A stretch of 64,000 nt of DNA from Vulcanimicrobiota bacterium (GTDB lineage: Bacteria > Vulcanimicrobiota > Vulcanimicrobiia > Vulcanimicrobiales > Vulcanimicrobiaceae). The notes beneath the pieces were generated by a model that was not told where the DNA came from, did not search any database, and saw only the letters and a program-made list of their open reading frames with translations. The number at the start of each line of letters is the position of its first letter. Within the stretch, counting starts at the first letter, position 1. Of the stretch, positions 1-64,000 are shown in pieces. A program made the position numbers and the translations under genes. Location: assembly GCA_019235995.1 (NCBI GenBank), contig JAFAJV010000108.1, positions 1 to 64,000 on the forward strand. Direction: 5' to 3'.

Positions 1-648
1 CTGCATCGGCCCGTCCGGCGTGAAGATCAACGCGTTCTCCAGGCTTCCACCGCGACCCAATCCGCGCGTCCAGAGCGCCTCGATCTCGTGCAGGAATGCG
101 AACGTCCGCGCGCCCGCGATCTCGTCGCGATACTCGTCCGGCTCGATGCGACCGAAGAAGTACTGCGTGCCGATCGGCGGCGCGAAATCCGCGACGAAGC
201 GCACGCGGAAGCTCTCCGCCGGAAGCGCGATCATCATACGGTCTGCGGCGCAGACGTAGACCGGCTCGGCCAGCTCGAGCACGCGTCGCGGCACCGGCTG
301 CGTCTGCACTCCGCGCGCGAGAATCGCCGTGACGAACTCTGCCGAGCTGCCGTCCAGCGCGGGGATCTCGGGGCCATCTACGTGCACGTCGGCGTTGGTC
401 ACGCCCATCGCAAACAGCGCGGAGAGCAGATGCTCGGTCGTCGAAATGGTAACGCCGTCGCGGCCGAGCACGGTCGCGCGCGACGTGTCCCGCACATTTT
501 CCACCGTCGCCGGCACACGCGCCGAACCGAGCACGAAGCACAGGCCCGCGTCGGGCGCAGCGGGCTGCACCTCAACCTTCGCGTGCTCCCCCGTGTGGAG
601 GCCGACGCCTTCAAAATGAAGCGCACCGGAAAGCGTCCCCTGCATCAT
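1..648 (-). CDS. lpxC: LpxC, UDP-3-O-acyl-GlcNAc deacetylase (C-terminus cut by window edge)
   Basis: Zinc-dependent deacetylase that makes the committed step of lipid A synthesis in the cytoplasm. The first 216 residues are visible, starting ATG-ATG at 648; the second Met is equally possible. The N-terminus GALHFEGVGLHTGEHAKV is the usual LpxC opening. The zinc-ligand motif TTEHLLSAL follows, then LDGSSAEFV and ARTFAFLHEIE...RGLGRGGSLENAL of the second domain. The reading frame runs off position 1, so the third zinc ligand and the C-terminal helices are outside the window. It starts 7 nt after the lpxD stop and so belongs to the bamA-ompH-lpxD operon. Confidence 0.95.
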   Translation of the reverse strand, partial: MMQGTLSGALHFEGVGLHTGEHAKVEVQPAAPDAGLCFVLGSARVPATVENVRDTSRATVLGRDGVTISTTEHLLSALFAMGVTNADVHVDGPEIPALDGSSAEFVTAILARGVQTQPVPRRVLELAEPVYVCAADRMMIALPAESFRVRFVADFAPPIGTQYFFGRIEPDEYRDEIAGARTFAFLHEIEALWTRGLGRGGSLENALIFTPDGPMQ

Positions 649-654
649 GCGGCG

Positions 655-1677
655 CTACTCGGTTTGGCGCGATTGCGAGCGCTCGAGAGCCTCGACACGA
701 TCAAACAGCTTTGGCAGCTTGCGAATCATGACCTGTCGCCGCAGTTCCTCGTGATGATCGTTCGCCGGATTTCCCGAGATCGTCGCGCCGTCCTCGACGT
801 TTCCCCAGATGCCCGATCCTCCCGCGATCGTCACGCCGGAACCGACGGTGATGTGCCCTCGGAATCCCACCTGACCCCCGACCTTTACGTAGTCGCCGAT
901 CACGGTCGACCCCGCGAGCCCGGTCAACGCCGCTATGACGCAGTGCTTTCCGATGCGGCAATTGTGGCCTACCTGGACGAGGTTGTCGATCTTCGTACCG
1001 GCGCCCACGCGCGTGCTTCCGATCTGGGCGCGATCGATGCACGAGTTCGCGCCGATCTCGACGTCGTCTTCGAGCACGACGTTACCGATCTGCGGAATTC
1101 GCTCGGCGCGCCCTTCCGCGAACGCCCAGCCGAAGCCGTCGCTGCCGATGACGCTTCCGACATGCAGCACGACCCGATCTCCGACGGTGCAGCCGGAGAG
1201 CAGTTTGGCGTGAGGGTGGATCCGCACGCCGGCGCCGATCGTGACGCGCTCGCCGACGTACGCGCCGGCGCCCACGACGCTCCCGGCACCGATAGTGACG
1301 GCGCTGCCGACGTATGCGCCCGCTCCGATATAGACGTCCTCCGCGATGGCGGCGTCGGACTCGATCACGGCGCTGGGGTGGCGAAACGGGCCGCGCGGCT
1401 GCTCGGGTGCGAGCATATCGAGCGCCCGAGACAGGGCGAGCCGAACGTTCTCGACGACGATCAGCGGCTTGCCTGCGTCGCGCGCGAGCTCGGCGTCCAC
1501 CAGAACCGCAGCGGCCGGCCCCGCGAGGGCCGCGGAAAAATACGCATCCGTGGTGGCGAACGTCAGTGCGCCGGGCCGCGCGTCATCGACGGTTGTGAAC
1601 CCGGTGATCTCCATGCTGCCGTCACCGACGACGCGTCCGCCGATCCGCGCGGCGAGCTCCTGCAGCGTTGCCAGCAT
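655..1677 (-). CDS. lpxD: LpxD, UDP-3-O-acylglucosamine N-acyltransferase
   Basis: Adds the second acyl chain to UDP-3-O-acyl-glucosamine using acyl-ACP; third step of lipid A synthesis. The protein has 340 aa, normal for the family. Residues 1-100 form the uridine-binding domain (TTVDDARPGALTF). From about 105 to 295 there is a left-handed beta-helix of hexapeptide repeats (IGAGAYVGSAVTIGAG). DGFGWAFAEG and IPQIGNVVLEDDVEIGA are LpxD signatures. The catalytic His is H238 in VGHNCRIG. A C-terminal helix (RKLPKLFDRVEALE) ends the protein. It follows the OmpH-like lipoprotein gene by 18 nt. Confidence 0.96.
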   Translation of the reverse strand: MLATLQELAARIGGRVVGDGSMEITGFTTVDDARPGALTFATTDAYFSAALAGPAAAVLVDAELARDAGKPLIVVENVRLALSRALDMLAPEQPRGPFRHPSAVIESDAAIAEDVYIGAGAYVGSAVTIGAGSVVGAGAYVGERVTIGAGVRIHPHAKLLSGCTVGDRVVLHVGSVIGSDGFGWAFAEGRAERIPQIGNVVLEDDVEIGANSCIDRAQIGSTRVGAGTKIDNLVQVGHNCRIGKHCVIAALTGLAGSTVIGDYVKVGGQVGFRGHITVGSGVTIAGGSGIWGNVEDGATISGNPANDHHEELRRQVMIRKLPKLFDRVEALERSQSRQTE

Positions 1678-1695
1678 TCGCTTCGTGTCGAGGCG

Positions 1696-2103
1696 CTACG
1701 TGCCCGGCGTGGGCGAGGCCTTTTCCGTGATGTTGAGCGCCTTCTCGACGTCGCTCGTGATATCGACGCCGCCGTAGCCGATGCCCTCGCGCGTCACGAC
1801 CAGCTTGAGCTGGCGCTGCTGCGCGATTCTCCCTGCCGCGTCGCGAAGCTGCGCGGAGAGCTGGTCGGTGACCTTAGCGTACTTCCGTTGCAGAGCGAAG
1901 GCGTCGCGCTGCTTGCGCGCGTTGCTCTCGCGGCGCGACGAAACGGAGCGCTCTTCCGAAAACATCTGGTTTTGATAGCCCTGATACTCCGGCCAGTTCG
2001 ATACGATGCGCTGCACGTCGACGAGGCCGATCGAGCTGTGCGGCGCGCAGCTCGCCAGCGTCGCCGCGAGGAAGAGAAGTGCGGAGCTATTTTGCTTTTT
2101 CAC
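1696..2103 (-). CDS. OmpH/Skp-like small lipoprotein
   Basis: 135 aa with a GTG start that overlaps the upstream stop (GTGA). The N-terminus is a lipoprotein signal: a hydrophobic stretch followed by the lipobox LASC, with the acylated Cys at 19. The middle (about 45-95) is charged and helical, as in Skp-family chaperone arms. The end carries the Skp core strand motif LVVTREGIGYGGVDITSDV. Skp proteins carry unfolded beta-barrel proteins across the periplasm to BamA. A lipid anchor here suggests a membrane-tethered version. It is the third OmpH-like gene in a row between bamA and lpxD. Confidence 0.8.
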   Translation of the reverse strand: MKKQNSSALLFLAATLASCAPHSSIGLVDVQRIVSNWPEYQGYQNQMFSEERSVSSRRESNARKQRDAFALQRKYAKVTDQLSAQLRDAAGRIAQQRQLKLVVTREGIGYGGVDITSDVEKALNITEKASPTPGT

Positions 2104-3392
2104 TCGTGTTGGCTTTCGACGTCCTTGATGACTTGGTTGGTGAGGTCATAGCCGCCCGCGGCGGTGTCGATGTTGACGAAGACGATACTGAAGCCGCGGT
2201 CCTGTGCGATGCGAGCGGCATCCCGCTGGACCTGTGCGACGATCTGTCCGTAGAGGTCGCCGCGCCGCTTCTGAAGCGAGCGCAATTCCTTGCCGGCCGC
2301 TCCCGTCGCCCCTACGTCCGCGCCGTGCATGGCCGCGAACTGCCGGTCCAGATCGCTCTTGGTTTCGTTGTATTCCTGGATCGTCTTTCTCGCGTCCGCC
2401 TGGAACTGACCGACGAACTGCCGGTGAATCGCGGCGATCTGAGCCTGCAACCCGGGCGAGAGATTCGGGGGAGTCGCCGCGGGAAGGCTGCGCAGCTGCG
2501 CGGTCACCTCGTTGCGGTGCTCCTCGAGCTTGGCCTGCGTCTGGCTCTGGATGGCGCCGACTTGGGAGCGCATCGCGGCTCCGGTCTCGCTGTCGAGCTG
2601 CGCCCGATAGGCGCGCAGCGTCGCGGCGTCCGCGTTGCGCTGGGCCGCGACCGCGCCGGCCTCGCGCGCGTTGATCGCGGCCAGCTGCGACTGAGCCTGC
2701 TTGCGCGCGGCGGGATCCATGGCGAGGTTGCCGAGACGCATCTTGATGGCGAGACGCTGCGTGGCGTCCTGCTGCGTCAGGCGCAACGATAGGTCCGTCT
2801 CGTTCTGCTGGAGTTGTTCGGCCTTGGCGCGATACTTCTGCTGCGCCTGGGCCTGCAGCTGACGGGCGATCGACGAGCTCGCCGCGTTGTCTTGGGCCAC
2901 GACGTTCTGCTGATACGCCTGGTAGTCGGCGTTAGCCGCCTGCGCGGCCTGCTGAGCCTGCACTGCCGACTGATTGCTCATCTGCGTCGCCGCGAGCGCA
3001 CCTTGCCCGCGGATGCCGGCGGCCGCCAACGCCGCTCGCACCGCCTGATTCTCGCGGCTTTCGTAGTCGCGCTGCTTCTGCGCCAAGATCTTGTTCGCGC
3101 GAATCTGCGCGTCGCGCAGCTCGCGATTGAGCTCGGCCGTCTGCGCCGCCATCTGCCGCGCGCCGAGCGGAACCTGCGGGCCGGTGTAGCGCAGCGCGAT
3201 GGCCGCGATGGCGTCGTCGAGCTGCGACAGCTGAGGGTAGAGCGGATCGTGCTTCACGGCGTCGTCGAGGCGCACGTAGCCCGTGCCGCGCACGGAGGCA
3301 GAGTGAACGTTCGGCGCGCAAGCCGCACATGCCAGGATCGCCGACGCACCGAGAAGAGCGAGCGCGCTACTTGCCGATCTCATTTTGGACAT
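2100..3392 (-). CDS. Long OmpH/Skp-like exported coiled-coil protein
   Basis: About 430 aa from the ATG at 3392; an ATG at 3383 is also possible. The longer frame from 3425 would overlap its neighbour by 59 nt. The signal peptide ends near ILACAACAP, so it could be a lipoprotein. Most of the length is Ala/Gln/Arg-rich helix predicted to form long coiled coils (QQAAQAANADYQAYQQ, KAEQLQQNETDLSLR). The C-terminal end AQDRGFSIVFVNIDTAAGG plus YDLTNQVIKDV matches the OmpH C-terminal motif. It is much longer than E. coli Skp (about 160 aa). A periplasmic chaperone or spacer role fits its position between bamA and lpxD. Confidence 0.75.
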   Translation of the reverse strand: MSKMRSASSALALLGASAILACAACAPNVHSASVRGTGYVRLDDAVKHDPLYPQLSQLDDAIAAIALRYTGPQVPLGARQMAAQTAELNRELRDAQIRANKILAQKQRDYESRENQAVRAALAAAGIRGQGALAATQMSNQSAVQAQQAAQAANADYQAYQQNVVAQDNAASSSIARQLQAQAQQKYRAKAEQLQQNETDLSLRLTQQDATQRLAIKMRLGNLAMDPAARKQAQSQLAAINAREAGAVAAQRNADAATLRAYRAQLDSETGAAMRSQVGAIQSQTQAKLEEHRNEVTAQLRSLPAATPPNLSPGLQAQIAAIHRQFVGQFQADARKTIQEYNETKSDLDRQFAAMHGADVGATGAAGKELRSLQKRRGDLYGQIVAQVQRDAARIAQDRGFSIVFVNIDTAAGGYDLTNQVIKDVESQHE

Positions 3393-4170
3393 CGGCCGTG
3401 ATGTCCGCACCCCCGTAGACGACATCGGCGCGATCGACGACGAGGATCAGCGACTTCTTCCGCGCGACGTCGGTCGTCGCGGCCTTCGTCTGCTCCACGA
3501 GCGGCTTGAGCAGCTGGTCCTGCTTGTCGGAGACGACCTTGTTGAAATCCTGGAGCACCTGGCGCTTGTCGGTGTCGCTGTGGGCCTGCGCCATCTTGGC
3601 GGCGTAGATCTGTCGCTGCGTCGTCTCGAACTGGTTCATCTGATTGTTGGCGCTCTGCACCTTGGGGACGCCGTCCAACACGTTCTGATCGACGAAGCCG
3701 ATCGCGGAGGGCGGCGGCGTGGCCGAGGGAGGCACGATCGCCTGCGAGCTCGAGAACACGGCCTCGACGTCCTTGGTGATGTCCTGGCCGCCGTAGATGA
3801 CGATGCGCTTGTCCACCACGATCGAGAGGCTTCGGGTGGCGCTCACGGCCGCGATCGCCAGCTGCGCGCGCTGGAAGAGCGGCCCGACGATTTCGCGCTG
3901 CCGGTCGTTGTATTGCTGTTGAAATTGCATCGCGAGCTGCTGCCGTTGGGCATCGTTGCGCGCGCGCTTCACCTGTGCGTTGAACTGCGCGTCGAGGCGT
4001 GCCTTATCCGCCGCGAGGGCGCTGTTCGCGTTGACGAAAACCGGCAGGTTCGCGAGGTCGGCCTGATCGATGTAGCCGACGTCGGTGAGGTCGGCCGCGA
4101 TGGCGCCGGGGGCCAACACGATCCCGAGCAGCAGCGCCGCGGAGACGATGATCGCAGACCGAAGTTTCAT
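3367..4170 (-). CDS. Tandem-duplicated OmpH/Skp-like periplasmic chaperone
   Basis: 267 aa with a clear signal peptide (LLLGIVLAPGAIAA, cleavage near 26). It contains two complete OmpH-like units. Unit 1 (about 27-137) opens DVGYIDQADL and ends SIVVDKRIVIYGGQDITKDV. Unit 2 (about 155-265) opens IGFVDQNVLDGVP and ends ILVVDRADVVYGGADITADV. A Pro/Ser linker (VPPSATPPPS) joins them. Skp works as a trimer, so a fused double unit may assemble differently. It is the first gene after bamA, the usual place for skp, and overlaps the next OmpH-like gene by about 26 nt. Confidence 0.85.
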   Translation of the reverse strand: MKLRSAIIVSAALLLGIVLAPGAIAADLTDVGYIDQADLANLPVFVNANSALAADKARLDAQFNAQVKRARNDAQRQQLAMQFQQQYNDRQREIVGPLFQRAQLAIAAVSATRSLSIVVDKRIVIYGGQDITKDVEAVFSSSQAIVPPSATPPPSAIGFVDQNVLDGVPKVQSANNQMNQFETTQRQIYAAKMAQAHSDTDKRQVLQDFNKVVSDKQDQLLKPLVEQTKAATTDVARKKSLILVVDRADVVYGGADITADVQNEIGK

Positions 4171-4212
4171 TTGATTCGTATGGGCTCCATGTCCAAGTGC
4201 AGTTGAGGTTCC

Positions 4213-6471
4213 CTAGAAGCTTTGGCCGATTCCAAAGCTGGTGTGCGTACCGTTCACGCCCTTCGCGAAGTCGATTCGTACCGTGCGTAGGCCGAGCTGC
4301 GGCACGTCGAAGCGGATGCCGAAGCCGGCGTCTCCGTAGAGGGCCCAGTCCGCGGGGTACCCCGTGATGCGGTTCGTGTAGGGATTGAGCAGCGGATAGG
4401 CGCCGCGTATGTGATAGTCGAGCTCATCGACGAATAGGGCGAGCGTGATCCTCCGGTCGAGCGCGAGCGGCTGACGCAGTTCGATCTGCCCGAGATACGC
4501 ATTGGTCGCGTAGAACACCTGATTGTAGCCCCGCATCTGCTGATCGGAGAACGTAAAGAGCGAGCTCGGCGGTATCACGCCGGTCGAGTTGTACGCGGCG
4601 CCGTGGACGCCGAGCGTCGCGCTCCTCAGCACCGGAAAGAACTTCGCGAGATCGAGCGTGCTCTGGGTGAACGAGAAGTTCGATCCGATCGCCGGCTCGG
4701 AGACCGTCGCGCTCAGCAAGGCCTTGATGCCGTTGCGGGGGTTGAACGGATCGTCGAGCGTGATCGTCTGTAGATTCAGGCCGGCCGTGACCAGGTTGTA
4801 CGGATTGCCGGTGTTGACGTTGGCGATGGACGACGCCGCGATGCCGAATGAGCCGCCGTAGTTCTGCGGCGTCGAGCTGATCGGCCCGGGCGTCGGCCCG
4901 ACGAAGATGTTGGGCTGGTTCCCTTGGAAGTAATACGGCGAGGGCACCGTCGTGTTGTAGCGTATCTTCTGTCCGCTCAGGGCAAACGATAGGATCGTGT
5001 AGTCGCTCAAGCGCCGTCCGACGTTCCCCGACGCGCCCGTCGCGCTCGACGTGTTCGTGGCATAGGTGTTGGAGATTTGCTGTGAGTTCGAGCTGGGATA
5101 GAGCGTGACGGGGATCGGTATCGACCCGTGGCTTGCGACCGACTGCCCCGTGCCGAGGATGCTGTAGATCGGATAGTAATACGTCGTATGGTTCGTGAAA
5201 ATCGACGCGCCGGCCGTATACTTTTGGCCCTGCGGCGAATTGCTCAGGTACGGGGCCGACGCGGTGATCTGAGCCACGCCCGTTCGCGCGCCCTCCTCAA
5301 ACTGAATCCCGGCCGAATTGCCGGTGCCGTGCAGGTTATTGTCGGAGAATCCGAGGGTGCCGTACAGCCCCAGGCCGGTGAGGCCGCCGGAGTATCCGAA
5401 GCCCAGCGATGCCTGCGCGGTGCGCTGCTCCGTGACGTGCCAGACCAGCGTCACGTCCTGCGGCTTCTTCGGGTCGGGGCCCGGCTTGACGTCCGGCTCA
5501 ACCTTCGAGAAGTAGTTGAGGGCGTTGAGCCGTTCGTAGTCCCGCTTGATCGCGTCGGTGTTGAGCACCATGCCCGGGCGCTCGCGCAGCTCGCGGCGAA
5601 TCACGACGTCCTTCGTGCGAGTGTTGCCGGTGACTTCCACGACGGCGATGCGAGCGACGTAGATGTTGTAGCGGACCTCCGCCGTGCCCGCCTGCAGGTT
5701 GATCGACGACGGCACGATGCCGCCCTCGAAGTTTCCGACTTCGAGGTGAAAGTGGTCCTCGTACAGCTTCTGCAACGCCTTGTAGTCCGCGTCGCGGACG
5801 GCATCGGAATAGACGGTCCCGGCCTTCAGCGTGAGTGCCGGAAGAATCAGCGGGGGCGGGAGCAGCGGATCGCCACCGATGATGACGTGCGTGACGACGA
5901 GGCCCTCCTGGATCGTCAGCGTCAACACGCCGCTCTGGGGATTGATGTTCACGTCCTTGACGTGAGTCGGAACCTGGCCGCCGTATCCGATACGCTCGTA
6001 GTAGTTGTTGATCTTGAGCACATCTTGGCGAAACGTGTTCGTGTTGAACACCTGCCCGACCGACAGGTCCATCAGCGCCAGCAACGTGTCGCTCGGGACC
6101 TTCGCGTTGCCGGTGAAGAGGATCTTCGTCAGCACCGGGTTTTCGACGACGCGGTACGTGATCGCGATGCCGTTGGGGCGCTGGCGCACGAGCGGAGGCG
6201 CGATGTCGGCGAAGTAGCCGAGCGCGTTGATGCGCGCGAGGTCCTCCTGGACGACCTTCGGATTGTAGGGCTGGCCCGGCCGGGCCGCGATGACCGACAT
6301 GATCGTCTGCGTGGGCACGTGCAGGTTCCCGGTCACGTCGACCGAGACGATCCTGGGCGCCGTCGCCGAGAGCGCGGGAGCGGCTCCGAATCCGGCCGCC
6401 GCGACCAGCGGCAGAAGGATGCGCACGCACCATTTCAACGCGCCCAAACGCCGCGCGGGGTCAAAGGTCAT
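4213..6471 (-). CDS. bamA: BamA/Omp85 outer-membrane protein assembly factor
   Basis: Central barrel of the machine that inserts beta-barrel proteins into the outer membrane. 752 aa with a signal peptide (to about 36). Four POTRA repeats can be seen: about 40-110 (VSVDVTGNLHVPTQTI), 112-189 (ILFTGNAKVPSDTL), 191-273 and 274-350 (VVEVTGNTRTKDVVIRREL). That is one fewer than the five of E. coli BamA. From about 352 the Omp85 barrel begins (ASLGFGYSGGLTGLGLYG). MRGYNQ is in the place of the VRGF/Y loop motif, and the protein ends in Phe (GIGQSF). It lies directly upstream of the OmpH-like genes. Confidence 0.95.
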   Translation of the reverse strand: MTFDPARRLGALKWCVRILLPLVAAAGFGAAPALSATAPRIVSVDVTGNLHVPTQTIMSVIAARPGQPYNPKVVQEDLARINALGYFADIAPPLVRQRPNGIAITYRVVENPVLTKILFTGNAKVPSDTLLALMDLSVGQVFNTNTFRQDVLKINNYYERIGYGGQVPTHVKDVNINPQSGVLTLTIQEGLVVTHVIIGGDPLLPPPLILPALTLKAGTVYSDAVRDADYKALQKLYEDHFHLEVGNFEGGIVPSSINLQAGTAEVRYNIYVARIAVVEVTGNTRTKDVVIRRELRERPGMVLNTDAIKRDYERLNALNYFSKVEPDVKPGPDPKKPQDVTLVWHVTEQRTAQASLGFGYSGGLTGLGLYGTLGFSDNNLHGTGNSAGIQFEEGARTGVAQITASAPYLSNSPQGQKYTAGASIFTNHTTYYYPIYSILGTGQSVASHGSIPIPVTLYPSSNSQQISNTYATNTSSATGASGNVGRRLSDYTILSFALSGQKIRYNTTVPSPYYFQGNQPNIFVGPTPGPISSTPQNYGGSFGIAASSIANVNTGNPYNLVTAGLNLQTITLDDPFNPRNGIKALLSATVSEPAIGSNFSFTQSTLDLAKFFPVLRSATLGVHGAAYNSTGVIPPSSLFTFSDQQMRGYNQVFYATNAYLGQIELRQPLALDRRITLALFVDELDYHIRGAYPLLNPYTNRITGYPADWALYGDAGFGIRFDVPQLGLRTVRIDFAKGVNGTHTSFGIGQSF

Positions 6472-6638
6472 TCGAAAAAGTCGTCCTCGATCTTCCAGGA
6501 GGGTTCGCAGGGCATGAAGCCGCGGGCCGGCGCGTGCGAGCGTATCGCGCGCGACCCGGCACGCCCTGTTCCGCCCGGCTGACCCGGGGTCCTTGCTCGC
6601 GCTGCAAGCCTGAATCCGTGCTTAATCGATGTGCCCAT

Positions 6639-9600
6639 TTACCAGAAATAGCGCTGAACGGTAAGGCTGAAGCCGCTGTTACCGATCAGCGGCTGCGCCA
6701 CCGTGTAGCTGGCATTATACCCCACCGGCGACGTCGGCAGCTGCAAGAGCTTCGTGGGCCCACTCTGATAGAAGAAGTTGAGCGTGGCGCTTGTGACCGG
6801 ATTGGGTTGCACCATCAGGCCGAACGATTGCACCTGCGGCACCCCGAAGGTCACGGCATAGACGGCACTCACCGCCTTTCCGAGCAGGCGCGTGGCCGTG
6901 AATCCGACGTTGCCATAGTAGCCGAGCGTGAGGTTGACGCTCGAGAGCCCCAGGCCCTGACCGATCGTGCTCTCGACCGGGCCGAGGAGGCTCGCGGCGA
7001 ACTGGGCGTTGAGTATATTGAAGGCCTCCTGCCCGACGGTGATCGTGCTGCGCTGCGCGAGGTCCACGTTGGGAATGGGAGAGAGCGCGCCGAGCGGCGT
7101 GATGCCGCTGGGCTGGCGGGGAGCCAGCATCGACTGGCGGCTGAACGCGATCCCGTTGACGAAACCGCCGAACGGAGCGATCAATCCGAGGATCTCATCT
7201 CGCGTGTATCCCGGCGGATTCGAGGTGAGCCCGATCTTGAGCCCCGCAATCGGGCCGTCCACCGTGATCGTGATGTCCGCGCTGCCGTACGGATTACGGG
7301 CTCGATCCGGATCGGGGTTGACGACCGTGCTGCTCGCGACGGCGTGCAGCGTAGGCAAGACGCCGTCCGCCGCGTTGAAGCGCACCCCGCCCTGCTGCAC
7401 GCGAAAGGCCCGGTCGAAGTAGGTGAGCGTGCCGCCGGTGGAGGCGAAGGTACCATCGAGCGTCGGCGACGACAGGCTGCCGCCCAGATTCACCGAACCG
7501 CTGACGCCGATATCGAGCCCGGCACCGTAACCGCTGCCGCGGACGCGCACGTTCTTGCCGGCCGTGGCCCGCAGGTCGAAAGCGAGCGGCAAAGGCGGCA
7601 GACCGGGCGAGGACGCCCCCTGCGCCGCTTTGACGAACGTCGCGAACGGCAGCGTCGCATTGCTCAGCGTAGCGTCCCCGGCTAGGAGCGCCGCGGTCCC
7701 CGACTTCTTGTCGAGGGTGAGGCGAGCGTCGAGCGTGCCGCTGCCGTATGCCGGGAGGTCGAGCTGCGCACCGCGCGCGACGCCGGCGAAGTGCAGCGAC
7801 GAGGTGCCGCCGCTGAAACCGTTGGGGAAGGCGACGCGCCCCGAGAGTTGCGCCGTCCCGCTGCCGAGCCTCGCGCTCAGCCGGTCGATCGAGCCCGAAA
7901 CCCGGTTGAAGGAAAGCGCTGCGGCGAGTTGCGTGATGGGCACGCGCTCGAGCGCACTAAAATAGGATCCGCGCGCAAGCGAAAGCCGGCCGACGATCGA
8001 CGGCCGCCGCACGGTCCCTGAGAGACCGATATGGCCGTCGATGAGACCGCTCATCTTCGTGTTCTGGCCGAGCGTTTCGTCGAAGACCGCGGGGTCCAGA
8101 CCGACGACGTCGAGATCGAAGCTCATCGGTTGATCGGGCGGCAGCCGCAGCGGTGCGAGCGAGAGCGGCAGCGCGCCGGCCAGCGTCACCTCGCCGCGGC
8201 CGAGCGTCGCGCCCGCATTCGACAGTACGAGCGCATGACGCTGCAGTCTAAACTCGCCGAACAGCGACGCGATCGAAATTCCATACGCGCGAACGCCGGT
8301 ACCGTCGACGCCGGCAAGGAACGTCGGCGCTCGGTAGGTGCCAGCGATGCTCAGCGTCGATTCGAACGATCCGCTGATCGGAACGCGGACTCGCGAGACG
8401 TCGTAGACGAGCTTGGCAAGGCGATCCGTCGCCGCATGCACGTGAATGTCGAGTGGGTCGTTGCGGCGCAAGCCGAAGCTGCCGGCGGCGGAGGCCGCGA
8501 TCTCGGGAGTCGTGAGCTCGGCTCGATCCACCACGATTCGCCGGCCGGCGGCGTGCAACGCGACGCTCGCGCTGTCCAGCGTGAGCGGCCCGAGCGTACC
8601 GTCGCGCACGTGCGCGTTTGCGCGAACGTCCAGCAGCGGAAAACGCCCCCGGATCGTCGCATCGCCCGAGACTCGGCCCGTGATGGGGACGCTCTGCATG
8701 CCAAGCGCCGGCATCCACAGCGACAGATCGAGATTCCCCACGTCGCCGCGCAGGTCGAAGCGAGAGCGCGTCAGCGTCGATTGCCAGTCCGCCTGTGGGC
8801 TCAGCGCGATCGTGCCGCGCGCGCGCAGCATGCCCTCGCTTCCGCCTACGGCGAGCGCGCCGGTGACCGCGTTGCGCGCGCTCGACCACACCGCGCGCGT
8901 GTCGCCGATCGGGAGATTGCGGTAGCGAAAGCCGCGCACGTCCAGGTCTCCGCTCGAGGTGACCCGGCCGCCCTGCGACGCAGCCGCGAGCTTGACGGCG
9001 CCGCGTCCCGCGAGCGTGTCGCCGGTGTCGAAGAAATTATTGAAGTCCGACAGGGTCGCGTGAGGCGCGCGCAGATCGATCGCACTCTGATTTGGCCGGG
9101 CCACGGCCGAGAAGCCTGCGGCGGTCGTCCCGACCAGCACGGAGCCGCGCCGAACGCTCACGCCGCTCGGATCCGCTGCTAGCAACACGCTGCCGTCGAT
9201 GAACGGCAGGCCGTTGATCTCGCCCGCGGGAACGCCGACGTGCCCGGTGATGCGCGGTCGCGCGCTGCGACCCGCGATGTGCAGCTGAGCGTTGAACGTG
9301 CCGTCGGTCTTGTAGTTCGGTATGCCGAACTGGCGCAGCGCCGGCGCCACGCGAGCGGCGGGAACGTCCGCGTCGAGATCATACGAAGGCGCTCCCGACT
9401 GCAGCGATCCGATGCTCCCGTCGATGCGCGCGTTCGCGCCGCCGAAGGCACCGACGACGCGCCGTAACGCGACCGAGTCTCCCGACAAGTTCACGCTGCC
9501 GTCGCCGGCGATCGAGAAGTTTGCGACGCGTCCCGCGCCGATCGTGACGCCGCCGTCGAATCGTGGGAGCGCTGCGCCCGCCGCCAGGTTACCGGTTGCC

Positions 9601-11879
9601 GAAAGCGTCCCCGCGGTCAAGGGTAAGCCGATGCCGCTCAGCTGCTTCGCGCTCAATCGGTTTGCGACCAGCGAGAGCGCGCCTGGGTTCGCACCGCCGG
9701 TTTGCGGCGCGGCCAGCGAGAAGTTACCGGCGGCGACAATTTCGCCACCCGCGGCGCGAGCTTCGGCCGACAATATCCGCAGCCGATCGCCTTCGACGGC
9801 GAGCGTCAGGTTTGCGTGCGTCACCGGGACGCCGCGCAGCGTCGCGCGCTGCATCGCCAGGTCCGTTCCCTGCACCACGATGCGCTGCGGCTCGATCGCG
9901 ACGCCGACGGTGCCCCGCAGCGCTCCGTGCGCGACGATCGCGCTGCCCAAGAATGGCTGCAGCCCTTCGAACGTCCCGCGATACGCGCCGTACGCGACGA
10001 AGCGCTGGGTCGAAAAGAGGCCGTCGCCCGCGAACTCGCCCCACGGACCCGACGCCCGAAGCGAATTGATCGCCGTGCTTTGCAGCGTGCCGCCAAACGT
10101 CGCGGCGAGTCGATCGAAGCGAACGCCGGAAATGGTTGTGTCGCTTCCGCCGACGCTGCCCGCCATCGAGACGTGACTGCCCGAGCCGCCGCCCGCGAGC
10201 GTCATCCCGACCGCCCGTCCGTCGATCGGCGGCATTGCGGGCAACGACAGGCCGGGGAACGTAGGAAGACTCGGTGCGCGCATCCGCAGGTTGCGCGCGA
10301 CCAGCCAGAAGGCGCTGCTGTCGTGGGGCCGATCCAACGCGTACGCGCCGTCGAAATCGCCGCGCTCGGTGTGCAGCCAGAACGGCTCGACGCTCGCCGT
10401 GCCGTCCGGGTTCATCGCGAAGAGCGCGGCGACGCGCCGCACGCCGCGCGCGGACGCGGCGCTCCCCTCGACTCCGAAGAGCAGGTCGCGTCCCACGGCC
10501 GACGCGTCGATCGCGATCGGCTCGTCGCCGAGCATCTCGTCGAGATACGGCAGACGACTCGCCGGGCCGGCGACGTGCAGGGCGAACCGCGAGAGCACGT
10601 GCGGGCCGATCCCGAGCGTGCCGCGCACGCCGATCGCCACGCCGGCGTAACGGGCGCGCAGCGGCGCGAGCGCTACGACGTTGGAGTGATACACCACGCC
10701 GGCGTCGAGAGCGTCGAAGGGCATCGAGCGATAGAAGGTGTGCGGCGCGTTCACGCGCGCAACGATCACCGGATCGCCGATCGGCCCGTGGACGAGCACG
10801 CCTACGTGTGCCCTGCCCGAGATCGCCTGATCGCGCGCGAACGCAAACGCGCGGCGCAGCCCGGAGAGGTCGCCCGATCCCTCGACGCCGAGACGAAGCT
10901 GCGCGCCGCCGGTCAGCGCTCCCGTCAGGTCGTAGCCGCCGCCCGTGATGCGCAGCGGAATTCCGGCGAGCATCGCGTCCGCGCGGCTCACGTAGAAGGT
11001 GTCGTCGACGAGCTCGAGGCGTCCGCGGAGCCGTTCGATCGGCGCGTCGAGCGCCGCCAGAGCGAGCCGTCCGTCGCGTACGTCGACGCCGAGACTGACG
11101 TGATATGACGGATCGACGTTCGGCGCGACGCCGAGAGCGTACACGCGGGCGTCGAAATTCTCAGCCGTAGCCTGCAGGATGCGCACCTGCGGCGTCTGCG
11201 CGAAGTAGTTTGCCAGGCCCGGCAGCGGGAAGCGCGTCGCGTGCGCGTGATGGATCGCGTAGCCGCGAAGCGCGTCCACCGTGCCGGCGATCGTGAACGG
11301 CTCGCGGGACTGCTGCTCGAACGCGCCGCGCACGCGATAGCGGGTGACGGCCGCGGTGTCCACGTCGGCGTCGGCGTCGATGCCGCCGGCGCGAATGACC
11401 TTCGCGCTCGGATCGTACGCCGACGGCTCGCGAAGCTCCAGCTGCGCGTCGCGCACCGTCACGTGCAGGCGCCACGGAACGGGATTGATGCGCGTGGCGT
11501 GCGGGATCACCGGTGAGCCCTTCGGCAAGCTCAGGGTGAAGCTGCCGTCGGGAAAGCGCGTCAGCGTGAGCCGCACCCCAACGAGGTCGAGCCCGAGGAT
11601 GCCCATGCGATGCGCGCTGCCGGGCAACAGATCGCGCGGCGAGTAGCGAATCGCGACGCGCGCGGCGCTCAGGACCGGAAGCGATCCGCGACTCACGCGC
11701 AGGTCGTAAAACGCGGCGCCGTCTCGCGCGACGCGCACGTCTCCGATTCGGACGTCCAAGCCCGTCGCTAACCTGGCGCCTTCTTGGATCGAAGCGCGTA
11801 ACAACGCGTGGCGGTTCGCGGCCACCAAGCCCAGGACGACCGCCGCGGCCAGGAGGGCCATCGCGACGCGAGTGCGCAC
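6639..11879 (-). CDS. tamB: TamB-like translocation and assembly / lipid-transport protein
   Basis: 1746 aa with a GTG start. An AGGAGG lies about 11 nt upstream, and an in-frame ATG is 6 codons later. One N-terminal membrane anchor (MALLAAAVVLGLVA) is followed by a very long run of beta-rich AsmA/TamB-like repeats. The last 350 or so residues form the conserved TamB (DUF490) domain: GTFASTGGTLTYFDRAFRVQ, ADITITVDGPIAGLKIGL, NPPGYTRDEILGLIAPFGG. TamB-type proteins span the periplasm as hydrophobic grooves. They assist outer-membrane assembly and phospholipid transport. The gene lies upstream of bamA across 167 nt that hold nothing I recognise. Confidence 0.92.
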   Translation of the reverse strand: MRTRVAMALLAAAVVLGLVAANRHALLRASIQEGARLATGLDVRIGDVRVARDGAAFYDLRVSRGSLPVLSAARVAIRYSPRDLLPGSAHRMGILGLDLVGVRLTLTRFPDGSFTLSLPKGSPVIPHATRINPVPWRLHVTVRDAQLELREPSAYDPSAKVIRAGGIDADADVDTAAVTRYRVRGAFEQQSREPFTIAGTVDALRGYAIHHAHATRFPLPGLANYFAQTPQVRILQATAENFDARVYALGVAPNVDPSYHVSLGVDVRDGRLALAALDAPIERLRGRLELVDDTFYVSRADAMLAGIPLRITGGGYDLTGALTGGAQLRLGVEGSGDLSGLRRAFAFARDQAISGRAHVGVLVHGPIGDPVIVARVNAPHTFYRSMPFDALDAGVVYHSNVVALAPLRARYAGVAIGVRGTLGIGPHVLSRFALHVAGPASRLPYLDEMLGDEPIAIDASAVGRDLLFGVEGSAASARGVRRVAALFAMNPDGTASVEPFWLHTERGDFDGAYALDRPHDSSAFWLVARNLRMRAPSLPTFPGLSLPAMPPIDGRAVGMTLAGGGSGSHVSMAGSVGGSDTTISGVRFDRLAATFGGTLQSTAINSLRASGPWGEFAGDGLFSTQRFVAYGAYRGTFEGLQPFLGSAIVAHGALRGTVGVAIEPQRIVVQGTDLAMQRATLRGVPVTHANLTLAVEGDRLRILSAEARAAGGEIVAAGNFSLAAPQTGGANPGALSLVANRLSAKQLSGIGLPLTAGTLSATGNLAAGAALPRFDGGVTIGAGRVANFSIAGDGSVNLSGDSVALRRVVGAFGGANARIDGSIGSLQSGAPSYDLDADVPAARVAPALRQFGIPNYKTDGTFNAQLHIAGRSARPRITGHVGVPAGEINGLPFIDGSVLLAADPSGVSVRRGSVLVGTTAAGFSAVARPNQSAIDLRAPHATLSDFNNFFDTGDTLAGRGAVKLAAASQGGRVTSSGDLDVRGFRYRNLPIGDTRAVWSSARNAVTGALAVGGSEGMLRARGTIALSPQADWQSTLTRSRFDLRGDVGNLDLSLWMPALGMQSVPITGRVSGDATIRGRFPLLDVRANAHVRDGTLGPLTLDSASVALHAAGRRIVVDRAELTTPEIAASAAGSFGLRRNDPLDIHVHAATDRLAKLVYDVSRVRVPISGSFESTLSIAGTYRAPTFLAGVDGTGVRAYGISIASLFGEFRLQRHALVLSNAGATLGRGEVTLAGALPLSLAPLRLPPDQPMSFDLDVVGLDPAVFDETLGQNTKMSGLIDGHIGLSGTVRRPSIVGRLSLARGSYFSALERVPITQLAAALSFNRVSGSIDRLSARLGSGTAQLSGRVAFPNGFSGGTSSLHFAGVARGAQLDLPAYGSGTLDARLTLDKKSGTAALLAGDATLSNATLPFATFVKAAQGASSPGLPPLPLAFDLRATAGKNVRVRGSGYGAGLDIGVSGSVNLGGSLSSPTLDGTFASTGGTLTYFDRAFRVQQGGVRFNAADGVLPTLHAVASSTVVNPDPDRARNPYGSADITITVDGPIAGLKIGLTSNPPGYTRDEILGLIAPFGGFVNGIAFSRQSMLAPRQPSGITPLGALSPIPNVDLAQRSTITVGQEAFNILNAQFAASLLGPVESTIGQGLGLSSVNLTLGYYGNVGFTATRLLGKAVSAVYAVTFGVPQVQSFGLMVQPNPVTSATLNFFYQSGPTKLLQLPTSPVGYNASYTVAQPLIGNSGFSLTVQRYFW

Positions 11880-11947
11880 GTGGCTCTATACCTCCTATTC
11901 CGCGGCGCGCCCCGCCGAGCTAAGAATGTTCTAAACGGGCCTTAGTG

Positions 11948-13843
11948 TCAGAGGTCGAGGTTCTTGACCCCCTTGGCGTACTCGAAGATGTACTGCTTGC
12001 GTGGTTCGACCTTATCGCCCATGAGGTCGGTGAAGATTTGCTCCGCCTCCACCGCGTCTTCGACGGTGATCTGTTTCAGACGGCGATTGCCCACTTCCAT
12101 CGTCGTCTCGGCCAGCTGCTCAGCGTCCATCTCTCCCAAACCCTTGTACTGTTGAATCGTGAAGTCTTTGCCGTCGTCGCCGACGATCGACTTCAGCTCG
12201 CCCTCCGTGAATGCCCACCACTGCTTCTTGCCCTTGCGGATTCCGTACAGCGGCGGCTGCGCGATGAACACGTGTCCTTCTTCGACCAGCGGCTTCATCT
12301 GGCGGTAGAAGAACGTGAGGAGCAGCGTCCGGATGTGCGAGCCGTCGACGTCGGCGTCGGTCATGATGATGATCTTGTTGTAGCGCAGTTTCGCCACGTT
12401 GAATTCGTCGCCGAAGCCCGTGCCGAGCGCCGTGATCATCGTGCGAATCTCTTCGTTCGCCAGCACCTTGTCGAGGCGCGCCTTCTCGACGTTGAGGATC
12501 TTGCCGCGCAGCGGCAGGATGGCCTGATTGTTTGGGTCGCGGCCGCCCTTGGCGGTGCCGCCCGCCGAGTCGCCCTCCACCAAGAAGATCTCGCACTCGC
12601 CGGGGTTGCCGTTCTTGCAGTCCACGAGCTTGCCGGGCAGTCCGGATCCCTCGAGCGCGTTCTTGCGGCGGGAAAGATCGCGCGCCTTCTTCGCCGCATC
12701 CCGCGCGCGCTGCGCCTGCATGCACTTCTCGACGATCGCGCGCGCGTACTTGGGATTCTCCTCGAGAAAGAACTCGAGACGCTCGGACACCAAGCCCGCC
12801 ACGATGCTTCGGACCTTCGCGTTGCCGAGCTTCGTCTTCGTCTGGCCCTCGAACTGAGGATCTTGGAGCTTCACGGAAACGACCGCCGTGAGCCCCTCGA
12901 CGATGTCGTCGGTCGAGAGAGAGTTGTCGCCCTCCTTGAGCGCGCCGCGCTTACGCGCGTAGGAGTTGATCGCGGTAGTGACGGCCTGCCGGAAGCCCTG
13001 GAGGTGCATGCCGCCTTCGATCGTCCCGATGTTGTTGGCGTACGAGAAGATCTGGTCGGCATACGTACCGGTGTACTGCATGGCGACCTCGACGTCGACG
13101 CCGTCGCGCTCCGCGTGCGTCGAGATGATCGGATGCAGTGGGTCCTTTTTCTCGTTGAGCCACTCGACGAACGAGACGATGCCGCCGTCGAATGTATAGG
13201 TGCGCTCGCGCACGGCCTCGCCGCGCTCGTCGCGCAGCGTGATCGAAAGGCCGCGATTCAAGAAGGCGAGCTCACGCAGCCGCTTCTGCAAGATGTCCCA
13301 GTGAAACTCGGTGACCTCGAACATCTCGGGATCCGGCTTGAACCACTGGAGCGTTCCGGTTCCCTCGGTCTTTCCTATTTTTTTCAGTTTCTGTACGGTG
13401 ACGCCGCGCTCGAACTTCATTCGCCATAGGAAACCGTCGCGCTTGACCTGCGTGACCATCCATTCGGAGAGCGCGTTGACGACCGAGATGCCGACGCCGT
13501 GCAGGCCGCCGGAAACCTTGTAGCCGCCCTTGCCGAACTTCGCGCCGGCATGAAGGATCGTCATAACGACCTCGACCGCGGGCAGCCGTTCCTCGGCGTG
13601 CAGGTCGATGGGAATGCCGCGGCCGTCGTCCTCGACCGAACACGAAGCGTCCGCGTGCAAAACGACGCGGATGGTGCGCGCGTATCCCGCGAGGGCCTCG
13701 TCCACCGCGTTGTCGACGGCCTCGTAGACGAGCTGATGCAGCCCCCGCTCGGCGGTGTTGCCGATATACATGCCGGGGCGCTTGCGCACGGCTTCCAGCC
13801 CGCGCAAGACCTCGATCTGCTCGCCTGTGTAATTCGTCGACAT
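11948..13843 (-). CDS. gyrB: DNA gyrase subunit B
   Basis: ATPase subunit of the type II topoisomerase that supercoils DNA. 631 aa. GHKL ATPase motifs: EAVDNAVDEALAG, EDDGRGIPIDLH and GGLHGVGISVVNALSEW. The TOPRIM domain contains EIFLVEGDSAGGTAKGGRD and DADVDGSHIRTLLLTFFYR. The tail TDLMGDKVEPRKQYI is typical GyrB. The ATG overlaps the dciA stop (TAATG), so the two are probably translationally coupled. There is no gyrA in the window. Confidence 0.97.
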   Translation of the reverse strand: MSTNYTGEQIEVLRGLEAVRKRPGMYIGNTAERGLHQLVYEAVDNAVDEALAGYARTIRVVLHADASCSVEDDGRGIPIDLHAEERLPAVEVVMTILHAGAKFGKGGYKVSGGLHGVGISVVNALSEWMVTQVKRDGFLWRMKFERGVTVQKLKKIGKTEGTGTLQWFKPDPEMFEVTEFHWDILQKRLRELAFLNRGLSITLRDERGEAVRERTYTFDGGIVSFVEWLNEKKDPLHPIISTHAERDGVDVEVAMQYTGTYADQIFSYANNIGTIEGGMHLQGFRQAVTTAINSYARKRGALKEGDNSLSTDDIVEGLTAVVSVKLQDPQFEGQTKTKLGNAKVRSIVAGLVSERLEFFLEENPKYARAIVEKCMQAQRARDAAKKARDLSRRKNALEGSGLPGKLVDCKNGNPGECEIFLVEGDSAGGTAKGGRDPNNQAILPLRGKILNVEKARLDKVLANEEIRTMITALGTGFGDEFNVAKLRYNKIIIMTDADVDGSHIRTLLLTFFYRQMKPLVEEGHVFIAQPPLYGIRKGKKQWWAFTEGELKSIVGDDGKDFTIQQYKGLGEMDAEQLAETTMEVGNRRLKQITVEDAVEAEQIFTDLMGDKVEPRKQYIFEYAKGVKNLDL

Positions 13844-14685
13844 TACGTGTTTCGTTGTTCCGTGTAGATCAAGTCGTGTAGCTCGTCTCCCAAGACGTTA
13901 CGCACCGTTGCCGGCACGATCTCTTCCGGCGGAACGTTGCTGCGCAATAGCACGTAGGAGCTCGCAACGAGCCGCTCGCGCCCGTCGCGCGACAGTCGCT
14001 TGGCGGCCCGCGCTTGCACGAGCATGCCCCACCAGCGCGTAAGCAGCTGGGCGCGAATGCCCTCGTATTCCTCTACCTTTAACCCCTCGACGAGCGCGGC
14101 CGTTCCGGCATAACCGAGCCAGGGCGCCTCGAAAAGAAGCCGTGCCGTCGCCTCGGTGCGGCGGCTCCGCTCTGCGTTCGCGCACGCGGCGCACAGCTCT
14201 CGGCCGGCCGGGGGGACGAGCGCACCGCAGCACGCGCACGCCTCCCACCCCTCCGAGCGCTTAGAGCGGCCGTGTGCGTCGACCTCTTCGCGGAAGCGCT
14301 GGAGCGCTTCGGCGGCCGACGCGGACTGCGGACGCCCGGGCGAGCGCGGCGAGCTCGGGCGCGCTGCCCGAGGCCGGGGAGGCGGCGACGAATGCGTCTG
14401 CGGCAACCGGCCGACGCGGAAACGAAGCTGCTTTACGCCTGCCTTCGGAACTCGCGCCTCGACCGCGCGCAGCACGTGCTCGCCCAAGAGGCTCAGCTGA
14501 TGGCTCCAGGCGTTCGAGCGAGCCATGACCGTCAGCGTTCCGCCCGCGATCCGCGACGGGTGAGAGTTTCGCGCGACCTGATCGCCGACGATGTCGGGCC
14601 AGGCCGCCTCGAGCAGAGCGAGCGGCTCGCGCTGCGAGCCCGCCGCCGGCTCCCACTCCGAGAGCGCGTTGGACAGCTTCAGCAT
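13843..14685 (-). CDS. dciA: DciA-like (DUF721) protein with Cys-rich C-terminal extension
   Basis: 280 aa; the ATG at 14685 overlaps the recF stop by 7 nt. Residues about 10-95 form the DUF721 domain: LLEAAWPDIVGDQVARNSHP, LTVMARSNAWSHQLSLL, LRFRVG. In bacteria without DnaC/DnaI, DciA is the ancestral loader of DnaB helicase, and no dnaC or dnaI is seen here. After a Pro/Arg linker (95-125) comes a putative zinc ribbon: Cys at 150, 152, 153, 165 and 168 (CACCG...ELCAAC). A further 110-residue helical domain follows (RWWGMLVQARAAKRLSRDGRERL). Many DUF721 proteins stop after the first domain, so the extension is unusual. Confidence 0.82.
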   Translation of the reverse strand: MLKLSNALSEWEPAAGSQREPLALLEAAWPDIVGDQVARNSHPSRIAGGTLTVMARSNAWSHQLSLLGEHVLRAVEARVPKAGVKQLRFRVGRLPQTHSSPPPRPRAARPSSPRSPGRPQSASAAEALQRFREEVDAHGRSKRSEGWEACACCGALVPPAGRELCAACANAERSRRTEATARLLFEAPWLGYAGTAALVEGLKVEEYEGIRAQLLTRWWGMLVQARAAKRLSRDGRERLVASSYVLLRSNVPPEEIVPATVRNVLGDELHDLIYTEQRNT

Positions 14686-15785
14686 GCCGCCCACTCCAGC
14701 ACGCGGGCGTTTTGGACGCGCGCGACGCGCGCGCCGCTCAAACCCGGCGGAAGGTGCGTCGCCGTCACGAAAGCCTGCTCGTAATCGCCGATTTCGCCGA
14801 GAAACGCGCCGGCGCGAGTCTCGTCCAGCTCCGACAGGACGTCGTCGAGCAACAGCAACGGCGCCTCGTTCGAGCGTTCGCGCATCACGCCGTATTCGGC
14901 AACCTTGAGTGCGAGTACCGCCGTGCGCTGCTGCCCCTGCGAACCGTACGCGGCGAGGGAAACGCCGTCGAGCGACAGCCCCACGTCGTCGCGATGGGGA
15001 CCGACCAGCGCCGACTTTCGCGTGCGCTCCGACTCGGCGGCGTGCCGCATCCGCGCTTCGAATGCCGCCGCGATCGCTTCCGGCGTGGCGGCGTCGAACA
15101 CGACGTTCGGCTCGTAACGAACCTCGAGCGCCTCGTCCGGCGCGAATCGCGCGTGCGCCGCGGCCGCGCCGTGCGCTAGCTCGTCGACGAGCCGAACGCG
15201 GGCTAACATGATCTCCGTGCCGGCGGCAAGCAGCGTGCGCTCGTAGACCAGGAGCAGCTCGTCGTCGGGCTCGACGGCTCCGCGCAGAACGGCGTTCTTC
15301 TGCTGCAGGGCTTTGCGATATCGCGCGAGCTCGTAATAATAGCGCGGCTCGGTCTGCGCGAGCGCGATATTCAAGAAAGCGCGGCGGGCGCCCGGTGTTC
15401 CCGCGGCCAGTTTGAGATCCGCGGGCACAAACGTCACGACGCGAATTCGGCCGAGATAGTTCGCATAGCGTACGGGGCTCGCGTTGACGGTGTAGGTCTT
15501 GCGGGTCCCACGCGGCCCTCGGTCGATGGCGCACGCCAGATTGACGTTCCCTGCACGCGACGTCGCCTCGCCGGACAGAACGGCGCGTTCGCACCCCGCG
15601 CGCACCGCATCCGAATCGCGCGCGGTCCGGAAAGACTTGCCCGTACCGAGCATCGCGATCCCTTCGAGCAGGTTGCTCTTGCCTTGCGCGTTGGCGCCAA
15701 CGAACAAGTTCAGTCCGGTCGAGGGCTCCAGATTTAGTTCTGAATAGTTGCGAAAATTCGAGAAGCCTAGCCGCCGCAGGTACAC
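14679..15785 (-). CDS. recF: RecF, recombination and replication-repair ATPase
   Basis: 368 aa with a GTG start one base after the dnaN stop. SMC-like ATPase that helps load RecA at gaps and restart forks. It opens with the signature LRRLGFSNFRNYSEL. Walker A is GANAQGKS (30-37). Signature and Walker B regions are GSQGQQRTAVLALK and LLLLDDVLSELD, with conserved HRDDV (VGPHRDDVGLSLDG). The order dnaN-recF-dciA-gyrB is the common origin arrangement. Confidence 0.96.
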   Translation of the reverse strand: MYLRRLGFSNFRNYSELNLEPSTGLNLFVGANAQGKSNLLEGIAMLGTGKSFRTARDSDAVRAGCERAVLSGEATSRAGNVNLACAIDRGPRGTRKTYTVNASPVRYANYLGRIRVVTFVPADLKLAAGTPGARRAFLNIALAQTEPRYYYELARYRKALQQKNAVLRGAVEPDDELLLVYERTLLAAGTEIMLARVRLVDELAHGAAAAHARFAPDEALEVRYEPNVVFDAATPEAIAAAFEARMRHAAESERTRKSALVGPHRDDVGLSLDGVSLAAYGSQGQQRTAVLALKVAEYGVMRERSNEAPLLLLDDVLSELDETRAGAFLGEIGDYEQAFVTATHLPPGLSGARVARVQNARVLEWAAC

Positions 15786-15786
15786 A

Positions 15787-16902
15787 TCATTGTCGCAGCG
15801 GCATCAGGACATAGAGCTGCTGACCGGTCTCGAGCGGCTCGAGCGGGCGGATCGCCGCCGGCGAGAGCGGGCCGAGGAACTCGATGACGGCCTTATCGCC
15901 CTTGATGTGATTGAGGATTTCCACCAGGTAACGAGCGTTGAATGCGATGGTCAGATCTTCGCCGCTTTGCTCGACCTCGAGCTCCTCGTACGCATTTCCG
16001 GAGATGTCGGAGCTGGCCGTCACGATCAGGGTTTGATTTGCGATGGCGAGCTTGACCATGCTCGCGCGATCGCCGGCCACTAGCTCGGCGCGACGCAAGC
16101 TTGCGATCAGCGCGGGCGTGCTCACGGTGACCGAGCGATCGAATTTCGCGGGAATCACCTGCTGGTAGTTCGGATACTGGCCGTCGACGAGGCGCACCGT
16201 GATCGAGACGTCGCCGCCGGTCATCCGCAGCTGATTGCTCTGGGCGCCGAGCGCGCTCACCTCGATGCGCTCGCCGCCCCCGAGGTTGCGCGCGACCTCC
16301 GCGAGGGCGCGGGAGGGCACGATGAACTTCTCGTTCGCCGAGACCTCGTCTTCGATGGTCGTCGCGAACTTCGCCAGCCGGTAGCCGTCCGTGGCGACCA
16401 TCGTGAGCGACTTGCCTTCCACTTCCAGCAAAGTTCCCATGAGCACCGCCCCACGAGCCTCCTCGCTGGACGCCGCGAAGATGGTCGCCTCGATGCCGTC
16501 GCGGAAACGCCGCCCGGCGATACCGAACTGGGAACCGCGGGCAGCCGCCGGCAGGGGAGGATACTCGTCGGCCGGGAGAGCGTGGAAGTCGTAGTTGCTG
16601 CGCTCGTACTTGACGCTCGCGCGCGTCGGAGTCCCGGTGAGCTCCAGCGTGCCCGCTGCGAGGTTGCCCAGGTAGCTCGCAAAGAGCTTCGCCGGGATCG
16701 TCACGGAGCCGCCCTCGGCCACCTGTGCGGGGAAGGCATGCTCGAGCGTCAGCTCGAGGTCGGTCGCGCGCACCGCGATCTTCTCGCTCTCCCCCTGCAG
16801 CAGAACGTTGGAGAGGATCGGCACGGTCGTATGAGCGTTCACAACCTTGCTGGCCGCCCCGACCGCTGCCGCGATGTCTTTCGTCGTGCAACTAAATTTC
16901 AT
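15787..16902 (-). CDS. dnaN: DNA polymerase III beta sliding clamp
   Basis: About 371 aa from the ATG at 16902. A GTG at 16911 would add MKT; the ATG is preferred because MKFSCTTKDI is the usual clamp start and GGTGA lies 5 nt upstream. The clamp is a ring dimer that tethers polymerase III to DNA. Three repeated clamp domains are recognisable: VPILSNVLLQ and ATDLELTLEH (domain 1); GRRFRDGIEATIFAASSEEAR and VATDGYRLAK (domain 2); EFLGPLSPAAIRPLE and the terminal YVLMPLRQ (domain 3). Confidence 0.96.
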   Translation of the reverse strand: MKFSCTTKDIAAAVGAASKVVNAHTTVPILSNVLLQGESEKIAVRATDLELTLEHAFPAQVAEGGSVTIPAKLFASYLGNLAAGTLELTGTPTRASVKYERSNYDFHALPADEYPPLPAAARGSQFGIAGRRFRDGIEATIFAASSEEARGAVLMGTLLEVEGKSLTMVATDGYRLAKFATTIEDEVSANEKFIVPSRALAEVARNLGGGERIEVSALGAQSNQLRMTGGDVSITVRLVDGQYPNYQQVIPAKFDRSVTVSTPALIASLRRAELVAGDRASMVKLAIANQTLIVTASSDISGNAYEELEVEQSGEDLTIAFNARYLVEILNHIKGDKAVIEFLGPLSPAAIRPLEPLETGQQLYVLMPLRQ

Positions 16903-17176
16903 CGTTTTCACCGTTGGGCGTAGGCGAGCGTTTTCCTAGGAGAATAACAAGAGAGCCGTAGCAGTAGTAGGGCGGTGCATTCTGCGGAAAACTCAGGTTT
17001 CGCTCGTCCTGGTTTGAAGTTTGGCTTGGGATAACCGTGTGGACGAACGGCCGCGGAGCATACACTTTTCCACGGCGGCCGACACACGGCCGAGTTATGC
17101 GTGTGGGCATCGGCGGGCGGTGCGCAAGGCTGTAGAGAGTGTGGAGAAGGATGCTCGGCGGTACGCTTGAGTGCGT
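16903..17176. other. dnaA-dnaN spacer with DnaA-box-like sites (possible second half of oriC)
   Basis: A 274-nt gene-free region. One good DnaA box is present on the minus strand, TGTGGAGAA at 17140-17148 (reads TTCTCCACA, 8/9 to TTATCCACA). Weaker 7/9 matches are TTTTCCACG at 17066-17074 and, on the minus strand, TCGTCCACA at 17038-17046. It must also hold the dnaN promoter and leader, which I could not define. Confidence 0.5.
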
Positions 17177-18526
17177 TCAGGGGGTCTGGCACATCGCGAT
17201 GAGCTGCCGGATCTTGTTGCGGTACGCCTCGTCCCGCTGCATCTGATCTTTGATCTTATCCCGCGCGTACATCACGGTCGTGTGATCCTTCTTTCCGAAC
17301 TCGCGCGCGATCTGGGGCAGCGAGTAATTGGTGAGCTCGGTGGCGATATACATCGCGATCTGCCGCGGCGCGGCGAGGCGCTGGTCTCGTCGGCCGTTGT
17401 CCATTTCCTTGACGGTTAGGCCGTGCGCTCCGGAGACGGTCTCTTTGATCTTCCCGATGGTGATGCGGTGCAGCGGCGCTTGCGCAACCGCGCTCTTGAG
17501 GACGTCCGCCGCGAGGTCCGTCGTGATCGGCGCCTTCGTGAGCGAGGCGTAGGCGATGACGCGGATCAGGGCACCCTCGAGTTCACGAATATTCGAAGGG
17601 ATGACCTTGGCGATAAACGACGTCACGTCGTCCGGCACCGGAATGTTTTCGCTACCCGCCTTCTTGCGCAGGATTGCTTCGCGAGTCTCGAGATCGGGCG
17701 CCTGGATGTCCGTGAGCAGGCCCCATTCGAAACGCGAGCGGAGTCGCGCCTCGAGCGTCTGGATTTCCTTCGGAGGGCGATCCGACGAGATGATCAGCTG
17801 CCGTCCGGACTCGTGCAAAGCGTTGAATGTGTGAAAGAACTCTTCTTGAGTCGTCTCTTTGCCGGCGAGAAACTGGATGTCGTCGATCAACAGCACGTCG
17901 ACCTGGCGATAGCGATTGCGAAACTCCGGCGTGCGATTGTTTTGCAGCGCGATGATGAACTCGTTCGTGAACTTCTCGCAGGTCACATATACGACGTTCG
18001 CGGCCAGGTTGTCTTGGATGACGCGGTGGCCAATGGCGTGCATGAGGTGCGTCTTACCGAGGCCGACTCCGCCGTACAGGAACAGCGGGTTGTAGGCGTG
18101 TGCCGGAGCGCCCGCGACCGCCTGCGCCGCCGCGTGCGCGAAGCGATTGGAATTCCCCACGACAAACTCTTCGAAGGTATAACGAACATTAAGGTTTGCA
18201 GTGCGGAACTCTTCGAGCGGACGGGCGAGAAAGTGCGCAGGCGCGCGATTGCCGTCGCCCGGCTCCGCGACCGAGAGACGGAGCTCGATGCTGGTTCCGA
18301 AGAGCTCGCTCAGTACGCCGATCATCTGCGCCCGGAGCTTGCTTCCTACCCAGTCTTGTGCAAACTTGCTATGCACGGCGAGATGGAGCTCGCTGCCGTG
18401 AAAGGAGATGAAGCGGATCGGTTTGATCCACATCTCAAAGACGGGTTTGGAGAAGGTGCGCTCCAGAGTGTCGAGTGCGGATTGCCATAGCTCATTGGAG
18501 ATGTCCGAATTGATCGCTAGCGCCAT
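17177..18526 (-). CDS. dnaA: Chromosomal replication initiator DnaA
   Basis: About 449 aa from the ATG at 18526 (MALAINSD). It has GAGG 9 nt upstream, while the ATG at 18535 has GAGG directly abutting it. Domain I (LWQSALDTLERTFSKPVFEMWIKP) binds partners. AAA+ domain III has Walker A GGVGLGKTH, Walker B LLIDDIQFLAGKE and the sensor region IISSDRPPKEI. Domain IV has the DnaA-box-binding signature IAREFGKKDHTTVMYARDKI. DnaA-box sites occur on both sides of the gene. Confidence 0.97.
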   Translation of the reverse strand: MALAINSDISNELWQSALDTLERTFSKPVFEMWIKPIRFISFHGSELHLAVHSKFAQDWVGSKLRAQMIGVLSELFGTSIELRLSVAEPGDGNRAPAHFLARPLEEFRTANLNVRYTFEEFVVGNSNRFAHAAAQAVAGAPAHAYNPLFLYGGVGLGKTHLMHAIGHRVIQDNLAANVVYVTCEKFTNEFIIALQNNRTPEFRNRYRQVDVLLIDDIQFLAGKETTQEEFFHTFNALHESGRQLIISSDRPPKEIQTLEARLRSRFEWGLLTDIQAPDLETREAILRKKAGSENIPVPDDVTSFIAKVIPSNIRELEGALIRVIAYASLTKAPITTDLAADVLKSAVAQAPLHRITIGKIKETVSGAHGLTVKEMDNGRRDQRLAAPRQIAMYIATELTNYSLPQIAREFGKKDHTTVMYARDKIKDQMQRDEAYRNKIRQLIAMCQTP

Positions 18527-18659
18527 CCTATGCATCCTCGTTCAACGTCCCGCCAAAACCACTGCGCAGCCTTCGTATGACGAGCAATCAGGCTGTGCCA
18601 CCCCCGTGAGGGCGCAACCACTTGGCTTAATGAAGCCTTGCTCCTGCGGAATCTATGCA

Positions 18660-18835
18660 CGACTTTATCCACTTATCCACAGGTGCAGAAGCGCGTTATT
18701 TCGAGGGTTTTTCCAATTTATGAACGCCGCCCCGCCCGGCCGGCCGCCCGACCGAATTGCTCGACGAAATAAGGCTTCCAGGGACGGATTGAGACCGAGC
18801 AGGCCGGCCTTCTCCACAAGCTTGTCCACAGGTGT
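18660..18835. other. Putative oriC: DnaA-box cluster upstream of dnaA
   Basis: Part of the 417-nt gene-free stretch 18527-18943. Four DnaA boxes lie on the same (+) strand: TTATCCACT 18665-18673, perfect TTATCCACA 18673-18681 (sharing one base), TTCTCCACA 18810-18818 and TTGTCCACA 18822-18830. Between the pairs, at about 18692-18725, is the most A/T-rich stretch here (GTTATTTCGAGGG then TTTTTCCAATTTATG), a candidate unwinding element. Its position next to dnaA-dnaN-recF-gyrB and near parAB makes it the best oriC candidate. The rest of the stretch should contain the dnaA promoter; no convincing -10/-35 pair was seen. Confidence 0.75.
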
Positions 18836-18943
18836 GAATAGGGGCGCTCGAGGGCCCAGGGCGCTTGAAAAAGCCACCGGTGCCCGGTTGCTTATGAAAC
18901 AGCACCGGCCCGGCGGCCGTAGAGCAGGCAAGGAGGTCGCGGA

Positions 18944-19048
18944 ATGACGCTTCCCACCGCCATCGTGGTCGCTACCGCGATGATCTGCTTTACCGTCCTG
19001 GTCGTCGTCGTCACGGCCGTCGTTTGGGCGTCTACGCATCGCACTTAA
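18944..19048 (+). CDS. 34-residue single-span membrane peptide
   Basis: ATG at 18944 with a near-ideal ribosome-binding site, AAGGAGG ending at 18936, 7 nt before the start. The 34 codons encode a short Thr/Pro head, a strongly hydrophobic segment ([11 protein letters not shown] then [12 protein letters not shown]) and the tail ASTHRT. I do not recognise the family; small transporter or oxidase subunits have this form. It lies between oriC and the rpmA promoter, pointing away from dnaA. The perfect Shine-Dalgarno and the uninterrupted membrane segment argue for a real gene. Confidence 0.6.
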
Positions 19049-19060
19049 GACCACCCCGCG

Positions 19061-19088
19061 TTGCATTTTAGCCCGGCTCTGCTACAAT
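19061..19088 (+). promoter_or_regulatory. Sigma-70-type promoter of rpmA (apparently leaderless)
   Basis: TTGCAT (19061-19066), a 16-nt spacer and TACAAT (19083-19088). Transcription would begin about 7-10 nt after the -10, at 19095-19098, where the rpmA ATG begins (19098). No Shine-Dalgarno fits in between. The 10-mer TAGCCCGGCT occurs twice, at 19069-19078 (spacer) and 19088-19097 (ending at the base before ATG), and may be an operator. Confidence 0.65.
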
Positions 19089-19097
19089 AGCCCGGCT

Positions 19098-19376
19098 ATG
19101 TTTGAGTTCGATCTCCAGCTTTTTGCGTCGAAGAAGGGCGCGGGCTCGACGCGGAACGGCCGCGATTCGAACGCGCAGCGTCTCGGCGTGAAGCGCTTCG
19201 GCGGCGAGCGCGTGATTGCCGGGAACATCCTCGTTCGCCAGCGGGGCACGCGCATTTATCCCGGCGCGAACGTCGGCATCGGACGCGACCATACGCTCTT
19301 CGCGCTGATCGACGGCACCGTCGAGTTCGGCGGCAGCAGCGATCGCAAGCGGGTCTCGGTCGTGCCCGCGGCCTAA
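19098..19376 (+). CDS. rpmA: Ribosomal protein bL27 with cleavable-type N-terminal extension
   Basis: 92 aa large-subunit protein whose N-terminus reaches the peptidyl-transferase centre. Typical L27 body: [53 protein letters not shown]. The first ten residues, [10 protein letters not shown], match the pro-sequence of Firmicutes L27 (x-LxLQFFA-SKKG), which the cysteine protease Prp must remove. Neither rplU (L21) nor prp, the usual upstream neighbours, is present; the locus has kept only rpmA-obg. An intrinsic terminator follows at 19401. Confidence 0.95.
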
Positions 19377-19400
19377 GGCTCGAAGACGGCGCGGGAGCAC

Positions 19401-19426
19401 GGGGCCGATGGGCCCCTTTTCCTTTT
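19401..19426 (+). terminator. Intrinsic terminator between rpmA and obg
   Basis: GGGGCC (19401-19406), loop GATG, GGCCCC (19411-19416), then TTTTCCTTTT. It lies 25 nt after the rpmA stop. It suggests that rpmA is transcribed largely alone and that obg has its own promoter or depends on read-through. Confidence 0.65.
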
Positions 19427-19462
19427 GCGGCACGCCGGTGTCTGAGACACGGCACTAACAAC

Positions 19463-20728
19463 GTGCAGTTCATCGATGAGGCCGAAATCTCGGTCGCCGG
19501 TGGTGACGGCGGCGACGGCATCGTCGCGTGGCGGCGTGAAAAGTACGTGCCGAAAGGCGGCCCGGCCGGGGGCGACGGCGGTCATGGCGGCAGCGTCTAT
19601 CTCGAGGCGACCAGCGAGCTTTCGACGCTCGTGGAGTTCCGGTTTCGGCGAAGCTTTTCGGCCGAGGCCGGCAAGCCCGGAGGCGCGTCGAAAAAATCGG
19701 GCCGCAGCGGCGAGGACCTTACCATTCACGTACCCGTCGGCACGCTCGTGTTTCGCAGACGCGAGGAACGACCCGAGCTGCTGCTCGCCGACCTGACCGA
19801 GCCGGGGGCGCGCGTCCTTGCCGCCAAAGGCGGCCGCGGCGGACTCGGCAATCAGCACTTCGCGACGAGCGTGCGTCAGGCACCCCGCTTCGCCGAACAC
19901 GGCGAGCCGGGCGAGCGCGGGCTGCTGCGGCTGGAGCTTCGCCTGCTGGCGGATTGCGGCATCGTCGGCGTTCCGAACGCGGGCAAATCGACGCTTCTCT
20001 CCGTCGTGTCCGCCGCGCGTCCGAAGATCGCCGACTATCCCTTCACGACGCTGGAGCCACAGCTCGGCGTCGTTCGAACCGGCGACGACGAGTCGTTTGT
20101 CATCGTCGACGTTCCGGGACTCATCGCCGGAGCGCACGAGGGAGCCGGTTTGGGCGACCAATTCTTGCGCCACGTCGAGCGGACCCGCGTCTTGCTGCAC
20201 CTGCTCGACGGCGCAAAACCGTTGGAAGACATCGTTGCGGACAAGGAGATGATCGAAGCCGAGCTTGCGGCGTGGAATCCCGCGCTGCTCGCGAAGCCGG
20301 CATTGCTCGCGCTCAACAAGCTAGACCTGCCGGACGCGCGCGGGTCTCTCGTGCAGCTGCGGGCGCGGTTTCCGGGCATTTACGGCATCAGCGCAGCGAC
20401 TCACGAGGGCGTGCGTGACGTCGTGCTCGCAATAGCGCGGGCGATCGAGACGGCGCCGATGCCGCGCATCGTCGAGCCTCCGGCGGCGCACATCGAGCTG
20501 TCCGCGGCGGATGCGTTTCGCGTTGAGCGCCGGCCGGACGGGGCGTTCGTCGTCTCGGGAGACCGCGTCGAGCGCCTCGCGGCGATGACGAACTTCGAGT
20601 CGGACGAGGCGCTCGCGCGTTTCGAATACGCCTTAGGAAAGCTGGGCGTCGAGAAGAGGCTGCGCGAGCTCGGCGCGAGGGAAGGGGATACGGTGCGCAT
20701 CGGGCCGTACGAGTTCACCTACTCATGA
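19463..20728 (+). CDS. obg: GTPase Obg/CgtA
   Basis: 421 aa with a GTG start. Ribosome-associated GTPase linked to 50S assembly and stress control. The Obg fold (1-160) has Gly-rich loops (VAGGDGGDGI, KGGPAGGDGGHGGSV). The G domain has G1 GVPNAGKS (169-176), TTLEPQLG, DVPGLIAGA and NKLD. The C-terminal OCT domain (RVERRPDGAFVVSG to the end) is found in only part of the family. It overlaps nadD by ATGA. Confidence 0.96.
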   Translation: MQFIDEAEISVAGGDGGDGIVAWRREKYVPKGGPAGGDGGHGGSVYLEATSELSTLVEFRFRRSFSAEAGKPGGASKKSGRSGEDLTIHVPVGTLVFRRREERPELLLADLTEPGARVLAAKGGRGGLGNQHFATSVRQAPRFAEHGEPGERGLLRLELRLLADCGIVGVPNAGKSTLLSVVSAARPKIADYPFTTLEPQLGVVRTGDDESFVIVDVPGLIAGAHEGAGLGDQFLRHVERTRVLLHLLDGAKPLEDIVADKEMIEAELAAWNPALLAKPALLALNKLDLPDARGSLVQLRARFPGIYGISAATHEGVRDVVLAIARAIETAPMPRIVEPPAAHIELSAADAFRVERRPDGAFVVSGDRVERLAAMTNFESDEALARFEYALGKLGVEKRLRELGAREGDTVRIGPYEFTYS

Positions 20729-21342
20729 AAGTCGGCGTCTTCGGGGGAACGTTCGACCCCGTTCACAACGCGCATCTGTTCGTCGCGGAATCGGCCAGGA
20801 TCATCGAACGGCTCGATCGCGTGCTTTTCGTGCCTACCAACAACCACCACTATCGTGACAAGCCGCGGGCCGACGCGACGCATCGCTGTGCGATGATCTT
20901 GGCGGCGATCGAGAGCAACGCCGCCTTCGAGCTGGACGATACGGATCTACGCGAGAACGCGAGCGGCTATACCGCGGACTTGCTACCTCGCCTGCGCCGA
21001 AAATATCCGGGCGCGCGGCTGACGTTCATCATCGGCGCGGACTCGCTCGTCAACGCGAGCTGGGTCCGTTTCGACGAGGTCCTCCAAGCGCTGGAACGAT
21101 TCGTCATCGCGCCGCGTCCGGGCGTGCGCGCGGACGCGCTCGCCCGCGTGATTGCCGCGCTGCCGCCCGAGCTGCGGGAGCGCGTCACGACGCTGAATCT
21201 CCCCGAGATCCCGGAATCAGCGACGCTGGTGCGCGCGCTGATCGGCCAGCGGCGCAGCGTCCGGTACCTCGTGCCCGAGCCGGTCTGGAAGTACATCGTC
21301 GTACGGCGGCTGTATGGCTACTCGGATGTCGCGAACGGATAG
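20725..21342 (+). CDS. nadD: Nicotinate-nucleotide adenylyltransferase
   Basis: 205 aa; makes deamido-NAD from nicotinate mononucleotide and ATP. The nucleotidyltransferase motif GVFGGTFDPVHNAH carries the HxxH-type site near the N-terminus. FVPTNNHHYRD, IIGADSLVN and the C-terminal pattern IPESATLVRALIGQRRSVRYLVPEPV (SxTxIR-like) are NadD features. The obg-nadD pairing is common. Start and obg stop overlap (ATGA). Confidence 0.94.
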   Translation: MKVGVFGGTFDPVHNAHLFVAESARIIERLDRVLFVPTNNHHYRDKPRADATHRCAMILAAIESNAAFELDDTDLRENASGYTADLLPRLRRKYPGARLTFIIGADSLVNASWVRFDEVLQALERFVIAPRPGVRADALARVIAALPPELRERVTTLNLPEIPESATLVRALIGQRRSVRYLVPEPVWKYIVVRRLYGYSDVANG

Positions 21343-21742
21343 GGTCTTTCTCGCGTTCCTGATCGCTTCCGTGCCGGCGGCCTGCTCGACGACGCAGCCG
21401 CCCAACGATCGCGCGGTCTGCGAAGCGTACTCGGCCGAGCGCTCGCGCGTCGAGGTCGTGGCCGACGGCACGGTTACGCGCGTGCTCGGCGTGGCGCCGG
21501 GCCGCGTGAGCCCGCACGAAGGTTTTCTCCTCCGGCTCGAATCGGGCTGCAGCCTCGTCGTCCGCGTCGAGGCGAACACCGACTTCACCGGTCGGATAGG
21601 GCTTTCGGAGGGGCAGCGCGTCGCCGTGAAAGGCGAATACGAATACTACCCGCGCGGCGGTGTAGTGCACTGGACGCACCGCGATCCGCGCGGAAGGCAT
21701 GAAGGCGGATACATCGAGGCCGGCGGCCGGCTCTACGAATAA
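21326..21742 (+). CDS. DUF3465 family exported protein
   Basis: 138 aa from the ATG at 21326; an ATG at 21314 would add four residues. N-terminal signal (VFLAFLIASVPAAC); Cys after PAA could be a lipid anchor but the lipobox is imperfect. The body matches the DUF3465 pattern: DGTVTRVL, EGFLLRLESGCSLVV, GQRVAVKGEYEYYPRGGVVHWTH and RDPRGRHEGGYIEAGGRLYE, an OB-like fold. No function is established for the family. Its stop lies inside the following maf gene. Confidence 0.75.
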   Translation: MSRTDRVFLAFLIASVPAACSTTQPPNDRAVCEAYSAERSRVEVVADGTVTRVLGVAPGRVSPHEGFLLRLESGCSLVVRVEANTDFTGRIGLSEGQRVAVKGEYEYYPRGGVVHWTHRDPRGRHEGGYIEAGGRLYE

Positions 21743-22343
21743 GCGTCTCTCGCGCATCGTCCTCGGAAGCTCGTCGCCGCGGCGGCTCGAGCTGCTGCGT
21801 TCGCTCGGCCTGACGGTGGAGGTGACCCCCAGCGATTACGGAGAGCCGGCCGCTGCGGGCCTCAGTCCCGCGCAACTCGCGAGCTATCATGCGCGCGAGA
21901 AGCTCGCTGCCGTCATGCGGCTTCGGCGGGGCGCCGGAGTCGACGCTCCGGTGCTTACCGCCGACACCGTCGTCGACCTCGAAGGGAGCGCGCTCGGAAA
22001 GCCGCGCGACGCCGACGAGGCGTTCGGGATGCTGCGACGCCTCTCGGGCAGGGATCACCTCGTGCATACGGCTTTTGCGCTGACGGTGCCCGGGATCCCC
22101 GACTGGACGGTCGAGCGGGCGACGACGCGCGTGCGCTTTTACTCGCTCGAGCCCGGCGAGATCGCGGAGTACGTTGCCACCGGCGAGCCGCTCGATAAGG
22201 CCGGCGCCTATGGGATTCAAGGCCGGGCCGCGGCGCTGGTCGAGGCGATCGACGGCGATTTCTACACCGTGATGGGGTTGCCGCTGGGCCGCTTCGTTCG
22301 CGTGCTCGGGCGGTTGGGATTTGCGCTGCCGGAAACGAAATGA
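21699..22343 (+). CDS. maf: Maf-like nucleotide pyrophosphatase
   Basis: 214 aa. Cleaves non-canonical or pyrimidine nucleoside triphosphates to monophosphates (house-cleaning). Signature LGSSSPRRLELL, then LTADTVVDLEG, GKPRDADEAFGMLRRLSGRDH, VYFRPA-like RVRFYSLEPGEIAEYVATGEPLDKAGAYGIQG. The start at 21699 overlaps the DUF3465 gene by 44 nt. No ATG, GTG or TTG lies nearer the conserved core, so the overlap seems real. Maf genes often sit next to mreB/C/D, as here. Confidence 0.92.
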   Translation: MKADTSRPAAGSTNKRLSRIVLGSSSPRRLELLRSLGLTVEVTPSDYGEPAAAGLSPAQLASYHAREKLAAVMRLRRGAGVDAPVLTADTVVDLEGSALGKPRDADEAFGMLRRLSGRDHLVHTAFALTVPGIPDWTVERATTRVRFYSLEPGEIAEYVATGEPLDKAGAYGIQGRAAALVEAIDGDFYTVMGLPLGRFVRVLGRLGFALPETK

Positions 22344-23166
22344 AGGCCGCCTGGGGGTCGACATTTTTACGTATCGAGACGAGCGCAGACTCTTTGCGCT
22401 GATCAGCATCATCATCGTCGCGGCGGCGCTCGCGTTGCTGCAGATCAACGCGCAGCGCACCGGTACGGTGAGTCCGATCGCGACGGTGACGGGCTCGATC
22501 TTCGGATTCGCGCAGACCGCCGTGTCGGCCACGATCGGGGGGGTGCGCACCCTCGGCGCCACGATCGTTTCGATGCCGCGCCTCGAGAGCGACAACGCGC
22601 GTCTGCGTGCACGCAATCGTCGGCTGATCGAAGAGAATGCGCGCCTTCACGAGCTGGCAGCCGCATATTCCGCCGAGACCGAAGTGCGCCCCGTCGTAAA
22701 CCTCTACAACGGCGTCGAGGCGCGCGTCGTCGGCTTTCCGCCGGAGAACGAGTCGCGAGCCGTCACGATCGACAGAGGCTCGCGCTCGGGCGTGCGCCGG
22801 GACGAGGGCGTCGTCGCCGCTGACGGCGTCGTCGGCCGCGTCGTTGCGGTGACGCCGTTCTCGAGCACCGTGCTCCTCGCCACCGATTACACGAGCCGCA
22901 TTCCCGCGGTCGTTCAGCGCGGCCGCTGGTGGGGCATCGCGCGCGGCAACCTCGGCAGCGTCGTTGTCGAATACATTCCGCAGGACGCGCCGTTACGCGT
23001 CGGCGACGTCGTCGTAACGGGCGAGGGACGCTCGTTCCATTCCGGCGTCCCGATCGGAACCGTGACCGCGATCGAACGCGGCGACGCCACGCTCTATCAG
23101 ACCGCCGTCCTGAAGACGACGGTCGATCTCGGCGCGCTCGATCGCGTTGTCGTCGTCACGCACTAG
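22321..23166 (+). CDS. mreC: Rod-shape-determining protein MreC
   Basis: About 281 aa. Periplasmic scaffold of the elongation complex, anchored by one N-terminal membrane span (FALISIIIVAAALALLQI). A coiled coil follows (LESDNARLRARNRRLIEENARLHELAA), then the beta-rich MreC domain (VTIDRGSRSGVRRDEGVVAADGVVGRVV, GEGRSFHSGVPIGTVTAI). The start is uncertain: TTG at 22321 overlaps maf by 23 nt; a CTG at 22351, preceded by GAAGG, would fit better but is a rare codon. mreB is not in the window. Confidence 0.9.
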   Translation: MRCRKRNEGRLGVDIFTYRDERRLFALISIIIVAAALALLQINAQRTGTVSPIATVTGSIFGFAQTAVSATIGGVRTLGATIVSMPRLESDNARLRARNRRLIEENARLHELAAAYSAETEVRPVVNLYNGVEARVVGFPPENESRAVTIDRGSRSGVRRDEGVVAADGVVGRVVAVTPFSSTVLLATDYTSRIPAVVQRGRWWGIARGNLGSVVVEYIPQDAPLRVGDVVVTGEGRSFHSGVPIGTVTAIERGDATLYQTAVLKTTVDLGALDRVVVVTH

Positions 23167-23680
23167 GGCTCCCAAACCGCACGTCGCGCCGTTCGTCGGA
23201 CCGGCGTGGTACGTCGCGGCCGCCTGGCTGGCGGCAGCGCTGCTCGCGCAGTCGACAGTCATGCACTACGCCGCCGTTCGGGGCGTCGTTCCCAGCCTCG
23301 TCTTGGTCGTGGTGGTGTGGTATGCGATCCGGGTCGACGCGCGCCGGGCCGTGCTCTACGGCCTGGCGGCCGGACTGTGCGAGGACGCGCTCTCGGCGGG
23401 CACCGGCGCGGCTTGGACGATCGCGACGAGCGTCAGCGCGCTGCTCGCCAGCGTCCTCTCGCGTGGCTTCTTCGCGGACTCGATTCCGCTCGTCATCGTG
23501 ATCACGATCGTGACCACGCTCGTGCGCGCGCTCCTGTACTGGGTCGTCGCGGCCATTGGCGGTTATCCACCCGGACTCGCGGCCGTTCACCTGCACGAGG
23601 CGGTGATCGCCAGCGCCCTCAACGCCGCCGTGATGGTGGTCGCGATGCTGCTGGGGCGGCGATTCGACCGCACGCGCTGA
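23147..23680 (+). CDS. mreD: Rod-shape-determining protein MreD
   Basis: 177 aa with a TTG start, overlapping mreC by 20 nt. Polytopic inner-membrane protein with about five hydrophobic segments (AWLAAALLAQS, LVLVVVVWYAI, ALLASVLS, VIVITIVTTLV, AAVMVVAMLL). The pattern VRGVVPSLVLVVVVWYA plus GLAAGLCEDAL (FGFxxGLxxDxL-like) is the MreD signature. It overlaps mrdA by TGATG. Confidence 0.88.
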   Translation: MSSSRTRAPKPHVAPFVGPAWYVAAAWLAAALLAQSTVMHYAAVRGVVPSLVLVVVVWYAIRVDARRAVLYGLAAGLCEDALSAGTGAAWTIATSVSALLASVLSRGFFADSIPLVIVITIVTTLVRALLYWVVAAIGGYPPGLAAVHLHEAVIASALNAAVMVVAMLLGRRFDRTR

Positions 23681-25530
23681 TGCGTCCGATCAATCCTCCG
23701 CGCCGCCTGCCCTGGCGGATCCCGACGTGGCGGCTCGCCGCATTCGCGGCGCTGGTCGTGCTTGCGCTCCTTGCGCTGCTCGTCAGACTGATCGTCGTCC
23801 AGCTCGTCGACGGGCAGCGTTATCGTGCCGCCGCTGCCGCCAACCAGATTCGGCTCATTCCCGTTGCAGCGCCGCGCGGCGTCATCTACGATCGGCACGG
23901 CGCGGTCATCGCGCGCAGTCGTCCGTCGTTCGTCGTGGGGCTCATTCCGTCGCAGGTGACGAATCCGTATGACGAGCTCACGAGCTTAGCCCAGATTCTC
24001 GGCGTGGACGAGCGCTCGCTGTGGTATCGCCTCCTGCATCATCGCGGCGTTACGTACGCGAGTTTCGACGCCGTCGCGCAGAACGAGCCGTACGGCCCCG
24101 TGATTCTTGCGACGGATTTGCCCGTAGCCGTCGTCGCGCGGCTCTCCGAAGTGCTCGCGAACCTTCCGGGCGTCGATCTCGAGGTGCAGCCGGCTCGCGA
24201 CTATCCGCACGGCGAGCTAGGCTCGCATCTCGTCGGCTACGTCGGCGCTATCACGCAAGACGAATACGAGCGCCTCAAGTACCAGGGATACTCTCCAAAC
24301 GACGTCATCGGCAAGGACGGCCTGGAGTTGCGCTACGATTCGTATCTTCGCGGCTCGCCCGGTGGCCAACGCGTCGTAGTGGATGCGGCGGGCGCCGTCG
24401 TTTCCAGCGTCAAGCTGCCGTCGAAACCCGCCGTGCCGGGCGACACGCTGGTGACGAATATTGACTGGCGGCTGCAGCAGATCGCCGAAGGCGCGCTCGC
24501 ACAGGAGATACGCGGGCTCGGGCGCTCGCTCTCCGGGGCCGTGGTGGCGGAGGACCCCTGGACGGGCGACATTCTCGCGCTCGCGAGTTATCCCAACTAT
24601 GATCCCAACGACTTCGCTGCGGATCGCTGGAAGCGCATCGCGTACGACCTCACGTCCCCGACGCAGCCGCTCTTCAACCGTGCGATCGCGGCCGCGACGC
24701 CGACCGGCTCGACGTTCAAGATGGTCACCGGTTCCGCGGCGCTGACCGAGGGCGTCGTGAAGGTCAATCAAGTAGTGGACGACACGGGCGGATGGAACTG
24801 CGGCGGATACTACGCGCGCGACATCGCGGCCGGCGGTCTCGGCGACACCACGTTCATTCCGGCGCTGGCGGCGTCGAGCGACGGCTACTTCTTCCGGCTG
24901 TCGTGGTGGCTCGGCAACGCGCGCTTGCGAAAGTACGCGCTCGCCTTCGGCCTCGATGCGAAGACCGGCATCGACCTTCCGGGCGAGAACGAAGGCAACG
25001 GGCCGACCAATGCCTGGGAAATGCGCGCGTTCGGCGTTCCGATGGAACCGGGCGAGGCCTGCTTCTTGGGCATCGGGCAGGGCGCGATGCAAGCGACGCC
25101 GCTGCAGATGGTGAACGTCGCATCCGCCGTCATCAACGGCGGCACGCTCTACAAGCCGCAGATCGTCCGCGAAATTCGCAGGCCGGGCGGCGGCATCGTC
25201 GTCCGATTTTCACCCAGCGTCATCCGCCGGGTGCCGGTGACGCCCGAGGCGCTCGCCGCTGTGCGCGAGGGTATGGCGCGCGTCACCGATCCGGGCGGTA
25301 CCGCGTACGGCTTGGCGATCGACGGGTTGCCGTTCTCAGGCAAGACCGGCACCGCCGAAACGGCGGGCGGCAACGGTCCCAATACGACGTGGTTCATCGC
25401 ATGGGCGCCGACCGCGCGCCCGCGGCTCGCACTTGCCGTCTTCGTCGACCGCAGCGGCGGTTACGGCGCGACGGTCGCCGCGCCGATCGCGCGGCAGATC
25501 CTCGTGAAATACTTCAACAAGAAAGGCTGA
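23680..25530 (+). CDS. mrdA: Penicillin-binding protein 2 (MrdA), elongasome transpeptidase
   Basis: 616 aa from the ATG at 23680. Crosslinks peptidoglycan during cell elongation. One N-terminal membrane span (20-42), the class B dimerisation domain (APRGVIYDRHGAVIARS), then the transpeptidase. Catalytic motifs: S344-T-F-K347, S399-S-D401 (E. coli PBP2 also has Asp here) and K555-T-G-T. GIGQGAMQATPLQM is also typical. mreC-mreD-mrdA forms an overlapping operon, but rodA, the usual partner glycosyltransferase, is not adjacent. Confidence 0.95.
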   Translation: MRPINPPRRLPWRIPTWRLAAFAALVVLALLALLVRLIVVQLVDGQRYRAAAAANQIRLIPVAAPRGVIYDRHGAVIARSRPSFVVGLIPSQVTNPYDELTSLAQILGVDERSLWYRLLHHRGVTYASFDAVAQNEPYGPVILATDLPVAVVARLSEVLANLPGVDLEVQPARDYPHGELGSHLVGYVGAITQDEYERLKYQGYSPNDVIGKDGLELRYDSYLRGSPGGQRVVVDAAGAVVSSVKLPSKPAVPGDTLVTNIDWRLQQIAEGALAQEIRGLGRSLSGAVVAEDPWTGDILALASYPNYDPNDFAADRWKRIAYDLTSPTQPLFNRAIAAATPTGSTFKMVTGSAALTEGVVKVNQVVDDTGGWNCGGYYARDIAAGGLGDTTFIPALAASSDGYFFRLSWWLGNARLRKYALAFGLDAKTGIDLPGENEGNGPTNAWEMRAFGVPMEPGEACFLGIGQGAMQATPLQMVNVASAVINGGTLYKPQIVREIRRPGGGIVVRFSPSVIRRVPVTPEALAAVREGMARVTDPGGTAYGLAIDGLPFSGKTGTAETAGGNGPNTTWFIAWAPTARPRLALAVFVDRSGGYGATVAAPIARQILVKYFNKKG

Positions 25531-25625
25531 CCCCTCAATCGCACGGCAACGGTCGCGCGCACGGTCATTCCAGGTTCCAAATCGCGCTCGGGCGAAACGA
25601 TTTTTTTACAGAGAGGTGGATCGAG

Positions 25626-26822
25626 ATGCTCGCAGTTCATGAGGATCGTTTGGCCGAGGCGGTCGCGCGTTTGGGATCGGAGAACGCCTTCGAGATCTTG
25701 GCGCGCGCTCGAGAGCTCGAGGCGCGCGGCCGAAGGGTCGTCCACATGGAGATCGGCGAGCCCGATTTCGACACTCCGGAGAACGTCAAGAAGGCCGCCG
25801 TCGACGCGCTCTACGACAACCATACGCACTATACGCCGTCGAGCGGGCTGCCGTCGCTGCGGGCTGCGATCGCGAGCTATGCCAGCCGCTTCCGCCGCGT
25901 CGCCCCCGAGTGGGGTCCCGAAAACGTCGTCGTTTCGCCCGGCGCGAAGCCGGTGATCTGGAACACGCTGAGCGCGCTGCTCGGCCCCGGCGACGAATTC
26001 GTCTACTTCGATCCGGCCTATCCCGCCTACGCCTCGTGCGCGAGCTACCTGCAGGCGAGCGTGCACGCGATCCCCCTGCTCGAGTCTCGTAACTGGCGCA
26101 TGGATCTGGATGAGCTCGCCCGCCGCGTCTCCAAGAGAACGAAAGTCGTCGTCATCAACTCGCCGCACAATCCCACCGGCGGCGTGCTCACGAAGAGCGA
26201 CCTTGAGTGCATCGCGGAGCTCGCGCAGCGGTACGACTTCCTGGTGCTCGCCGACGAGATCTACAGCCGCAACTTTTATCTCGGGTCGGAGTATCTCTCG
26301 ATTTCCTCGCTCCCCGGCATGCGCGAGCGCACGATCGTCGTCGACGGCTTCTCGAAGGCGTACGCGATGACCGGGTGGCGGCTCGGCTATGCGATCATGC
26401 CCGAAAATCTCGCGAAAGCGGCGACGCTCTTCAACAACAACACTTTCAGCTGCGTTGCAACTTTCGTGCAGATGGCCGGCATCGCGGCGCTCACCGGGCC
26501 GGACGAGCCCGTGCAGCGCATGAACGAGATCTTCCGCGCCCGGCGCGATCGGCTGGTGAAGGGCCTCAACGCGATCCCCGGCATGTCGTGCCTGCTGCCC
26601 GAGGGCGCCTTTTATGCGTTTCCTAACGTCTCGACGATAACGCAGGACGACCGCGCGCTGGCGAAGTTTCTCCTCGAAGAGGGCGGCGTCGCGTGCGGCG
26701 GCGGGTCGTCGTTCGGTGCGGCCGGCAAGGGCTATCTGCGCTTCTCCTACGCGGCGTCGCTCGAAGACATCGATTGGGCCCTCGACTCGATCGCGAAGAC
26801 GCTGCCGAAGTTCAAGGGGTAG
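25626..26822 (+). CDS. Class I/II PLP-dependent aminotransferase (AspC/AspB-like)
   Basis: 398 aa; the ATG at 25626 follows a GAGAGG ribosome-binding site 8-9 nt upstream. Aspartate-type aminotransferase motifs: HMEIGEPDFDTPENVK, SSGLPSLRAAIA, SPHNPTGGVLT and LADEIYSRNFY. The PLP lysine is in DGFSKAYAMTGWRLGY, and GYLRFSYAAS holds the substrate-carboxylate Arg. The substrate cannot be settled from sequence; aspartate, alanine or aromatic acids are possible. Separated from mrdA by 95 nt, it probably has its own promoter. Confidence 0.9.
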   Translation: MLAVHEDRLAEAVARLGSENAFEILARARELEARGRRVVHMEIGEPDFDTPENVKKAAVDALYDNHTHYTPSSGLPSLRAAIASYASRFRRVAPEWGPENVVVSPGAKPVIWNTLSALLGPGDEFVYFDPAYPAYASCASYLQASVHAIPLLESRNWRMDLDELARRVSKRTKVVVINSPHNPTGGVLTKSDLECIAELAQRYDFLVLADEIYSRNFYLGSEYLSISSLPGMRERTIVVDGFSKAYAMTGWRLGYAIMPENLAKAATLFNNNTFSCVATFVQMAGIAALTGPDEPVQRMNEIFRARRDRLVKGLNAIPGMSCLLPEGAFYAFPNVSTITQDDRALAKFLLEEGGVACGGGSSFGAAGKGYLRFSYAASLEDIDWALDSIAKTLPKFKG

Positions 26823-26866
26823 GGCGCACGGGCACTGCTTCACGCATCGTTGCTGCGGCGGCCCTC

Positions 26867-27001
26867 ATGCTGGTGGCCGCCGCGATCGTCTACGTGCTCT
26901 CGAGCGGCCACATCCTGTTCTTTCCGTTCCTGCTCATCCTCGGCGCGCCGCTGGCCGCGCTGATGCGCAAGCCTCCGTCGGGCCCGCCTTCGCTCAACTA
27001 G
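26867..27001 (+). CDS. Small hydrophobic membrane protein, unknown
   Basis: 44 aa from the only in-frame ATG. The same frame stays open upstream into the aminotransferase gene without another ATG, GTG or TTG after that gene's stop. Two close hydrophobic stretches (VAAAIVYVL and ILFFPFLLILGAPLAAL) separated by SSGH, then the basic Pro-rich tail MRKPPSGPP. It converges on trpS with 7 nt between the stops. No family recognised, and no clear ribosome-binding site. Confidence 0.4.
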   Translation: MLVAAAIVYVLSSGHILFFPFLLILGAPLAALMRKPPSGPPSLN

Positions 27002-27008
27002 CCGCGCG

Positions 27009-28007
27009 CTACGTTAAACGCATAGCGTGCTTGACGTCGCGCAGCACGCCGGCCGCGATCTCGCGGGCGCGCGCGGTACCCTCTTCGATGATCCGTTCGA
27101 GCGCTCCGCGATCCGCGACGTACGCGGCGTAGCGTTCGCGCACCGGGCGCAGATACTCGTTGAGTTGCTCCGCGAACTCGCCCTTGTCTTGGACGCAGCC
27201 GAGCGCGCCTGAGCGGCACTCCGCCGCGATGCCGTCGAGCCGCAGCGGATTGACGAAGCGCCATAGCGCGAACACCGGGCAGATCTCCGGACGCCCAGGA
27301 TCGCCGCGCCGGATCTTCAGCGGGTCCGTCACCATCGAGCGTACCTTGCGCGTCGTCGTTTCTTCGTCGTCGGCGATCAAGATCGCGTTGTCGTACGACT
27401 TGCTCATCTTGCGCCCGTCAGTGCCGGGCACTTCCGGGAACTCCGAGAGCGTTGCCTGCGGCTCGATGAGGATCGCCTTGCTGGAGCCGTAGAGGTGATT
27501 GAAGCGGCGGACGATCTCTCGCCCGAGCTCCAAGTGCGCGACCTGGTCGCGGCCGACCGGCACGTACTCGCCGCGGAACGCGGCGATGTCGCAGAGCTGC
27601 AAGAGGGGATAACCCAGGAATCCGTACGTCGCGACCTTCTGACCGAGCGCATCGATCTGTCCCTTGTAGGTGGGCACACGCTCGAGCCACGAGACGGGCG
27701 TGATCATCGAGAGCAGCACCTGCAGCTCCGAGATCTCCGGCACGCCCGACTGCAAGAAGATCGTCGAGCGATTCGGGTCCACGCCCGCCGCCAGCCACAC
27801 GGCGACCATCGCCTCGCGCGCGCCGCGTATTGTGGCGGTGTCGTCGAATTCGGTCGTGTACGCGTGGAGGTCGGCGATCTCGAAGAACGCGTCGGCCGTC
27901 TCGCAGTAGTTCGCCCACTGCGTCAGGACGCCGACGAGATGCCCGAGATGCAGCGGCCCCGTCGGGCGCATTCCCGACATCACCCGCGGCTTTCGATTCT
28001 TCTGCAC
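27009..28007 (-). CDS. trpS: Tryptophanyl-tRNA synthetase
   Basis: 332 aa from the GTG at 28007 (VQKNRKPRVMSGMRPTG); an ATG at 27980 is the fallback. Class I synthetase with the HIGH motif as HLGH in GPLHLGHLVG and a perfect KMSKS in GRKMSKSYDN. The tryptophan-binding region GYPLLQLCDIAAF, then GRDQVAHLELGREIVRRFN, and a helical C-terminus that recognises the anticodon. No strong ribosome-binding site precedes it. It lies 40 nt after thiD on the same strand. Confidence 0.93.
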   Translation of the reverse strand: MQKNRKPRVMSGMRPTGPLHLGHLVGVLTQWANYCETADAFFEIADLHAYTTEFDDTATIRGAREAMVAVWLAAGVDPNRSTIFLQSGVPEISELQVLLSMITPVSWLERVPTYKGQIDALGQKVATYGFLGYPLLQLCDIAAFRGEYVPVGRDQVAHLELGREIVRRFNHLYGSSKAILIEPQATLSEFPEVPGTDGRKMSKSYDNAILIADDEETTTRKVRSMVTDPLKIRRGDPGRPEICPVFALWRFVNPLRLDGIAAECRSGALGCVQDKGEFAEQLNEYLRPVRERYAAYVADRGALERIIEEGTARAREIAAGVLRDVKHAMRLT

Positions 28008-28047
28008 TACGGCGAATTCAAACTCGACGCGGAGCGACGCAACGCCT

Positions 28048-28779
28048 TCAATGTCGCGCGATTTGGTCGCGAACGTAGGCGCGCGCCGCGCGAACGGCAT
28101 CGGTCACCGCGGCGCCGCGCGCAAGCTCGCATGCCAGCGCCATGGCGAGCGTGCAGCCGGTGCCGTGCATGCGTCCGGCGATTCGGGGCTCGGTGAAGAT
28201 CTCGACGCCGGCCGCCGTTGCGAGCGCGTCGGCCGGATCACCGTCGAGATGGCCGCCTTTGAGCAACACCGCGAGCGCGCCCCGTGCCCGCAGCTTCGAG
28301 GCCGCGGCGGCGATGCCGTCGCGCTCGATCGGGCCGGTTGCCAGCAGCGTCGCGGCCTCCGCCAGGTTCGGCGTCAGCACGACGTTTCCCAAAGTGGCCA
28401 GCTCGTCGCGGAGCGCGTCGCGCGCCGCGGGTTCGTTGAGCTCGCCGCCGCCGCTAGCCGCGAAGACGGGATCGATCACCGCGGGCAGCCAGGCGTGCGC
28501 GCGCAGCGACGCGATGACGCCGTGCACGGCGTCGCGCGTCGGCAGCGCGCCGACGCGCACCGCGCCCGCGGCATCCCACGGGAGCGCCGCGAGCTGCGCC
28601 GCGAGCAGTTCGCTCGAAATCGGCTGCACGACGACGGTGCCGCGCCCGTCTTGAGCGCTCACGCCCGCGATCGCGGTGAACACGCGCGCGCCGAGATGCT
28701 CGCCCACGATGAGGTCGCGCCCGATTCCCGCTACGTTCCACGGATGGCTCGTGCCGATCGACACGACGATCGTCGTCAT
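28048..28779 (-). CDS. thiD: Hydroxymethylpyrimidine (phosphate) kinase
   Basis: About 243 aa from the ATG at 28779, which overlaps the thiE stop (ATGA). Ribokinase-fold enzyme that phosphorylates HMP/HMP-P for thiamine synthesis. TAIAGVSAQDGRGT near the N-terminus, VIDPVFAASGGGEL (normally VVDPVMVA), VLTPNLAEA, LLKGGH and the catalytic GTGCTLA (HGTGC) are present. With thiE it completes the coupling half of thiamine phosphate synthesis; thiC and thiG are not nearby. Confidence 0.92.
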   Translation of the reverse strand: MTTIVVSIGTSHPWNVAGIGRDLIVGEHLGARVFTAIAGVSAQDGRGTVVVQPISSELLAAQLAALPWDAAGAVRVGALPTRDAVHGVIASLRAHAWLPAVIDPVFAASGGGELNEPAARDALRDELATLGNVVLTPNLAEAATLLATGPIERDGIAAAASKLRARGALAVLLKGGHLDGDPADALATAAGVEIFTEPRIAGRMHGTGCTLAMALACELARGAAVTDAVRAARAYVRDQIARH

Positions 28780-29420
28780 CGCGGCGTGCCCTCCCAACGC
28801 GCGACGAGCGCGCGCGCCGCCGCCCTCGGCTCGGTCGCGATCGCGGAGATCACCGCGGCCATAGCGACGCCCGTCGAGCGGACCTCGGCCAGCCGCGCGA
28901 GGTCGATGCCGCCGACCGCCGCGACCGGCGGCGCCGAGGCGGCTGCCAGGCGGCGCAGACCCTCGATACCGATCGGCTCGCCGGCGTCGCCCTTCGAATG
29001 CGTCGAATAGACGGAGCCGATGCCGAGATAGTCCACGTCATCCCGGTTCGCTCGGCGCACCTCCGGGAGCGTGCCGCAGGAAAGCCCGATGAGCGCTTGC
29101 GGCAGCGCCGCGCGAACCGGCGCGACGTGCGCGAAGCCGTCGTCGCCCGGTCCAAGGTGCACGCCGTCGCAATCGAACGCTCGAGCCGCTTGCCAGTCGT
29201 CGTTGAGGATCAGGAGAGCGTCATCCTCGCGAGTCATCGCGCGCAGTCGCCGGAGCGTTTCGGCGACCATGCCGTTCTTCGCACGATATTGCACGATGCG
29301 GACGCCGGCGTTCAGCACCGCGCGTGCCCGCTCGAGCACGCTCGAATCGTCGTTGAGGATTGCGTAGATTCCGTGCAGCGCGGCGGCGCGCCTCAGCCGC
29401 GACGGCGCATGCGTTGCCAC
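28776..29420 (-). CDS. thiE: Thiamine-phosphate synthase
   Basis: 214 aa TIM barrel joining HMP-PP and thiazole phosphate. Motifs: IYAILNDDS, GVRIVQYRAKNG (usually QxR.K), LLILNDDWQAARAFDCDGVHLGPGD, IGLSCGTLPEV (usually IGxS.H), YLGIGSVYSTHSK and VAAVGGID. The N-terminus overlaps the upstream 60-aa membrane protein gene by 28 nt, consistent with one transcript from rsmG to thiD. Confidence 0.92.
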   Translation of the reverse strand: MATHAPSRLRRAAALHGIYAILNDDSSVLERARAVLNAGVRIVQYRAKNGMVAETLRRLRAMTREDDALLILNDDWQAARAFDCDGVHLGPGDDGFAHVAPVRAALPQALIGLSCGTLPEVRRANRDDVDYLGIGSVYSTHSKGDAGEPIGIEGLRRLAAASAPPVAAVGGIDLARLAEVRSTGVAMAAVISAIATEPRAAARALVARWEGTPR

Positions 29421-29575
29421 AGAGCAATGTTTCCGAAGAGATACGCGAAGAAGACGATCGCGACGAAAACGGCCAATGCCGTGTTATGCCGCGCGAGCGC
29501 GAGCGGAACGAGCAGCACGAAGCACAGGACGGCGGCCATCAGCAGCGCGATGATGCGCGAAATCGGATAAATCAC
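29393..29575 (-). CDS. 60-aa two-span membrane protein
   Basis: GTG start that overlaps the parB stop (GTGA); its end overlaps thiE by 28 nt, so it is embedded in the operon. Two hydrophobic helices (IIALLMAAVLCFVLLVPLAL and LAVFVAIVFFAYLFGNIAL) with a short RHNTA loop and the basic tail RMRRRG. Looks like a small inner-membrane hairpin. Function unknown; coupling to parB may be only positional. Confidence 0.7.
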   Translation of the reverse strand: MIYPISRIIALLMAAVLCFVLLVPLALARHNTALAVFVAIVFFAYLFGNIALWQRMRRRG

Positions 29576-30420
29576 ACGAGAAGATCGCCGAGCCGAGCCA
29601 ATTCGGCGTCGTCGCTGAAACGCAGCTCGATGCGTCCGCCGCGCCCGTAACGCACGATCGCGACGTGAGTGCCGAATTTCTCGCGCAAGCGTGCCTCGAA
29701 GTCGCGTTCGTCGGGAGAGAGCGGGCGAAGCAGGGGCGATCGGGCAGGCGGGGCGGCCAGGCCGGCGACCATCCGTTCCAGGCCGCGGACCGTCGTGCCC
29801 TCGCTGACGGCGCGCTCGGCGAGCGCGCCGCGTTCCGGTTCGGGCGCGGCCAGCAAGGCGCGCGCGTGACCCGCGGAGAGCCGGCCGTCGAACAGCATCG
29901 CCTTGAGGGGCTCCGAGAGGCTCAGCAAACGCAGGGTATTGGCGACCGCGGGACGGCTCTTGCCGAGGCGGCGCGCGACCTCTTCCTGCGTCAGCCCGTA
30001 CTCGTCGATGAGATAGGCGAAGCCCGCTGCTTCCTCGAGCGGATTGAGATTTTCGCGCTGCAAATTCTCGACGATCGCAAACTCGAGCGTCTGGCGATCG
30101 TCGCTGCTGCGGACCAGCGCCGGAATCGTCGGCCGTTGGAGCTGCGCGCAGACCCTCCAGCGGCGCTCTCCGGCGATCAGCTCGTATCCCTGCTCGCGCC
30201 GGCGTACGATGATCGGCACGAGCACTCCATATTCCGCGATCGATGCCTTGAGCTCGTCCAGCGCCTCTGCGTCGAATCGCTTGCGCGGCTGAAACGGGTT
30301 GGGACGAATTTCGGCGACGGGAATTTCGCGTACGACCTCGGCGGAGCTCGCAACCGGCACCGCGGCGTCGCCGAGGAGTGCGGCCAGCCCTCTGCCCAGG
30401 CCGCGTTTCGGCACGCTCAT
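29572..30420 (-). CDS. parB: ParB/Spo0J chromosome partitioning protein
   Basis: 282 aa from the ATG at 30420, overlapping parA (ATGA). Opens with KRGLGRGLAALLG, the N-terminal tail that stimulates ParA. The ParB/Srx CTPase domain has IRPNPFQPRKRFD, YELIAGERRWR and IVENLQRENLNPLEEA. The helix-turn-helix for parS is GLTQEEVARRLGKSRPAVANTLRLL. The C-terminal dimer domain ends IELRFSDDAELARLGDLL. Two parS-half-site inverted repeats lie 2.1-2.5 kb upstream in the same operon. Confidence 0.96.
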   Translation of the reverse strand: MSVPKRGLGRGLAALLGDAAVPVASSAEVVREIPVAEIRPNPFQPRKRFDAEALDELKASIAEYGVLVPIIVRRREQGYELIAGERRWRVCAQLQRPTIPALVRSSDDRQTLEFAIVENLQRENLNPLEEAAGFAYLIDEYGLTQEEVARRLGKSRPAVANTLRLLSLSEPLKAMLFDGRLSAGHARALLAAPEPERGALAERAVSEGTTVRGLERMVAGLAAPPARSPLLRPLSPDERDFEARLREKFGTHVAIVRYGRGGRIELRFSDDAELARLGDLLV

Positions 30421-31193
30421 GCGCGCGCCGCGGCGGGTTCGAGCATCTCGCGCGCGACGGCGAGATAGGCTTGTGCCCCGCGGCTCTTCAGATCGAACAG
30501 GATCGCGGGTTTGCCATAGGACGGTGCCTCGGATAGACGCACGTTGCGAGGGACCTGCGTCTTGAAAACCTCCCGCGGAAAGTATTTCTGAAGCTCGCGA
30601 ATCACTTCCAGCGAGAGGCGGGTGCGGCCGTCGAACATCGTGACGAGCACGCCGCTGACGTGCAGCGTCGGATTGAGCGCGTCGCGCACGCGCCAGATGA
30701 CGCTCGTGAGCTGTGCGAGGCCTTCGAGCGCGTAGAACTCCGCCTGCACCGGAATGATGCAATCGTCGGCGGCGGTCAACGCGTTGATCGTCAGCAGTCC
30801 GAGCGACGGCGGCGAATCGATGAGCACGAAGTCGTAGCGCGACGCGACCGGGCCGAGGGCTTGGCGCAGGCGCGTCTCGCGCGACAGCGCCGCGACGAGC
30901 TCGACGTCGGCACCCGCCAGGTTGATCGTCGCCGGCGCGAGCCACAGATTGGGCACCTCCGTCTCGACGATGACGCGCTCGAGCGGAATCTCTTGCATCA
31001 GCGCATGATAGATATCGTGCTTTAGGCCGGGTTTCTCGATGCCCAGCCCCGTCGTGGAGTTCCCTTGCGGATCGGTATCGACCACCAGTACGCGACTGCC
31101 GAGCATCGCGAGCGCCGCGCCGAGATTCACCGCCGTCGTGCTCTTCCCGACGCCGCCTTTTTGGTTGACGAGCGCGATGATGCGAGCCATCAT
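30417..31193 (-). CDS. parA: ParA/Soj chromosome partitioning ATPase
   Basis: 258 aa; a second Met at 31190 is the likelier mature start (MARIIALVNQKGGVGKST). Deviant Walker A KGGVGKST with signature Lys, VDTDPQGNST (Walker A'), and LIDSPPSLGLLTINAL (Walker B). The C-terminal part SEAPSYGKPAILFDLKSRGAQAYL is classic Soj. It overlaps cca and parB by 4 nt each. Confidence 0.97.
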   Translation of the reverse strand: MMARIIALVNQKGGVGKSTTAVNLGAALAMLGSRVLVVDTDPQGNSTTGLGIEKPGLKHDIYHALMQEIPLERVIVETEVPNLWLAPATINLAGADVELVAALSRETRLRQALGPVASRYDFVLIDSPPSLGLLTINALTAADDCIIPVQAEFYALEGLAQLTSVIWRVRDALNPTLHVSGVLVTMFDGRTRLSLEVIRELQKYFPREVFKTQVPRNVRLSEAPSYGKPAILFDLKSRGAQAYLAVAREMLEPAAARA

Positions 31194-32554
31194 GCGGCGA
31201 GATACTGCTCGAGGAGTTGCAGCAGCAAGGTGCGCTCGTTACGTTCGGGTACATCGGTGACCTGCTCGAACAGCCAGCGCAGCGCAGCGCCGACGCGCTC
31301 GTCGCCGCGAAAGCCCGGCGGCGCTTCGCCGCGCCGGACGAGGGCGGCGATCACGTCGTCGCCGCCGATCGCGAGCTCGCGGATCGAGAACGCCGGCTTG
31401 CGTGCGAGCTCCGCGTGAACCCGGGCCTCGAAGGCATGGTTCGCGCCGTCGCGCTCGGGGAGCCCGCTCCCGGCGATATCGGCGCGCCGCAATGCGAACA
31501 AACGTTCGATGTTGACCGGCTCGATGCGGCGGATGAAGCGGCGCAGGGCGGCGTCGCCCAGCTCCGGATCGGCGGAATACATGTGTTGGCGGACGAGATG
31601 CTCGGTCGTCTTGATCAGGTCGTGCGGGAAGCGGAAGCGCTCCAGCATGGCGCGGGTCATCTCGGCCCCCTCGATCTCGTGACGATAGAAGTGCGGGCCG
31701 GCCTTCGTGCGGGGCTTTCCCACGTCGTGGAGCAACGCCGCGAGCCGGAGCGCGAGGTCGCCGGGAGGTGACGCATCCAGCGTCGCGAGGCTGTGGCGAT
31801 ACACGTCGTGGGCGTGCCACTCGTTCTGCTCGACGCCGACTCCCTCGAGCAGCTCCGGCCAGAGTTGCCCGAGCACCCCGGTCTCGCGGAGCAGCTCGAT
31901 CCCGATGGACGGCGCGCGTGCCGCGAAGAGCTTGGCGAGCTCGTCGTGGATTCGTTCCGCGGAGACCGTCCGAACCGCGGCCGCGGCATCCGACATAGCC
32001 CGGCGCAGCTCCGTCGTTACCGCATACTCGAAGCGTGCCGCGAACTGGGCTGCGCGCAGCATCCGCAACGGATCCTCGGCAAACGTCTGCGGCGTCAGGA
32101 TGTCGATGCGCCGAGCCCGTATATCGGCCGCGCCGCCATACGGATCAATCAGCTCGCCTGACGGAATGCGGCGCGCCAGCATGTTCATGCGAAAGTCCCG
32201 CCGGGCGAGATCCTCGTCGAGACGGACGCCCTCTCCACTCTCGACGACGAAGTCGCGATGCCCGGCTCCCCTCGACCACTCGCGGCGCGGAAGCGCGACG
32301 TCGACCGTGTGGCCTTCGACGGTGACCTTGAGCACGGCAAACGCGGCGCCGACCATGTCGACCCGGCCGAGCCCCCCGAGGCGGCTGGTCAACTCATCGA
32401 GCGGAACCCCGACGACGACATAATCGGAATCGCCGGGGGCGGCGACACCCTCGATCTCCTGCCGCAGCTCGTCGCGCACGCGCCCGCCGACGGCGTAGAG
32501 GCTCCCCGCCGGGAGCGCCTCGGCCAGGCGCCGGTCCAGCCTATCGAGTTTCAC
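31190..32554 (-). CDS. cca: CCA tRNA nucleotidyltransferase with HD domain
   Basis: 454 aa with a GTG start overlapping the upstream LAGLIDADG-like gene (GTGA). Adds or repairs the tRNA 3' CCA. Class II nucleotidyltransferase head: YAVGGRVRDEL, catalytic acids in DSDYVVVG, then RRDFRMNMLA and ERIHDELAKL. An HD phosphohydrolase domain follows (ALLHDVGKPRTK, HEIEGAEMTRAMLERFRF). The start codon lies inside a 27-bp inverted repeat described separately. A poly(A) polymerase role cannot be excluded by sequence. Confidence 0.92.
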   Translation of the reverse strand: MKLDRLDRRLAEALPAGSLYAVGGRVRDELRQEIEGVAAPGDSDYVVVGVPLDELTSRLGGLGRVDMVGAAFAVLKVTVEGHTVDVALPRREWSRGAGHRDFVVESGEGVRLDEDLARRDFRMNMLARRIPSGELIDPYGGAADIRARRIDILTPQTFAEDPLRMLRAAQFAARFEYAVTTELRRAMSDAAAAVRTVSAERIHDELAKLFAARAPSIGIELLRETGVLGQLWPELLEGVGVEQNEWHAHDVYRHSLATLDASPPGDLALRLAALLHDVGKPRTKAGPHFYRHEIEGAEMTRAMLERFRFPHDLIKTTEHLVRQHMYSADPELGDAALRRFIRRIEPVNIERLFALRRADIAGSGLPERDGANHAFEARVHAELARKPAFSIRELAIGGDDVIAALVRRGEAPPGFRGDERVGAALRWLFEQVTDVPERNERTLLLQLLEQYLAA

Positions 32555-32574
32555 GGGGAACCGCTCCGTGAAAC
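32547..32574. promoter_or_regulatory. 27-bp inverted repeat A with parS half-sites (LAGLIDADG-gene/cca junction)
   Basis: GTTTCAC at 32548-32554 and GTGAAAC at 32568-32574, 13 nt apart; the arms extend to 9 bp (GTTTCACGG / CCGTGAAAC). It covers the stop of the LAGLIDADG-like gene and the GTG start of cca. Bases 32547-32562 match the 16-bp parS consensus at 12 of 16 positions. It has the same spacing as repeat B at 32939. It could be a ParB site, an operator or an mRNA hairpin. Confidence 0.5.
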
Positions 32575-32922
32575 AATCTCTTTGATGAGACCGTAGCGCT
32601 CCAGCATGTCGACGAAGCGGGCATGCGAATGGTCGTCGATCTCGGCCCAGGGCAGAGCGTAGAGAATCGGAGCGAGCTCTTGCCGCAAAGCCGGCCCGCG
32701 AATCATGAGCTGGAGGTAGTCGCGATTATCATGGTGGTAGGGCCCGTAGAGGCGCGACCAACGGACCCGGTCGTTCAGCCAGCGCAGCAGCTGCTCGTGG
32801 CGGAGACCCATTTTGAGGGTGATCTGTGGCTGCTTGCCGTCGCCCCCAAAATGCCCGGCGCCGATCAGCACCCCGAGGATCAAGCCCTTCTCGAACTCAG
32901 TTAACGCGCCGGGATCTTCCAC
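32551..32922 (-). CDS. Stand-alone degenerate LAGLIDADG-fold protein
   Basis: 123 aa from the GTG at 32922, chosen because GGGAGG lies 6 nt upstream; the frame open further upstream is an artefact over rsmG. Residues 13-25 (GLILGVLIGAGHF) align with the LAGLIDADG helix. IRGPALRQELAPIL and LRHEQLLRWLNDRV match the later helices and strands of I-CreI-type folds. The two motif acids are replaced (Ile20, Ala22), so cleavage is unlikely, as in the WhiA regulators. It has one motif, so it would act as a dimer on a palindrome. It sits between rsmG and cca, overlaps cca (GTGA), and is flanked by two identical-architecture inverted repeats. A DNA-binding regulatory role is inferred. Confidence 0.7.
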   Translation of the reverse strand: MEDPGALTEFEKGLILGVLIGAGHFGGDGKQPQITLKMGLRHEQLLRWLNDRVRWSRLYGPYHHDNRDYLQLMIRGPALRQELAPILYALPWAEIDDHSHARFVDMLERYGLIKEIVSRSGSP

Positions 32923-32938
32923 GAAAAACCTCCCGTTT

Positions 32939-32966
32939 GTTTCACCGCGGTGTTCGCCGTGAAACG
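32939..32966. promoter_or_regulatory. 27-bp inverted repeat B with parS half-sites (rsmG/LAGLIDADG-gene junction)
   Basis: GTTTCAC at 32939-32945 and GTGAAAC at 32959-32965, again with 13 nt between. The left arm overlaps a 10-bp palindrome, CACCGCGGTG (32943-32952). Bases 32951-32966 match the parS consensus at 12 of 16. It covers the rsmG stop codon and lies just upstream of the ribosome-binding site of the LAGLIDADG-like gene. Confidence 0.5.
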
Positions 32967-33658
32967 AGGGCCTCCATGCAGAGCGGCCGCTTCTCGGGCA
33001 CGCCGGGCCTCCGCGGAAAGCGCGCGGGCGTCGCGCGCTCCTTCCGGAGCAGCAAGATGCGGCGTTCGCCCTCGAGCGGCAGTTCGGACTCGAGTCGGCC
33101 GCCCAGCATGAGCGCGGCATCCTCGACCGCACCGCGCTCGCGAGCGTCCAGCCGGCCGCGCTGTAGGATCGCTACGCCGCCCGGGGCGATCAGCGGAAGC
33201 AGCAGCTCGGCAACGGTCGTCGCCCCGGAGAGCGCGCGCGCCGTGCCGCTCGCGAACCGCTCCCGCAGCGTGTCGTCCCGCCCGGCGTCCTCGGCGCGTC
33301 GCGCAATCACGTCGCCGGGCAAGTTTAGCTCCTCCAGGGCCTTGGCGAGGAAAGCGGCCTTCTTGGCCGTGGTCTCGATCAGCGTCACCGGGATCCCGGC
33401 GGCGATCGCGATCGGGATGCCGGGGAAGCCGGCCCCGGAGCCGACGTCGACGAGCGGTTCGCGGACGTGGGGCACCACCATTAGGCTGTCGAGGAGATGA
33501 TCCGCGAGCGCCCCGGGCGATTTTGCCCCAGTCAGGTTGACCCGCCGGCCGGCTTCGAGCACGAGCGCGCCGTAGCGGCTCAGCGGGGCACGCAGCGCCG
33601 CGGCGACCCCTGCGTCCTCTAAGAGTGCGAAGAGCTCGTCTTCAGCGCTGCGGTTCAC
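32942..33658 (-). CDS. rsmG: 16S rRNA (guanine-527-N7)-methyltransferase
   Basis: 238 aa from the GTG at 33658; this overlaps the ECF gene by 17 nt, and no start lies closer to the conserved part. SAM-dependent enzyme. Motifs: LSRYGALVLEAGRRVNLTGA, DHLLDSL, LVDVGSGAGFPGIPIAIA (SAM loop) and VTLIETTAKKAAFLAKALEELNL. SGTARALSGATTVAELLLPLIAPGG replaces the usual SRAV.xL. The C-terminal 30 residues are Arg/Pro-rich. rsmG-parA-parB order is conserved in many bacteria, here with two genes in between. Confidence 0.93.
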   Translation of the reverse strand: MNRSAEDELFALLEDAGVAAALRAPLSRYGALVLEAGRRVNLTGAKSPGALADHLLDSLMVVPHVREPLVDVGSGAGFPGIPIAIAAGIPVTLIETTAKKAAFLAKALEELNLPGDVIARRAEDAGRDDTLRERFASGTARALSGATTVAELLLPLIAPGGVAILQRGRLDARERGAVEDAALMLGGRLESELPLEGERRILLLRKERATPARFPRRPGVPEKRPLCMEALVSRRTPR

Positions 33659-34901
33659 CCCTGGCGGCTTCGACGCGCAGCTCGAGAAAGCGGCGTTCCA
33701 TCGGGCTGCGCGCGAGCGCGGCGGCGGCCTCGAAGTGGTTGCGGGCGCGCTCGACGCGTCCTGCGCGCAGCTCCAGCTCGCCAAGTGCCGCCGGGAGGAA
33801 CGGGTAAGACGCGAGCTGGTCGCTCGCCGGAATGGCGCCGATTGCCGCGATGCCGGACTCGGGGCCGTCCCGTTGCGCGACGGCGATGGCGCGGTTGAGC
33901 GCGATCACCGGCGACGGACGTATGCGGATGAGGATGTCGTACAGCCACAGCAGGCGATCCCAGTCGGTGTCGTCGTCGGTCGCGGCGCCGGAATGCAGCG
34001 ACGCGATCGCCGCCTCGACGTGATATTCGCTCAGCTCGCTTCCGCTCGCCGACCGGTCCAGCAGCTCGTTACCGCGCGCGATCAGCGTCCGGTTCCACAG
34101 TGCCCGGTCTTGTCGTGCGAGCGGCACGAGGTTGCCGTTCGCGTCGACTCGCGCCGGCAGGCGCGCCGCGTGCAGATACATCAGCGCGCACAGCGCGTGC
34201 GTCGCAGGCGTTGCGACGCGTGCGTTCTCGAGCAGTAACGCGGCGAGCCGCATCGCTTCGTTGCAGAGCTCGGCGCGCACGGGCATCTCGCGCGACGCGC
34301 CATGATAGCCCTCGTTGAACATGAGGTACAGCGTGCGGTGCACCGCGGACAGCCGCGCGGGCAGCTCCGCGTCGCCAAAGTCGAATAATCGTTTCGAGTT
34401 CGCCAAGACCTTCTTGCCGCGCTCGATGCGTTTCTCGATCGACGCGTTCTTACTGAGGAACGCGCCGGCGATCTCGGCGGTCGTGAACCCGCACTGTAGC
34501 CGCAGCGTCAGTGCTACCTGCGCGTCCTCCGATAAACTTCGGTCGCAGCACGAGAACATCATCCGCAGCTGATCGTCTTTGATCGTTTCCGCGCCGAACA
34601 GATCGTTCACCGTGGCGACCATCGTCCATTCGCTGTTCAGCAGGCGTCCAAGTTCAGGCACGAGATTGCGCGCAGTGCGCTCGCGGCGCAACACGTCTAT
34701 CGCGCGATTGCGAGCGGCTTTCATCAGCCATGCCGGTGGATTGTGCGGCACTCCGCGCAGTTTCCATACCTCGAGCGCGCGGCAGAAGACGTCCTGCGTG
34801 ACGTCCTCTGCCAGCGCGAGGTTGTCGAGCCCGAAGATGCGAGACAGCGCGGCGACGATGCGTCCCGACTCTTGCCGGAACAGATGCTCGCTGGGCTCCA
34901 T
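33642..34901 (-). CDS. ECF42-type RNA polymerase sigma factor with TPR-like C-terminal extension
   Basis: 419 aa, much longer than ordinary ECF factors (about 190 aa). Sigma2 region: NLALAEDVTQDVFCRALEVWKLRGVPHNPPAWLMKAARNRAIDVLRRE. Sigma4 region: EDAQVALTLRLQCGFTTAEIAGAFLSKNASIEKRIERGKK. The rest (from about 180) is the helical extension typical of ECF42 (FNEGYHGASREMPVRAELCNEAMRLAALL; DDDTDWDRLLWLYDILIRIRPSPVIALNRAIAV). ECF42 factors lack an anti-sigma factor and are paired with DGPF proteins, and the adjacent upstream gene is one. The pair is inserted between mnmG and rsmG. Confidence 0.92.
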   Translation of the reverse strand: MEPSEHLFRQESGRIVAALSRIFGLDNLALAEDVTQDVFCRALEVWKLRGVPHNPPAWLMKAARNRAIDVLRRERTARNLVPELGRLLNSEWTMVATVNDLFGAETIKDDQLRMMFSCCDRSLSEDAQVALTLRLQCGFTTAEIAGAFLSKNASIEKRIERGKKVLANSKRLFDFGDAELPARLSAVHRTLYLMFNEGYHGASREMPVRAELCNEAMRLAALLLENARVATPATHALCALMYLHAARLPARVDANGNLVPLARQDRALWNRTLIARGNELLDRSASGSELSEYHVEAAIASLHSGAATDDDTDWDRLLWLYDILIRIRPSPVIALNRAIAVAQRDGPESGIAAIGAIPASDQLASYPFLPAALGELELRAGRVERARNHFEAAAALARSPMERRFLELRVEAARGEPQR

Positions 34902-34910
34902 GCGGCGTGG

Positions 34911-35246
34911 TTACATCTTCATGACGGGGCGTACTTCGACCAGGCCCTCGCGGTCGAAGATCGGGCATCCACCGGCCAATTCGGCCGCCTGCACCAGATC
35001 CTTGGCCTCGATCAGGGTGTACCCGCCGACGATGTCCTTCGACTCTGCGTAGGGGCCGTCGGTGATGGAGCGCTGCTTACCGCGCACGACCTTTCCCTCG
35101 CCCTCGAGCGGCTGCCCGCGGTCCTTGAGATGGCCGTTGGTCTCGAGGTCTTGCATCCAGGCGATCCACTTCTGCATGACCTTCTCGCCCTCGGCAGGCG
35201 ACTCGGGGCGGCCGCCGCCACGGTACAGGAACACATATTCGCTCAT
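34911..35246 (-). CDS. DGPF-domain (YCII-related) protein, ECF42 partner
   Basis: 111 aa with an excellent ribosome-binding site (AAGGAGG, 7 nt before the ATG) that overlaps the mnmG stop. Ferredoxin-like YCII fold: EYVFLYRGG start, WIAWMQDLETNGHLKDRGQPL, and the DGPF-type motif ITDGPYAESKDIVGGYTLIEAKDL. In ECF42 systems these proteins are the partners and often targets of the sigma factor; their biochemical function is not known. It lies 9 nt upstream of the sigma gene. Confidence 0.9.
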   Translation of the reverse strand: MSEYVFLYRGGGRPESPAEGEKVMQKWIAWMQDLETNGHLKDRGQPLEGEGKVVRGKQRSITDGPYAESKDIVGGYTLIEAKDLVQAAELAGGCPIFDREGLVEVRPVMKM

Positions 35247-35258
35247 GTTGGGTCCTCC

Positions 35259-37139
35259 TTACGACACGATAGACGTTTGACCGGCGGCAGTTCCGACATC
35301 GCGTCGCGGGCGCCGGTGGAGGTACAGCCCGAGGATCGCGACGTCCGACGGAGTCACGCCCGGAATCCGGCCGGCCATCCCCAGCGTGCGGGGGCGCTGT
35401 CGCGTAAACTTCTCGCGCGCCTCACGCGAGAGCGCTCGGATCGCGAGGTAGTCGAAATCCTCCGGAATTCGCGCCTCTTCGATCGCGCGCGACCGCTCGA
35501 TCGCGAGCTCCTCTCGTCGCGCGTAGCCTTCGCATTTGAGCTCGATGGCAAGCCGCTCGCCGATCTCCCGCTCGAGCGGCGGATCGAAGCATGCCGCGAC
35601 GTCGCCGAACTCGAGCCGCGGGCGCCGCAAGGCGTCGGCGAGGGTGCTGCCGCGTTCGAAGCGTTCGCCGGCGAGCCGTTGGGCGCCGACCCGAGCCGTT
35701 TCCGCGCGATGACGCGCGCGCTCGAGCGCCGTACGGCGCCGTTCGAACTTCTCCCATGCCGCATCGTCGATCAGGCCCGCCTCTCGGCCCAGCGGCGTCA
35801 GGCGAAGATCCGCATTGTCATGGCGCAAGAGGATGCGGTGCTCGGCGCGCGACGTCAACATGCGGTAGGGTTCGTCGACGCCCTTCGTGACGAGGTCGTC
35901 GATCAGCACGCCGATGTACGCCTGACTTCGGCGCAACCGCATCGGTTCGTCCCCGCGCGCGGCTCGCGCCGCATTGATGCCGGCGATCAGGCCTTGCGCC
36001 GCGGCCTCCTCGTAGCCCGAGGTTCCGTTAAGCTGGCCGCAGTGAAAGAGGCCGGCGATGCGGCGCGTTTCCAGCGTCTCCCGCAGCTCGATCGGAGGCA
36101 CCATGTCGTACTCGACCGCATATCCGGCACGCAGCATCTCGCAGCGTTCCAAGCCGGGCAGCGTGCGCAGCATCTCCAGTTGCACCTCGGCCGGAAGCGA
36201 CGTCGAGAAGCCGCCGACGTACAGCGTCGGCTCGTCCCAGCCCTCCGGCTCGACGAAGATCTGGTGTGACGGGTTGTGGGCAAACTTGACGACCTTGTCT
36301 TCAATCGACGGACAATAGCGCGGTCCGATCCCGCGAATTAGGTCGAGACCGTAGAGCGGCGAGCGGTGGAGGTTTTCCCGCACCAGCGCGTGCGTTCGCG
36401 CGCCCGTCTGCGTGACGTAGCACGGAAGCTGCGGTCCGTAAAAGCGCGGCTCGCTGCGGTGCGAGAAGAGAAGAGGCGACGGACTTGGCGCCTGGACCAG
36501 CATCGCGGCCGGATCGATGCTGCGCTTGTCGATGCGGGGCGGCGTTCCGGTCTTGAGACGCAGCGTGGGAAATCCGAGGCGCCGCAGCGCGCTCGCGAGC
36601 CCGGCCGCCGGAGCCTCGCCGAAACGCCCCTCCGCAAGCACGACGTCGCCGCGGAAGGACTTCCCTCCCAGAAAGGTTCCAGTTGCGAGCACGACCGATG
36701 TCGCTCGATGACGCGTCCCGTCGGCGCAGCGGACCCCTCTGACGACCCCGCAGGTTACTTCCAGATCCTCGACCAGGCCCCGCAGGATGGTCAGGTTCGG
36801 CTCGGCACGGAGCAGCTCGAGGGCGGCGCGCGCATATGCGGGTTTGTCCATTTGCTGGCGCAGCGCGCGCACGGCCGGGCCCTTGCTCTCGTTGAGAAAA
36901 CGCGCGTGGAGGCTGCAGCGGTCGGCAATGATGCCCATGCTCCCCCCGAGCGCGTCGATTTCGCGCACGAGCTGTCCCTTGGCGCTTCCGCCGATCGAGG
37001 GGTTGCAGGGGAGCGTGCAGATCTTTTCCGGATCGCCCGTCACCAACAGCGTCGGGACGCCCAGCCGTGCGGATGCGAGCGCGGCCTCGACTCCGGCATG
37101 GCCGCCGCCGACCACGATCGTGCCGGCGTCGCCCGACAT
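35259..37139 (-). CDS. mnmG: MnmG/GidA, tRNA uridine-34 carboxymethylaminomethyl modification enzyme
   Basis: 626 aa from the ATG at 37139. FAD-dependent partner of MnmE in wobble-uridine modification. Dinucleotide-binding [58 protein letters not shown] and [29 protein letters not shown] are all present. [19 protein letters not shown] and the C-terminal helical MnmE-binding domain ([14 protein letters not shown]) complete it. The longer open frame to 37682 is antisense to the HdeD gene and is not coding. Confidence 0.96.
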
Positions 37140-37147
37140 TGTCTTAG

Positions 37148-37720
37148 CTAGGTCGTCGTAGCGGCCGTCGGATGCGCGTGCGAGCGCAGCCGCAGCGAGA
37201 GCGCGATCATGATGATCCCGAAGACGATCGCATAGGCGGCGATGAGCCAGATGATGGCCAAGACGCCCGCGAGCGGAAACCAGATCATCAGAATGCCGAA
37301 CAGAATGGACGCGAGGCCGCCGATGATCAGCCAAACCTCGTTCGCCACGACCTTGCGCAGCTCCACCGCCGCCACGAGCTCGAAGATGCCGGTCAAAAAC
37401 GCCCACGCCGCAATCGTGAAGTAGAGGGCCAGCAGCGTGATGCGGATGTCGTAGAAGGTGATTGCTGCGATCAAGATGCCGATGATCCCCTCGATCACGA
37501 ACGGCCACCATCGCTGCTGCGTCTCCGCCGCACGCACCGCGGCGACGATGGCGAAGACGCCGTCGACCAGCGCGTACGCGCCGAACAGAACGCCGATCGC
37601 CACGATCGTGGCGCCGGGCCAGAGGAAGGCCAGAATTCCGAAGACTACGGCGGCGATTCCACGGATGAGCAGGGCCCACCAATTGCGCGCCAGGACATGA
37701 ACCGTCGAAACAGCCTGCAT
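37148..37720 (-). CDS. HdeD/DUF308 family membrane protein
   Basis: 190 aa from the ATG at 37720. Six hydrophobic helices arranged as repeats of two: [46 protein letters not shown] and [24 protein letters not shown]. The WWxLLxRGIxAIxxGI pattern repeated three times is the HdeD/DUF308 signature. In E. coli HdeD relates to acid resistance at high cell density; elsewhere the role is unknown. Inserted between mnmE and mnmG. Confidence 0.88.
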
Positions 37721-37721
37721 G

Positions 37722-38096
37722 CTAGAAGCTCCGTCCGTTCGCGAGATAAACGCGTTCGACCCGGCAGAGCTTGGGAGTCGGGCCATCCCATGGCTGGCCG
37801 GTGAGCGCGTTCGTCAGGTTGTGATTGATCTGGGCTCCGCGCGTAAAGTTGCCCTTGTCGATCAAGATGTAACGTTTGCCCATGTATCTCAGCAGAAAAT
37901 CCACCTCGGTGGCCGGCGAGTCGTGCGTGTTGTAGTAGACGACGTTGATGCCGTTGGTCAGGTTGCCGCCGTTGGAGTTGACGACGCAGCTGATGATCGT
38001 CACGCCGAGGTTCGACACGATCTTGGCCTGCGTCGACGCGGGTAAAGCGAAGATCGCGAGTGCCGTCAACGCGGGAAGAGCGCAGCGCATTACCAT
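37722..38096 (-). CDS. Small secreted protein, unknown
   Basis: 124 aa; an ATG at 38090 would drop two residues. Clear signal peptide (ALPALTALAIFALPASTQA, cleavage near 24). The mature part of about 100 aa has two Cys (in IISCVVNS and PKLCRVERV) that could form a disulphide. Beta-rich segments NGINVVYYNTHDSPATEVDFLLRY and RYILIDKGNFTRGAQINHNL. I do not recognise a family. It lies between mnmE and the HdeD gene with very short gaps. Confidence 0.7.
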   Translation of the reverse strand: MVMRCALPALTALAIFALPASTQAKIVSNLGVTIISCVVNSNGGNLTNGINVVYYNTHDSPATEVDFLLRYMGKRYILIDKGNFTRGAQINHNLTNALTGQPWDGPTPKLCRVERVYLANGRSF

Positions 38097-38105
38097 AACC
38101 TCCTG

Positions 38106-39515
38106 CTATTTTCCGATGCAGAAACGCGAGAAGATGCCATCGATCACCTCTTCGCCGGCTACCCGCTCGCTTACATGCCCGAGCGAAGAATACGCGCGGT
38201 GAAGCTCGGTCGCGATGAAGTCGATCGGCTCTCCGTCGTCGAGGGCCCGACGCGCCTCCCGAAGGCTGCCGAGTGCGGCGTTGACGCCGTCAAACTCGTG
38301 CAGGGCCACGAGGTGTGGGCGTGAGACGTCGATGCGCTCGCCGCTCCAGCCGAGACGCCCGATGGCCGCGCGCAGCTCGTCCAGGGTGCCTTGACGGCGG
38401 ACGCTGCCGACGATGGCCGCCGGCTCATCGATCTGGCCGGCCGCCCGCGTGCCGAGGTCGGCCTTATTGAAAAAGACGATGCGAGGCCGCCCGGCCGTGC
38501 GTTCCAAGATGTCGAGGGCATCCGAGCGCAGCGGCTCCGAGCCATCGAGCACGACCAGTGCGATGCCGGCCGCGGCCAGGGCCGCCTGCGTGCGCTCGAT
38601 GCCGGCGGCCTCGAGGCGGTCGGCGTGCGCGCGTATCCCCGCCGTGTCGATCAGGCGCACCGGCACGCCGTCGACGATGATCGCGTCCTCGATCGCGTCC
38701 CGCGTCGTGCCGGGAATCTCGGAGACGATAGCGCGCTCGAACCCGAGCAGGGCGTTGAGCAGCGAAGATTTTCCGGCATTGGGCGGGCCGACGATCGCGA
38801 CCGCCACGCCCTCGCGCACCAGCCGTCCGAGCTCGCCGTCGTGCCGCAACCGTTCCAGGCCTGCGACGACCGGTTCGAGACGGCGTTGCAGATCGTCTCG
38901 CCCTGGCTCGGGTACTTCCTCGGGGAAATCGATCGTGCCGGCGAGTTCCTCGACGACGCTCGCGAGCGCCGCGCGCAGCGAGCGAATTTCCTCGGCGAGG
39001 CCGCCGCCGAGGTTGGCGAGCGCGGCCGCAGCCGCGGCGCGCGTCTCGGCGCCGACCAGATCGGCGACGGCAACGGCCGCGTGCAAATCCAGCTTGCCGT
39101 TGAGGAAGGCGCGGCGCGTGAACTCGCCGGGTTGCGCCAGCCGGGCGCCGCAGGCTAGCGCGGCGCGCACGACCTCGCGCGCAACCACGGGTGAACCGTG
39201 GAGCTGCAGCTCCAGCATCGCTTCTCCCGTGTAGCTATGCGGCGCCGAAAAGGAGATCGCGAGCGCGCGGTCGAGTAGCCGGCCGCCTTCGTCGAGGACG
39301 TCCGCGCGGGTCGCCACGCGCGGATGCATCGACGCGTTCGTTCTCACCAGCCGCTGCGAGAGGGACGGCACGGCCGGCCCGCTGAGACGAACGATCGCGA
39401 TCGCCCCCTTCCCGGGCGGCGTCGCGATCGCGACGATGGTGTCGGTTGAAAAGGCGCTCCGCCCGTTGGGCTGTGCGCCCCCCGGCGGCAAAGCCGCCGG
39501 GGCCCCCGGATCCAC
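38106..39515 (-). CDS. mnmE: MnmE/TrmE tRNA modification GTPase
   Basis: 469 aa. N-terminal tetrahydrofolate-binding domain (DTIVAIATPPGKGAIAIVRLSGP, SYTGEAMLELQLHGSPVV), a helical domain, G domain with G1 GPPNAGKS (243-250), GTTRD, DTAGI and NKAD, and the invariant end FCIGK. The GTG start overlaps the jag stop, but the first 20 residues (GAPAALPPGGAQP) come from a GC-rich palindrome and look non-conserved; the functional protein may begin near residue 20, although no good alternative start codon is visible. Confidence 0.94.
   Translation of the reverse strand: MDPGAPAALPPGGAQPNGRSAFSTDTIVAIATPPGKGAIAIVRLSGPAVPSLSQRLVRTNASMHPRVATRADVLDEGGRLLDRALAISFSAPHSYTGEAMLELQLHGSPVVAREVVRAALACGARLAQPGEFTRRAFLNGKLDLHAAVAVADLVGAETRAAAAAALANLGGGLAEEIRSLRAALASVVEELAGTIDFPEEVPEPGRDDLQRRLEPVVAGLERLRHDGELGRLVREGVAVAIVGPPNAGKSSLLNALLGFERAIVSEIPGTTRDAIEDAIIVDGVPVRLIDTAGIRAHADRLEAAGIERTQAALAAAGIALVVLDGSEPLRSDALDILERTAGRPRIVFFNKADLGTRAAGQIDEPAAIVGSVRRQGTLDELRAAIGRLGWSGERIDVSRPHLVALHEFDGVNAALGSLREARRALDDGEPIDFIATELHRAYSSLGHVSERVAGEEVIDGIFSRFCIGK
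39480..39502. repeat. Perfect 23-nt GC palindrome at the jag-mnmE junction
   Basis: Arms CCCCGGCGGC (39480-39489) and GCCGCCGGGG (39493-39502) around AAA. It resembles dispersed REP-type palindromes of GC-rich genomes, but no second copy was noticed here. On the transcribed strand no T-run follows, so it is not a standard terminator; it could slow or modulate mnmE translation. Confidence 0.6.
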
Positions 39516-40120
39516 TAGCGAGGATGAATTACGACGCGTCGCTCCGGCTCTTCGCCTTCGGATTCGGTGCGCACGTGCTGCGAATCCGCGAGCACCAAGT
39601 GGATGATCTTGCGCTCGGACGGAAGCATCGGGTCGAGCTTTTGCGGCGCGTTCTCACGCATGCAGCGTTCGAGCATCGCGAGCGCCACGTTCTTGAGCTG
39701 GTCCGCGCGGTGCGCCCGGTAACCCTCCGCGTCGATCGTGTAGTAGTGGCGATTCGTTCGAACTCCGGCGTTGAACGCGTTGTTGAAGATGAGATTCAGC
39801 GCCTCGAGGGTGTTGCCGTGGCGGCCGATCAGCATCCCGAGGTGCGGCCCGCTGACCTCGAGATACTCCCCCTCGGTGCGCTCGATGTAATCGATCTCGA
39901 CGGGACCGACCCCCATGCCCGCGAGGATCTCGCGCAGCAGGTCGCGCGCCGGCTTGGCCGCCTCAGGAATCTCCTGGCGCGTTTGCGGACGCGCGGGCGC
40001 GCGGTGCGCTTGCGGGCCCTGACGCCTGCCCCCGCCGCGTCCCCCGCGGGACTTTCCTATCGTGCGGTCGCGAACGTCCGCCGGTTGTTCCTCGAACTCG
40101 AAATCATCTTCGTAGAGCAT
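39515..40120 (-). CDS. jag: Jag/KhpB-like RNA-binding protein (KH and R3H domains)
   Basis: 201 aa. An acidic then Arg/Gly-rich N-terminus (IGKSRGGRGGGRRQG), then a KH domain with the conserved loop GRHGNTLEALNLIFN and an R3H domain (PMLPSERKIIHLVLADSQHVRTES). The classical Jag_N domain is absent. The KhpB group binds RNA and affects cell division and envelope homeostasis in Gram-positives. Location after yidC is typical. Confidence 0.9.
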   Translation of the reverse strand: MLYEDDFEFEEQPADVRDRTIGKSRGGRGGGRRQGPQAHRAPARPQTRQEIPEAAKPARDLLREILAGMGVGPVEIDYIERTEGEYLEVSGPHLGMLIGRHGNTLEALNLIFNNAFNAGVRTNRHYYTIDAEGYRAHRADQLKNVALAMLERCMRENAPQKLDPMLPSERKIIHLVLADSQHVRTESEGEEPERRVVIHPR

Positions 40121-40128
40121 CGTCTAAC

Positions 40129-41016
40129 TTACGCCCCTCGTTTATTTTTGCGCTTCGACCGCGTGCCGCGCGCGGACTTCGCGGGACCCGACTTGGCGAC
40201 GCCGTTTCCGCTCGGCGAGGCCTTGGCCGCTCCGTCTTTCGGCGAGACCGCGGCTTGCGACTCCTGCGTGATCACGTGCTCGCTGTCGATCAGCGCGAGC
40301 GGCTGATGATAGCGGCGAAGTAAGTAGAACTGCTGGCCCATGGTGAAGGCGTTGTAGGAAAACCAGTAGAGCACCATCGCCGAGGGCCAGTGATATTTCC
40401 AACCCATGAAGCCGAGCAGCACGGGCGAGATGACGGCCATCATGCGCTGGGTTTGGGCCTGCTGCGGGTCCGTCGCGGGCATGCTGACGTAACGGACGCT
40501 GAGGTACATGGAGAACGCGTAGAGCAGGATCAGCACCAAATCCGGAAGCGCCAGGCTTGCGGCAAAGATCGGCGCACCGAGAATCGCCGGCGCTGCAGTC
40601 CCCTGCGTGATCGCGCTGCCTATCCATAGCCAGCTCTGATTCGCAAACAGCGTCTTGTGGTTCATCACCACGTAATAGACGCTGATGATGACGGGATATT
40701 GCACGAGCATCGGCCAGCAGCCCGCGAACGGATTGACGCGATGCACCTTGTAGAGCGCCATCGTCTCTTGCTGGAGTCGCTGTTTGTCGTCTTTGTATTT
40801 GGCTTGAAGCGCCTTGAGCTGCGGCGCGATCTTCTGCATTCCGAGGAATGCCTTGAATTGCGCCGTGTTCAGCGGCCAGAAGAAGACCCGGATCAGCGCC
40901 GCGAGGATCACCAGGCTCCAGCCGAGGTTGTTGATCGGCTTGTTGATGAGCATGACCGCCGACGACAGCACGTTGACGATGGGATCGAGCCACGACGCGG
41001 CGAGCAGCAAGTGCAC
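40129..41016 (-). CDS. yidC: YidC/Oxa1 membrane protein insertase (short form)
   Basis: 295 aa with a GTG start that overlaps the yidD stop by one base. Inserts membrane proteins with or without Sec. Core segments: NLGWSLVILAALIRVFFWPLN, the hydrophilic-groove Arg in this helix, a coiled loop (MQKIAPQLKALQAKYKDDKQRLQQE), NPFAGCWPMLVQYPVIISVYYV and SAMVLYWFSYNAFTMGQQFYLLRR. The tail is Lys/Arg-rich. It lacks the large periplasmic P1 domain of proteobacterial YidC (about 550 aa) and also lacks a lipobox. Confidence 0.94.
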   Translation of the reverse strand: MHLLLAASWLDPIVNVLSSAVMLINKPINNLGWSLVILAALIRVFFWPLNTAQFKAFLGMQKIAPQLKALQAKYKDDKQRLQQETMALYKVHRVNPFAGCWPMLVQYPVIISVYYVVMNHKTLFANQSWLWIGSAITQGTAAPAILGAPIFAASLALPDLVLILLYAFSMYLSVRYVSMPATDPQQAQTQRMMAVISPVLLGFMGWKYHWPSAMVLYWFSYNAFTMGQQFYLLRRYHQPLALIDSEHVITQESQAAVSPKDGAAKASPSGNGVAKSGPAKSARGTRSKRKNKRGA

Positions 41017-41243
41017 TAGCTACCTCGCTTGAAGTCCGGCACGAAGTCGACGCCCCCGGGGTTCCACGGGTGGCAGCGCGCGAGGCGCCTCGCCGCAAGA
41101 GCCGTGCCGTAGAGGGCGCCGTGGCGGACGACGGCTTCGAGCGCGTATTGCGAGCAGGTCGGATAGAAACGGCAGGCCCGAGGCAGCAGTGGCGAGACGG
41201 CGACTTGGTAGAGGCGGATCAGTCCCGCGAGCGCGACGCGCAT
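41016..41243 (-). CDS. yidD: YidD membrane-insertion efficiency factor
   Basis: 75 aa. Highly conserved pattern: ALAGLIRLYQVAVSPLLPRACRFYPTCSQYALEAVVRHGALYG, with three Cys, and RRLARCHPWNPGGVDFVPD. A small amphipathic protein that assists YidC. In its normal place between rnpA and yidC. Confidence 0.95.
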   Translation of the reverse strand: MRVALAGLIRLYQVAVSPLLPRACRFYPTCSQYALEAVVRHGALYGTALAARRLARCHPWNPGGVDFVPDFKRGS

Positions 41244-41251
41244 GGGATGTA

Positions 41252-41578
41252 CTACACCGGCCCCAGAGCCGAGGTTACCTCGGCCCGCAAATCGCCGAAC
41301 GATGCATTCGCCGCAAACGGACGCGCGACGAACAAGAGGCGCATCGCGTTGCGCGGTGCGAGGGCCTCGTCGAGAACCGCCGCGAGGCGCCGACGGAGCT
41401 TGTTTCGGAGCACGGCCTTTCCGATTGCCTTGCTCACCGTGATGCCGACGAGCGCGCGTGCGTCCCCGGGCAGCGCTTCGCTACGATAAATGACGAAGCT
41501 CTTCGTCGAAACGCGCCGGCCGTGCCGGCGCAAACGAGCGAAATCCGCTTGGCTGCGCAGGCTTGCAAAGCGGCGCAT
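41252..41578 (-). CDS. rnpA: RNase P protein component
   Basis: 108 aa basic protein that binds the RNase P RNA and the 5' leader of pre-tRNA. RSQADFARLRRHGRR start, VGITVSKAIGKAVLRNKLRRRLAAVL (the RNR-type helix) and LLFVARPFAA are diagnostic. Its ATG overlaps the rpmH stop (TAATG). The RNA subunit gene is not in the window. Confidence 0.94.
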   Translation of the reverse strand: MRRFASLRSQADFARLRRHGRRVSTKSFVIYRSEALPGDARALVGITVSKAIGKAVLRNKLRRRLAAVLDEALAPRNAMRLLFVARPFAANASFGDLRAEVTSALGPV

Positions 41579-41712
41579 TAGACCGTGAGACGATGACGCC
41601 CCTTCCTACGGCGGCGGGCCAGCACCTTACGCCCCTGCTTGGTGCTCATGCGCTCGAGAAATCCATGCACGCGCTTGCGGCGGCGATTGTGCGGCTGATA
41701 CGTCCGCTTCAT
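41578..41712 (-). CDS. rpmH: Ribosomal protein bL34
   Basis: 44 aa: [18 protein letters not shown] followed by [24 protein letters not shown], a complete match to L34. The longer frame upstream to 42345 is antisense to fabF. AAGGGA lies about 5 nt before the ATG. First gene of the long minus-strand cluster and transcribed from the promoter at 41765-41793. Confidence 0.97.
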
Positions 41713-41764
41713 AACGTCCCTTGTGGCGAAGAGTAATGCCACGCCCGGTGGCAGACAGCCCCTG

Positions 41765-41793
41765 ATTATATCCACCCCTACCGGCGAGCGCAA
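41765..41793 (-). promoter_or_regulatory. Sigma-70-type promoter of rpmH
   Basis: On the minus strand: TTGCGC (41793-41788), a 17-nt spacer, and a perfect TATAAT (41770-41765). It predicts a 5' leader of about 46 nt before rpmH. The rest of the 181-nt divergent region to fabF shows no clear fabF promoter. Confidence 0.65.
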
Positions 41794-41893
41794 GCAGCCG
41801 CGAGGGCCGCGCGGCGATCCGGACGAGCCGCTCGCCGTGCGGGGAAGCACCTCGGGGTCGCCGTAACTTGGTGAAGTTTTGAGCGTGTCCACT

Positions 41894-43147
41894 ATGCAGC
41901 CGCCTGCCCGCCGGCGGGTCGCCGTGACGGGGCTCGGCGCCGTCACTCCGGTCGGCAACACCCGCGAGGAGTTCTGGCGGCGTCTGGTGGCCGGGGAGTC
42001 GGGCATCGCCCCGATCACGGCCTTCGACGCGGCGGACTTCATCACGCGGATCGCGGGAGAGGTCAAGGACTTCAAGCCCGAGGAGCTCATCGGGCGGAAG
42101 GAAGCGCGACGGATGGACCGTTTCACCCAGTTCGCCTTCGTGGCGGCGCGCGAGGCCATCGAAGATGCGAAGCTGCCGGACGACGCGGAATTTAAGCAGC
42201 GCGTGGGAGGCGTCATCGGAACCGGGATCGGCGGCATCATCACCTTTTGGCTCAATTCGGATAAGGCGAACGAGAACGGGACGTGGTCGAAGGTGACGCC
42301 GTTCTTCATCCCCATGCTGATGGCGAATGCGGCGCCCGCCCACATCTCGATGGCCTACGGCTACCGGGGGCCATTCTTTGCCGCGGCGAGCGCCTGCGCG
42401 AGCGCCAACGACGCGATCTGCACCGCCTACAACGCGGTCGCCTACGGTGACGCGATCGCGATGATCACGGGCGGGAGCGAGGCGACGGTGTCGCCGCTCG
42501 CGATCGGGGGCTTCTCGTCGATGCGGGCGATGTCGACGCGCAACGACGATCCCGCGCGCGCCAGCCGGCCGTTCGACAGGGAGCGCGACGGATTCGTCCT
42601 CGGCGAGGGAGCGGGGATTCTCGTGCTCGAGGAGTACGAGCATGCGCGCAAGCGCGGCGCGAGGATCTACTGCGAGGTGCTCGGATACGGGCAGTCATCG
42701 GACGCCTACGACCTCGTCGCTCCCGACCCGGACGGCAAGGGAGTGCGCCTCGCTTTCGCGCGAGCGTTCGAAAGCGCGCGGATCGGGCCCGAGGACGTGG
42801 ATTACATCAACGCCCACGGCACGTCGACGCCGATGGGGGATCCGGCCGAGTCCAAGGCAATCGAGACCACGTTCGGCGAGCACGCGTTTCGGATCGGCGT
42901 AAGCTCGACGAAATCGATGCACGGTCATGCGCTCGGGGCGGCCGGCGGCATCGAAGGCGTCGCGACGGTGCTGTCCGTCCATCTCGACGTCATGCCGCCG
43001 ACCACGAACTACGAGTTTCCCGATCCGGAATGCCGGCTCGACTACGTCCCCAACGTCGCCCGCAGCGCCCCGATCCGCGTTGCGCTCTCGAATTCGTTCG
43101 GTTTCGGGGGGCACAACAGCGTCATCGTCTTCGGCAAGGCGAGATAG
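41894..43147 (+). CDS. fabF: 3-oxoacyl-ACP synthase II (FabF)
   Basis: About 417 aa from the ATG at 41894; TTG 41879 and GTG 41885 are in-frame alternatives. Condensing enzyme of fatty-acid elongation. Thiolase fold with catalytic Cys168 ([10 protein letters not shown]), His in [14 protein letters not shown] and His in [15 protein letters not shown], and ending [14 protein letters not shown]. fabF-rnc-smc is the tail of the common plsX-fabD-fabG-acpP-fabF-rnc-smc cluster, but the earlier genes are absent here, and divergent rpmH lies upstream. Confidence 0.95.
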
Positions 43148-43162
43148 AACGAGCGGTCCGAC

Positions 43163-43861
43163 GTGAGTGGCGAGGCAAACCGGCGGCGACTGCGCGCCCT
43201 GCTTCGTCTTGCGGATGTCCGCAAGCCCGGCCAACTGGGCGCGTTCGAATCGGCGTTCGTTCATCAGAGCTATGCCAAGGAGCACGGCGGCGCGTCCAAC
43301 GAGCGAATGGAATTCCTGGGCGACTCGATCCTCGGATGCATCACCGCGGCGTGGCTCTACGACTCTTTCACCGGGGAGCCCGAGGGCATGCTCACGCTGC
43401 GTAAGGCCGCCATCGTCAACGACGCCCAGCTCGCGCGCACGGCGCGGCGCCTGGAGTTCTCGGATTCGATGCACCTCGGCGCCGGCATGCGCGCCGCGGG
43501 GGGTGCCGAAAACACTTCCGTGCTCGCCGACGCGTTCGAAGCCTTCGTGGGCGCGCTCTACCTTCGGTTCGGGCTGGAGAAGGCGCGGCATTTCGTCGTC
43601 ACGCAGCACATCGAACAACTCGATCATTCGGCCGACGCGCTTCTCGACGCGAAGACTCGATTGCAGCACTACGCGCAAGAGCATCTGGCCGCGACTCCGG
43701 TCTATCGCGAGACGAGCCGCGGCACGCCGCAGCGGCCGGCCTTCAAGTCGCGCGTCATCGTGAAGGGCAAGATCCTGGGCAGGGGCGACGGTCCTTCGAA
43801 AAGGGCCGCGCAGCAGGCGGCCGCCGAGGCGGCGCTCGTCTCCATCAAGGATCGCCCGTGA
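43163..43861 (+). CDS. rnc: Ribonuclease III
   Basis: 232 aa with a GTG start. Cleaves double-stranded RNA in rRNA and mRNA processing. Signature NERMEFLGDSILG carries catalytic Glu and Asp residues; LADAFEAFVGALYLRFG is the second active-site helix. The C-terminal dsRNA-binding domain is DAKTRLQHYAQEHLAATPVYRE to GDGPSKRAAQQAAAEAAL. It overlaps smc (GTGA). Confidence 0.95.
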   Translation: MSGEANRRRLRALLRLADVRKPGQLGAFESAFVHQSYAKEHGGASNERMEFLGDSILGCITAAWLYDSFTGEPEGMLTLRKAAIVNDAQLARTARRLEFSDSMHLGAGMRAAGGAENTSVLADAFEAFVGALYLRFGLEKARHFVVTQHIEQLDHSADALLDAKTRLQHYAQEHLAATPVYRETSRGTPQRPAFKSRVIVKGKILGRGDGPSKRAAQQAAAEAALVSIKDRP

Positions 43862-46800
43862 AGCTGCGCAGCATTCGATCCTTTGGATTCAAGACGTTCG
43901 CGGAGCCGACACAGCTCGAGTTCGGGGATGGCGTCACGGCGATCGTCGGGCCCAACGGATCCGGCAAGTCCAACCTCGTGGACGCGTTCCGCTGGGTGTT
44001 GGGCGAGACCTCGACCAAGAGCCTGCGCTCCGGCAGGCTCGAGGACGTCATCTTCGCGGGCAACGAGCTGCGCAAGCCGTTGGGACTCGCCGAGGTCTCG
44101 GTCCTCTTCGACAACGGCGATCGCAGGATGCCGATCGACTTCCGAGAGGTCGAGCTTACGCGGCGAGCCTATCGCGTCGGCGAGAGCGAGTATTTCATCA
44201 ATCGCACCGCGGTACGGCTGCGCGACATCGTCGACTTGTTGATGGGCACGGGGCTCGGTCCGGGCTCCTACGCCATCGTGTCACAAGGACAGATCGACGC
44301 CATTCTCACGAGCAAGCCCGCGGAGCGGCGGGCGCTCTTCGAGGAGACCGCCGGCATCGGAAAGTTTCTCGCGCGCAAGCACGAGTCGCTGCGCAGGCTC
44401 GAGCGCACCGAGCAAAACGCCATCCGGATAAGCGACCTGATCGCCGAGCTCGAGCGGCGTATCCCGGAGCTCGACACGCAGGTGCGCCGGGCTAAACGGT
44501 ACCGCCGCGTCAGCACGCGCGTCCGCGACCTCGAGATTTTGAGCTACCTGCGAGCGAGCGCAACGCGGCGCGCCGAGGCCGCGTCGCTGCGCGACGTGTT
44601 GGGGAAAAACGAGGAACAGCGCAGCGTCGCCGCCTCCAAGTCGGCCGCATCGGGCGCCGCGCTAGCCGCGCTGCGCACCGAGCTCTACCGGTGTGAGCTG
44701 GAGCTGGAAGAGCTGCGTTCGCAGTCGCAAGGCCGTCGCGGCGAGCTCGCCTCCGGTGAGGCGCAGTACGCCGCCGCGCTCGCGCGTCGTGAGGCCCTCG
44801 AGCGCCAGTCGACGCAAACCTCCCAGGACGTCGCGCGGGCGGGGGCGGAACGAGCCGGCCTCGTCGAAACGATTGCCGGTCTCGAGGAAAGAATCGGGCC
44901 GCTCGGGCGCGACATCGACGCCGCGCGCGAACGCGAGCTCGCGGCGCAGGCGGCGCTTGCGGGGACACATCGCCAGCTCGAGTCGGTATTCATGCAGTTG
45001 CGCGAGATCGAGGTTGCGGCGACGGAACTCGCGGCTCGGCGGGCCGAGCGCCGCGTCCAAGCCGAAGCGCTGCGCGCCGATGCGGACCGGCTCGATCGCG
45101 AAGAACGTGCCGCACGCGAACGCGCGGAAGAGGTCGAGATCGCCGCCGGCGGCGCGGCGCATCGCCACGGGGAGCGCCGGCGACAGCACGAGATACTCGA
45201 AGAGGCGGCGCTCGATGCGCGCGGACGCGCCGAAGACGCGGCGCGTGAGGCCGCGCTCGCGCAGGAGGACGTCGCGCGCGCGCGCACCCTCGTACACGAA
45301 CAGTCGGGCGAGGTCAAGGTCGCCGAATCGCGCCTGCACACCATCGAAGAGCTGGAGAACGCGCTCGAGGGACACGTCCCCGGGACGCGGGCGGTCATCG
45401 AGGCGTGGCAACGGGGCGAGCTGCGCGGCATCGAGGGAATCGTCTCGAATCTCATCACGACGCAGGAGCGGTTTGCGCGTGCGATGGACGTCGCGTTCGG
45501 CGCGCGCCTCTCTAACGTCGTTACCACGACGTCCGAGGACGCCGAACGGGGCGTCGAGTTTCTCAACCGTAAAGAGGCCGGGCGCGCGACGTTTCTTCCA
45601 CTCGACACGCTCGCCGATCGGAAGGGCCGCGAACTCGATCCCGCGATCGGCGCGGTTGCGGGCGTCTTGGGGTATGCGCACACCCTGATCGTCACCGCGC
45701 CGCGCTTTGCCGGCGTCGTCGGCTTCTTGGTCGGCAACGTCCTGATCGTGGATAAGCTGCAGACGGGAATCGAGCTCGTTCGGGGGCGTGGGTTCCGGGA
45801 TACGATCGTCACGCTCGGCGGAGAGCAGATCACCGGCGGAGGCGCGATCACGGGCGGACACTTCGCACGCGAGCGCTCGATCCTGTCCCGGCGCTTTCAG
45901 GCGCAGAGTCTTCGCGAAGCGCTGGTGGGGATGCGCGCGCGCCTCGAGGAGGCCGAGCGCGGCTTGAACGCCGCGCATCAGCGCGCCGAAGCGGCGATCG
46001 ACGCGCGCGACGCGGCGCGCGAGCGGCAGGCCGAAACGGAAGCGCGACTCGTCGGCCTGCGCGCCGAGCTCGCGGCGCTCGGCGCCGAAGTCGAGCGCAC
46101 GCGCTCGGAGCTCGAGGCCGCCCGCGGGGCGGCATCGCATCTGCGCGCCGCAGCCGCGCTCTCGCGAGAGCGCGAGTACGAGTACGAGCGCGCGGAGCCC
46201 GAGGAGGAGCGCAGCGACGAGCATCGCACACGCCTCGAACGCGAGCTGGCCGGCGTACGCGAAAAGATCGCGAGCGCCGAGGCCGATCAGCTCGCGGCGA
46301 GCGCGACCGCCGCGGACCTGCGCGAACGCGCGGCCGCGCTGACTGCCGAGCGCGACGCGGCCAAAGCGCGCCTCGGTATGCTCGATCAGGATGGCGAACG
46401 CGCCGGCGTCGCGCGCGAGGAGATGCTCGCGGAGATCGCGTCGCTGATGGAGGAGACGCGCACGTCGCACGCCCGCGTGGAAGGCTTGCGCCGGGGAATC
46501 GCCGGCGTGGACGAGCGGCTGGACGCCGCCCGCGCGCAACGCGAGGCGCTCGTGCAGCGGCAGGCGCGGCTCGAGTCGGATCTTCGAATGGCCGAGCAGG
46601 AGGAGCGCGACACGGCGGCCGGCGGAGAGCGACAGCGCACGCGGCTCGCCGAGATCGAGGCCGAGCTGGGCATGCTCGTCTCGCAGTTCGCTCAGAACCC
46701 CGCCACGAACGAAGAGTGCGCCGACGTCACGCAGCGTTATGCAAAAGAAGCGGACGCAGTCGTCGACGAGCTGCCGCGCCTCCGTGACGAGCTCGCGCGC

Positions 46801-47421
46801 TTGCAAGCCAACGTCAACCTGAACGCGGAGGCCGAACGCGAAGAGCTTGCCGAGCGACGGCAGTTTCTCGGCGCGCAACTGCACGATCTCAGCGCGGCGC
46901 GCGAAACCTTGCTCGAGTCTATCCGCGAAATCGAGCGCGAGACCCAAGTGCGGTTCAACGAGACCTTCGCGAAGGTCTCAGAGGCGTTTACGACGATGTA
47001 TGGGCGTCTCTTCTCGGGCGGTCAGGCCAAGATGTGGCAGACGCAGCCGGAGAATCTGGCGGAGACCGGTATCGAGATCGCGGTGCAGCCGCCGGGCAAG
47101 AAGGAAATGCCGCTGGCGGCGCTGTCCGGAGGCGAACGCGCCATGACCGCCGCCGCGTTGATCTTTGCGCTGATCGCGACGAAGCCGGCGCCGTTCTACT
47201 TGCTCGACGAGGTCGACGCCGCGCTCGACGACGCAAACATCGATCGGTTCTGCGGGATGGTGAAAGAGTTCGCGACGGAGTCGCAGATGGTTATCGTGAC
47301 GCACAACAAGAAGACAATGGAGATCGCCGACCGCATCTTCGGGGTGACGACGAGCGACTCGGGAGCGAGCGCGATCGTTTCGGCGGAGCTCGTGGCGCAG
47401 GCGGAGGCTCTGCTTGCCTGA
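43858..47421 (+). CDS. smc: Chromosome segregation protein SMC
   Basis: 1187 aa with a GTG start. Condensin ATPase that ParB loads at parS to align chromosome arms. N-terminal head with Walker A GPNGSGKSN (31-39) and VSQGQIDAILTSKP. Two long coiled coils (about 170-500 and 660-1000) flank a hinge (GIEGIVSNLITT to FRDTIVTLGGEQITGGGAITGG). The C-terminal head has LSGGERAMTAAALIFA and Walker B FYLLDEVDAALDDAN. scpA and scpB are not nearby. Confidence 0.96.
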   Translation: MKLRSIRSFGFKTFAEPTQLEFGDGVTAIVGPNGSGKSNLVDAFRWVLGETSTKSLRSGRLEDVIFAGNELRKPLGLAEVSVLFDNGDRRMPIDFREVELTRRAYRVGESEYFINRTAVRLRDIVDLLMGTGLGPGSYAIVSQGQIDAILTSKPAERRALFEETAGIGKFLARKHESLRRLERTEQNAIRISDLIAELERRIPELDTQVRRAKRYRRVSTRVRDLEILSYLRASATRRAEAASLRDVLGKNEEQRSVAASKSAASGAALAALRTELYRCELELEELRSQSQGRRGELASGEAQYAAALARREALERQSTQTSQDVARAGAERAGLVETIAGLEERIGPLGRDIDAARERELAAQAALAGTHRQLESVFMQLREIEVAATELAARRAERRVQAEALRADADRLDREERAARERAEEVEIAAGGAAHRHGERRRQHEILEEAALDARGRAEDAAREAALAQEDVARARTLVHEQSGEVKVAESRLHTIEELENALEGHVPGTRAVIEAWQRGELRGIEGIVSNLITTQERFARAMDVAFGARLSNVVTTTSEDAERGVEFLNRKEAGRATFLPLDTLADRKGRELDPAIGAVAGVLGYAHTLIVTAPRFAGVVGFLVGNVLIVDKLQTGIELVRGRGFRDTIVTLGGEQITGGGAITGGHFARERSILSRRFQAQSLREALVGMRARLEEAERGLNAAHQRAEAAIDARDAARERQAETEARLVGLRAELAALGAEVERTRSELEAARGAASHLRAAAALSREREYEYERAEPEEERSDEHRTRLERELAGVREKIASAEADQLAASATAADLRERAAALTAERDAAKARLGMLDQDGERAGVAREEMLAEIASLMEETRTSHARVEGLRRGIAGVDERLDAARAQREALVQRQARLESDLRMAEQEERDTAAGGERQRTRLAEIEAELGMLVSQFAQNPATNEECADVTQRYAKEADAVVDELPRLRDELARLQANVNLNAEAEREELAERRQFLGAQLHDLSAARETLLESIREIERETQVRFNETFAKVSEAFTTMYGRLFSGGQAKMWQTQPENLAETGIEIAVQPPGKKEMPLAALSGGERAMTAAALIFALIATKPAPFYLLDEVDAALDDANIDRFCGMVKEFATESQMVIVTHNKKTMEIADRIFGVTTSDSGASAIVSAELVAQAEALLA

Positions 47422-48994
47422 GGGCTTCCCCACACGACGGGCGGCGCTCTTCTCGCTCTACGACAAGACCGGTGCCGCCGAACTCGCGCGCGCGCTGCAC
47501 GAACGCGGAACCCGAATCTATGCGACCGGCGGCACTCGGGCTTTCTTAGAGCACAACGGGATCCCGGCGCAGGACGTAGGCGACGTTACGGGCTTTCCGG
47601 CACTGTTCGGCGGCCGCGTCAAGACGCTTCATCCCAAGATCTTCGGCGCGATTCTGTACGATCGGACCGATCCCGAACACGAGCGGGATCGGGATACCTA
47701 CGCAATACCGGAGATCATCACCGTCGCCGTCAACTTGTATCCGTTCGAGGCGACGGTGGCCCGCCCCGGCACGACCCTTCGCGAGGCGATCGAGCAGATT
47801 GACATCGGCGGCGTCGCGCTGCTGCGCGCCGCCGGCAAGAATTTCGACCACGTCGCGGTCCTGACACATCCCTCGCAATATGCCGAGTACACGCGGGCGC
47901 TCGAAGCGGGTGAGGTCGGGGCGGCGCTGCGACGCCGGCTCGCTGTCTCGGCTTTCGAGCGAACCGCCGAATACGACGCCGCGATCTCGCACTACCTCGC
48001 CACCGCCGGGGAGGTGTTGCCGACCGAACTGCCCGGTGCGTTGGCGCTGACGCTTCCGCTTGCAAAGCGTCTACGCTACGGGACGAATCCGCAGGAGCGA
48101 GCGGCGTTCTATCTCGACCGCGCCGATCGTCTGCCGGATCAGCTCGGCGGCAAGGCGCTCTCGTACAACAACCTGCTGGACCTCGACGCGACGCTGCGCC
48201 TGCTCTCGCGCGCTCCGCTCGGCGCGGCATTCGGCAGCGAGCACGCCCGCTTCGTGCGCGCGGCCGTAGTCAAGCACGCCGTGCCCTGCGCCGTCGCCCA
48301 GCGCTCGAGCGTGGGATTGGCGGTGCGCGAGGCGCTGCACGCCGATCCAATCTCGGCCTACGGCGGGATAGTGGCGACGGACGCGCCCATCGAGCGCGAA
48401 GCGGCGGCCGCGCTGCGCGAGTTCTTCCTCGAGATCGTGGCCGCGCCGGATTTCGAGCCCGACGCGCTCGAAATCCTCAAAAAGAAGAAAAACCTGCGGA
48501 TCATGCGCTTCGCGCCGGAGTTGCCCGACCAGCTGGCGCGGGAGCTGCGCCTGCGCAGCGCGCTCGGCGGAGTATTAGCCGAAGACGACGACCCCGCGGC
48601 CGCGCCCGAGCAGTGGCGCGTCGTGAGCCGCAAACGGCCCACCGAACAGCAGTGGCACGATCTCGCCTTCGCGTGGGACGTCGTGCGCCACGTGAAGAGC
48701 AATGGCATCGTGATCGTCAAGGATGGAACGACGCGAGGAATCTGCGCGGGTCAGACCAATCGCGTGAGCGCGGTCGAGATCGCGGCGAGCCGCGCGGGCG
48801 ACGGCGCGCGCGGTTCGGCCTGCGCGAGCGACGGCTTCTTCCCGTTCGCCGACGGGCTGGAGGCGGCGGTCGGGGGCGGCTGCGCGGCGATCATCGCGCC
48901 CGGCGGCTCGGTGCGTGACGAGCAAGTGATCGCGGCCGCCGACGCACTCGACGTGGCTCTCGTCTTCTCGAGCTACCGGTACTTTCTCCACTGA
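47414..48994 (+). CDS. purH: PurH, bifunctional AICAR formyltransferase / IMP cyclohydrolase
   Basis: 526 aa with a TTG start inside the end of smc (8-nt overlap). Last two steps of IMP synthesis. Cyclohydrolase half: FSLYDKTG, ATGGT, GGRVK70TLHP and IDIGGVALLRAAGKN. Transferase half: RYGTNPQERAAFY, K287-H288 in VVKHAVPCAVA, and SDGFFPFADGLEAA near the end. The usual KHxNPCG reads KHAVPCA here; the Lys and His are kept but Asn and Gly are not, so kinetics may differ. Confidence 0.94.
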   Translation: MPEGFPTRRAALFSLYDKTGAAELARALHERGTRIYATGGTRAFLEHNGIPAQDVGDVTGFPALFGGRVKTLHPKIFGAILYDRTDPEHERDRDTYAIPEIITVAVNLYPFEATVARPGTTLREAIEQIDIGGVALLRAAGKNFDHVAVLTHPSQYAEYTRALEAGEVGAALRRRLAVSAFERTAEYDAAISHYLATAGEVLPTELPGALALTLPLAKRLRYGTNPQERAAFYLDRADRLPDQLGGKALSYNNLLDLDATLRLLSRAPLGAAFGSEHARFVRAAVVKHAVPCAVAQRSSVGLAVREALHADPISAYGGIVATDAPIEREAAAALREFFLEIVAAPDFEPDALEILKKKKNLRIMRFAPELPDQLARELRLRSALGGVLAEDDDPAAAPEQWRVVSRKRPTEQQWHDLAFAWDVVRHVKSNGIVIVKDGTTRGICAGQTNRVSAVEIAASRAGDGARGSACASDGFFPFADGLEAAVGGGCAAIIAPGGSVRDEQVIAAADALDVALVFSSYRYFLH

Positions 48995-49013
48995 GTGGGG
49001 AAAGGGTCTCACT

Positions 49014-49409
49014 ATGGCGAGATTCTTGCACACGTCGATCTTCGTCAACGACATGGACGAATCGATCGACTTCTACACGAAGAAACTCGGGCTTCGGCTG
49101 CTCGACGGCCCGCATCATTACCCCGGCAACGCCGACATGGCGTTCGTCGGCAACGATTGGCGCTCGTACATCGAGCTCGTTTACGATCTCGAAGAGCATC
49201 CGCCGTATGAGATCGGCAATCGCTACGAGCATTTGGCGCTCGAAGTCGATGAGGATCTCCGGGCCTACATCGATGCGCTGAAGTCGAAAGGGGTACGCGT
49301 CCTCAAGGACGTCTACAAGTCGCCGAGCGGCACGCGCGCGATCGCCTTCGTCGAAGATCCCAACGGAATCCCGATCGAGCTCCTCGAGCCCCGTAAAGAG
49401 AGAAATTAG
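49014..49409 (+). CDS. Lactoylglutathione lyase-like VOC protein
   Basis: 131 aa, with one vicinal-oxygen-chelate module pair (FLHTSIFVNDMDESIDFYTKKLGLRLL; YEHLALEVDEDLRAYIDALKSKGV). Candidate metal ligands are His6, the Glu of YIELVYDL, His of YEHLAL and Glu of PIELLEP, as in glyoxalase I. AIAFVEDPNGIPIELLE is a typical end. Likely detoxifies methylglyoxal-type thiol adducts; the thiol used is unknown. Confidence 0.88.
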   Translation: MARFLHTSIFVNDMDESIDFYTKKLGLRLLDGPHHYPGNADMAFVGNDWRSYIELVYDLEEHPPYEIGNRYEHLALEVDEDLRAYIDALKSKGVRVLKDVYKSPSGTRAIAFVEDPNGIPIELLEPRKERN

Positions 49410-49410
49410 G

Positions 49411-49430
49411 CTTTTTATCGATAAATAAAA
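49411..49430. terminator. Possible bidirectional terminator in a convergent junction
   Basis: The glyoxalase and permease stops are 5 nt apart. A 12-bp palindrome TTTATCGATAAA (49414-49425) with flanking T and A runs is the most AT-rich spot nearby and covers the permease stop codon. The stem is AT-only, so this is a weak prediction. Confidence 0.3.
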
Positions 49431-50569
49431 GGGTCCGGCGGCGGCGGGATGAGCTCGAGGCTTTGGGCCACGAGCCGAAGATCGCCGTGACTCTCGTCGA
49501 TTCGCCCGGTCGCGCGCAGCCACGTGCCGGCCGGCTCGCGCGGGGGAACGCTCAATCGCACGACGACGGGCGCCGCGTCCGCCCGGCAACACGTGATCGC
49601 ATAGCGAACGAGCCCGCATGTTCCGTTTTCGCAAGACAGCACCCCGGTGAAGGTAAGGCGCTCTCCGGCGAAGAGTTGCGTCAGCGTCGTTTCCGTCGCA
49701 TGATACGCAGGCGGCGGCGCGCCGATCAACGCCCCGAGGAGCATGAGGCTCGGCGCGAACCGCGCCGTCGCGCACTGCGCTCGCCGATAGCGCGCGGCGG
49801 AGAAGACTGCCGCGAGCGCGCAGCCCCACAACGGCAGCACCAGCGCGGGATGCACGAGCGCGTCGCCGTTTCGCGATGCGATCAGCGCGGTCGCGGCCGC
49901 GAGCAGGACGTACGCGAGCGCGTCGTGTTGGGTTCGAATCGGCGCGCGAATCACTCGCAGGGCGCGCAGGTCGACGATCCCGGCGACGCAGAGGAATGCC
50001 GCCGCCATTGCGGGCGCGTGGACGCGCAGCGCGGCCGCGAGGGCGACCGCGCCGAGCCCGCATCCGGCAGCACCGAAGCCGAGCGCGGCCCCGATCGCGG
50101 CGCCCTCGACCGGCGATAGTCGTGCCGGATCGAAGCCCGCGAAGATTTGCGCGCAGGCGCCGCCGAGCAGCGCCGCGGGAAGCACTGCCCGAAGCTCGGC
50201 GAGCGGGTGCGCGCGTTGTGCGTCGCGACAGACGTCCTCACCGCGGACGCGCCGAAGTACGCGCGTGACCAGTGTCGCGGCCGCGTAGCGAGCCGTTGCG
50301 ACGAACGGGCCGAAGAGCAGCCACGTCGCGGCCGCGGCGGGAAGAGAGCGCGCCGAAGGGCCACCCGCGCAGCCGCAACCGAGATGCGCGACGACGGCGC
50401 CGCTTCGCCGGAGCACGCTTGCGAGCGCAACGCCGGCGAAGATGAACGGCGTCGCTTCGACGAGCGCGCTTGCCGCGCTGGCAAGCGCGGTGCGAATCGT
50501 ATCCGGCGATGTCAGGGTCGCGAGCGCGAGCGCCGCGGCCCCATAGAGCACTGCGCGCACGCGCGACAA
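49415..50569 (-). CDS. Fused YcgR/DUF318-like permease and YcgQ/TIGR03943-like domain
   Basis: 384 aa from a TTG at 50569; a GTG at 50560 is equally possible. About eight hydrophobic segments. The N-terminal 200 residues resemble the DUF318 permease family (EATPFIFAGVALASVLRR, a GCGCAGGPSARSLPAAAATWLLFGPF motif with a Cys pair, LLGGACAQIFAGF). The C-terminal 110 residues match the TIGR03943 soluble domain (ERLTFTGVLSCENGTCGLVRYAITCCRADAAPVVV, GTWLRATGRI) with a Cys pair. In other bacteria these are two adjacent genes; here they are one polypeptide. Substrate unknown; metal handling is a guess from the cysteines. Confidence 0.6.
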   Translation of the reverse strand: MSRVRAVLYGAAALALATLTSPDTIRTALASAASALVEATPFIFAGVALASVLRRSGAVVAHLGCGCAGGPSARSLPAAAATWLLFGPFVATARYAAATLVTRVLRRVRGEDVCRDAQRAHPLAELRAVLPAALLGGACAQIFAGFDPARLSPVEGAAIGAALGFGAAGCGLGAVALAAALRVHAPAMAAAFLCVAGIVDLRALRVIRAPIRTQHDALAYVLLAAATALIASRNGDALVHPALVLPLWGCALAAVFSAARYRRAQCATARFAPSLMLLGALIGAPPPAYHATETTLTQLFAGERLTFTGVLSCENGTCGLVRYAITCCRADAAPVVVRLSVPPREPAGTWLRATGRIDESHGDLRLVAQSLELIPPPPDPFIYR

Positions 50570-50610
50570 TCACGCCGGAAACGCGCGCGCGCTACCCGAA
50601 GTGCAGCGGT

Positions 50611-51888
50611 ATGCCGGAAAAGAGCTTGAGCGCGCCGCGCGGCACCGCCGATCTTTTTCCTCCGGAGTCGGCCCGCTGGAGCGAGCTCGAAGCGCGCATC
50701 CATCGGTTGGCGGCTCGCTTCGGATACGGCGAGATCCGCACGCCGATGTTCGAGTCCACCGATCTCTTCGTCCGCGGAGTCGGCGAGCTGAGCGACATCG
50801 TCGAGAAGGAAATGTACACGTTCGACGACCGCGGCGGCCGCAGCCTCACGCTCCGGCCCGAGTGGACGGCGCCCGTCGTTCGAGCGGTGCTCGAGCGTGG
50901 ACTCCTCGCGCAGGCCCCGCTGCGCCTGTATTACATAGGACCGATCTTCCGCTACGAGCGCCCACAGAAGGGGCGCTACCGGCAGTCGCATCAGTTCGGT
51001 GTCGAGTGTTTCGGCTTTCCCGGACCTGAAGCGGATCTCGAGGTCATCTCCATGGCCTGGGAGCTGGTCGCAGACTACCGCATGACCGACGCGGTCCTGC
51101 ACGTCAACTCGATTGGCGACTCCGCGTGCAGACCGATGTATCGCAACGCGCTGCTCGCTCACTTTGCGCCGCATCTGCCGTCCATGAGCGAGGACGCGCG
51201 GCGTCGGGTCGAGCGCAATCCGCTGCGGCTGCTCGACAGCAAGGATCCCGCGGATCTCCCCTACGTAGAAAGTGCTCCGACGTTCGAGGAGTTCTTGTGC
51301 GCGGCGTGCCGCGAACACTTCGAGGCCCTCAAGTCGTATCTCGTTTTGGCCGGAATCCCGTTCGTGGTCAACCCGCGCATCGTGCGCGGTCTCGACTACT
51401 ACGGGCGAACCGTCTTCGAAATCACTTCGAGCGCGCTGGGTGCGCACAGCAGCGTGTGCGGCGGCGGCCGCTACGACGATCTCGTACGCTCCCTCGGCGG
51501 AACGGATATACCGGCCGTCGGATTTGCGCTCGGCCTCGAGCGGTTCGTGATGATGCTGCGGGCACACGAGGGCGGCGCGGAACCGCCCCGCAGCGGCGTT
51601 CAGGCGATCGCGCTCGGGGCGCAGGCCCGCGCCGTGCTCGTGCCGGTCGTCGCCGAACTGCGCCGCAAACTCGATGCGCCGACGTACATGGATTATCAGG
51701 ATCGTAAGCTTCTGGCCCACCTTAAAATCGCCGATCGCAATCGCGCCCGCTACGCGCTGATCGTGGGGAGCGAGGAGCTTACCGCGGGCGAGCTCGTCCT
51801 ACGCGACCTCGAAAAGCGCAGCGACCGCCGGCTCCCATTAGCGGCCGGCGGAGTCCTTGCCGAGCTCCTCGTAGAAGCGACGGCGTGA
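50611..51888 (+). CDS. hisS: Histidyl-tRNA synthetase
   Basis: 425 aa from the ATG at 50611. Class II synthetase: SAPRGTADLFP, the motif 2 region RLYYIGPIFRYERPQKGRYRQSHQFGVECFG, the histidine-A motif RGLDYYGRTVFEI, GGGRYDDLVRSLGG and motif 3 AVGFALGLERFVMML, with a C-terminal anticodon domain (TYMDYQDRKLLAHLKIADR). It overlaps accB and begins the plus-strand envelope operon, divergent from the permease gene by 41 nt. Confidence 0.95.
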   Translation: MPEKSLSAPRGTADLFPPESARWSELEARIHRLAARFGYGEIRTPMFESTDLFVRGVGELSDIVEKEMYTFDDRGGRSLTLRPEWTAPVVRAVLERGLLAQAPLRLYYIGPIFRYERPQKGRYRQSHQFGVECFGFPGPEADLEVISMAWELVADYRMTDAVLHVNSIGDSACRPMYRNALLAHFAPHLPSMSEDARRRVERNPLRLLDSKDPADLPYVESAPTFEEFLCAACREHFEALKSYLVLAGIPFVVNPRIVRGLDYYGRTVFEITSSALGAHSSVCGGGRYDDLVRSLGGTDIPAVGFALGLERFVMMLRAHEGGAEPPRSGVQAIALGAQARAVLVPVVAELRRKLDAPTYMDYQDRKLLAHLKIADRNRARYALIVGSEELTAGELVLRDLEKRSDRRLPLAAGGVLAELLVEATA

Positions 51889-52331
51889 TGGAAGACCGGT
51901 ACGCCGAAGAGACCCGGATCTTGCGCGAGCTGCTGGACCTCATGCACGAGCACGACCTCGAAACCCTCAAGATCAAGCTCGGCGACACGGTATACGAGCT
52001 CTCCCGCCGAGACCCGAACGCGCAGTCGGCGCCCGGGCACTACTCGCCTCCGGGACCGGCCGCGGAGGACGCGCCGCTTGCGGCGCCCGCGAACGTCACG
52101 AAGGTCCTCGCCCCTCTCACCGGGGTCTTTTATCGTTCCGCATCGCCCGACTCACGGCCGTACGTCGAGGTTGGAGATCGCGTCGAGTCGGGAGACGTGC
52201 TGTGCGTGTTGGAGGCGATGAAGCTCTTTAACGAGATTCAGAGCGACGACTCCGGAACGATCCTGCGCGTCGTTCCCGACAACGGCGAGCTGGTTTCGCA
52301 GGGCGACGAGCTGTTTTGGATCGAGCGATGA
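51888..52331 (+). CDS. accB: Biotin carboxyl carrier protein (AccB-like)
   Basis: 147 aa; the start overlaps the hisS stop (TGATG). N-terminal helix (ILRELLDLMHEHDLETLKIKLGDTVYELSRR), a Pro/Ala linker (about 47-70), then the biotinyl domain with the biotinylation site EAMKLFNEI. Carrier subunit of acetyl-CoA carboxylase. accC, its usual partner, is not next to it; here it is followed by gmhA, so the carboxylase subunit must be elsewhere. Confidence 0.9.
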   Translation: MEDRYAEETRILRELLDLMHEHDLETLKIKLGDTVYELSRRDPNAQSAPGHYSPPGPAAEDAPLAAPANVTKVLAPLTGVFYRSASPDSRPYVEVGDRVESGDVLCVLEAMKLFNEIQSDDSGTILRVVPDNGELVSQGDELFWIER

Positions 52332-52918
52332 CGTATCATGGGCGCCGCGACTTTGCGGAGCTGCTCGCGGATCGGCGCGGACTGCTGGATGCCGCGCACT
52401 ACCGTGCGGAGGTCGAGGCGATCGTCGACGCGATCGTGATGGCGCTCCGCGCAGGGAAGAAAGTCCTGTGGTGCGGCAACGGAGGCAGCGCCGCCGAAGC
52501 GCAGCACATGGCGGCCGAGCTGTCCGGCAGATATCTGCGCGAGCGCCCGGGCCTTCACAGCGAGGCGCTCTCGGTCAACTCTTCCACGCTCACCTGCGTC
52601 GGCAACGACTACGGCTACGATCACGTCTTCTCGCGTCAGGTCGAGGCATTCGCGCGGCCCGGCGACGTCGTCATCGGCATGACGACGAGCGGCGGCTCGC
52701 GCAACGTCGTGTTGGCGCTCGAGGCGGCCAAAAAGCGGGGCGCGGTGACGGTCGCATTCACGGGCAACGGCGGCGGCAAGGTGGCCGAGGTGGCCGACTA
52801 CGCGCTGATCGGGCCCGACGGGTATGCGGCTATCGTTCAAGAGGTCCACCAAGTGATGGCGCACATCGTCTGCGACCTCGTCGAGCAGCGCCTGATCTTC
52901 GAGGGCGGAATTCCGTGA
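52328..52918 (+). CDS. gmhA: Phosphoheptose isomerase GmhA
   Basis: 196 aa from the ATG at 52328 (overlaps accB by ATGA). SIS-domain enzyme converting sedoheptulose-7-phosphate to heptose-7-phosphate, the first step of ADP-heptose synthesis. VLWCGNGGSAAEAQHMAAELSGRY, NDYGYDHVFSRQVEAFARPGDVVIGMTTSGGSRNVVLAL and the late HQVMAHIVCDLVE are diagnostic GmhA motifs. First gene of a heptose cassette. Confidence 0.95.
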   Translation: MTYHGRRDFAELLADRRGLLDAAHYRAEVEAIVDAIVMALRAGKKVLWCGNGGSAAEAQHMAAELSGRYLRERPGLHSEALSVNSSTLTCVGNDYGYDHVFSRQVEAFARPGDVVIGMTTSGGSRNVVLALEAAKKRGAVTVAFTGNGGGKVAEVADYALIGPDGYAAIVQEVHQVMAHIVCDLVEQRLIFEGGIP

Positions 52919-53898
52919 CGCCGGCGCTGATGGTGCCCGACGCCCGAACGCTCTTCGATCGCGCGGGCCGGCTGCGGATCATGGTCGTGGGCGACCTGAT
53001 GGTCGATGAGTGGATATGGGGAACCGTCACCCGGATCTCTCCCGAGGCGCCCGTGCCCGTCGTGGCGGTCGTCGATCACTCGTTCACGCTGGGCGGTGCG
53101 GGCAACGTAGCCAACAACCTCCGTGCGTTGCGCGCGCAGGTTATCTTCGTCGGCGCCGTCGGCGACGACGCGTTCGCAGACCAGGTGCGCAATCTTCTGC
53201 GCGGAGAGGAGGTTGACGACTCCGGCGTTTTCACGATCGTCGATCGTCCGACGACGCGCAAAACGCGGATCGTCGCCCACAGCCAACAGGTAGTCCGCGC
53301 CGATTGGGAGTCGACGGCGGTGCTGGAGGCCGCGGATCGGCACCGCATCGCCGAATTCGTGCGCGAGCGCGCGGCGCGATGCGACGCCGTCATCCTCAGC
53401 GATTACGCGAAGGGCCTGCTTTGCCGCGAGATCGTCGAAGCCGCCTCGCGGTGCCGCCTGGTGCTGGCGGACCCGAAGCCTCAAAACGTCGCGCTCTATA
53501 ACGGCATAACGTGCGTCGCGCCGAACGCGGCCGAGGTCGCGACGATGACCGGCATTGCGATACGCGACGACGCAGACCTCGAGAGGTCCGGATTGCGTCT
53601 GATCGAGATGCTCGGGTGCCGCTACGCGGTGATCACTCGGGGCGAGCACGGCATGGCGCTGTTCGGAAAGGCCGGGGAGCGGCTGCAAATCCCTTCGGTC
53701 GCGCGCACCGTGTACGACGTCAGCGGTGCGGGCGACACCGTGACGGCCGTGCTGGGGCTCGCGCTGGCGGGCGGGGCGCCGATCGAGCAGGCGATGCAGC
53801 TCGCGAACTTCGCCGCCGGCGTCGTCGTGGAGAAGCTCGGCACGGCGACTGCGTCGCCCGACGAGATACTCGCGCTGGTCGACCCGGCTCCGCAATGA
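52915..53898 (+). CDS. hldA: Heptose-7-phosphate kinase (HldA; RfaE domain I)
   Basis: 327 aa, GTG start overlapping gmhA (GTGA). PfkB-family kinase: VVGDLMVDEWIWGTVTRISPEAPVPVV, GGAGNVANNLRALRAQVIFVG, DYAKGLL, DPKP, the catalytic loop DVSGAGDTVTAVLGLAL. It lacks the nucleotidyltransferase half found in fused HldE; that half is the next gene. Confidence 0.95.
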   Translation: MTPALMVPDARTLFDRAGRLRIMVVGDLMVDEWIWGTVTRISPEAPVPVVAVVDHSFTLGGAGNVANNLRALRAQVIFVGAVGDDAFADQVRNLLRGEEVDDSGVFTIVDRPTTRKTRIVAHSQQVVRADWESTAVLEAADRHRIAEFVRERAARCDAVILSDYAKGLLCREIVEAASRCRLVLADPKPQNVALYNGITCVAPNAAEVATMTGIAIRDDADLERSGLRLIEMLGCRYAVITRGEHGMALFGKAGERLQIPSVARTVYDVSGAGDTVTAVLGLALAGGAPIEQAMQLANFAAGVVVEKLGTATASPDEILALVDPAPQ

Positions 53899-54398
53899 GC
53901 GAGGATCGGCTCTTCGGGCGGCTGCTCGCCGTCGGCGACGCGGTGGGGTGGCGTGAAAAGCTGCGTGCGGAGCATCGGTGCGTGGTCTTCACGAACGGCT
54001 GCTTCGACGTGCTGCATGCCGGCCACGTAGAGTATCTGGCCTGGGCGCGAGCGCAGGGCGACGCGTTGATCGTCGGTTTGAACGAGGACGAGTCCGTGAC
54101 CCGCATCAAGGGCCGGTCGCGTCCCATCGTCGCCTTCTCCGAGCGTGCGAGGGTTCTGCTCGCGCTACGCAGCGTGGATGTTGTGGTTGGCTTCGCCGAG
54201 CGCACTCCGGAAGTTCTGCTCGATCGGATACGTCCGGACGTGCACGTCAAGAGCGATCAATACCGTGAAGAGGAGCTGCCGGAGCGAAGCGTCGTCCTCG
54301 GGCATGGCGGCCGCATCGCGCTCGCACCGCACGTCGCGGGCGAGAGCACGACCGACACGATTGCGCGCATCCTTCATGCATATAGCGTTCACCGCTAA
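53895..54398 (+). CDS. hldC: Heptose-1-phosphate adenylyltransferase (HldC; RfaE domain II)
   Basis: 167 aa from the ATG at 53895 (ATGA overlap with hldA). Nucleotidyltransferase fold: VVFTNGCFDVLHAGHVEYLAWAR, with the HxGH site, GLNEDESVTRIKGRSRPIVAFSERARVLLAL and PDVHVKSDQY. It makes ADP-heptose. gmhB (phosphatase) and hldD (epimerase) are not in the window, so the stereochemistry of the final sugar cannot be judged. Confidence 0.95.
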   Translation: MSEDRLFGRLLAVGDAVGWREKLRAEHRCVVFTNGCFDVLHAGHVEYLAWARAQGDALIVGLNEDESVTRIKGRSRPIVAFSERARVLLALRSVDVVVGFAERTPEVLLDRIRPDVHVKSDQYREEELPERSVVLGHGGRIALAPHVAGESTTDTIARILHAYSVHR

Positions 54399-55587
54399 CG
54401 GGCCGGGTGAAGTCGCCGGCTGGCTGCGACCACTGCTGCGCGCGCTGTACGCGCGCGCGCCGGACCTCCAGGCGCTCGTCTTCCTAGTGCCCGACGATTA
54501 CGCGACCGGCTTCGAGGCCGCGATGGTCCGCGAAGCGTTTCCGCAGGCGTGCGTGCTCGATCCGAAGAGCTACGTGAGGTTCGCACTGGGCGCGCGGCTC
54601 GACGCGGTGCCCGCCGGCGTGGACCTCGTGCAGTACATCGGCGGCGATCTGATGCACGCCGCGCGCGTTCACGCACGCCTGCGCGGCCGCGCGGCCACCT
54701 ATAAGTTTTCCCGACGCGCGTACCGGCGACTGTTTGACCGCGCGTTCGCCGTGGATCGCGGTAACGCCGAACAGCTCGCCGAGTGGGGAACCCCACGCGA
54801 GCGCATCGAGCGGGTCGGTAATCTGGCGATCGACGGGGCCTTGTTCGAGGCGAGCCTTCCGCCGGAGCCGGGCACGCCCGTCGACGGCATTCTCGTGATG
54901 CCGGGCTCGCGCGCCTATGAGATCGGTAGTCTCGTTCCTTTTTTCTTCGCGATGGCGCAGCGCGCCTTACGGGAGAGGCCGGAAGTCCCGATAGCCTTCG
55001 CACTCTCGCCGTTCACTTCGCGGGAGCAGGTGCGCCGAGCGATCGAGACGGGAGGCCATCGGCGCATGTTCGGGCGGCGTGGCCGGCTGGTCGCCGACGG
55101 CGGCGGCGACTTTCTCACCGCGGACGACGACGTCCGCATCCCGCTGCTGTGGAACGCGCTTGCGGCGGCGCGGCACGCGCGGCTCGCCGTGACGATTCCG
55201 GGAACGAAGACGATCGAGCTCGCCGCGCTCGGGACGCCGGCGGTTGCGATCACGCCGCTGAACGCTCCCGAGGTGGTGACGATCAACGGCCCACTGACCT
55301 ATCTCGACCGCGTCCCGGTGGTCGGTGTTCCGCTAAAGCGCGCGGCCGCCGTCGCGCTTTCCCGGCGCTTCGAATTTCACACTCAGCCCAACATGGACGC
55401 CGGCGCGCCGCTCATGTGCGAGCTGCATGGAACACTAACCCCGGGCCGCGTCGCGCGCGTCGCGCTCGAACGCTACGATGATCGAGCGTGGCTCGAGTCG
55501 GCGCGGGAGGGCCTCGCGCGGCTCTATCGGGACCACGTCGGCGCGGCCGATCGCATGGCGACTTCCCTGCTTGCGCTGGCCGCATGA
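54376..55587 (+). CDS. LpxB-like lipid-A-disaccharide synthase-related protein
   Basis: 403 aa from the ATG at 54376, overlapping hldC by 23 nt. GT-B fold with LpxB-type features: ITANGPGEVAGWLRPLLRAL (LpxB has GExSGD.), VDLVQYIGGDLMHAARVHARLRGRAATY, GNLAIDG, ILVMPGSRAYEI (GSR motif) and IPGTKTIELAALGTPAVAI. The family annotated lipid-A-disaccharide synthase-related fits best; it might be this organism's LpxB or another sugar transferase of the core. No membrane span. Confidence 0.75.
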   Translation: MHIAFTANGPGEVAGWLRPLLRALYARAPDLQALVFLVPDDYATGFEAAMVREAFPQACVLDPKSYVRFALGARLDAVPAGVDLVQYIGGDLMHAARVHARLRGRAATYKFSRRAYRRLFDRAFAVDRGNAEQLAEWGTPRERIERVGNLAIDGALFEASLPPEPGTPVDGILVMPGSRAYEIGSLVPFFFAMAQRALRERPEVPIAFALSPFTSREQVRRAIETGGHRRMFGRRGRLVADGGGDFLTADDDVRIPLLWNALAAARHARLAVTIPGTKTIELAALGTPAVAITPLNAPEVVTINGPLTYLDRVPVVGVPLKRAAAVALSRRFEFHTQPNMDAGAPLMCELHGTLTPGRVARVALERYDDRAWLESAREGLARLYRDHVGAADRMATSLLALAA

Positions 55588-56456
55588 TCTCGGTCGTCAT
55601 CGCGAGCAAAGATCGCGAGCATTTCCTGCGCGGAGCGTTGGCGACGCTCGATGCTCAGGCGGGTGCGCCGCCGTTCGAGGTGATCGTCGTCGACAACGGC
55701 TCGCACGACGGCACGAGGAGTCTGGTCGAGGCGCGTTCCGGCGGCGATCCGCCGGTTCGGTACGTCGCCGAGCCGCACCCGAATCGCGCGAGGGCTCGCA
55801 ATCGTGGAGCGGAGGCGGCGCGCGGCGACTACCTGGCGTTTTGCGATGACGACGTGCTGCTGCCCGAGCGCTGGCTCGCGGCGCACGCGGCCGCGCAGGG
55901 CGGCGGGAATTTCGTCGTCAATGGGCCGATCTTGAACGTCGGCTCGCCGGAACGGCGTCCGGCGCCACGAGCCGTGAACTATTCGCGCGCATACCTCTGT
56001 AGCTGCAACGCGTCGGTCAGGAAGGCGACTTTCATCGACGCGGGCGGCTTCGATGAGAGCTTCAATTTATATGGCTGGGAAGACACGGAGCTCGGACTGC
56101 GTCTTCGCCGGCGGCACGTTCCGTGGAAGTTCTCGTGGGACGCGTACCTTTGGCACATCAAACCGCCGCAGGAGCAGACGCTCGCGATCGAAGGGCGCAA
56201 AGCCGTGGAAAAGGCGCTGATGGCGCGGCGTTTCGTCGCGAAGCATCCGTCGCTGCGCGCGCGGCTCGCGACCGGCGCGTACTTGGCCAATATGGCGCGG
56301 GGACGGTACTTGATCCCGGACTGGCTGCTCGCCTTCTACGGGGGCCTCGCGACGAGCCGGCGCGCCCCGCATTGGCTGAGCACGCTGATGCGCCGGCAGT
56401 TGCTCGACGGGATCTACACGCGCGAGCTCGCGCGGACACCCGATGCAGACTCCTAG
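55584..56456 (+). CDS. Glycosyltransferase family 2
   Basis: 290 aa, ATG overlapping the previous stop (ATGA). GT-A fold: [59 protein letters not shown] (DxD), and the acceptor/galactosyltransferase-like region CNASVRKATFIDAGGFDESFNLYGWEDTELGLRL. The last 80 residues are basic and amphipathic and may attach it to the membrane. Probably adds a sugar to the LPS core or a surface glycan. Confidence 0.88.
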   Translation: MISVVIASKDREHFLRGALATLDAQAGAPPFEVIVVDNGSHDGTRSLVEARSGGDPPVRYVAEPHPNRARARNRGAEAARGDYLAFCDDDVLLPERWLAAHAAAQGGGNFVVNGPILNVGSPERRPAPRAVNYSRAYLCSCNASVRKATFIDAGGFDESFNLYGWEDTELGLRLRRRHVPWKFSWDAYLWHIKPPQEQTLAIEGRKAVEKALMARRFVAKHPSLRARLATGAYLANMARGRYLIPDWLLAFYGGLATSRRAPHWLSTLMRRQLLDGIYTRELARTPDADS

Positions 56457-57462
56457 GATCCAACAGACTCCTAAGCGGGCGTTGCTCTACTGTGCGGGCG
56501 GAGGCATCGGAGACTCGTTGGTCGCCTCGCTCGTCGCCCGCGCATTGCGGCGCAGGTTTACGCTGGTCGATGCGTTGACGCTCCCGGCGCACCGCTCGCT
56601 GCTCGAACGCGTGCCCGACGTCGATCGCACGCTCGTCGATGAAGGCGAGGAGCGCGCGCTGGCACGCCGCCTGGCGCTTCACAGTTACGACGCGTGCGTC
56701 GTCACATGGGCGACCGCACGCACGGCGCGCGTGCCTGCGCTCGCCGCGATTCCGGTGCGAGTGGGCCAGGCGCGCCGTTTCTACTCCTTTCGATTCACGG
56801 AACGCATCGTGGTCCGCAGCGAGCGCGGCGACGTCACCTCCCACTGGTCGCAGATACTGCTCGACTTCGCCCGAGCGCTGGACTGTGATACCGACGATGG
56901 TTGCTACCGCTTCGTGCCGACCGCTCGGGACGAGCGCGAGGCTTCCGAGCTCGTCGCAGCCTCGTCGCCGTTCATCATCCTCAATCCATGCAACGCCGTG
57001 GCATCGGCACGCGGCGTCTGGCCGCTCGAGGGTTGGGCGTCGCTGGCTCGCGCGCTGTGGGAGCGCTTCGGCATGCGCGTGGTGGTGACCGGATCGGCCG
57101 CCGACGCGCGCTTTGCCGACGGCATTGCCGACCTGGTGCAGCTTTCGGACGTCGTCTCGGTGGCCGGCAAAACGACCGTCGGGGGTTTCGGCGCGCTGGC
57201 ACGGAAGGCCAGCGCGTTCGTCGGCATCACGACCGGCTCGATGCACGTCGCCGCCGCCGTGGGTTGCCCGACCGTTGGAATCTTTCCGTTCCAATCGGAC
57301 TTTCCCGACCGCTGGGCGCCCCTGGGAGCGAAGACGGCCGTCGTACGGCCGTCGTTTCCATGTCACAGGGGCGACACGAAGGAGCGGTGCCGGGATTACG
57401 CGTGCGTTGCCGAGCTCGACCTGCCGCGAATCCTTGCGGCGGTAGAATCGCTCCGCGAGTGA
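56443..57462 (+). CDS. Glycosyltransferase family 9 (heptosyltransferase-like)
   Basis: 339 aa, overlapping the previous gene by 14 nt. GT-B fold: ALLYCAGGGIGDSLVASLVARAL, a phosphate-binding loop, FIILNPCNAVASARGVWPLEGWASLARAL, VVVTGSAADARFADGIA and VGITTGSMHVAAAVGCPTVGIFP, the GT9 donor-binding signature. GT9 enzymes use ADP-heptose, and this genome makes it in the same operon. The acceptor is unknown. Confidence 0.9.
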   Translation: MQTPRIQQTPKRALLYCAGGGIGDSLVASLVARALRRRFTLVDALTLPAHRSLLERVPDVDRTLVDEGEERALARRLALHSYDACVVTWATARTARVPALAAIPVRVGQARRFYSFRFTERIVVRSERGDVTSHWSQILLDFARALDCDTDDGCYRFVPTARDEREASELVAASSPFIILNPCNAVASARGVWPLEGWASLARALWERFGMRVVVTGSAADARFADGIADLVQLSDVVSVAGKTTVGGFGALARKASAFVGITTGSMHVAAAVGCPTVGIFPFQSDFPDRWAPLGAKTAVVRPSFPCHRGDTKERCRDYACVAELDLPRILAAVESLRE

Positions 57463-58367
57463 TCCGCGCGACGATCCAGCTCTGCACGTATAATCGCGCT
57501 GCGCTTCTTGACCGCGTCCTCGACGCGTGCCTGGAACAAACCGTGCGTGATGACGAATACGAGATCGTGCTGGTCGACGACGGGTCAGCGGACTCCACGC
57601 CCGCCGTGATCGAGCGGTGGCGCGCCAGAGCGCTCTGCCGGTTCGTCGCCGTGACGCAGCCGAATGCCGGCCTCGCAAAGGCGCGCAACGCGGGTCTCTC
57701 CCGCGCGAGCGGCCGGCGCATCATCTTCATCGACGACGACGTCCTGCCGCTCCCGAATTTCGTCGAGGAGCACCTGCGCGCGGCAGAACGTTACCCGGAC
57801 CGAATCATTCGCGGCGGAGCGATCGACGTACGGAGTTTCGACGATCTACCCCCGCCGATCTGGAGCATCAAGAACTACAGTGGTAACTACTTCTGGACGA
57901 CGAACGTGTCGGTGCCGCTTTCCGCCCTTGCGGCGATCGGCGGCTTCGACGAATCGTTTTCGGAGTACGGCTGGGAAGACATCGACGTCGGCTTGCGTTT
58001 GCGCGAGCGAGGCGTACGAGCAATCTTTCACCCCGACGCTCTCGTGTATCACTACAAGCCCCGGCCACGCGCGGACGGTCTCGAAAAGATGCTTCGACAG
58101 TCCCGGGCGCAGGCCCGCACGGCCGCGCGGCTGGTGGCGCTACATCCAGGATGGCGGGCGCGCCTCGCGACCGGCGCAAACCCGGTCCAGCGCGCATTTC
58201 ACGCGCTGCTGCGCAGGCTGCGTTTCGCCGATCGATTTCGGCGGAGGCTCGGACCGCCGAGCGGCGAGCGCGTCTTGAATCTAGAGGAGCTGCGCGCCGC
58301 GCGTGCGTTGGCGAGCGAGGCGTACTTCGAGGAGCTGGAGCGCGTGTTGCGGGCGCCTCGTTCGTGA
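57459..58367 (+). CDS. Glycosyltransferase family 2
   Basis: 302 aa from a GTG that overlaps the previous stop (GTGA). IQLCTYNRAALLDRVLDACLEQ, IVLVDDGSADSTPAV, AGLAKARNAGLSRASGRRIIFIDDDVLPLPNFV (DxD) and TNVSVPLSALAAIGGFDESFSEYGWEDIDVGLRL. It shares with the GT2 at 55584 the FDESF..YGWED motif, so the two are probably related by duplication. Confidence 0.88.
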   Translation: MIRATIQLCTYNRAALLDRVLDACLEQTVRDDEYEIVLVDDGSADSTPAVIERWRARALCRFVAVTQPNAGLAKARNAGLSRASGRRIIFIDDDVLPLPNFVEEHLRAAERYPDRIIRGGAIDVRSFDDLPPPIWSIKNYSGNYFWTTNVSVPLSALAAIGGFDESFSEYGWEDIDVGLRLRERGVRAIFHPDALVYHYKPRPRADGLEKMLRQSRAQARTAARLVALHPGWRARLATGANPVQRAFHALLRRLRFADRFRRRLGPPSGERVLNLEELRAARALASEAYFEELERVLRAPRS

Positions 58368-59362
58368 GAATCCTTTTGACGCGCACGGACCGCATAGGCG
58401 ACCTGGTTTTGTCGACCCCCGCCATCGCGACGGTCCGGGCCTCCTTTCCCGAAGCTCATCTGACGATTGTCACGAGCGCGTACAACAGCGTGGTGATGGA
58501 GCGCAACGATGACGTTGACGAGCTCGTCGTGCTGCGCGAGGGCGTCGCGCCGCGCAAGTTCGGCGCCGAGCTGCCGCGATACGACGTCGCGATCGCGCTG
58601 GCGCCGCGCGCCGTCGACCTGCAGCTGGTCGGCGGCACGCGCGCGCCGCTACGGGTCGGCTACACGTACGAGCGGCGCTGGCTGGCCCGGCTCACGGCCG
58701 CCTTGTACGTCAATCGCGTGATGGTCTCCGAGGCCGATCCGGAGCTCTGCGACCGGGAGCCTCGCCGGGTGGTGCGGCACGAGGTCGTTCAACTGCTCGA
58801 TCTCGTCGCGCTGGCGGGCGCGACACGGCGCGTGCCGCGCCTGCGCCTGGACGTTTTCGCAGAAGACCGGATCGTGGCGCAGACGCTGCCGAGCAATCCC
58901 GTCGTGCTGCATCTCGGCCAGCGATGGTTTACGGACGGCAGCACGCTCGAGGGAACGCTCGCGCTCGTCGACGAGCTGGCAAAGCTTGCGCCCGTCGTGA
59001 TAACGTGTGCGCGCGACAGCGAGTCGAGCGCGGCGATGTTCGAGGAACGCGCGAGCGTCGTGCGACTGCTGCGCTCGTTGCCCTTCCACGAATGGGCGGC
59101 GGTCTTGGAACGCGCCGGCGTCGTCGTGACGGTCGACACGGGAACGACCCACGTGGCCAGCGCGGTCGGGAGGCCGACGGTCGTCGCGTTCGAGCACAAA
59201 TACTTTCGTCTCAACTCACAGGAATGGTCTCCCTACGGCGTGCCGCACGTACTGGTTCGCAAGCCGGCTCGCGAGGACGGTGAATCGCTCGCGCGCTTTC
59301 GCGAGGAGATCGTGAGCGGCGTCGGCAGCCTGTTGCGTGGGAATCAGCGCGCGGATGCCTGA
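58364..59362 (+). CDS. Glycosyltransferase family 9 (heptosyltransferase-like)
   Basis: 332 aa from a GTG overlapping the previous stop. RILLTRTDRIGDLVLSTPAIATVRASFPEAHLTIV is a classic WaaC/WaaF/RfaF start. The donor site is near VVLHLGQRWFTDGSTLEG and VVVTVDTGTTHVASAVGRPTVVAFEH. Closer to canonical heptosyltransferases than the GT9 at 56443. Confidence 0.9.
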   Translation: MRILLTRTDRIGDLVLSTPAIATVRASFPEAHLTIVTSAYNSVVMERNDDVDELVVLREGVAPRKFGAELPRYDVAIALAPRAVDLQLVGGTRAPLRVGYTYERRWLARLTAALYVNRVMVSEADPELCDREPRRVVRHEVVQLLDLVALAGATRRVPRLRLDVFAEDRIVAQTLPSNPVVLHLGQRWFTDGSTLEGTLALVDELAKLAPVVITCARDSESSAAMFEERASVVRLLRSLPFHEWAAVLERAGVVVTVDTGTTHVASAVGRPTVVAFEHKYFRLNSQEWSPYGVPHVLVRKPAREDGESLARFREEIVSGVGSLLRGNQRADA

Positions 59363-60254
59363 GATCTCCGTCGTCATACCCACGTATAATAGGCTGGACA
59401 CGCTGGCGAGCGTCATTCCAACGCTGCTCGCGCAGGATCTCGCCCCCGCGCAGTACGAGCTGATCGTCTGCGACTCCAACTCCGATGACGGAACCGATCG
59501 CTATCTCGCGGCCGTCGCGATGGAGCATCCCAACGTTCGCCACGTCGCGGCCGACTTCGGCGGACGCGCGGGGGCGCGAAACGCCGGCATCACCGCCGCG
59601 CGCGGTGACGTCGTGCTCTTCAACGACGCCGACATCCTGGCCTCACCGGACTTGCTCTCCACGCACCTGCGCCGCCACCACGAGGAGCGCGGCGCCGCGA
59701 TCGTCGGACTCGAGGTCCAAGTCAGGGACATGGATGAGTACCGGTACAAGCGCGATCACCCCGCGGCGCGCGGGCATCTCCATCCGCCTTCACGAAAAAA
59801 ACTCTCGTGGCTCTACTTTTTGACGGGCAACGCATCGGTTCGGCGGGACGACCTCATCGCGGTAGGTTGCTTCGACGAGAATTTCACCGGCTACGGCCAC
59901 GAAGATCTCGAGCTGGGTTACCGGCTGGAAAAAGCCGGAGTCCGCATTCTCTACGAGCCGCGCGCGGTGAGCTATCACTGTCAGGCTGTCGCATACGAAG
60001 ATCAGAAGGCGAAGATGCGGCTCGCCGGCCGATCTACCGCGCGGTTTTATCGGAAGCATCCCGATTTCGCGGTCATGCTGAACCTCGGAATGACTCCCGT
60101 CTCTCTGGGCTTGCATTCGTTGCTGACGCGGCTGCCACGCGCGCTCGCGTTCATCGATGGGCGGGCGGATCGCTCCCGGCTCGCGCGCGAGCTCCTGCTG
60201 CAATACCACTACGTTTCCGGCATCAAGGAAGGGCGCGCAGGCGATGAGCGATAG
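59355..60254 (+). CDS. Glycosyltransferase family 2
   Basis: 299 aa from the ATG at 59355, overlapping the previous gene by 8 nt. ISVVIPTYNRLDTLASVIPTLL, IVCDSNSDDGTDRY, GGRAGARNAGITAARGDVVLFNDADILAS (DxD), LTGNASVRRDDLIAVGCFDENFTGYGHEDLELGYRLEKAG. It ends by overlapping aspS by 11 nt. Third member of the FDExF...YG.ED group in this operon. Confidence 0.88.
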   Translation: MPEISVVIPTYNRLDTLASVIPTLLAQDLAPAQYELIVCDSNSDDGTDRYLAAVAMEHPNVRHVAADFGGRAGARNAGITAARGDVVLFNDADILASPDLLSTHLRRHHEERGAAIVGLEVQVRDMDEYRYKRDHPAARGHLHPPSRKKLSWLYFLTGNASVRRDDLIAVGCFDENFTGYGHEDLELGYRLEKAGVRILYEPRAVSYHCQAVAYEDQKAKMRLAGRSTARFYRKHPDFAVMLNLGMTPVSLGLHSLLTRLPRALAFIDGRADRSRLARELLLQYHYVSGIKEGRAGDER

Positions 60255-62016
60255 GGTTTCCTGCGGCGCCCTCCGCGCGGGGGACGAGCGCAGGGCGGTC
60301 GAGCTGGACGGCTGGGTCAATCGCCGCCGCGATCACGGCGGCTTGATCTTCGTCGACCTGCGCGATCACGAAGGAATCACCCAAGTCGTCTTCGATCCCC
60401 AGCACCCGAGCTTCGCGGAGGCCGAGCACCTGCGCAACGAAGACGTCCTGCGCGTGAGCGGCTCGGTTCGGCGGCGTCCCGCCGGGACGGAGAATCCGCG
60501 GCTCGCCACCGGTGACGTCGAGGTTGCCGTGGAGGCGCTGGAGATCCTCAATCGTTCGCTCGTGCCGCCGTTCCACGTCAACGTCGACGAGGACGCCGAC
60601 GAGAACCTGCGACTGGAGTATCGGTATCTCGACCTGCGCCGTCCCCGGATGCAGCGCAATTTGCGCGTGCGGCACCGCATCGTCAAGGCGATGCGGGATT
60701 TCTTCGACTCGCGGAATTTCTTGGAGATCGAGACGCCGATGATGATCAAGTCGACGCCCGAGGGCGCGCGCGACTATCTCGTGCCCAGCCGGTTGTACCC
60801 GGGATCGTTCTATGCCCTGCCCCAGTCTCCGCAGCTGCTCAAGCAGATCTTGATGATCGCCGGTTTCGGAAAATACATGCAGATCGCGCGATGCATGCGC
60901 GACGAGGACCAGAGGGCGGATCGTCTCGTGGAGTTCACGCAGCTCGACGTCGAGCTATCGTTCTGCACTGAGGAAGACGTGATGGAGACGATGGAGTCGT
61001 GCATGCGTTACGTGTGGCGCGAGGCGCTCGACGTCGAGGTGCCGCCGTTCGTTCGCATGACGCACCAGGAAGCCATCGCAAGATTCGGCCTCGACAAGCC
61101 CGATCTACGTTTCGGCCTCGAGCTCGCCGACGTCAGCGGAATCTTTGCAGGTACGGAGTTCGGCGTCTTTCGGTCGGCCATCGAGCGCGGCGGCGCGATC
61201 GTTGCGCTCCGCTATCCCGGCGGCGCGGGCCTTTCGCGGCGCGAGTTTGATGCGCTCACCGAGACGGCCAAGCAATTCGGCGGAAAGGGCATGGTTTGGA
61301 TCGCGCTGAGCGGCGACGGCCACAAGTCTTCGGCGGCGCGCTTCCTAACCGACGCCAACGTCGAGGCCGTGCGTCGCGCCGCCGCCGCGCAGACCGGCGA
61401 TGCGCTGTTGCTGTTTGCGGATTCCGCGGAGCTAGCGCACGCCGTGGCCGGCAAGATGCGCAACGAGGTCGGCGAGCGCTGCGGGTTGCGCGATCCGAAT
61501 GCCTTCGCGTTCGCGTGGGTGACGGGTTTTCCGTATCTCGAGGCCGACGAGGAGACCGGCAAGCCGATCCCGGCGCATCATCCGTTCACGGCGCCCGCGC
61601 CGGGCGATTGGGAGCTGATCGATCGCGATCCCATGCGGATGCGCGCTCAGCACTACGACATGGTGCTCAACGGATACGAGCTCGGTTCCGGCTCGATTCG
61701 AATTCACAAGGCGGACGAACAGCGCAAGATCTTCGAGATGCTGGGCCTTACGCCGCAGCAGGTGCAGGATCGTTTCGGCTTTTTCGTGCGCGCCCTGGAC
61801 TACGGCGCGCCGCCGCACGGCGGGATGGCGCTCGGCATCGACCGAATCGTCATGATCGCCTGTGCGGAGGAGAACCTGCGCGAGGTGACGGCATTCCCGA
61901 AGAATCAGGTTGCGCGCGACCTGATGATGGACGCGCCCGCTCCCGTGCCCGAGCAGCTCGTGCGGGACCTGCATCTGCGCATCGCAGGTCACGATCGTCC
62001 GTCGTCGAGCGTTTGA
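60244..62016 (+). CDS. aspS: Aspartyl-tRNA synthetase, bacterial type
   Basis: 590 aa from the ATG at 60244. OB-fold anticodon domain (ELDGWVNRRRDHGGLIFVDLRDHEGITQVVF), class II motifs (motif 2 ARCMRDEDQRADRLVEFTQLDVELSF; motif 3 GGMALGIDRIVMIACAEENLREVTAFPKNQ) and the bacterial GAD insertion (about 300-410). Motif 2 has Met and Gln where FRDEDLR is usual, and FPKNQ replaces FPKTQ. Whether it also charges tRNA-Asn cannot be read from sequence. Confidence 0.95.
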   Translation: MSDRVSCGALRAGDERRAVELDGWVNRRRDHGGLIFVDLRDHEGITQVVFDPQHPSFAEAEHLRNEDVLRVSGSVRRRPAGTENPRLATGDVEVAVEALEILNRSLVPPFHVNVDEDADENLRLEYRYLDLRRPRMQRNLRVRHRIVKAMRDFFDSRNFLEIETPMMIKSTPEGARDYLVPSRLYPGSFYALPQSPQLLKQILMIAGFGKYMQIARCMRDEDQRADRLVEFTQLDVELSFCTEEDVMETMESCMRYVWREALDVEVPPFVRMTHQEAIARFGLDKPDLRFGLELADVSGIFAGTEFGVFRSAIERGGAIVALRYPGGAGLSRREFDALTETAKQFGGKGMVWIALSGDGHKSSAARFLTDANVEAVRRAAAAQTGDALLLFADSAELAHAVAGKMRNEVGERCGLRDPNAFAFAWVTGFPYLEADEETGKPIPAHHPFTAPAPGDWELIDRDPMRMRAQHYDMVLNGYELGSGSIRIHKADEQRKIFEMLGLTPQQVQDRFGFFVRALDYGAPPHGGMALGIDRIVMIACAEENLREVTAFPKNQVARDLMMDAPAPVPEQLVRDLHLRIAGHDRPSSSV

Positions 62017-62048
62017 CATAACGGAAAAGCTTACGTTAGGAGTTCGTT

Positions 62049-62393
62049 ATGCAAATCGCAGTGTTGTTGATGCTTTCCCAGTTCTTTGTCTGGCCGATCC
62101 CGATCGATTGGCAGAGGAATCAGCAGAACGTCGTGGTGAGGGGCACGGTCGTCGATGCGGCCGGGCAGCCCGTGCCGCGTGCGAACGTTTTCGCAACGTC
62201 GCCCGCCTTCGATGCGCGCACCATCTCGGATTCGAAGGGCAACTTTATCTTCCTCACGCTCTTTCCGGGCACGTACTATCTTGCCGCGTCGAACAATGAC
62301 GCGGACATGGGCGTCTACGGTTCGCTCGACAGCGTGCCGCCGCAGCTGTTCGCCGGCTTCGAGTACGGCGCCACCATCGTTCTCTCGCGCTAG
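62049..62393 (+). CDS. Small secreted protein with carboxypeptidase-regulatory-like domain
   Basis: 114 aa; TTAGGAG lies 7 nt before the ATG. A hydrophobic N-terminus (IAVLLMLSQFFVWPI) is probably a signal or anchor. Then comes one Ig-like transthyretin-type domain: VVVRGTVVDAAGQPVPRANVFA, ISDSKGNFIFLTLFPGTYYLAAS. A perfect -35 hexamer TTGACA is at 62013-62018, but no good -10 follows. Its stop and the stop of the opposing gene share the palindrome CTAG. Confidence 0.75.
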   Translation: MQIAVLLMLSQFFVWPIPIDWQRNQQNVVVRGTVVDAAGQPVPRANVFATSPAFDARTISDSKGNFIFLTLFPGTYYLAASNNDADMGVYGSLDSVPPQLFAGFEYGATIVLSR

Positions 62394-63079
62394 CGTTCCA
62401 ACAACTCTTTCGCACGTCTAAAAATGGCATCGAACATCGGTACCGTAAGCTTGCCGGTGTTCGTGTTTTGCCGGCTGGGGTGGTACGACGCGATGACCGT
62501 GACCGTTCGCGCGCGGCGAGTGGCGATCAGCTCCGCGCCGTGCGCGAACGCGGCGGTCCCTGCGAGGGCGAAGTCGCGCGCGCGGAGCATGCGTAGGATC
62601 GCACTGTGCGCGATCGAGCCCAATGCGATCGCCACACGTAAGCGCCGCAACGCGTCGAACTCGGCGACCAGATAGGAGAAGCAGTTCCGCAGCTCGCCTG
62701 GCGTGGGCTTGTTGTGGGGCGGCGCGCAGCGCAACGCGGCCGTGATGAAGCAGTCGCTCAAGGTGAGCCCGTCGCCGCGATCGACCGCGTCCGGCTGCGA
62801 CGCGAAGCCGGCGCGATGCAGCGCCGGGTAGAGAAAGCCGCCGGAGGCGTCCCCGGTGAAGGGACGACCCGTACGGTTGCTGCCGTGCGCGCCGGGCGCG
62901 AGGCCGACGATTGCGACGCGGGCGCGCGGATCGCCGAACCCCGGTACCGGCTTGCCCCAGTAGACGCAGTCGCGATGCGCCCGTTTCTTGTCGCGGGCGA
63001 TCTGCGCGGTGTAGGCGCGTAGCTCGGGGCAGCGCCGGCAGCGCACGACGGCCGTCTCGATCCGAGTGAGAGCGCTCAC
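62390..63079 (-). CDS. Uracil-DNA glycosylase, family 5 (UDGb) type
   Basis: 229 aa from a GTG that overlaps the upstream stop (GTGA). Base-excision repair enzyme. The active-site motif reads GLAPGAHGSNRTGRPFTGDASGGFL, typical of family 5 (GLAPA.HG.NRTGR.FTGD.SG). The second motif is SYHPSRQNTNTG. Cys pairs (CRRC near 14-17, DCVYWG, CFITAALRCAPPHNK) suit the family 4Fe-4S cluster. Confidence 0.9.
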   Translation of the reverse strand: MSALTRIETAVVRCRRCPELRAYTAQIARDKKRAHRDCVYWGKPVPGFGDPRARVAIVGLAPGAHGSNRTGRPFTGDASGGFLYPALHRAGFASQPDAVDRGDGLTLSDCFITAALRCAPPHNKPTPGELRNCFSYLVAEFDALRRLRVAIALGSIAHSAILRMLRARDFALAGTAAFAHGAELIATRRARTVTVIASYHPSRQNTNTGKLTVPMFDAIFRRAKELLER

Positions 63080-63960
63080 GGGCGCGCGAGCACGTCGGCG
63101 TACTCGATGCCGATAGGCGCGATGACGTAGGCGGCGCCGTCGTTGCGCTGCCAGACGTACTCGAGTGCGGCGCGCGGATAGACGACGCGCACGTTCGGCG
63201 CGGCGGGATCGTTGATCGCGCAGTCGCCGTCGCGGGTGAAGCCGCAGAGAACGGCCAGATGTCCGTCGGAGTGCTCGAGCGGGGCGCCCGGCAGCTCGCC
63301 GTCCCGCCACGAATACGAGATCGCGACGGGGATGTTGCGCTCGATCAGGCGCAGGGCGTGGTCGAGGTTGCAGAGGTGCGCGACGACGGCGCGTAACCCG
63401 AGGCGGCCGCTGTACGCGACGTTGAACGCCCAGTTACCCGTCCCGTTGTACGCGCGATCGAAGACCGCTCGCGCCGCCTGTGCGACCGAATGATCGATCG
63501 CGTGAAAAGCATGGATCATCGTCAGCGTCGCCGGGCTGCACCAGCCGCGCTCGCTTTCGTCGTCCGAATATTGAGAGCGAGGGGGAACGTCGAGGATCAG
63601 CGCGTCGCGGGCGTAGGGAAGCGACGGCCGCGGCCGCAGCGGCGACGAGAACGCCACGAGCTCGAACTCCACGCCGTTCGCGCGCACCTCGATACCGTCG
63701 AAGGGCTGTGCCGCTCGGATGACGTCGATGTCGACGCGTACGCCCTCGTGCTCGGGGCTGAACGACTTCGCGCCGCCGGGCTGCCATTCCGAATGGTCGA
63801 GCCAATCGCTCGCCGCCCGGCGCGCGCGCAGGATGCGAAACTGCAGCCTGCCCTGGGGCGCGTGCGTGTTCCAGCTCAACACGCCGCCGCGCGCCGGTTC
63901 GAATTCAAGCCGGGCGACTTCGCGTGCCGACCGCGCTTGCGCGAAGGAACCCGGGCTCAC
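63076..63960 (-). CDS. C39-like cysteine peptidase domain protein
   Basis: 294 aa from the GTG at 63960, which overlaps the preceding stop (GTGA); upstream in-frame codons stay open to the window edge. Residues 1-125 form a beta-rich domain of unknown function. From about 125 comes a papain-fold C39-like domain with Cys141 (RGWCSPATLTMIH), His234 (SDGHLAVLCGF) and Asn250/Asp251 (AINDPAA) as the likely triad. No signal peptide is visible, which is unusual for peptidases of this group. Could act on peptides in the cytosol or be exported by another route. Confidence 0.8.
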   Translation of the reverse strand: MSPGSFAQARSAREVARLEFEPARGGVLSWNTHAPQGRLQFRILRARRAASDWLDHSEWQPGGAKSFSPEHEGVRVDIDVIRAAQPFDGIEVRANGVEFELVAFSSPLRPRPSLPYARDALILDVPPRSQYSDDESERGWCSPATLTMIHAFHAIDHSVAQAARAVFDRAYNGTGNWAFNVAYSGRLGLRAVVAHLCNLDHALRLIERNIPVAISYSWRDGELPGAPLEHSDGHLAVLCGFTRDGDCAINDPAAPNVRVVYPRAALEYVWQRNDGAAYVIAPIGIEYADVLARP

Positions 63961-64000
63961 ACGTTCCACTCCCACGCGTTCCAGCTGTCGCCGATGAACG
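63957..64000 (-). CDS. C-terminal end of a further gene (cut by window edge)
   Basis: Only the last 13 codons are visible (FIGDSWNAWEWNV and stop TGA at 63959-63957). The stop overlaps the GTG start of the C39-like gene in the GTGA arrangement seen throughout the window, which supports real coding. No identity can be given. Confidence 0.4.
   Translation of the reverse strand, partial: FIGDSWNAWEWNV

What the first reader, a model, noticed from the sequence alone, without database searches (positions are those of the whole stretch)
1696..4170. Four Skp/OmpH-like units in three consecutive genes, one a tandem fusion and one a lipoprotein
Between bamA and lpxD most diderms have one skp. Here there is a double-unit protein (two YGGxDIT-DV motifs), a 430-residue coiled-coil version and a 135-residue lipoprotein with lipobox LASC. 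They keep a recognisable C-terminal strand motif, YGGxDIT in three units and GGYDLTNQV in the fourth. A set of chaperones of different length and tethering suggests division of labour in feeding the four-POTRA BamA.
Basis: partly seen in the sequence, partly recalled or inferred. Interest (0 to 1): 0.6.

Follow-up and report, generated by a model that had tools for sequence, protein, structure and literature searches.

The report
Phylum-wide set of Skp-like chaperones
Next to the gene for the outer-membrane protein inserter BamA, a whole little-known bacterial phylum carries three linked genes encoding four Skp-type chaperone units (a fused pair, a giant long-armed lipoprotein and a short lipoprotein), and one lineage has merged the pair and the giant into a single three-unit protein, which suggests that they assemble as mixed trimers instead of the plain homotrimers known from E. 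coli.

Summary
On the minus strand lie bamA, D (two tandem OmpH/Skp units, secreted), L (430 aa, Skp body elements at both ends with about 350 residues of coiled coil between), S (short Skp lipoprotein) and lpxD. All four units match Pfam OmpH, and they are the genome's only OmpH hits; L alone is below the curated cut-off. AlphaFold gives D two complete Skp protomers (pLDDT 90.5); Foldseek's best hits are all Skp structures. The set is not local. The order tamB-bamA-D-L-S-lpxD recurs across Ca. Eremiobacterota/Vulcanimicrobiota (WPS-2): 143 of 148 sampled genomes hit, and the other five are explained. New evidence on mechanism: two genomes carry a natural D-L fusion, giving three Skp units in one chain. 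E. coli Skp works only as a trimer, and its key interface residue (A108) stays small in all four unit types. The best reading is that D is a two-thirds body completed by L or S (2+1 mixed trimers). Homotrimers, or a structural BAM accessory role, are not excluded. Division of labour is plausible but untested. New variant of a known kind.

The parts
3367..4170 (-). D: secreted tandem protein with two Skp/OmpH units joined by a Pro-rich linker (IVPPSATPPPS); signal peptide, no lipobox
   Evidence: OmpH 59 bits, two stretches; Skp 1u2m E 3.4e-4; AF2 pLDDT 90.5, two protomers; Foldseek best hits all Skp; lipobox in only 4 of 133 D homologues of the class
3754..4092 (-). D unit 1 (YGGQDIT motif)
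3379..3702 (-). D unit 2 (YGGADIT motif)
2100..3392 (-). L: long Skp-type lipoprotein; beta1 (GYVRLDD) at the N-end, beta2, GGYDLT and last helix at the C-end, about 350 residues of coiled coil between
   Evidence: OmpH 24 bits, below cut-off; solved OmpH chains, E about 0.02; AF2 pLDDT 82, pTM 0.52; lipobox 110 of 115; profile match to D, E 2e-8
1696..2103 (-). S: short single-unit Skp lipoprotein (lipobox LASC, YGGVDIT); GTG start overlaps the L stop (GTGA)
   Evidence: OmpH 39.6 bits; start-stop overlap of this kind in 116 of 143 loci; lipobox 122 of 127
4213..6471 (-). bamA (context)
655..1677 (-). lpxD (context)
6639..11879 (-). tamB-like gene (context)

Best explanation
The three genes encode a Skp-family holdase system for outer-membrane proteins, built from four Skp protomer units in one translationally coupled operon with bamA. 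Shown: all units are Skp/OmpH-type; D folds as two complete protomers in one chain (model); L is a single divergent protomer with greatly lengthened arms and a lipid anchor; S is a single lipid-anchored protomer; the set and its order are conserved across the phylum. Inferred: because a Skp body needs three protomers, D supplies two-thirds of a body and is completed by one unit from L or from S (2+1). The result is mixed trimers that are anchored to the membrane and carry one odd arm, very long (D+L) or short (D+S). These would capture unfolded barrels in the periplasm and hold them at the membrane near BamA. Which membrane the lipid anchors sit in, and the clients, are unknown.
For: Phylum-wide conservation of 2+1+1 units and gene order. 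D modelled as two Skp protomers with a short linker, best structural hits all Skp. Natural fusion of D and L into one three-unit chain directly after bamA in G006 and G010, 51% identical to each other: N-part matches D of a relative in the same family (E 6e-12) and the D profile (hhalign 96.8%), C-part matches L of that relative (E 9e-15). E. coli Skp is active only as a trimer, monomers are disordered, and A108R abolishes the trimer (PMC7577714). The A108 position is A/G/S in 94-100% of D1, D2, S and L; the A103 position is Ala in most D1 and S but mostly Glu/Gln/Asp in L, which suits L less to a homotrimer. After controlling for BamA and LpxD distances, D co-varies with L (0.32) and with S (0.42), but L and S do not co-vary (0.00). 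L stop and S start overlap in 116 of 143 loci.
Against: No complex was modelled or measured; the predictor gives single chains only. The fusion is known in two genomes of one genus, where units 1 and 2 have nearly lost their arms and S was not found, so it may be a derived special case. The match of its C-part to the class-level L profile alone is weak. The D-L partial correlation is unstable under subsampling (0.28, sd 0.15), and such correlations are indirect. S and D keep interfaces that could equally form homotrimers. Four units do not divide evenly into trimers of equal copies.
Confidence: 0.5

Rival explanations
1. Three independent chaperones: D forms double-bodied assemblies with itself, L and S form ordinary homotrimers, and each serves different clients or places.
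For: S and both D units keep trimer-interface residues. Bacteroidota have two Skp paralogues in one operon with non-interchangeable roles, SkpA as a trimer (PMC10994853). Tethering differs between D and L/S.
Against: D-L natural fusion. The A103 position is acidic or polar in most L. D co-varies with both L and S while L and S do not co-vary.
Confidence: 0.3
2. The Skp scaffold has been recruited as a structural accessory of BamA, a membrane-anchored bridge or scaffold, not a client holdase; the long arm of L would be the working part.
For: No BamD (YfiO) found in the five genomes of this class tested. In the fused protein the arms of D units are nearly gone and only the long arm remains. L distances co-vary most strongly with BamA (partial 0.50). 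SkpA is a structural part of the T9SS translocon (PMC10994853).
Against: Absence of BamD by one Pfam model can be divergence. D keeps ordinary Skp-type arms in nearly all genomes. L and BamA distances may correlate because both are long proteins measured with little noise.
Confidence: 0.17
3. Chance or local duplication of no lasting importance, or a misassembly in one metagenome-assembled genome.
For: The window comes from a fragmented assembly (154 contigs).
Against: The same order in dozens of independent assemblies across all families sampled, including a single-contig genome (G008).
Confidence: 0.01

Closest known systems
E. coli Skp (OmpH, HLP-1; PDB 1SG2, 1U2M)
   Same: Fold of each unit, gene position between bamA and lpxD, conserved A108-position small residue, exported to the periplasm.
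   Different: Skp is one soluble 141-residue protomer forming a homotrimer. Here there are four units in three proteins: one a covalent pair with shorter arms, one with greatly lengthened arms, two of three lipid-anchored.
Bacteroidota SkpA and SkpB (SkpA in the type 9 translocon, PDB 8GL8)
   Same: More than one Skp gene in one operon; among the best Foldseek matches for D.
   Different: SkpA is a separate homotrimeric protein with a C-terminal extension; no tandem fusion, lengthened arms or lipoprotein forms are described in the passages read. The gene set here is beside bamA, and no type 9 system was looked for.
Caulobacter CC_1914 OmpH-like protein (PDB 4KQT) and solved OmpH chains 9NHX, 9YJT, 9YJU
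   Same: OmpH/Skp fold; weak matches to D by structure and to the L C-end by sequence.
   Different: Single-unit proteins of 146-169 residues.

Membership tests
Skp/OmpH (PF03938), protein D | Match above the curated Pfam cut-off | tested here: met
   59 bits vs 32.4, two stretches
Skp/OmpH (PF03938), protein D | Skp protomer topology: strand, two-helix arm, strands, C-terminal helix | tested here: met
   AF2 pLDDT 90.5, topology present twice; Foldseek best seven hits are all Skp/OmpH
Skp/OmpH (PF03938), protein S | Match above the curated Pfam cut-off | tested here: met
   39.6 bits vs 32.4
Skp/OmpH (PF03938), protein S | Skp protomer fold | not tested
Skp/OmpH (PF03938), protein L | Match above the curated Pfam cut-off | tested here: not met
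   24 bits vs 32.4, E 4.7e-5; L is therefore called Skp-related, not filed as a plain OmpH member, though its profile matches D (E 2e-8)
Skp/OmpH (PF03938), protein L | Skp protomer topology | tested here: inconclusive
   Strand at residues 2-5, strand 368-371 and last helix 383-392 are in place, but pTM is 0.52 and the top Foldseek hits are generic coiled coils, with Skp chains at probability 0.6-0.8
Skp/OmpH | Small residue at the trimer-interface position A108 | tested here: met
   A/G/S in 99% D1, 100% D2, 94% S, 97% L; role of A108 from PMC7577714
Skp/OmpH | Functional homotrimer with central client cavity | not testable with these tools
   No multimer prediction or biochemistry available
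Skp/OmpH | Strongly basic protein (E. coli Skp pI 9.5) | tested here: inconclusive
   Median pI: D unit 1 9.6, D unit 2 8.1, L 8.8, S 8.2; window D 5.9, L 9.3, S 9.6
Skp/OmpH | Soluble periplasmic protein | tested here: not met
   Met for D in this class, not for L and S, which carry lipoboxes
Bacteroidota SkpA/SkpB | Operon and partner proteins of the type 9 translocon | not tested
   Only the gene neighbourhood tamB-bamA-lpxD was examined

The most novel reading that the evidence does not exclude
The phylum assembles an asymmetric, covalently pre-paired Skp body (D) whose third protomer is exchangeable: L gives a lipid-anchored complex with a single arm that could reach 20-25 nm, enough to bridge much of the periplasm to BamA, and S gives a compact anchored holdase. 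In one genus the D+L complex has become a single chain with one arm only. That would be the first mixed, anchored Skp machine and a way of turning a diffusing jellyfish chaperone into a fixed conveyor.
Probability: 0.25. Interest if true: 0.75.

Novelty: new variant of a known kind. Interest (0 to 1): 0.57.

Why it matters
Skp is known almost only as a soluble homotrimer from Proteobacteria, whose assembly is coupled to folding. A phylum in which two protomers are permanently linked and the others are lipid-anchored offers a natural test of how many arms, and which arms, a Skp needs, and of whether Skp can act fixed to a membrane beside BamA. The three-unit fusion turns the stoichiometry question into one that a single expressed protein, or one multimer prediction, can answer. 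The set is also a conserved marker of outer-membrane assembly in Ca. Eremiobacterota, on which the papers found here say little.

Tried and rejected
Misassembly or a local duplication: rejected by the survey. Real absence of Skp in five genomes without an OmpH hit: rejected for G006 and G010 (divergent D-L fusion) and not supported for G102, G142 and G146, which also lack any Omp85 hit and are incomplete. A control survey in Proteobacteria could not be run, because only genome handles can be a centre. First distance-correlation run discarded because the LpxD set was mixed with LpxA, repeated with a corrected set. Literature on tandem, mixed or lipoprotein Skp forms: nothing relevant found in this library. 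Tree of units: L forms one group and D1+D2 another, but these splits are weakly supported (0.56-0.79), so the order of duplications is left open. Other-phylum occurrence of tandem Skp could not be excluded: the single genome-collection scan returned only its best 80 loci, nearly all titled as this phylum or as unnamed bacteria.

Full report
WHAT IS THERE. On the minus strand of the window run tamB (11879-6639), bamA (6471-4213), D (4170-3367), L (3392-2100), S (2103-1696) and lpxD (1677-655). D carries two OmpH/Skp units, L one, S one. Pfam OmpH scores are 59 bits for D (two stretches), 39.6 for S and 24 for L (cut-off 32.4). A six-frame search of the whole genome finds these four units and no other. 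L and S share a GTGA stop-start overlap in the window, and the same kind of overlap is found in 116 of 143 loci, so the two are probably translationally coupled.

HOW WIDESPREAD. The window's relatives are named Candidatus Eremiobacterota or Vulcanimicrobiota (WPS-2). Of 148 genomes sampled across the phylum (16 families, 70 genera), 143 have OmpH hits, most with four units. I fetched 79 loci from this sample and 80 named loci (many are the same contigs). Practically every locus that is not cut by a contig end shows tamB-bamA-D-L-S-lpxD or bamA-D-L-S-lpxD; some distant families have two S genes. D mature length is about 240, L about 400, S about 110 residues.

TETHERING. In the window's class a lipobox is present in 110 of 115 L and 122 of 127 S but only 4 of 133 D (many loci are counted from both fetches). 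In other classes D is itself often a lipoprotein or appears to keep an N-terminal membrane helix.

STRUCTURE. AlphaFold2 on D with 62 sequences: pLDDT 90.5, pTM 0.69, two successive Skp protomers, each arm made of helices of about 26 and 40 residues. Foldseek against the PDB: the first seven matches are all Skp or OmpH structures (1SG2, 8GL8 SkpA, 1U2M, 4KQT), probability 0.96-1.00, E 0.008-0.18. By sequence the D profile finds 1U2M and 1SG2 at E 3-5e-4. L with 57 sequences: pLDDT 82, pTM 0.52; strand at residues 2-5, strand 368-371 and last helix 383-392, with helices 43-89, 104-173, 192-266 and 278-320 between. This reads as a Skp protomer whose arm has been lengthened several-fold; if straight it would reach roughly 20-25 nm (inference from residue counts, not shown). 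Foldseek for L gives mostly generic coiled coils, with Skp chains at probability 0.6-0.8.

TRIMER LOGIC. E. coli Skp monomers are disordered and inactive, only the trimer works, only monomer and trimer were seen, and A108R or V117P abolish trimers (PMC7577714). The A108 position is Ala/Gly/Ser in 99% of D1, 100% of D2, 94% of S and 97% of L; the A103 position is Ala in most D1 and S but Glu, Gln or Asp in most L. A two-unit chain cannot close a three-unit body alone: it needs a third unit, or it must join bodies across chains.

THE NATURAL FUSION. Two of the five genomes without an OmpH hit (G006, G010; 97-98% complete) have a hit with the D profile directly after bamA. There a single 532/556-residue frame holds two reduced D units followed by an L-type unit. 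Its N-part matches D of a third genome of that family at E 6e-12 and the D profile at 96.8% probability; its C-part matches the separate L of that genome at E 9e-15, but the class-level L profile only weakly. The two fused proteins are 51% identical, so the fused frame has stayed open through much divergence. S was not found in either genome. Fusion of two otherwise separate neighbours is a classical sign that the products work together, and the sum here is exactly three units. The D units of the fusion have almost lost their arms, so in this genus only the long arm remains; this may be a derived case.

CO-VARIATION. On 52 non-redundant loci, partial correlations of pairwise distances, given the other proteins, are D-L 0.32, D-S 0.42, L-S 0.00, D-BamA 0.01 and L-BamA 0.50. 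This fits D as shared partner of L and of S. It is indirect, and D-L is unstable under subsampling (mean 0.28, sd 0.15).

BEST READING AND RIVALS. I favour mixed 2+1 trimers, D with L or D with S (0.5), over three independent homo-oligomeric chaperones (0.3) and a structural BAM accessory (0.17). BamD was not detected in five genomes of the class and one SurA-like protein is present in each, so the set may carry more of the chaperone load here than Skp does in E. coli (inference). Precedent for several Skp paralogues in one operon with different roles exists in Bacteroidota (PMC10994853).

NOVELTY. The fold and role are known; the tandem fusion, the long-armed lipoprotein, the short lipoprotein and the three-unit chain, conserved across a phylum, were not found in the papers searched. 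I could not survey other phyla for tandem Skp, so uniqueness is not claimed.

Noticed in passing
L208:5630-7225 and L209:8209-9876 (genomes G006, G010): Natural D-L fusion with an N-terminal membrane helix and nearly armless first two units, directly after bamA; S not detected and lpxD located elsewhere in the genome.
   Followed up: yes
G000, G008, G022, G032, G053 (whole genomes): No BamD (YfiO, PF13525) hit in the five genomes of the window's class tested, while one SurA-like N-terminal domain is found in each.
   Followed up: partly
L098, L099, L101, L103-L109: Some distant families carry two S-type lipoproteins after L instead of one, giving five Skp units.
   Followed up: partly
L101-L108 (family f15 and relatives): D appears to have an uncleaved N-terminal membrane helix with a cytoplasmic tail instead of a cleavable signal.
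   Followed up: no
L165, L183, L194 (records titled Rhodospirillales, Proteobacteria, Solirubrobacterales): Public metagenome-assembled genomes with other names carry this gene set; contigs of the same length as those of L165 and L183 belong to genomes that the phylum survey places with the window, so the titles look wrong.
   Followed up: partly
G017, G027 (family f13): No LpxD N-terminal domain (PF04613) found in two near-complete genomes although hexapeptide acyltransferase-like genes follow the Skp set.
   Followed up: no
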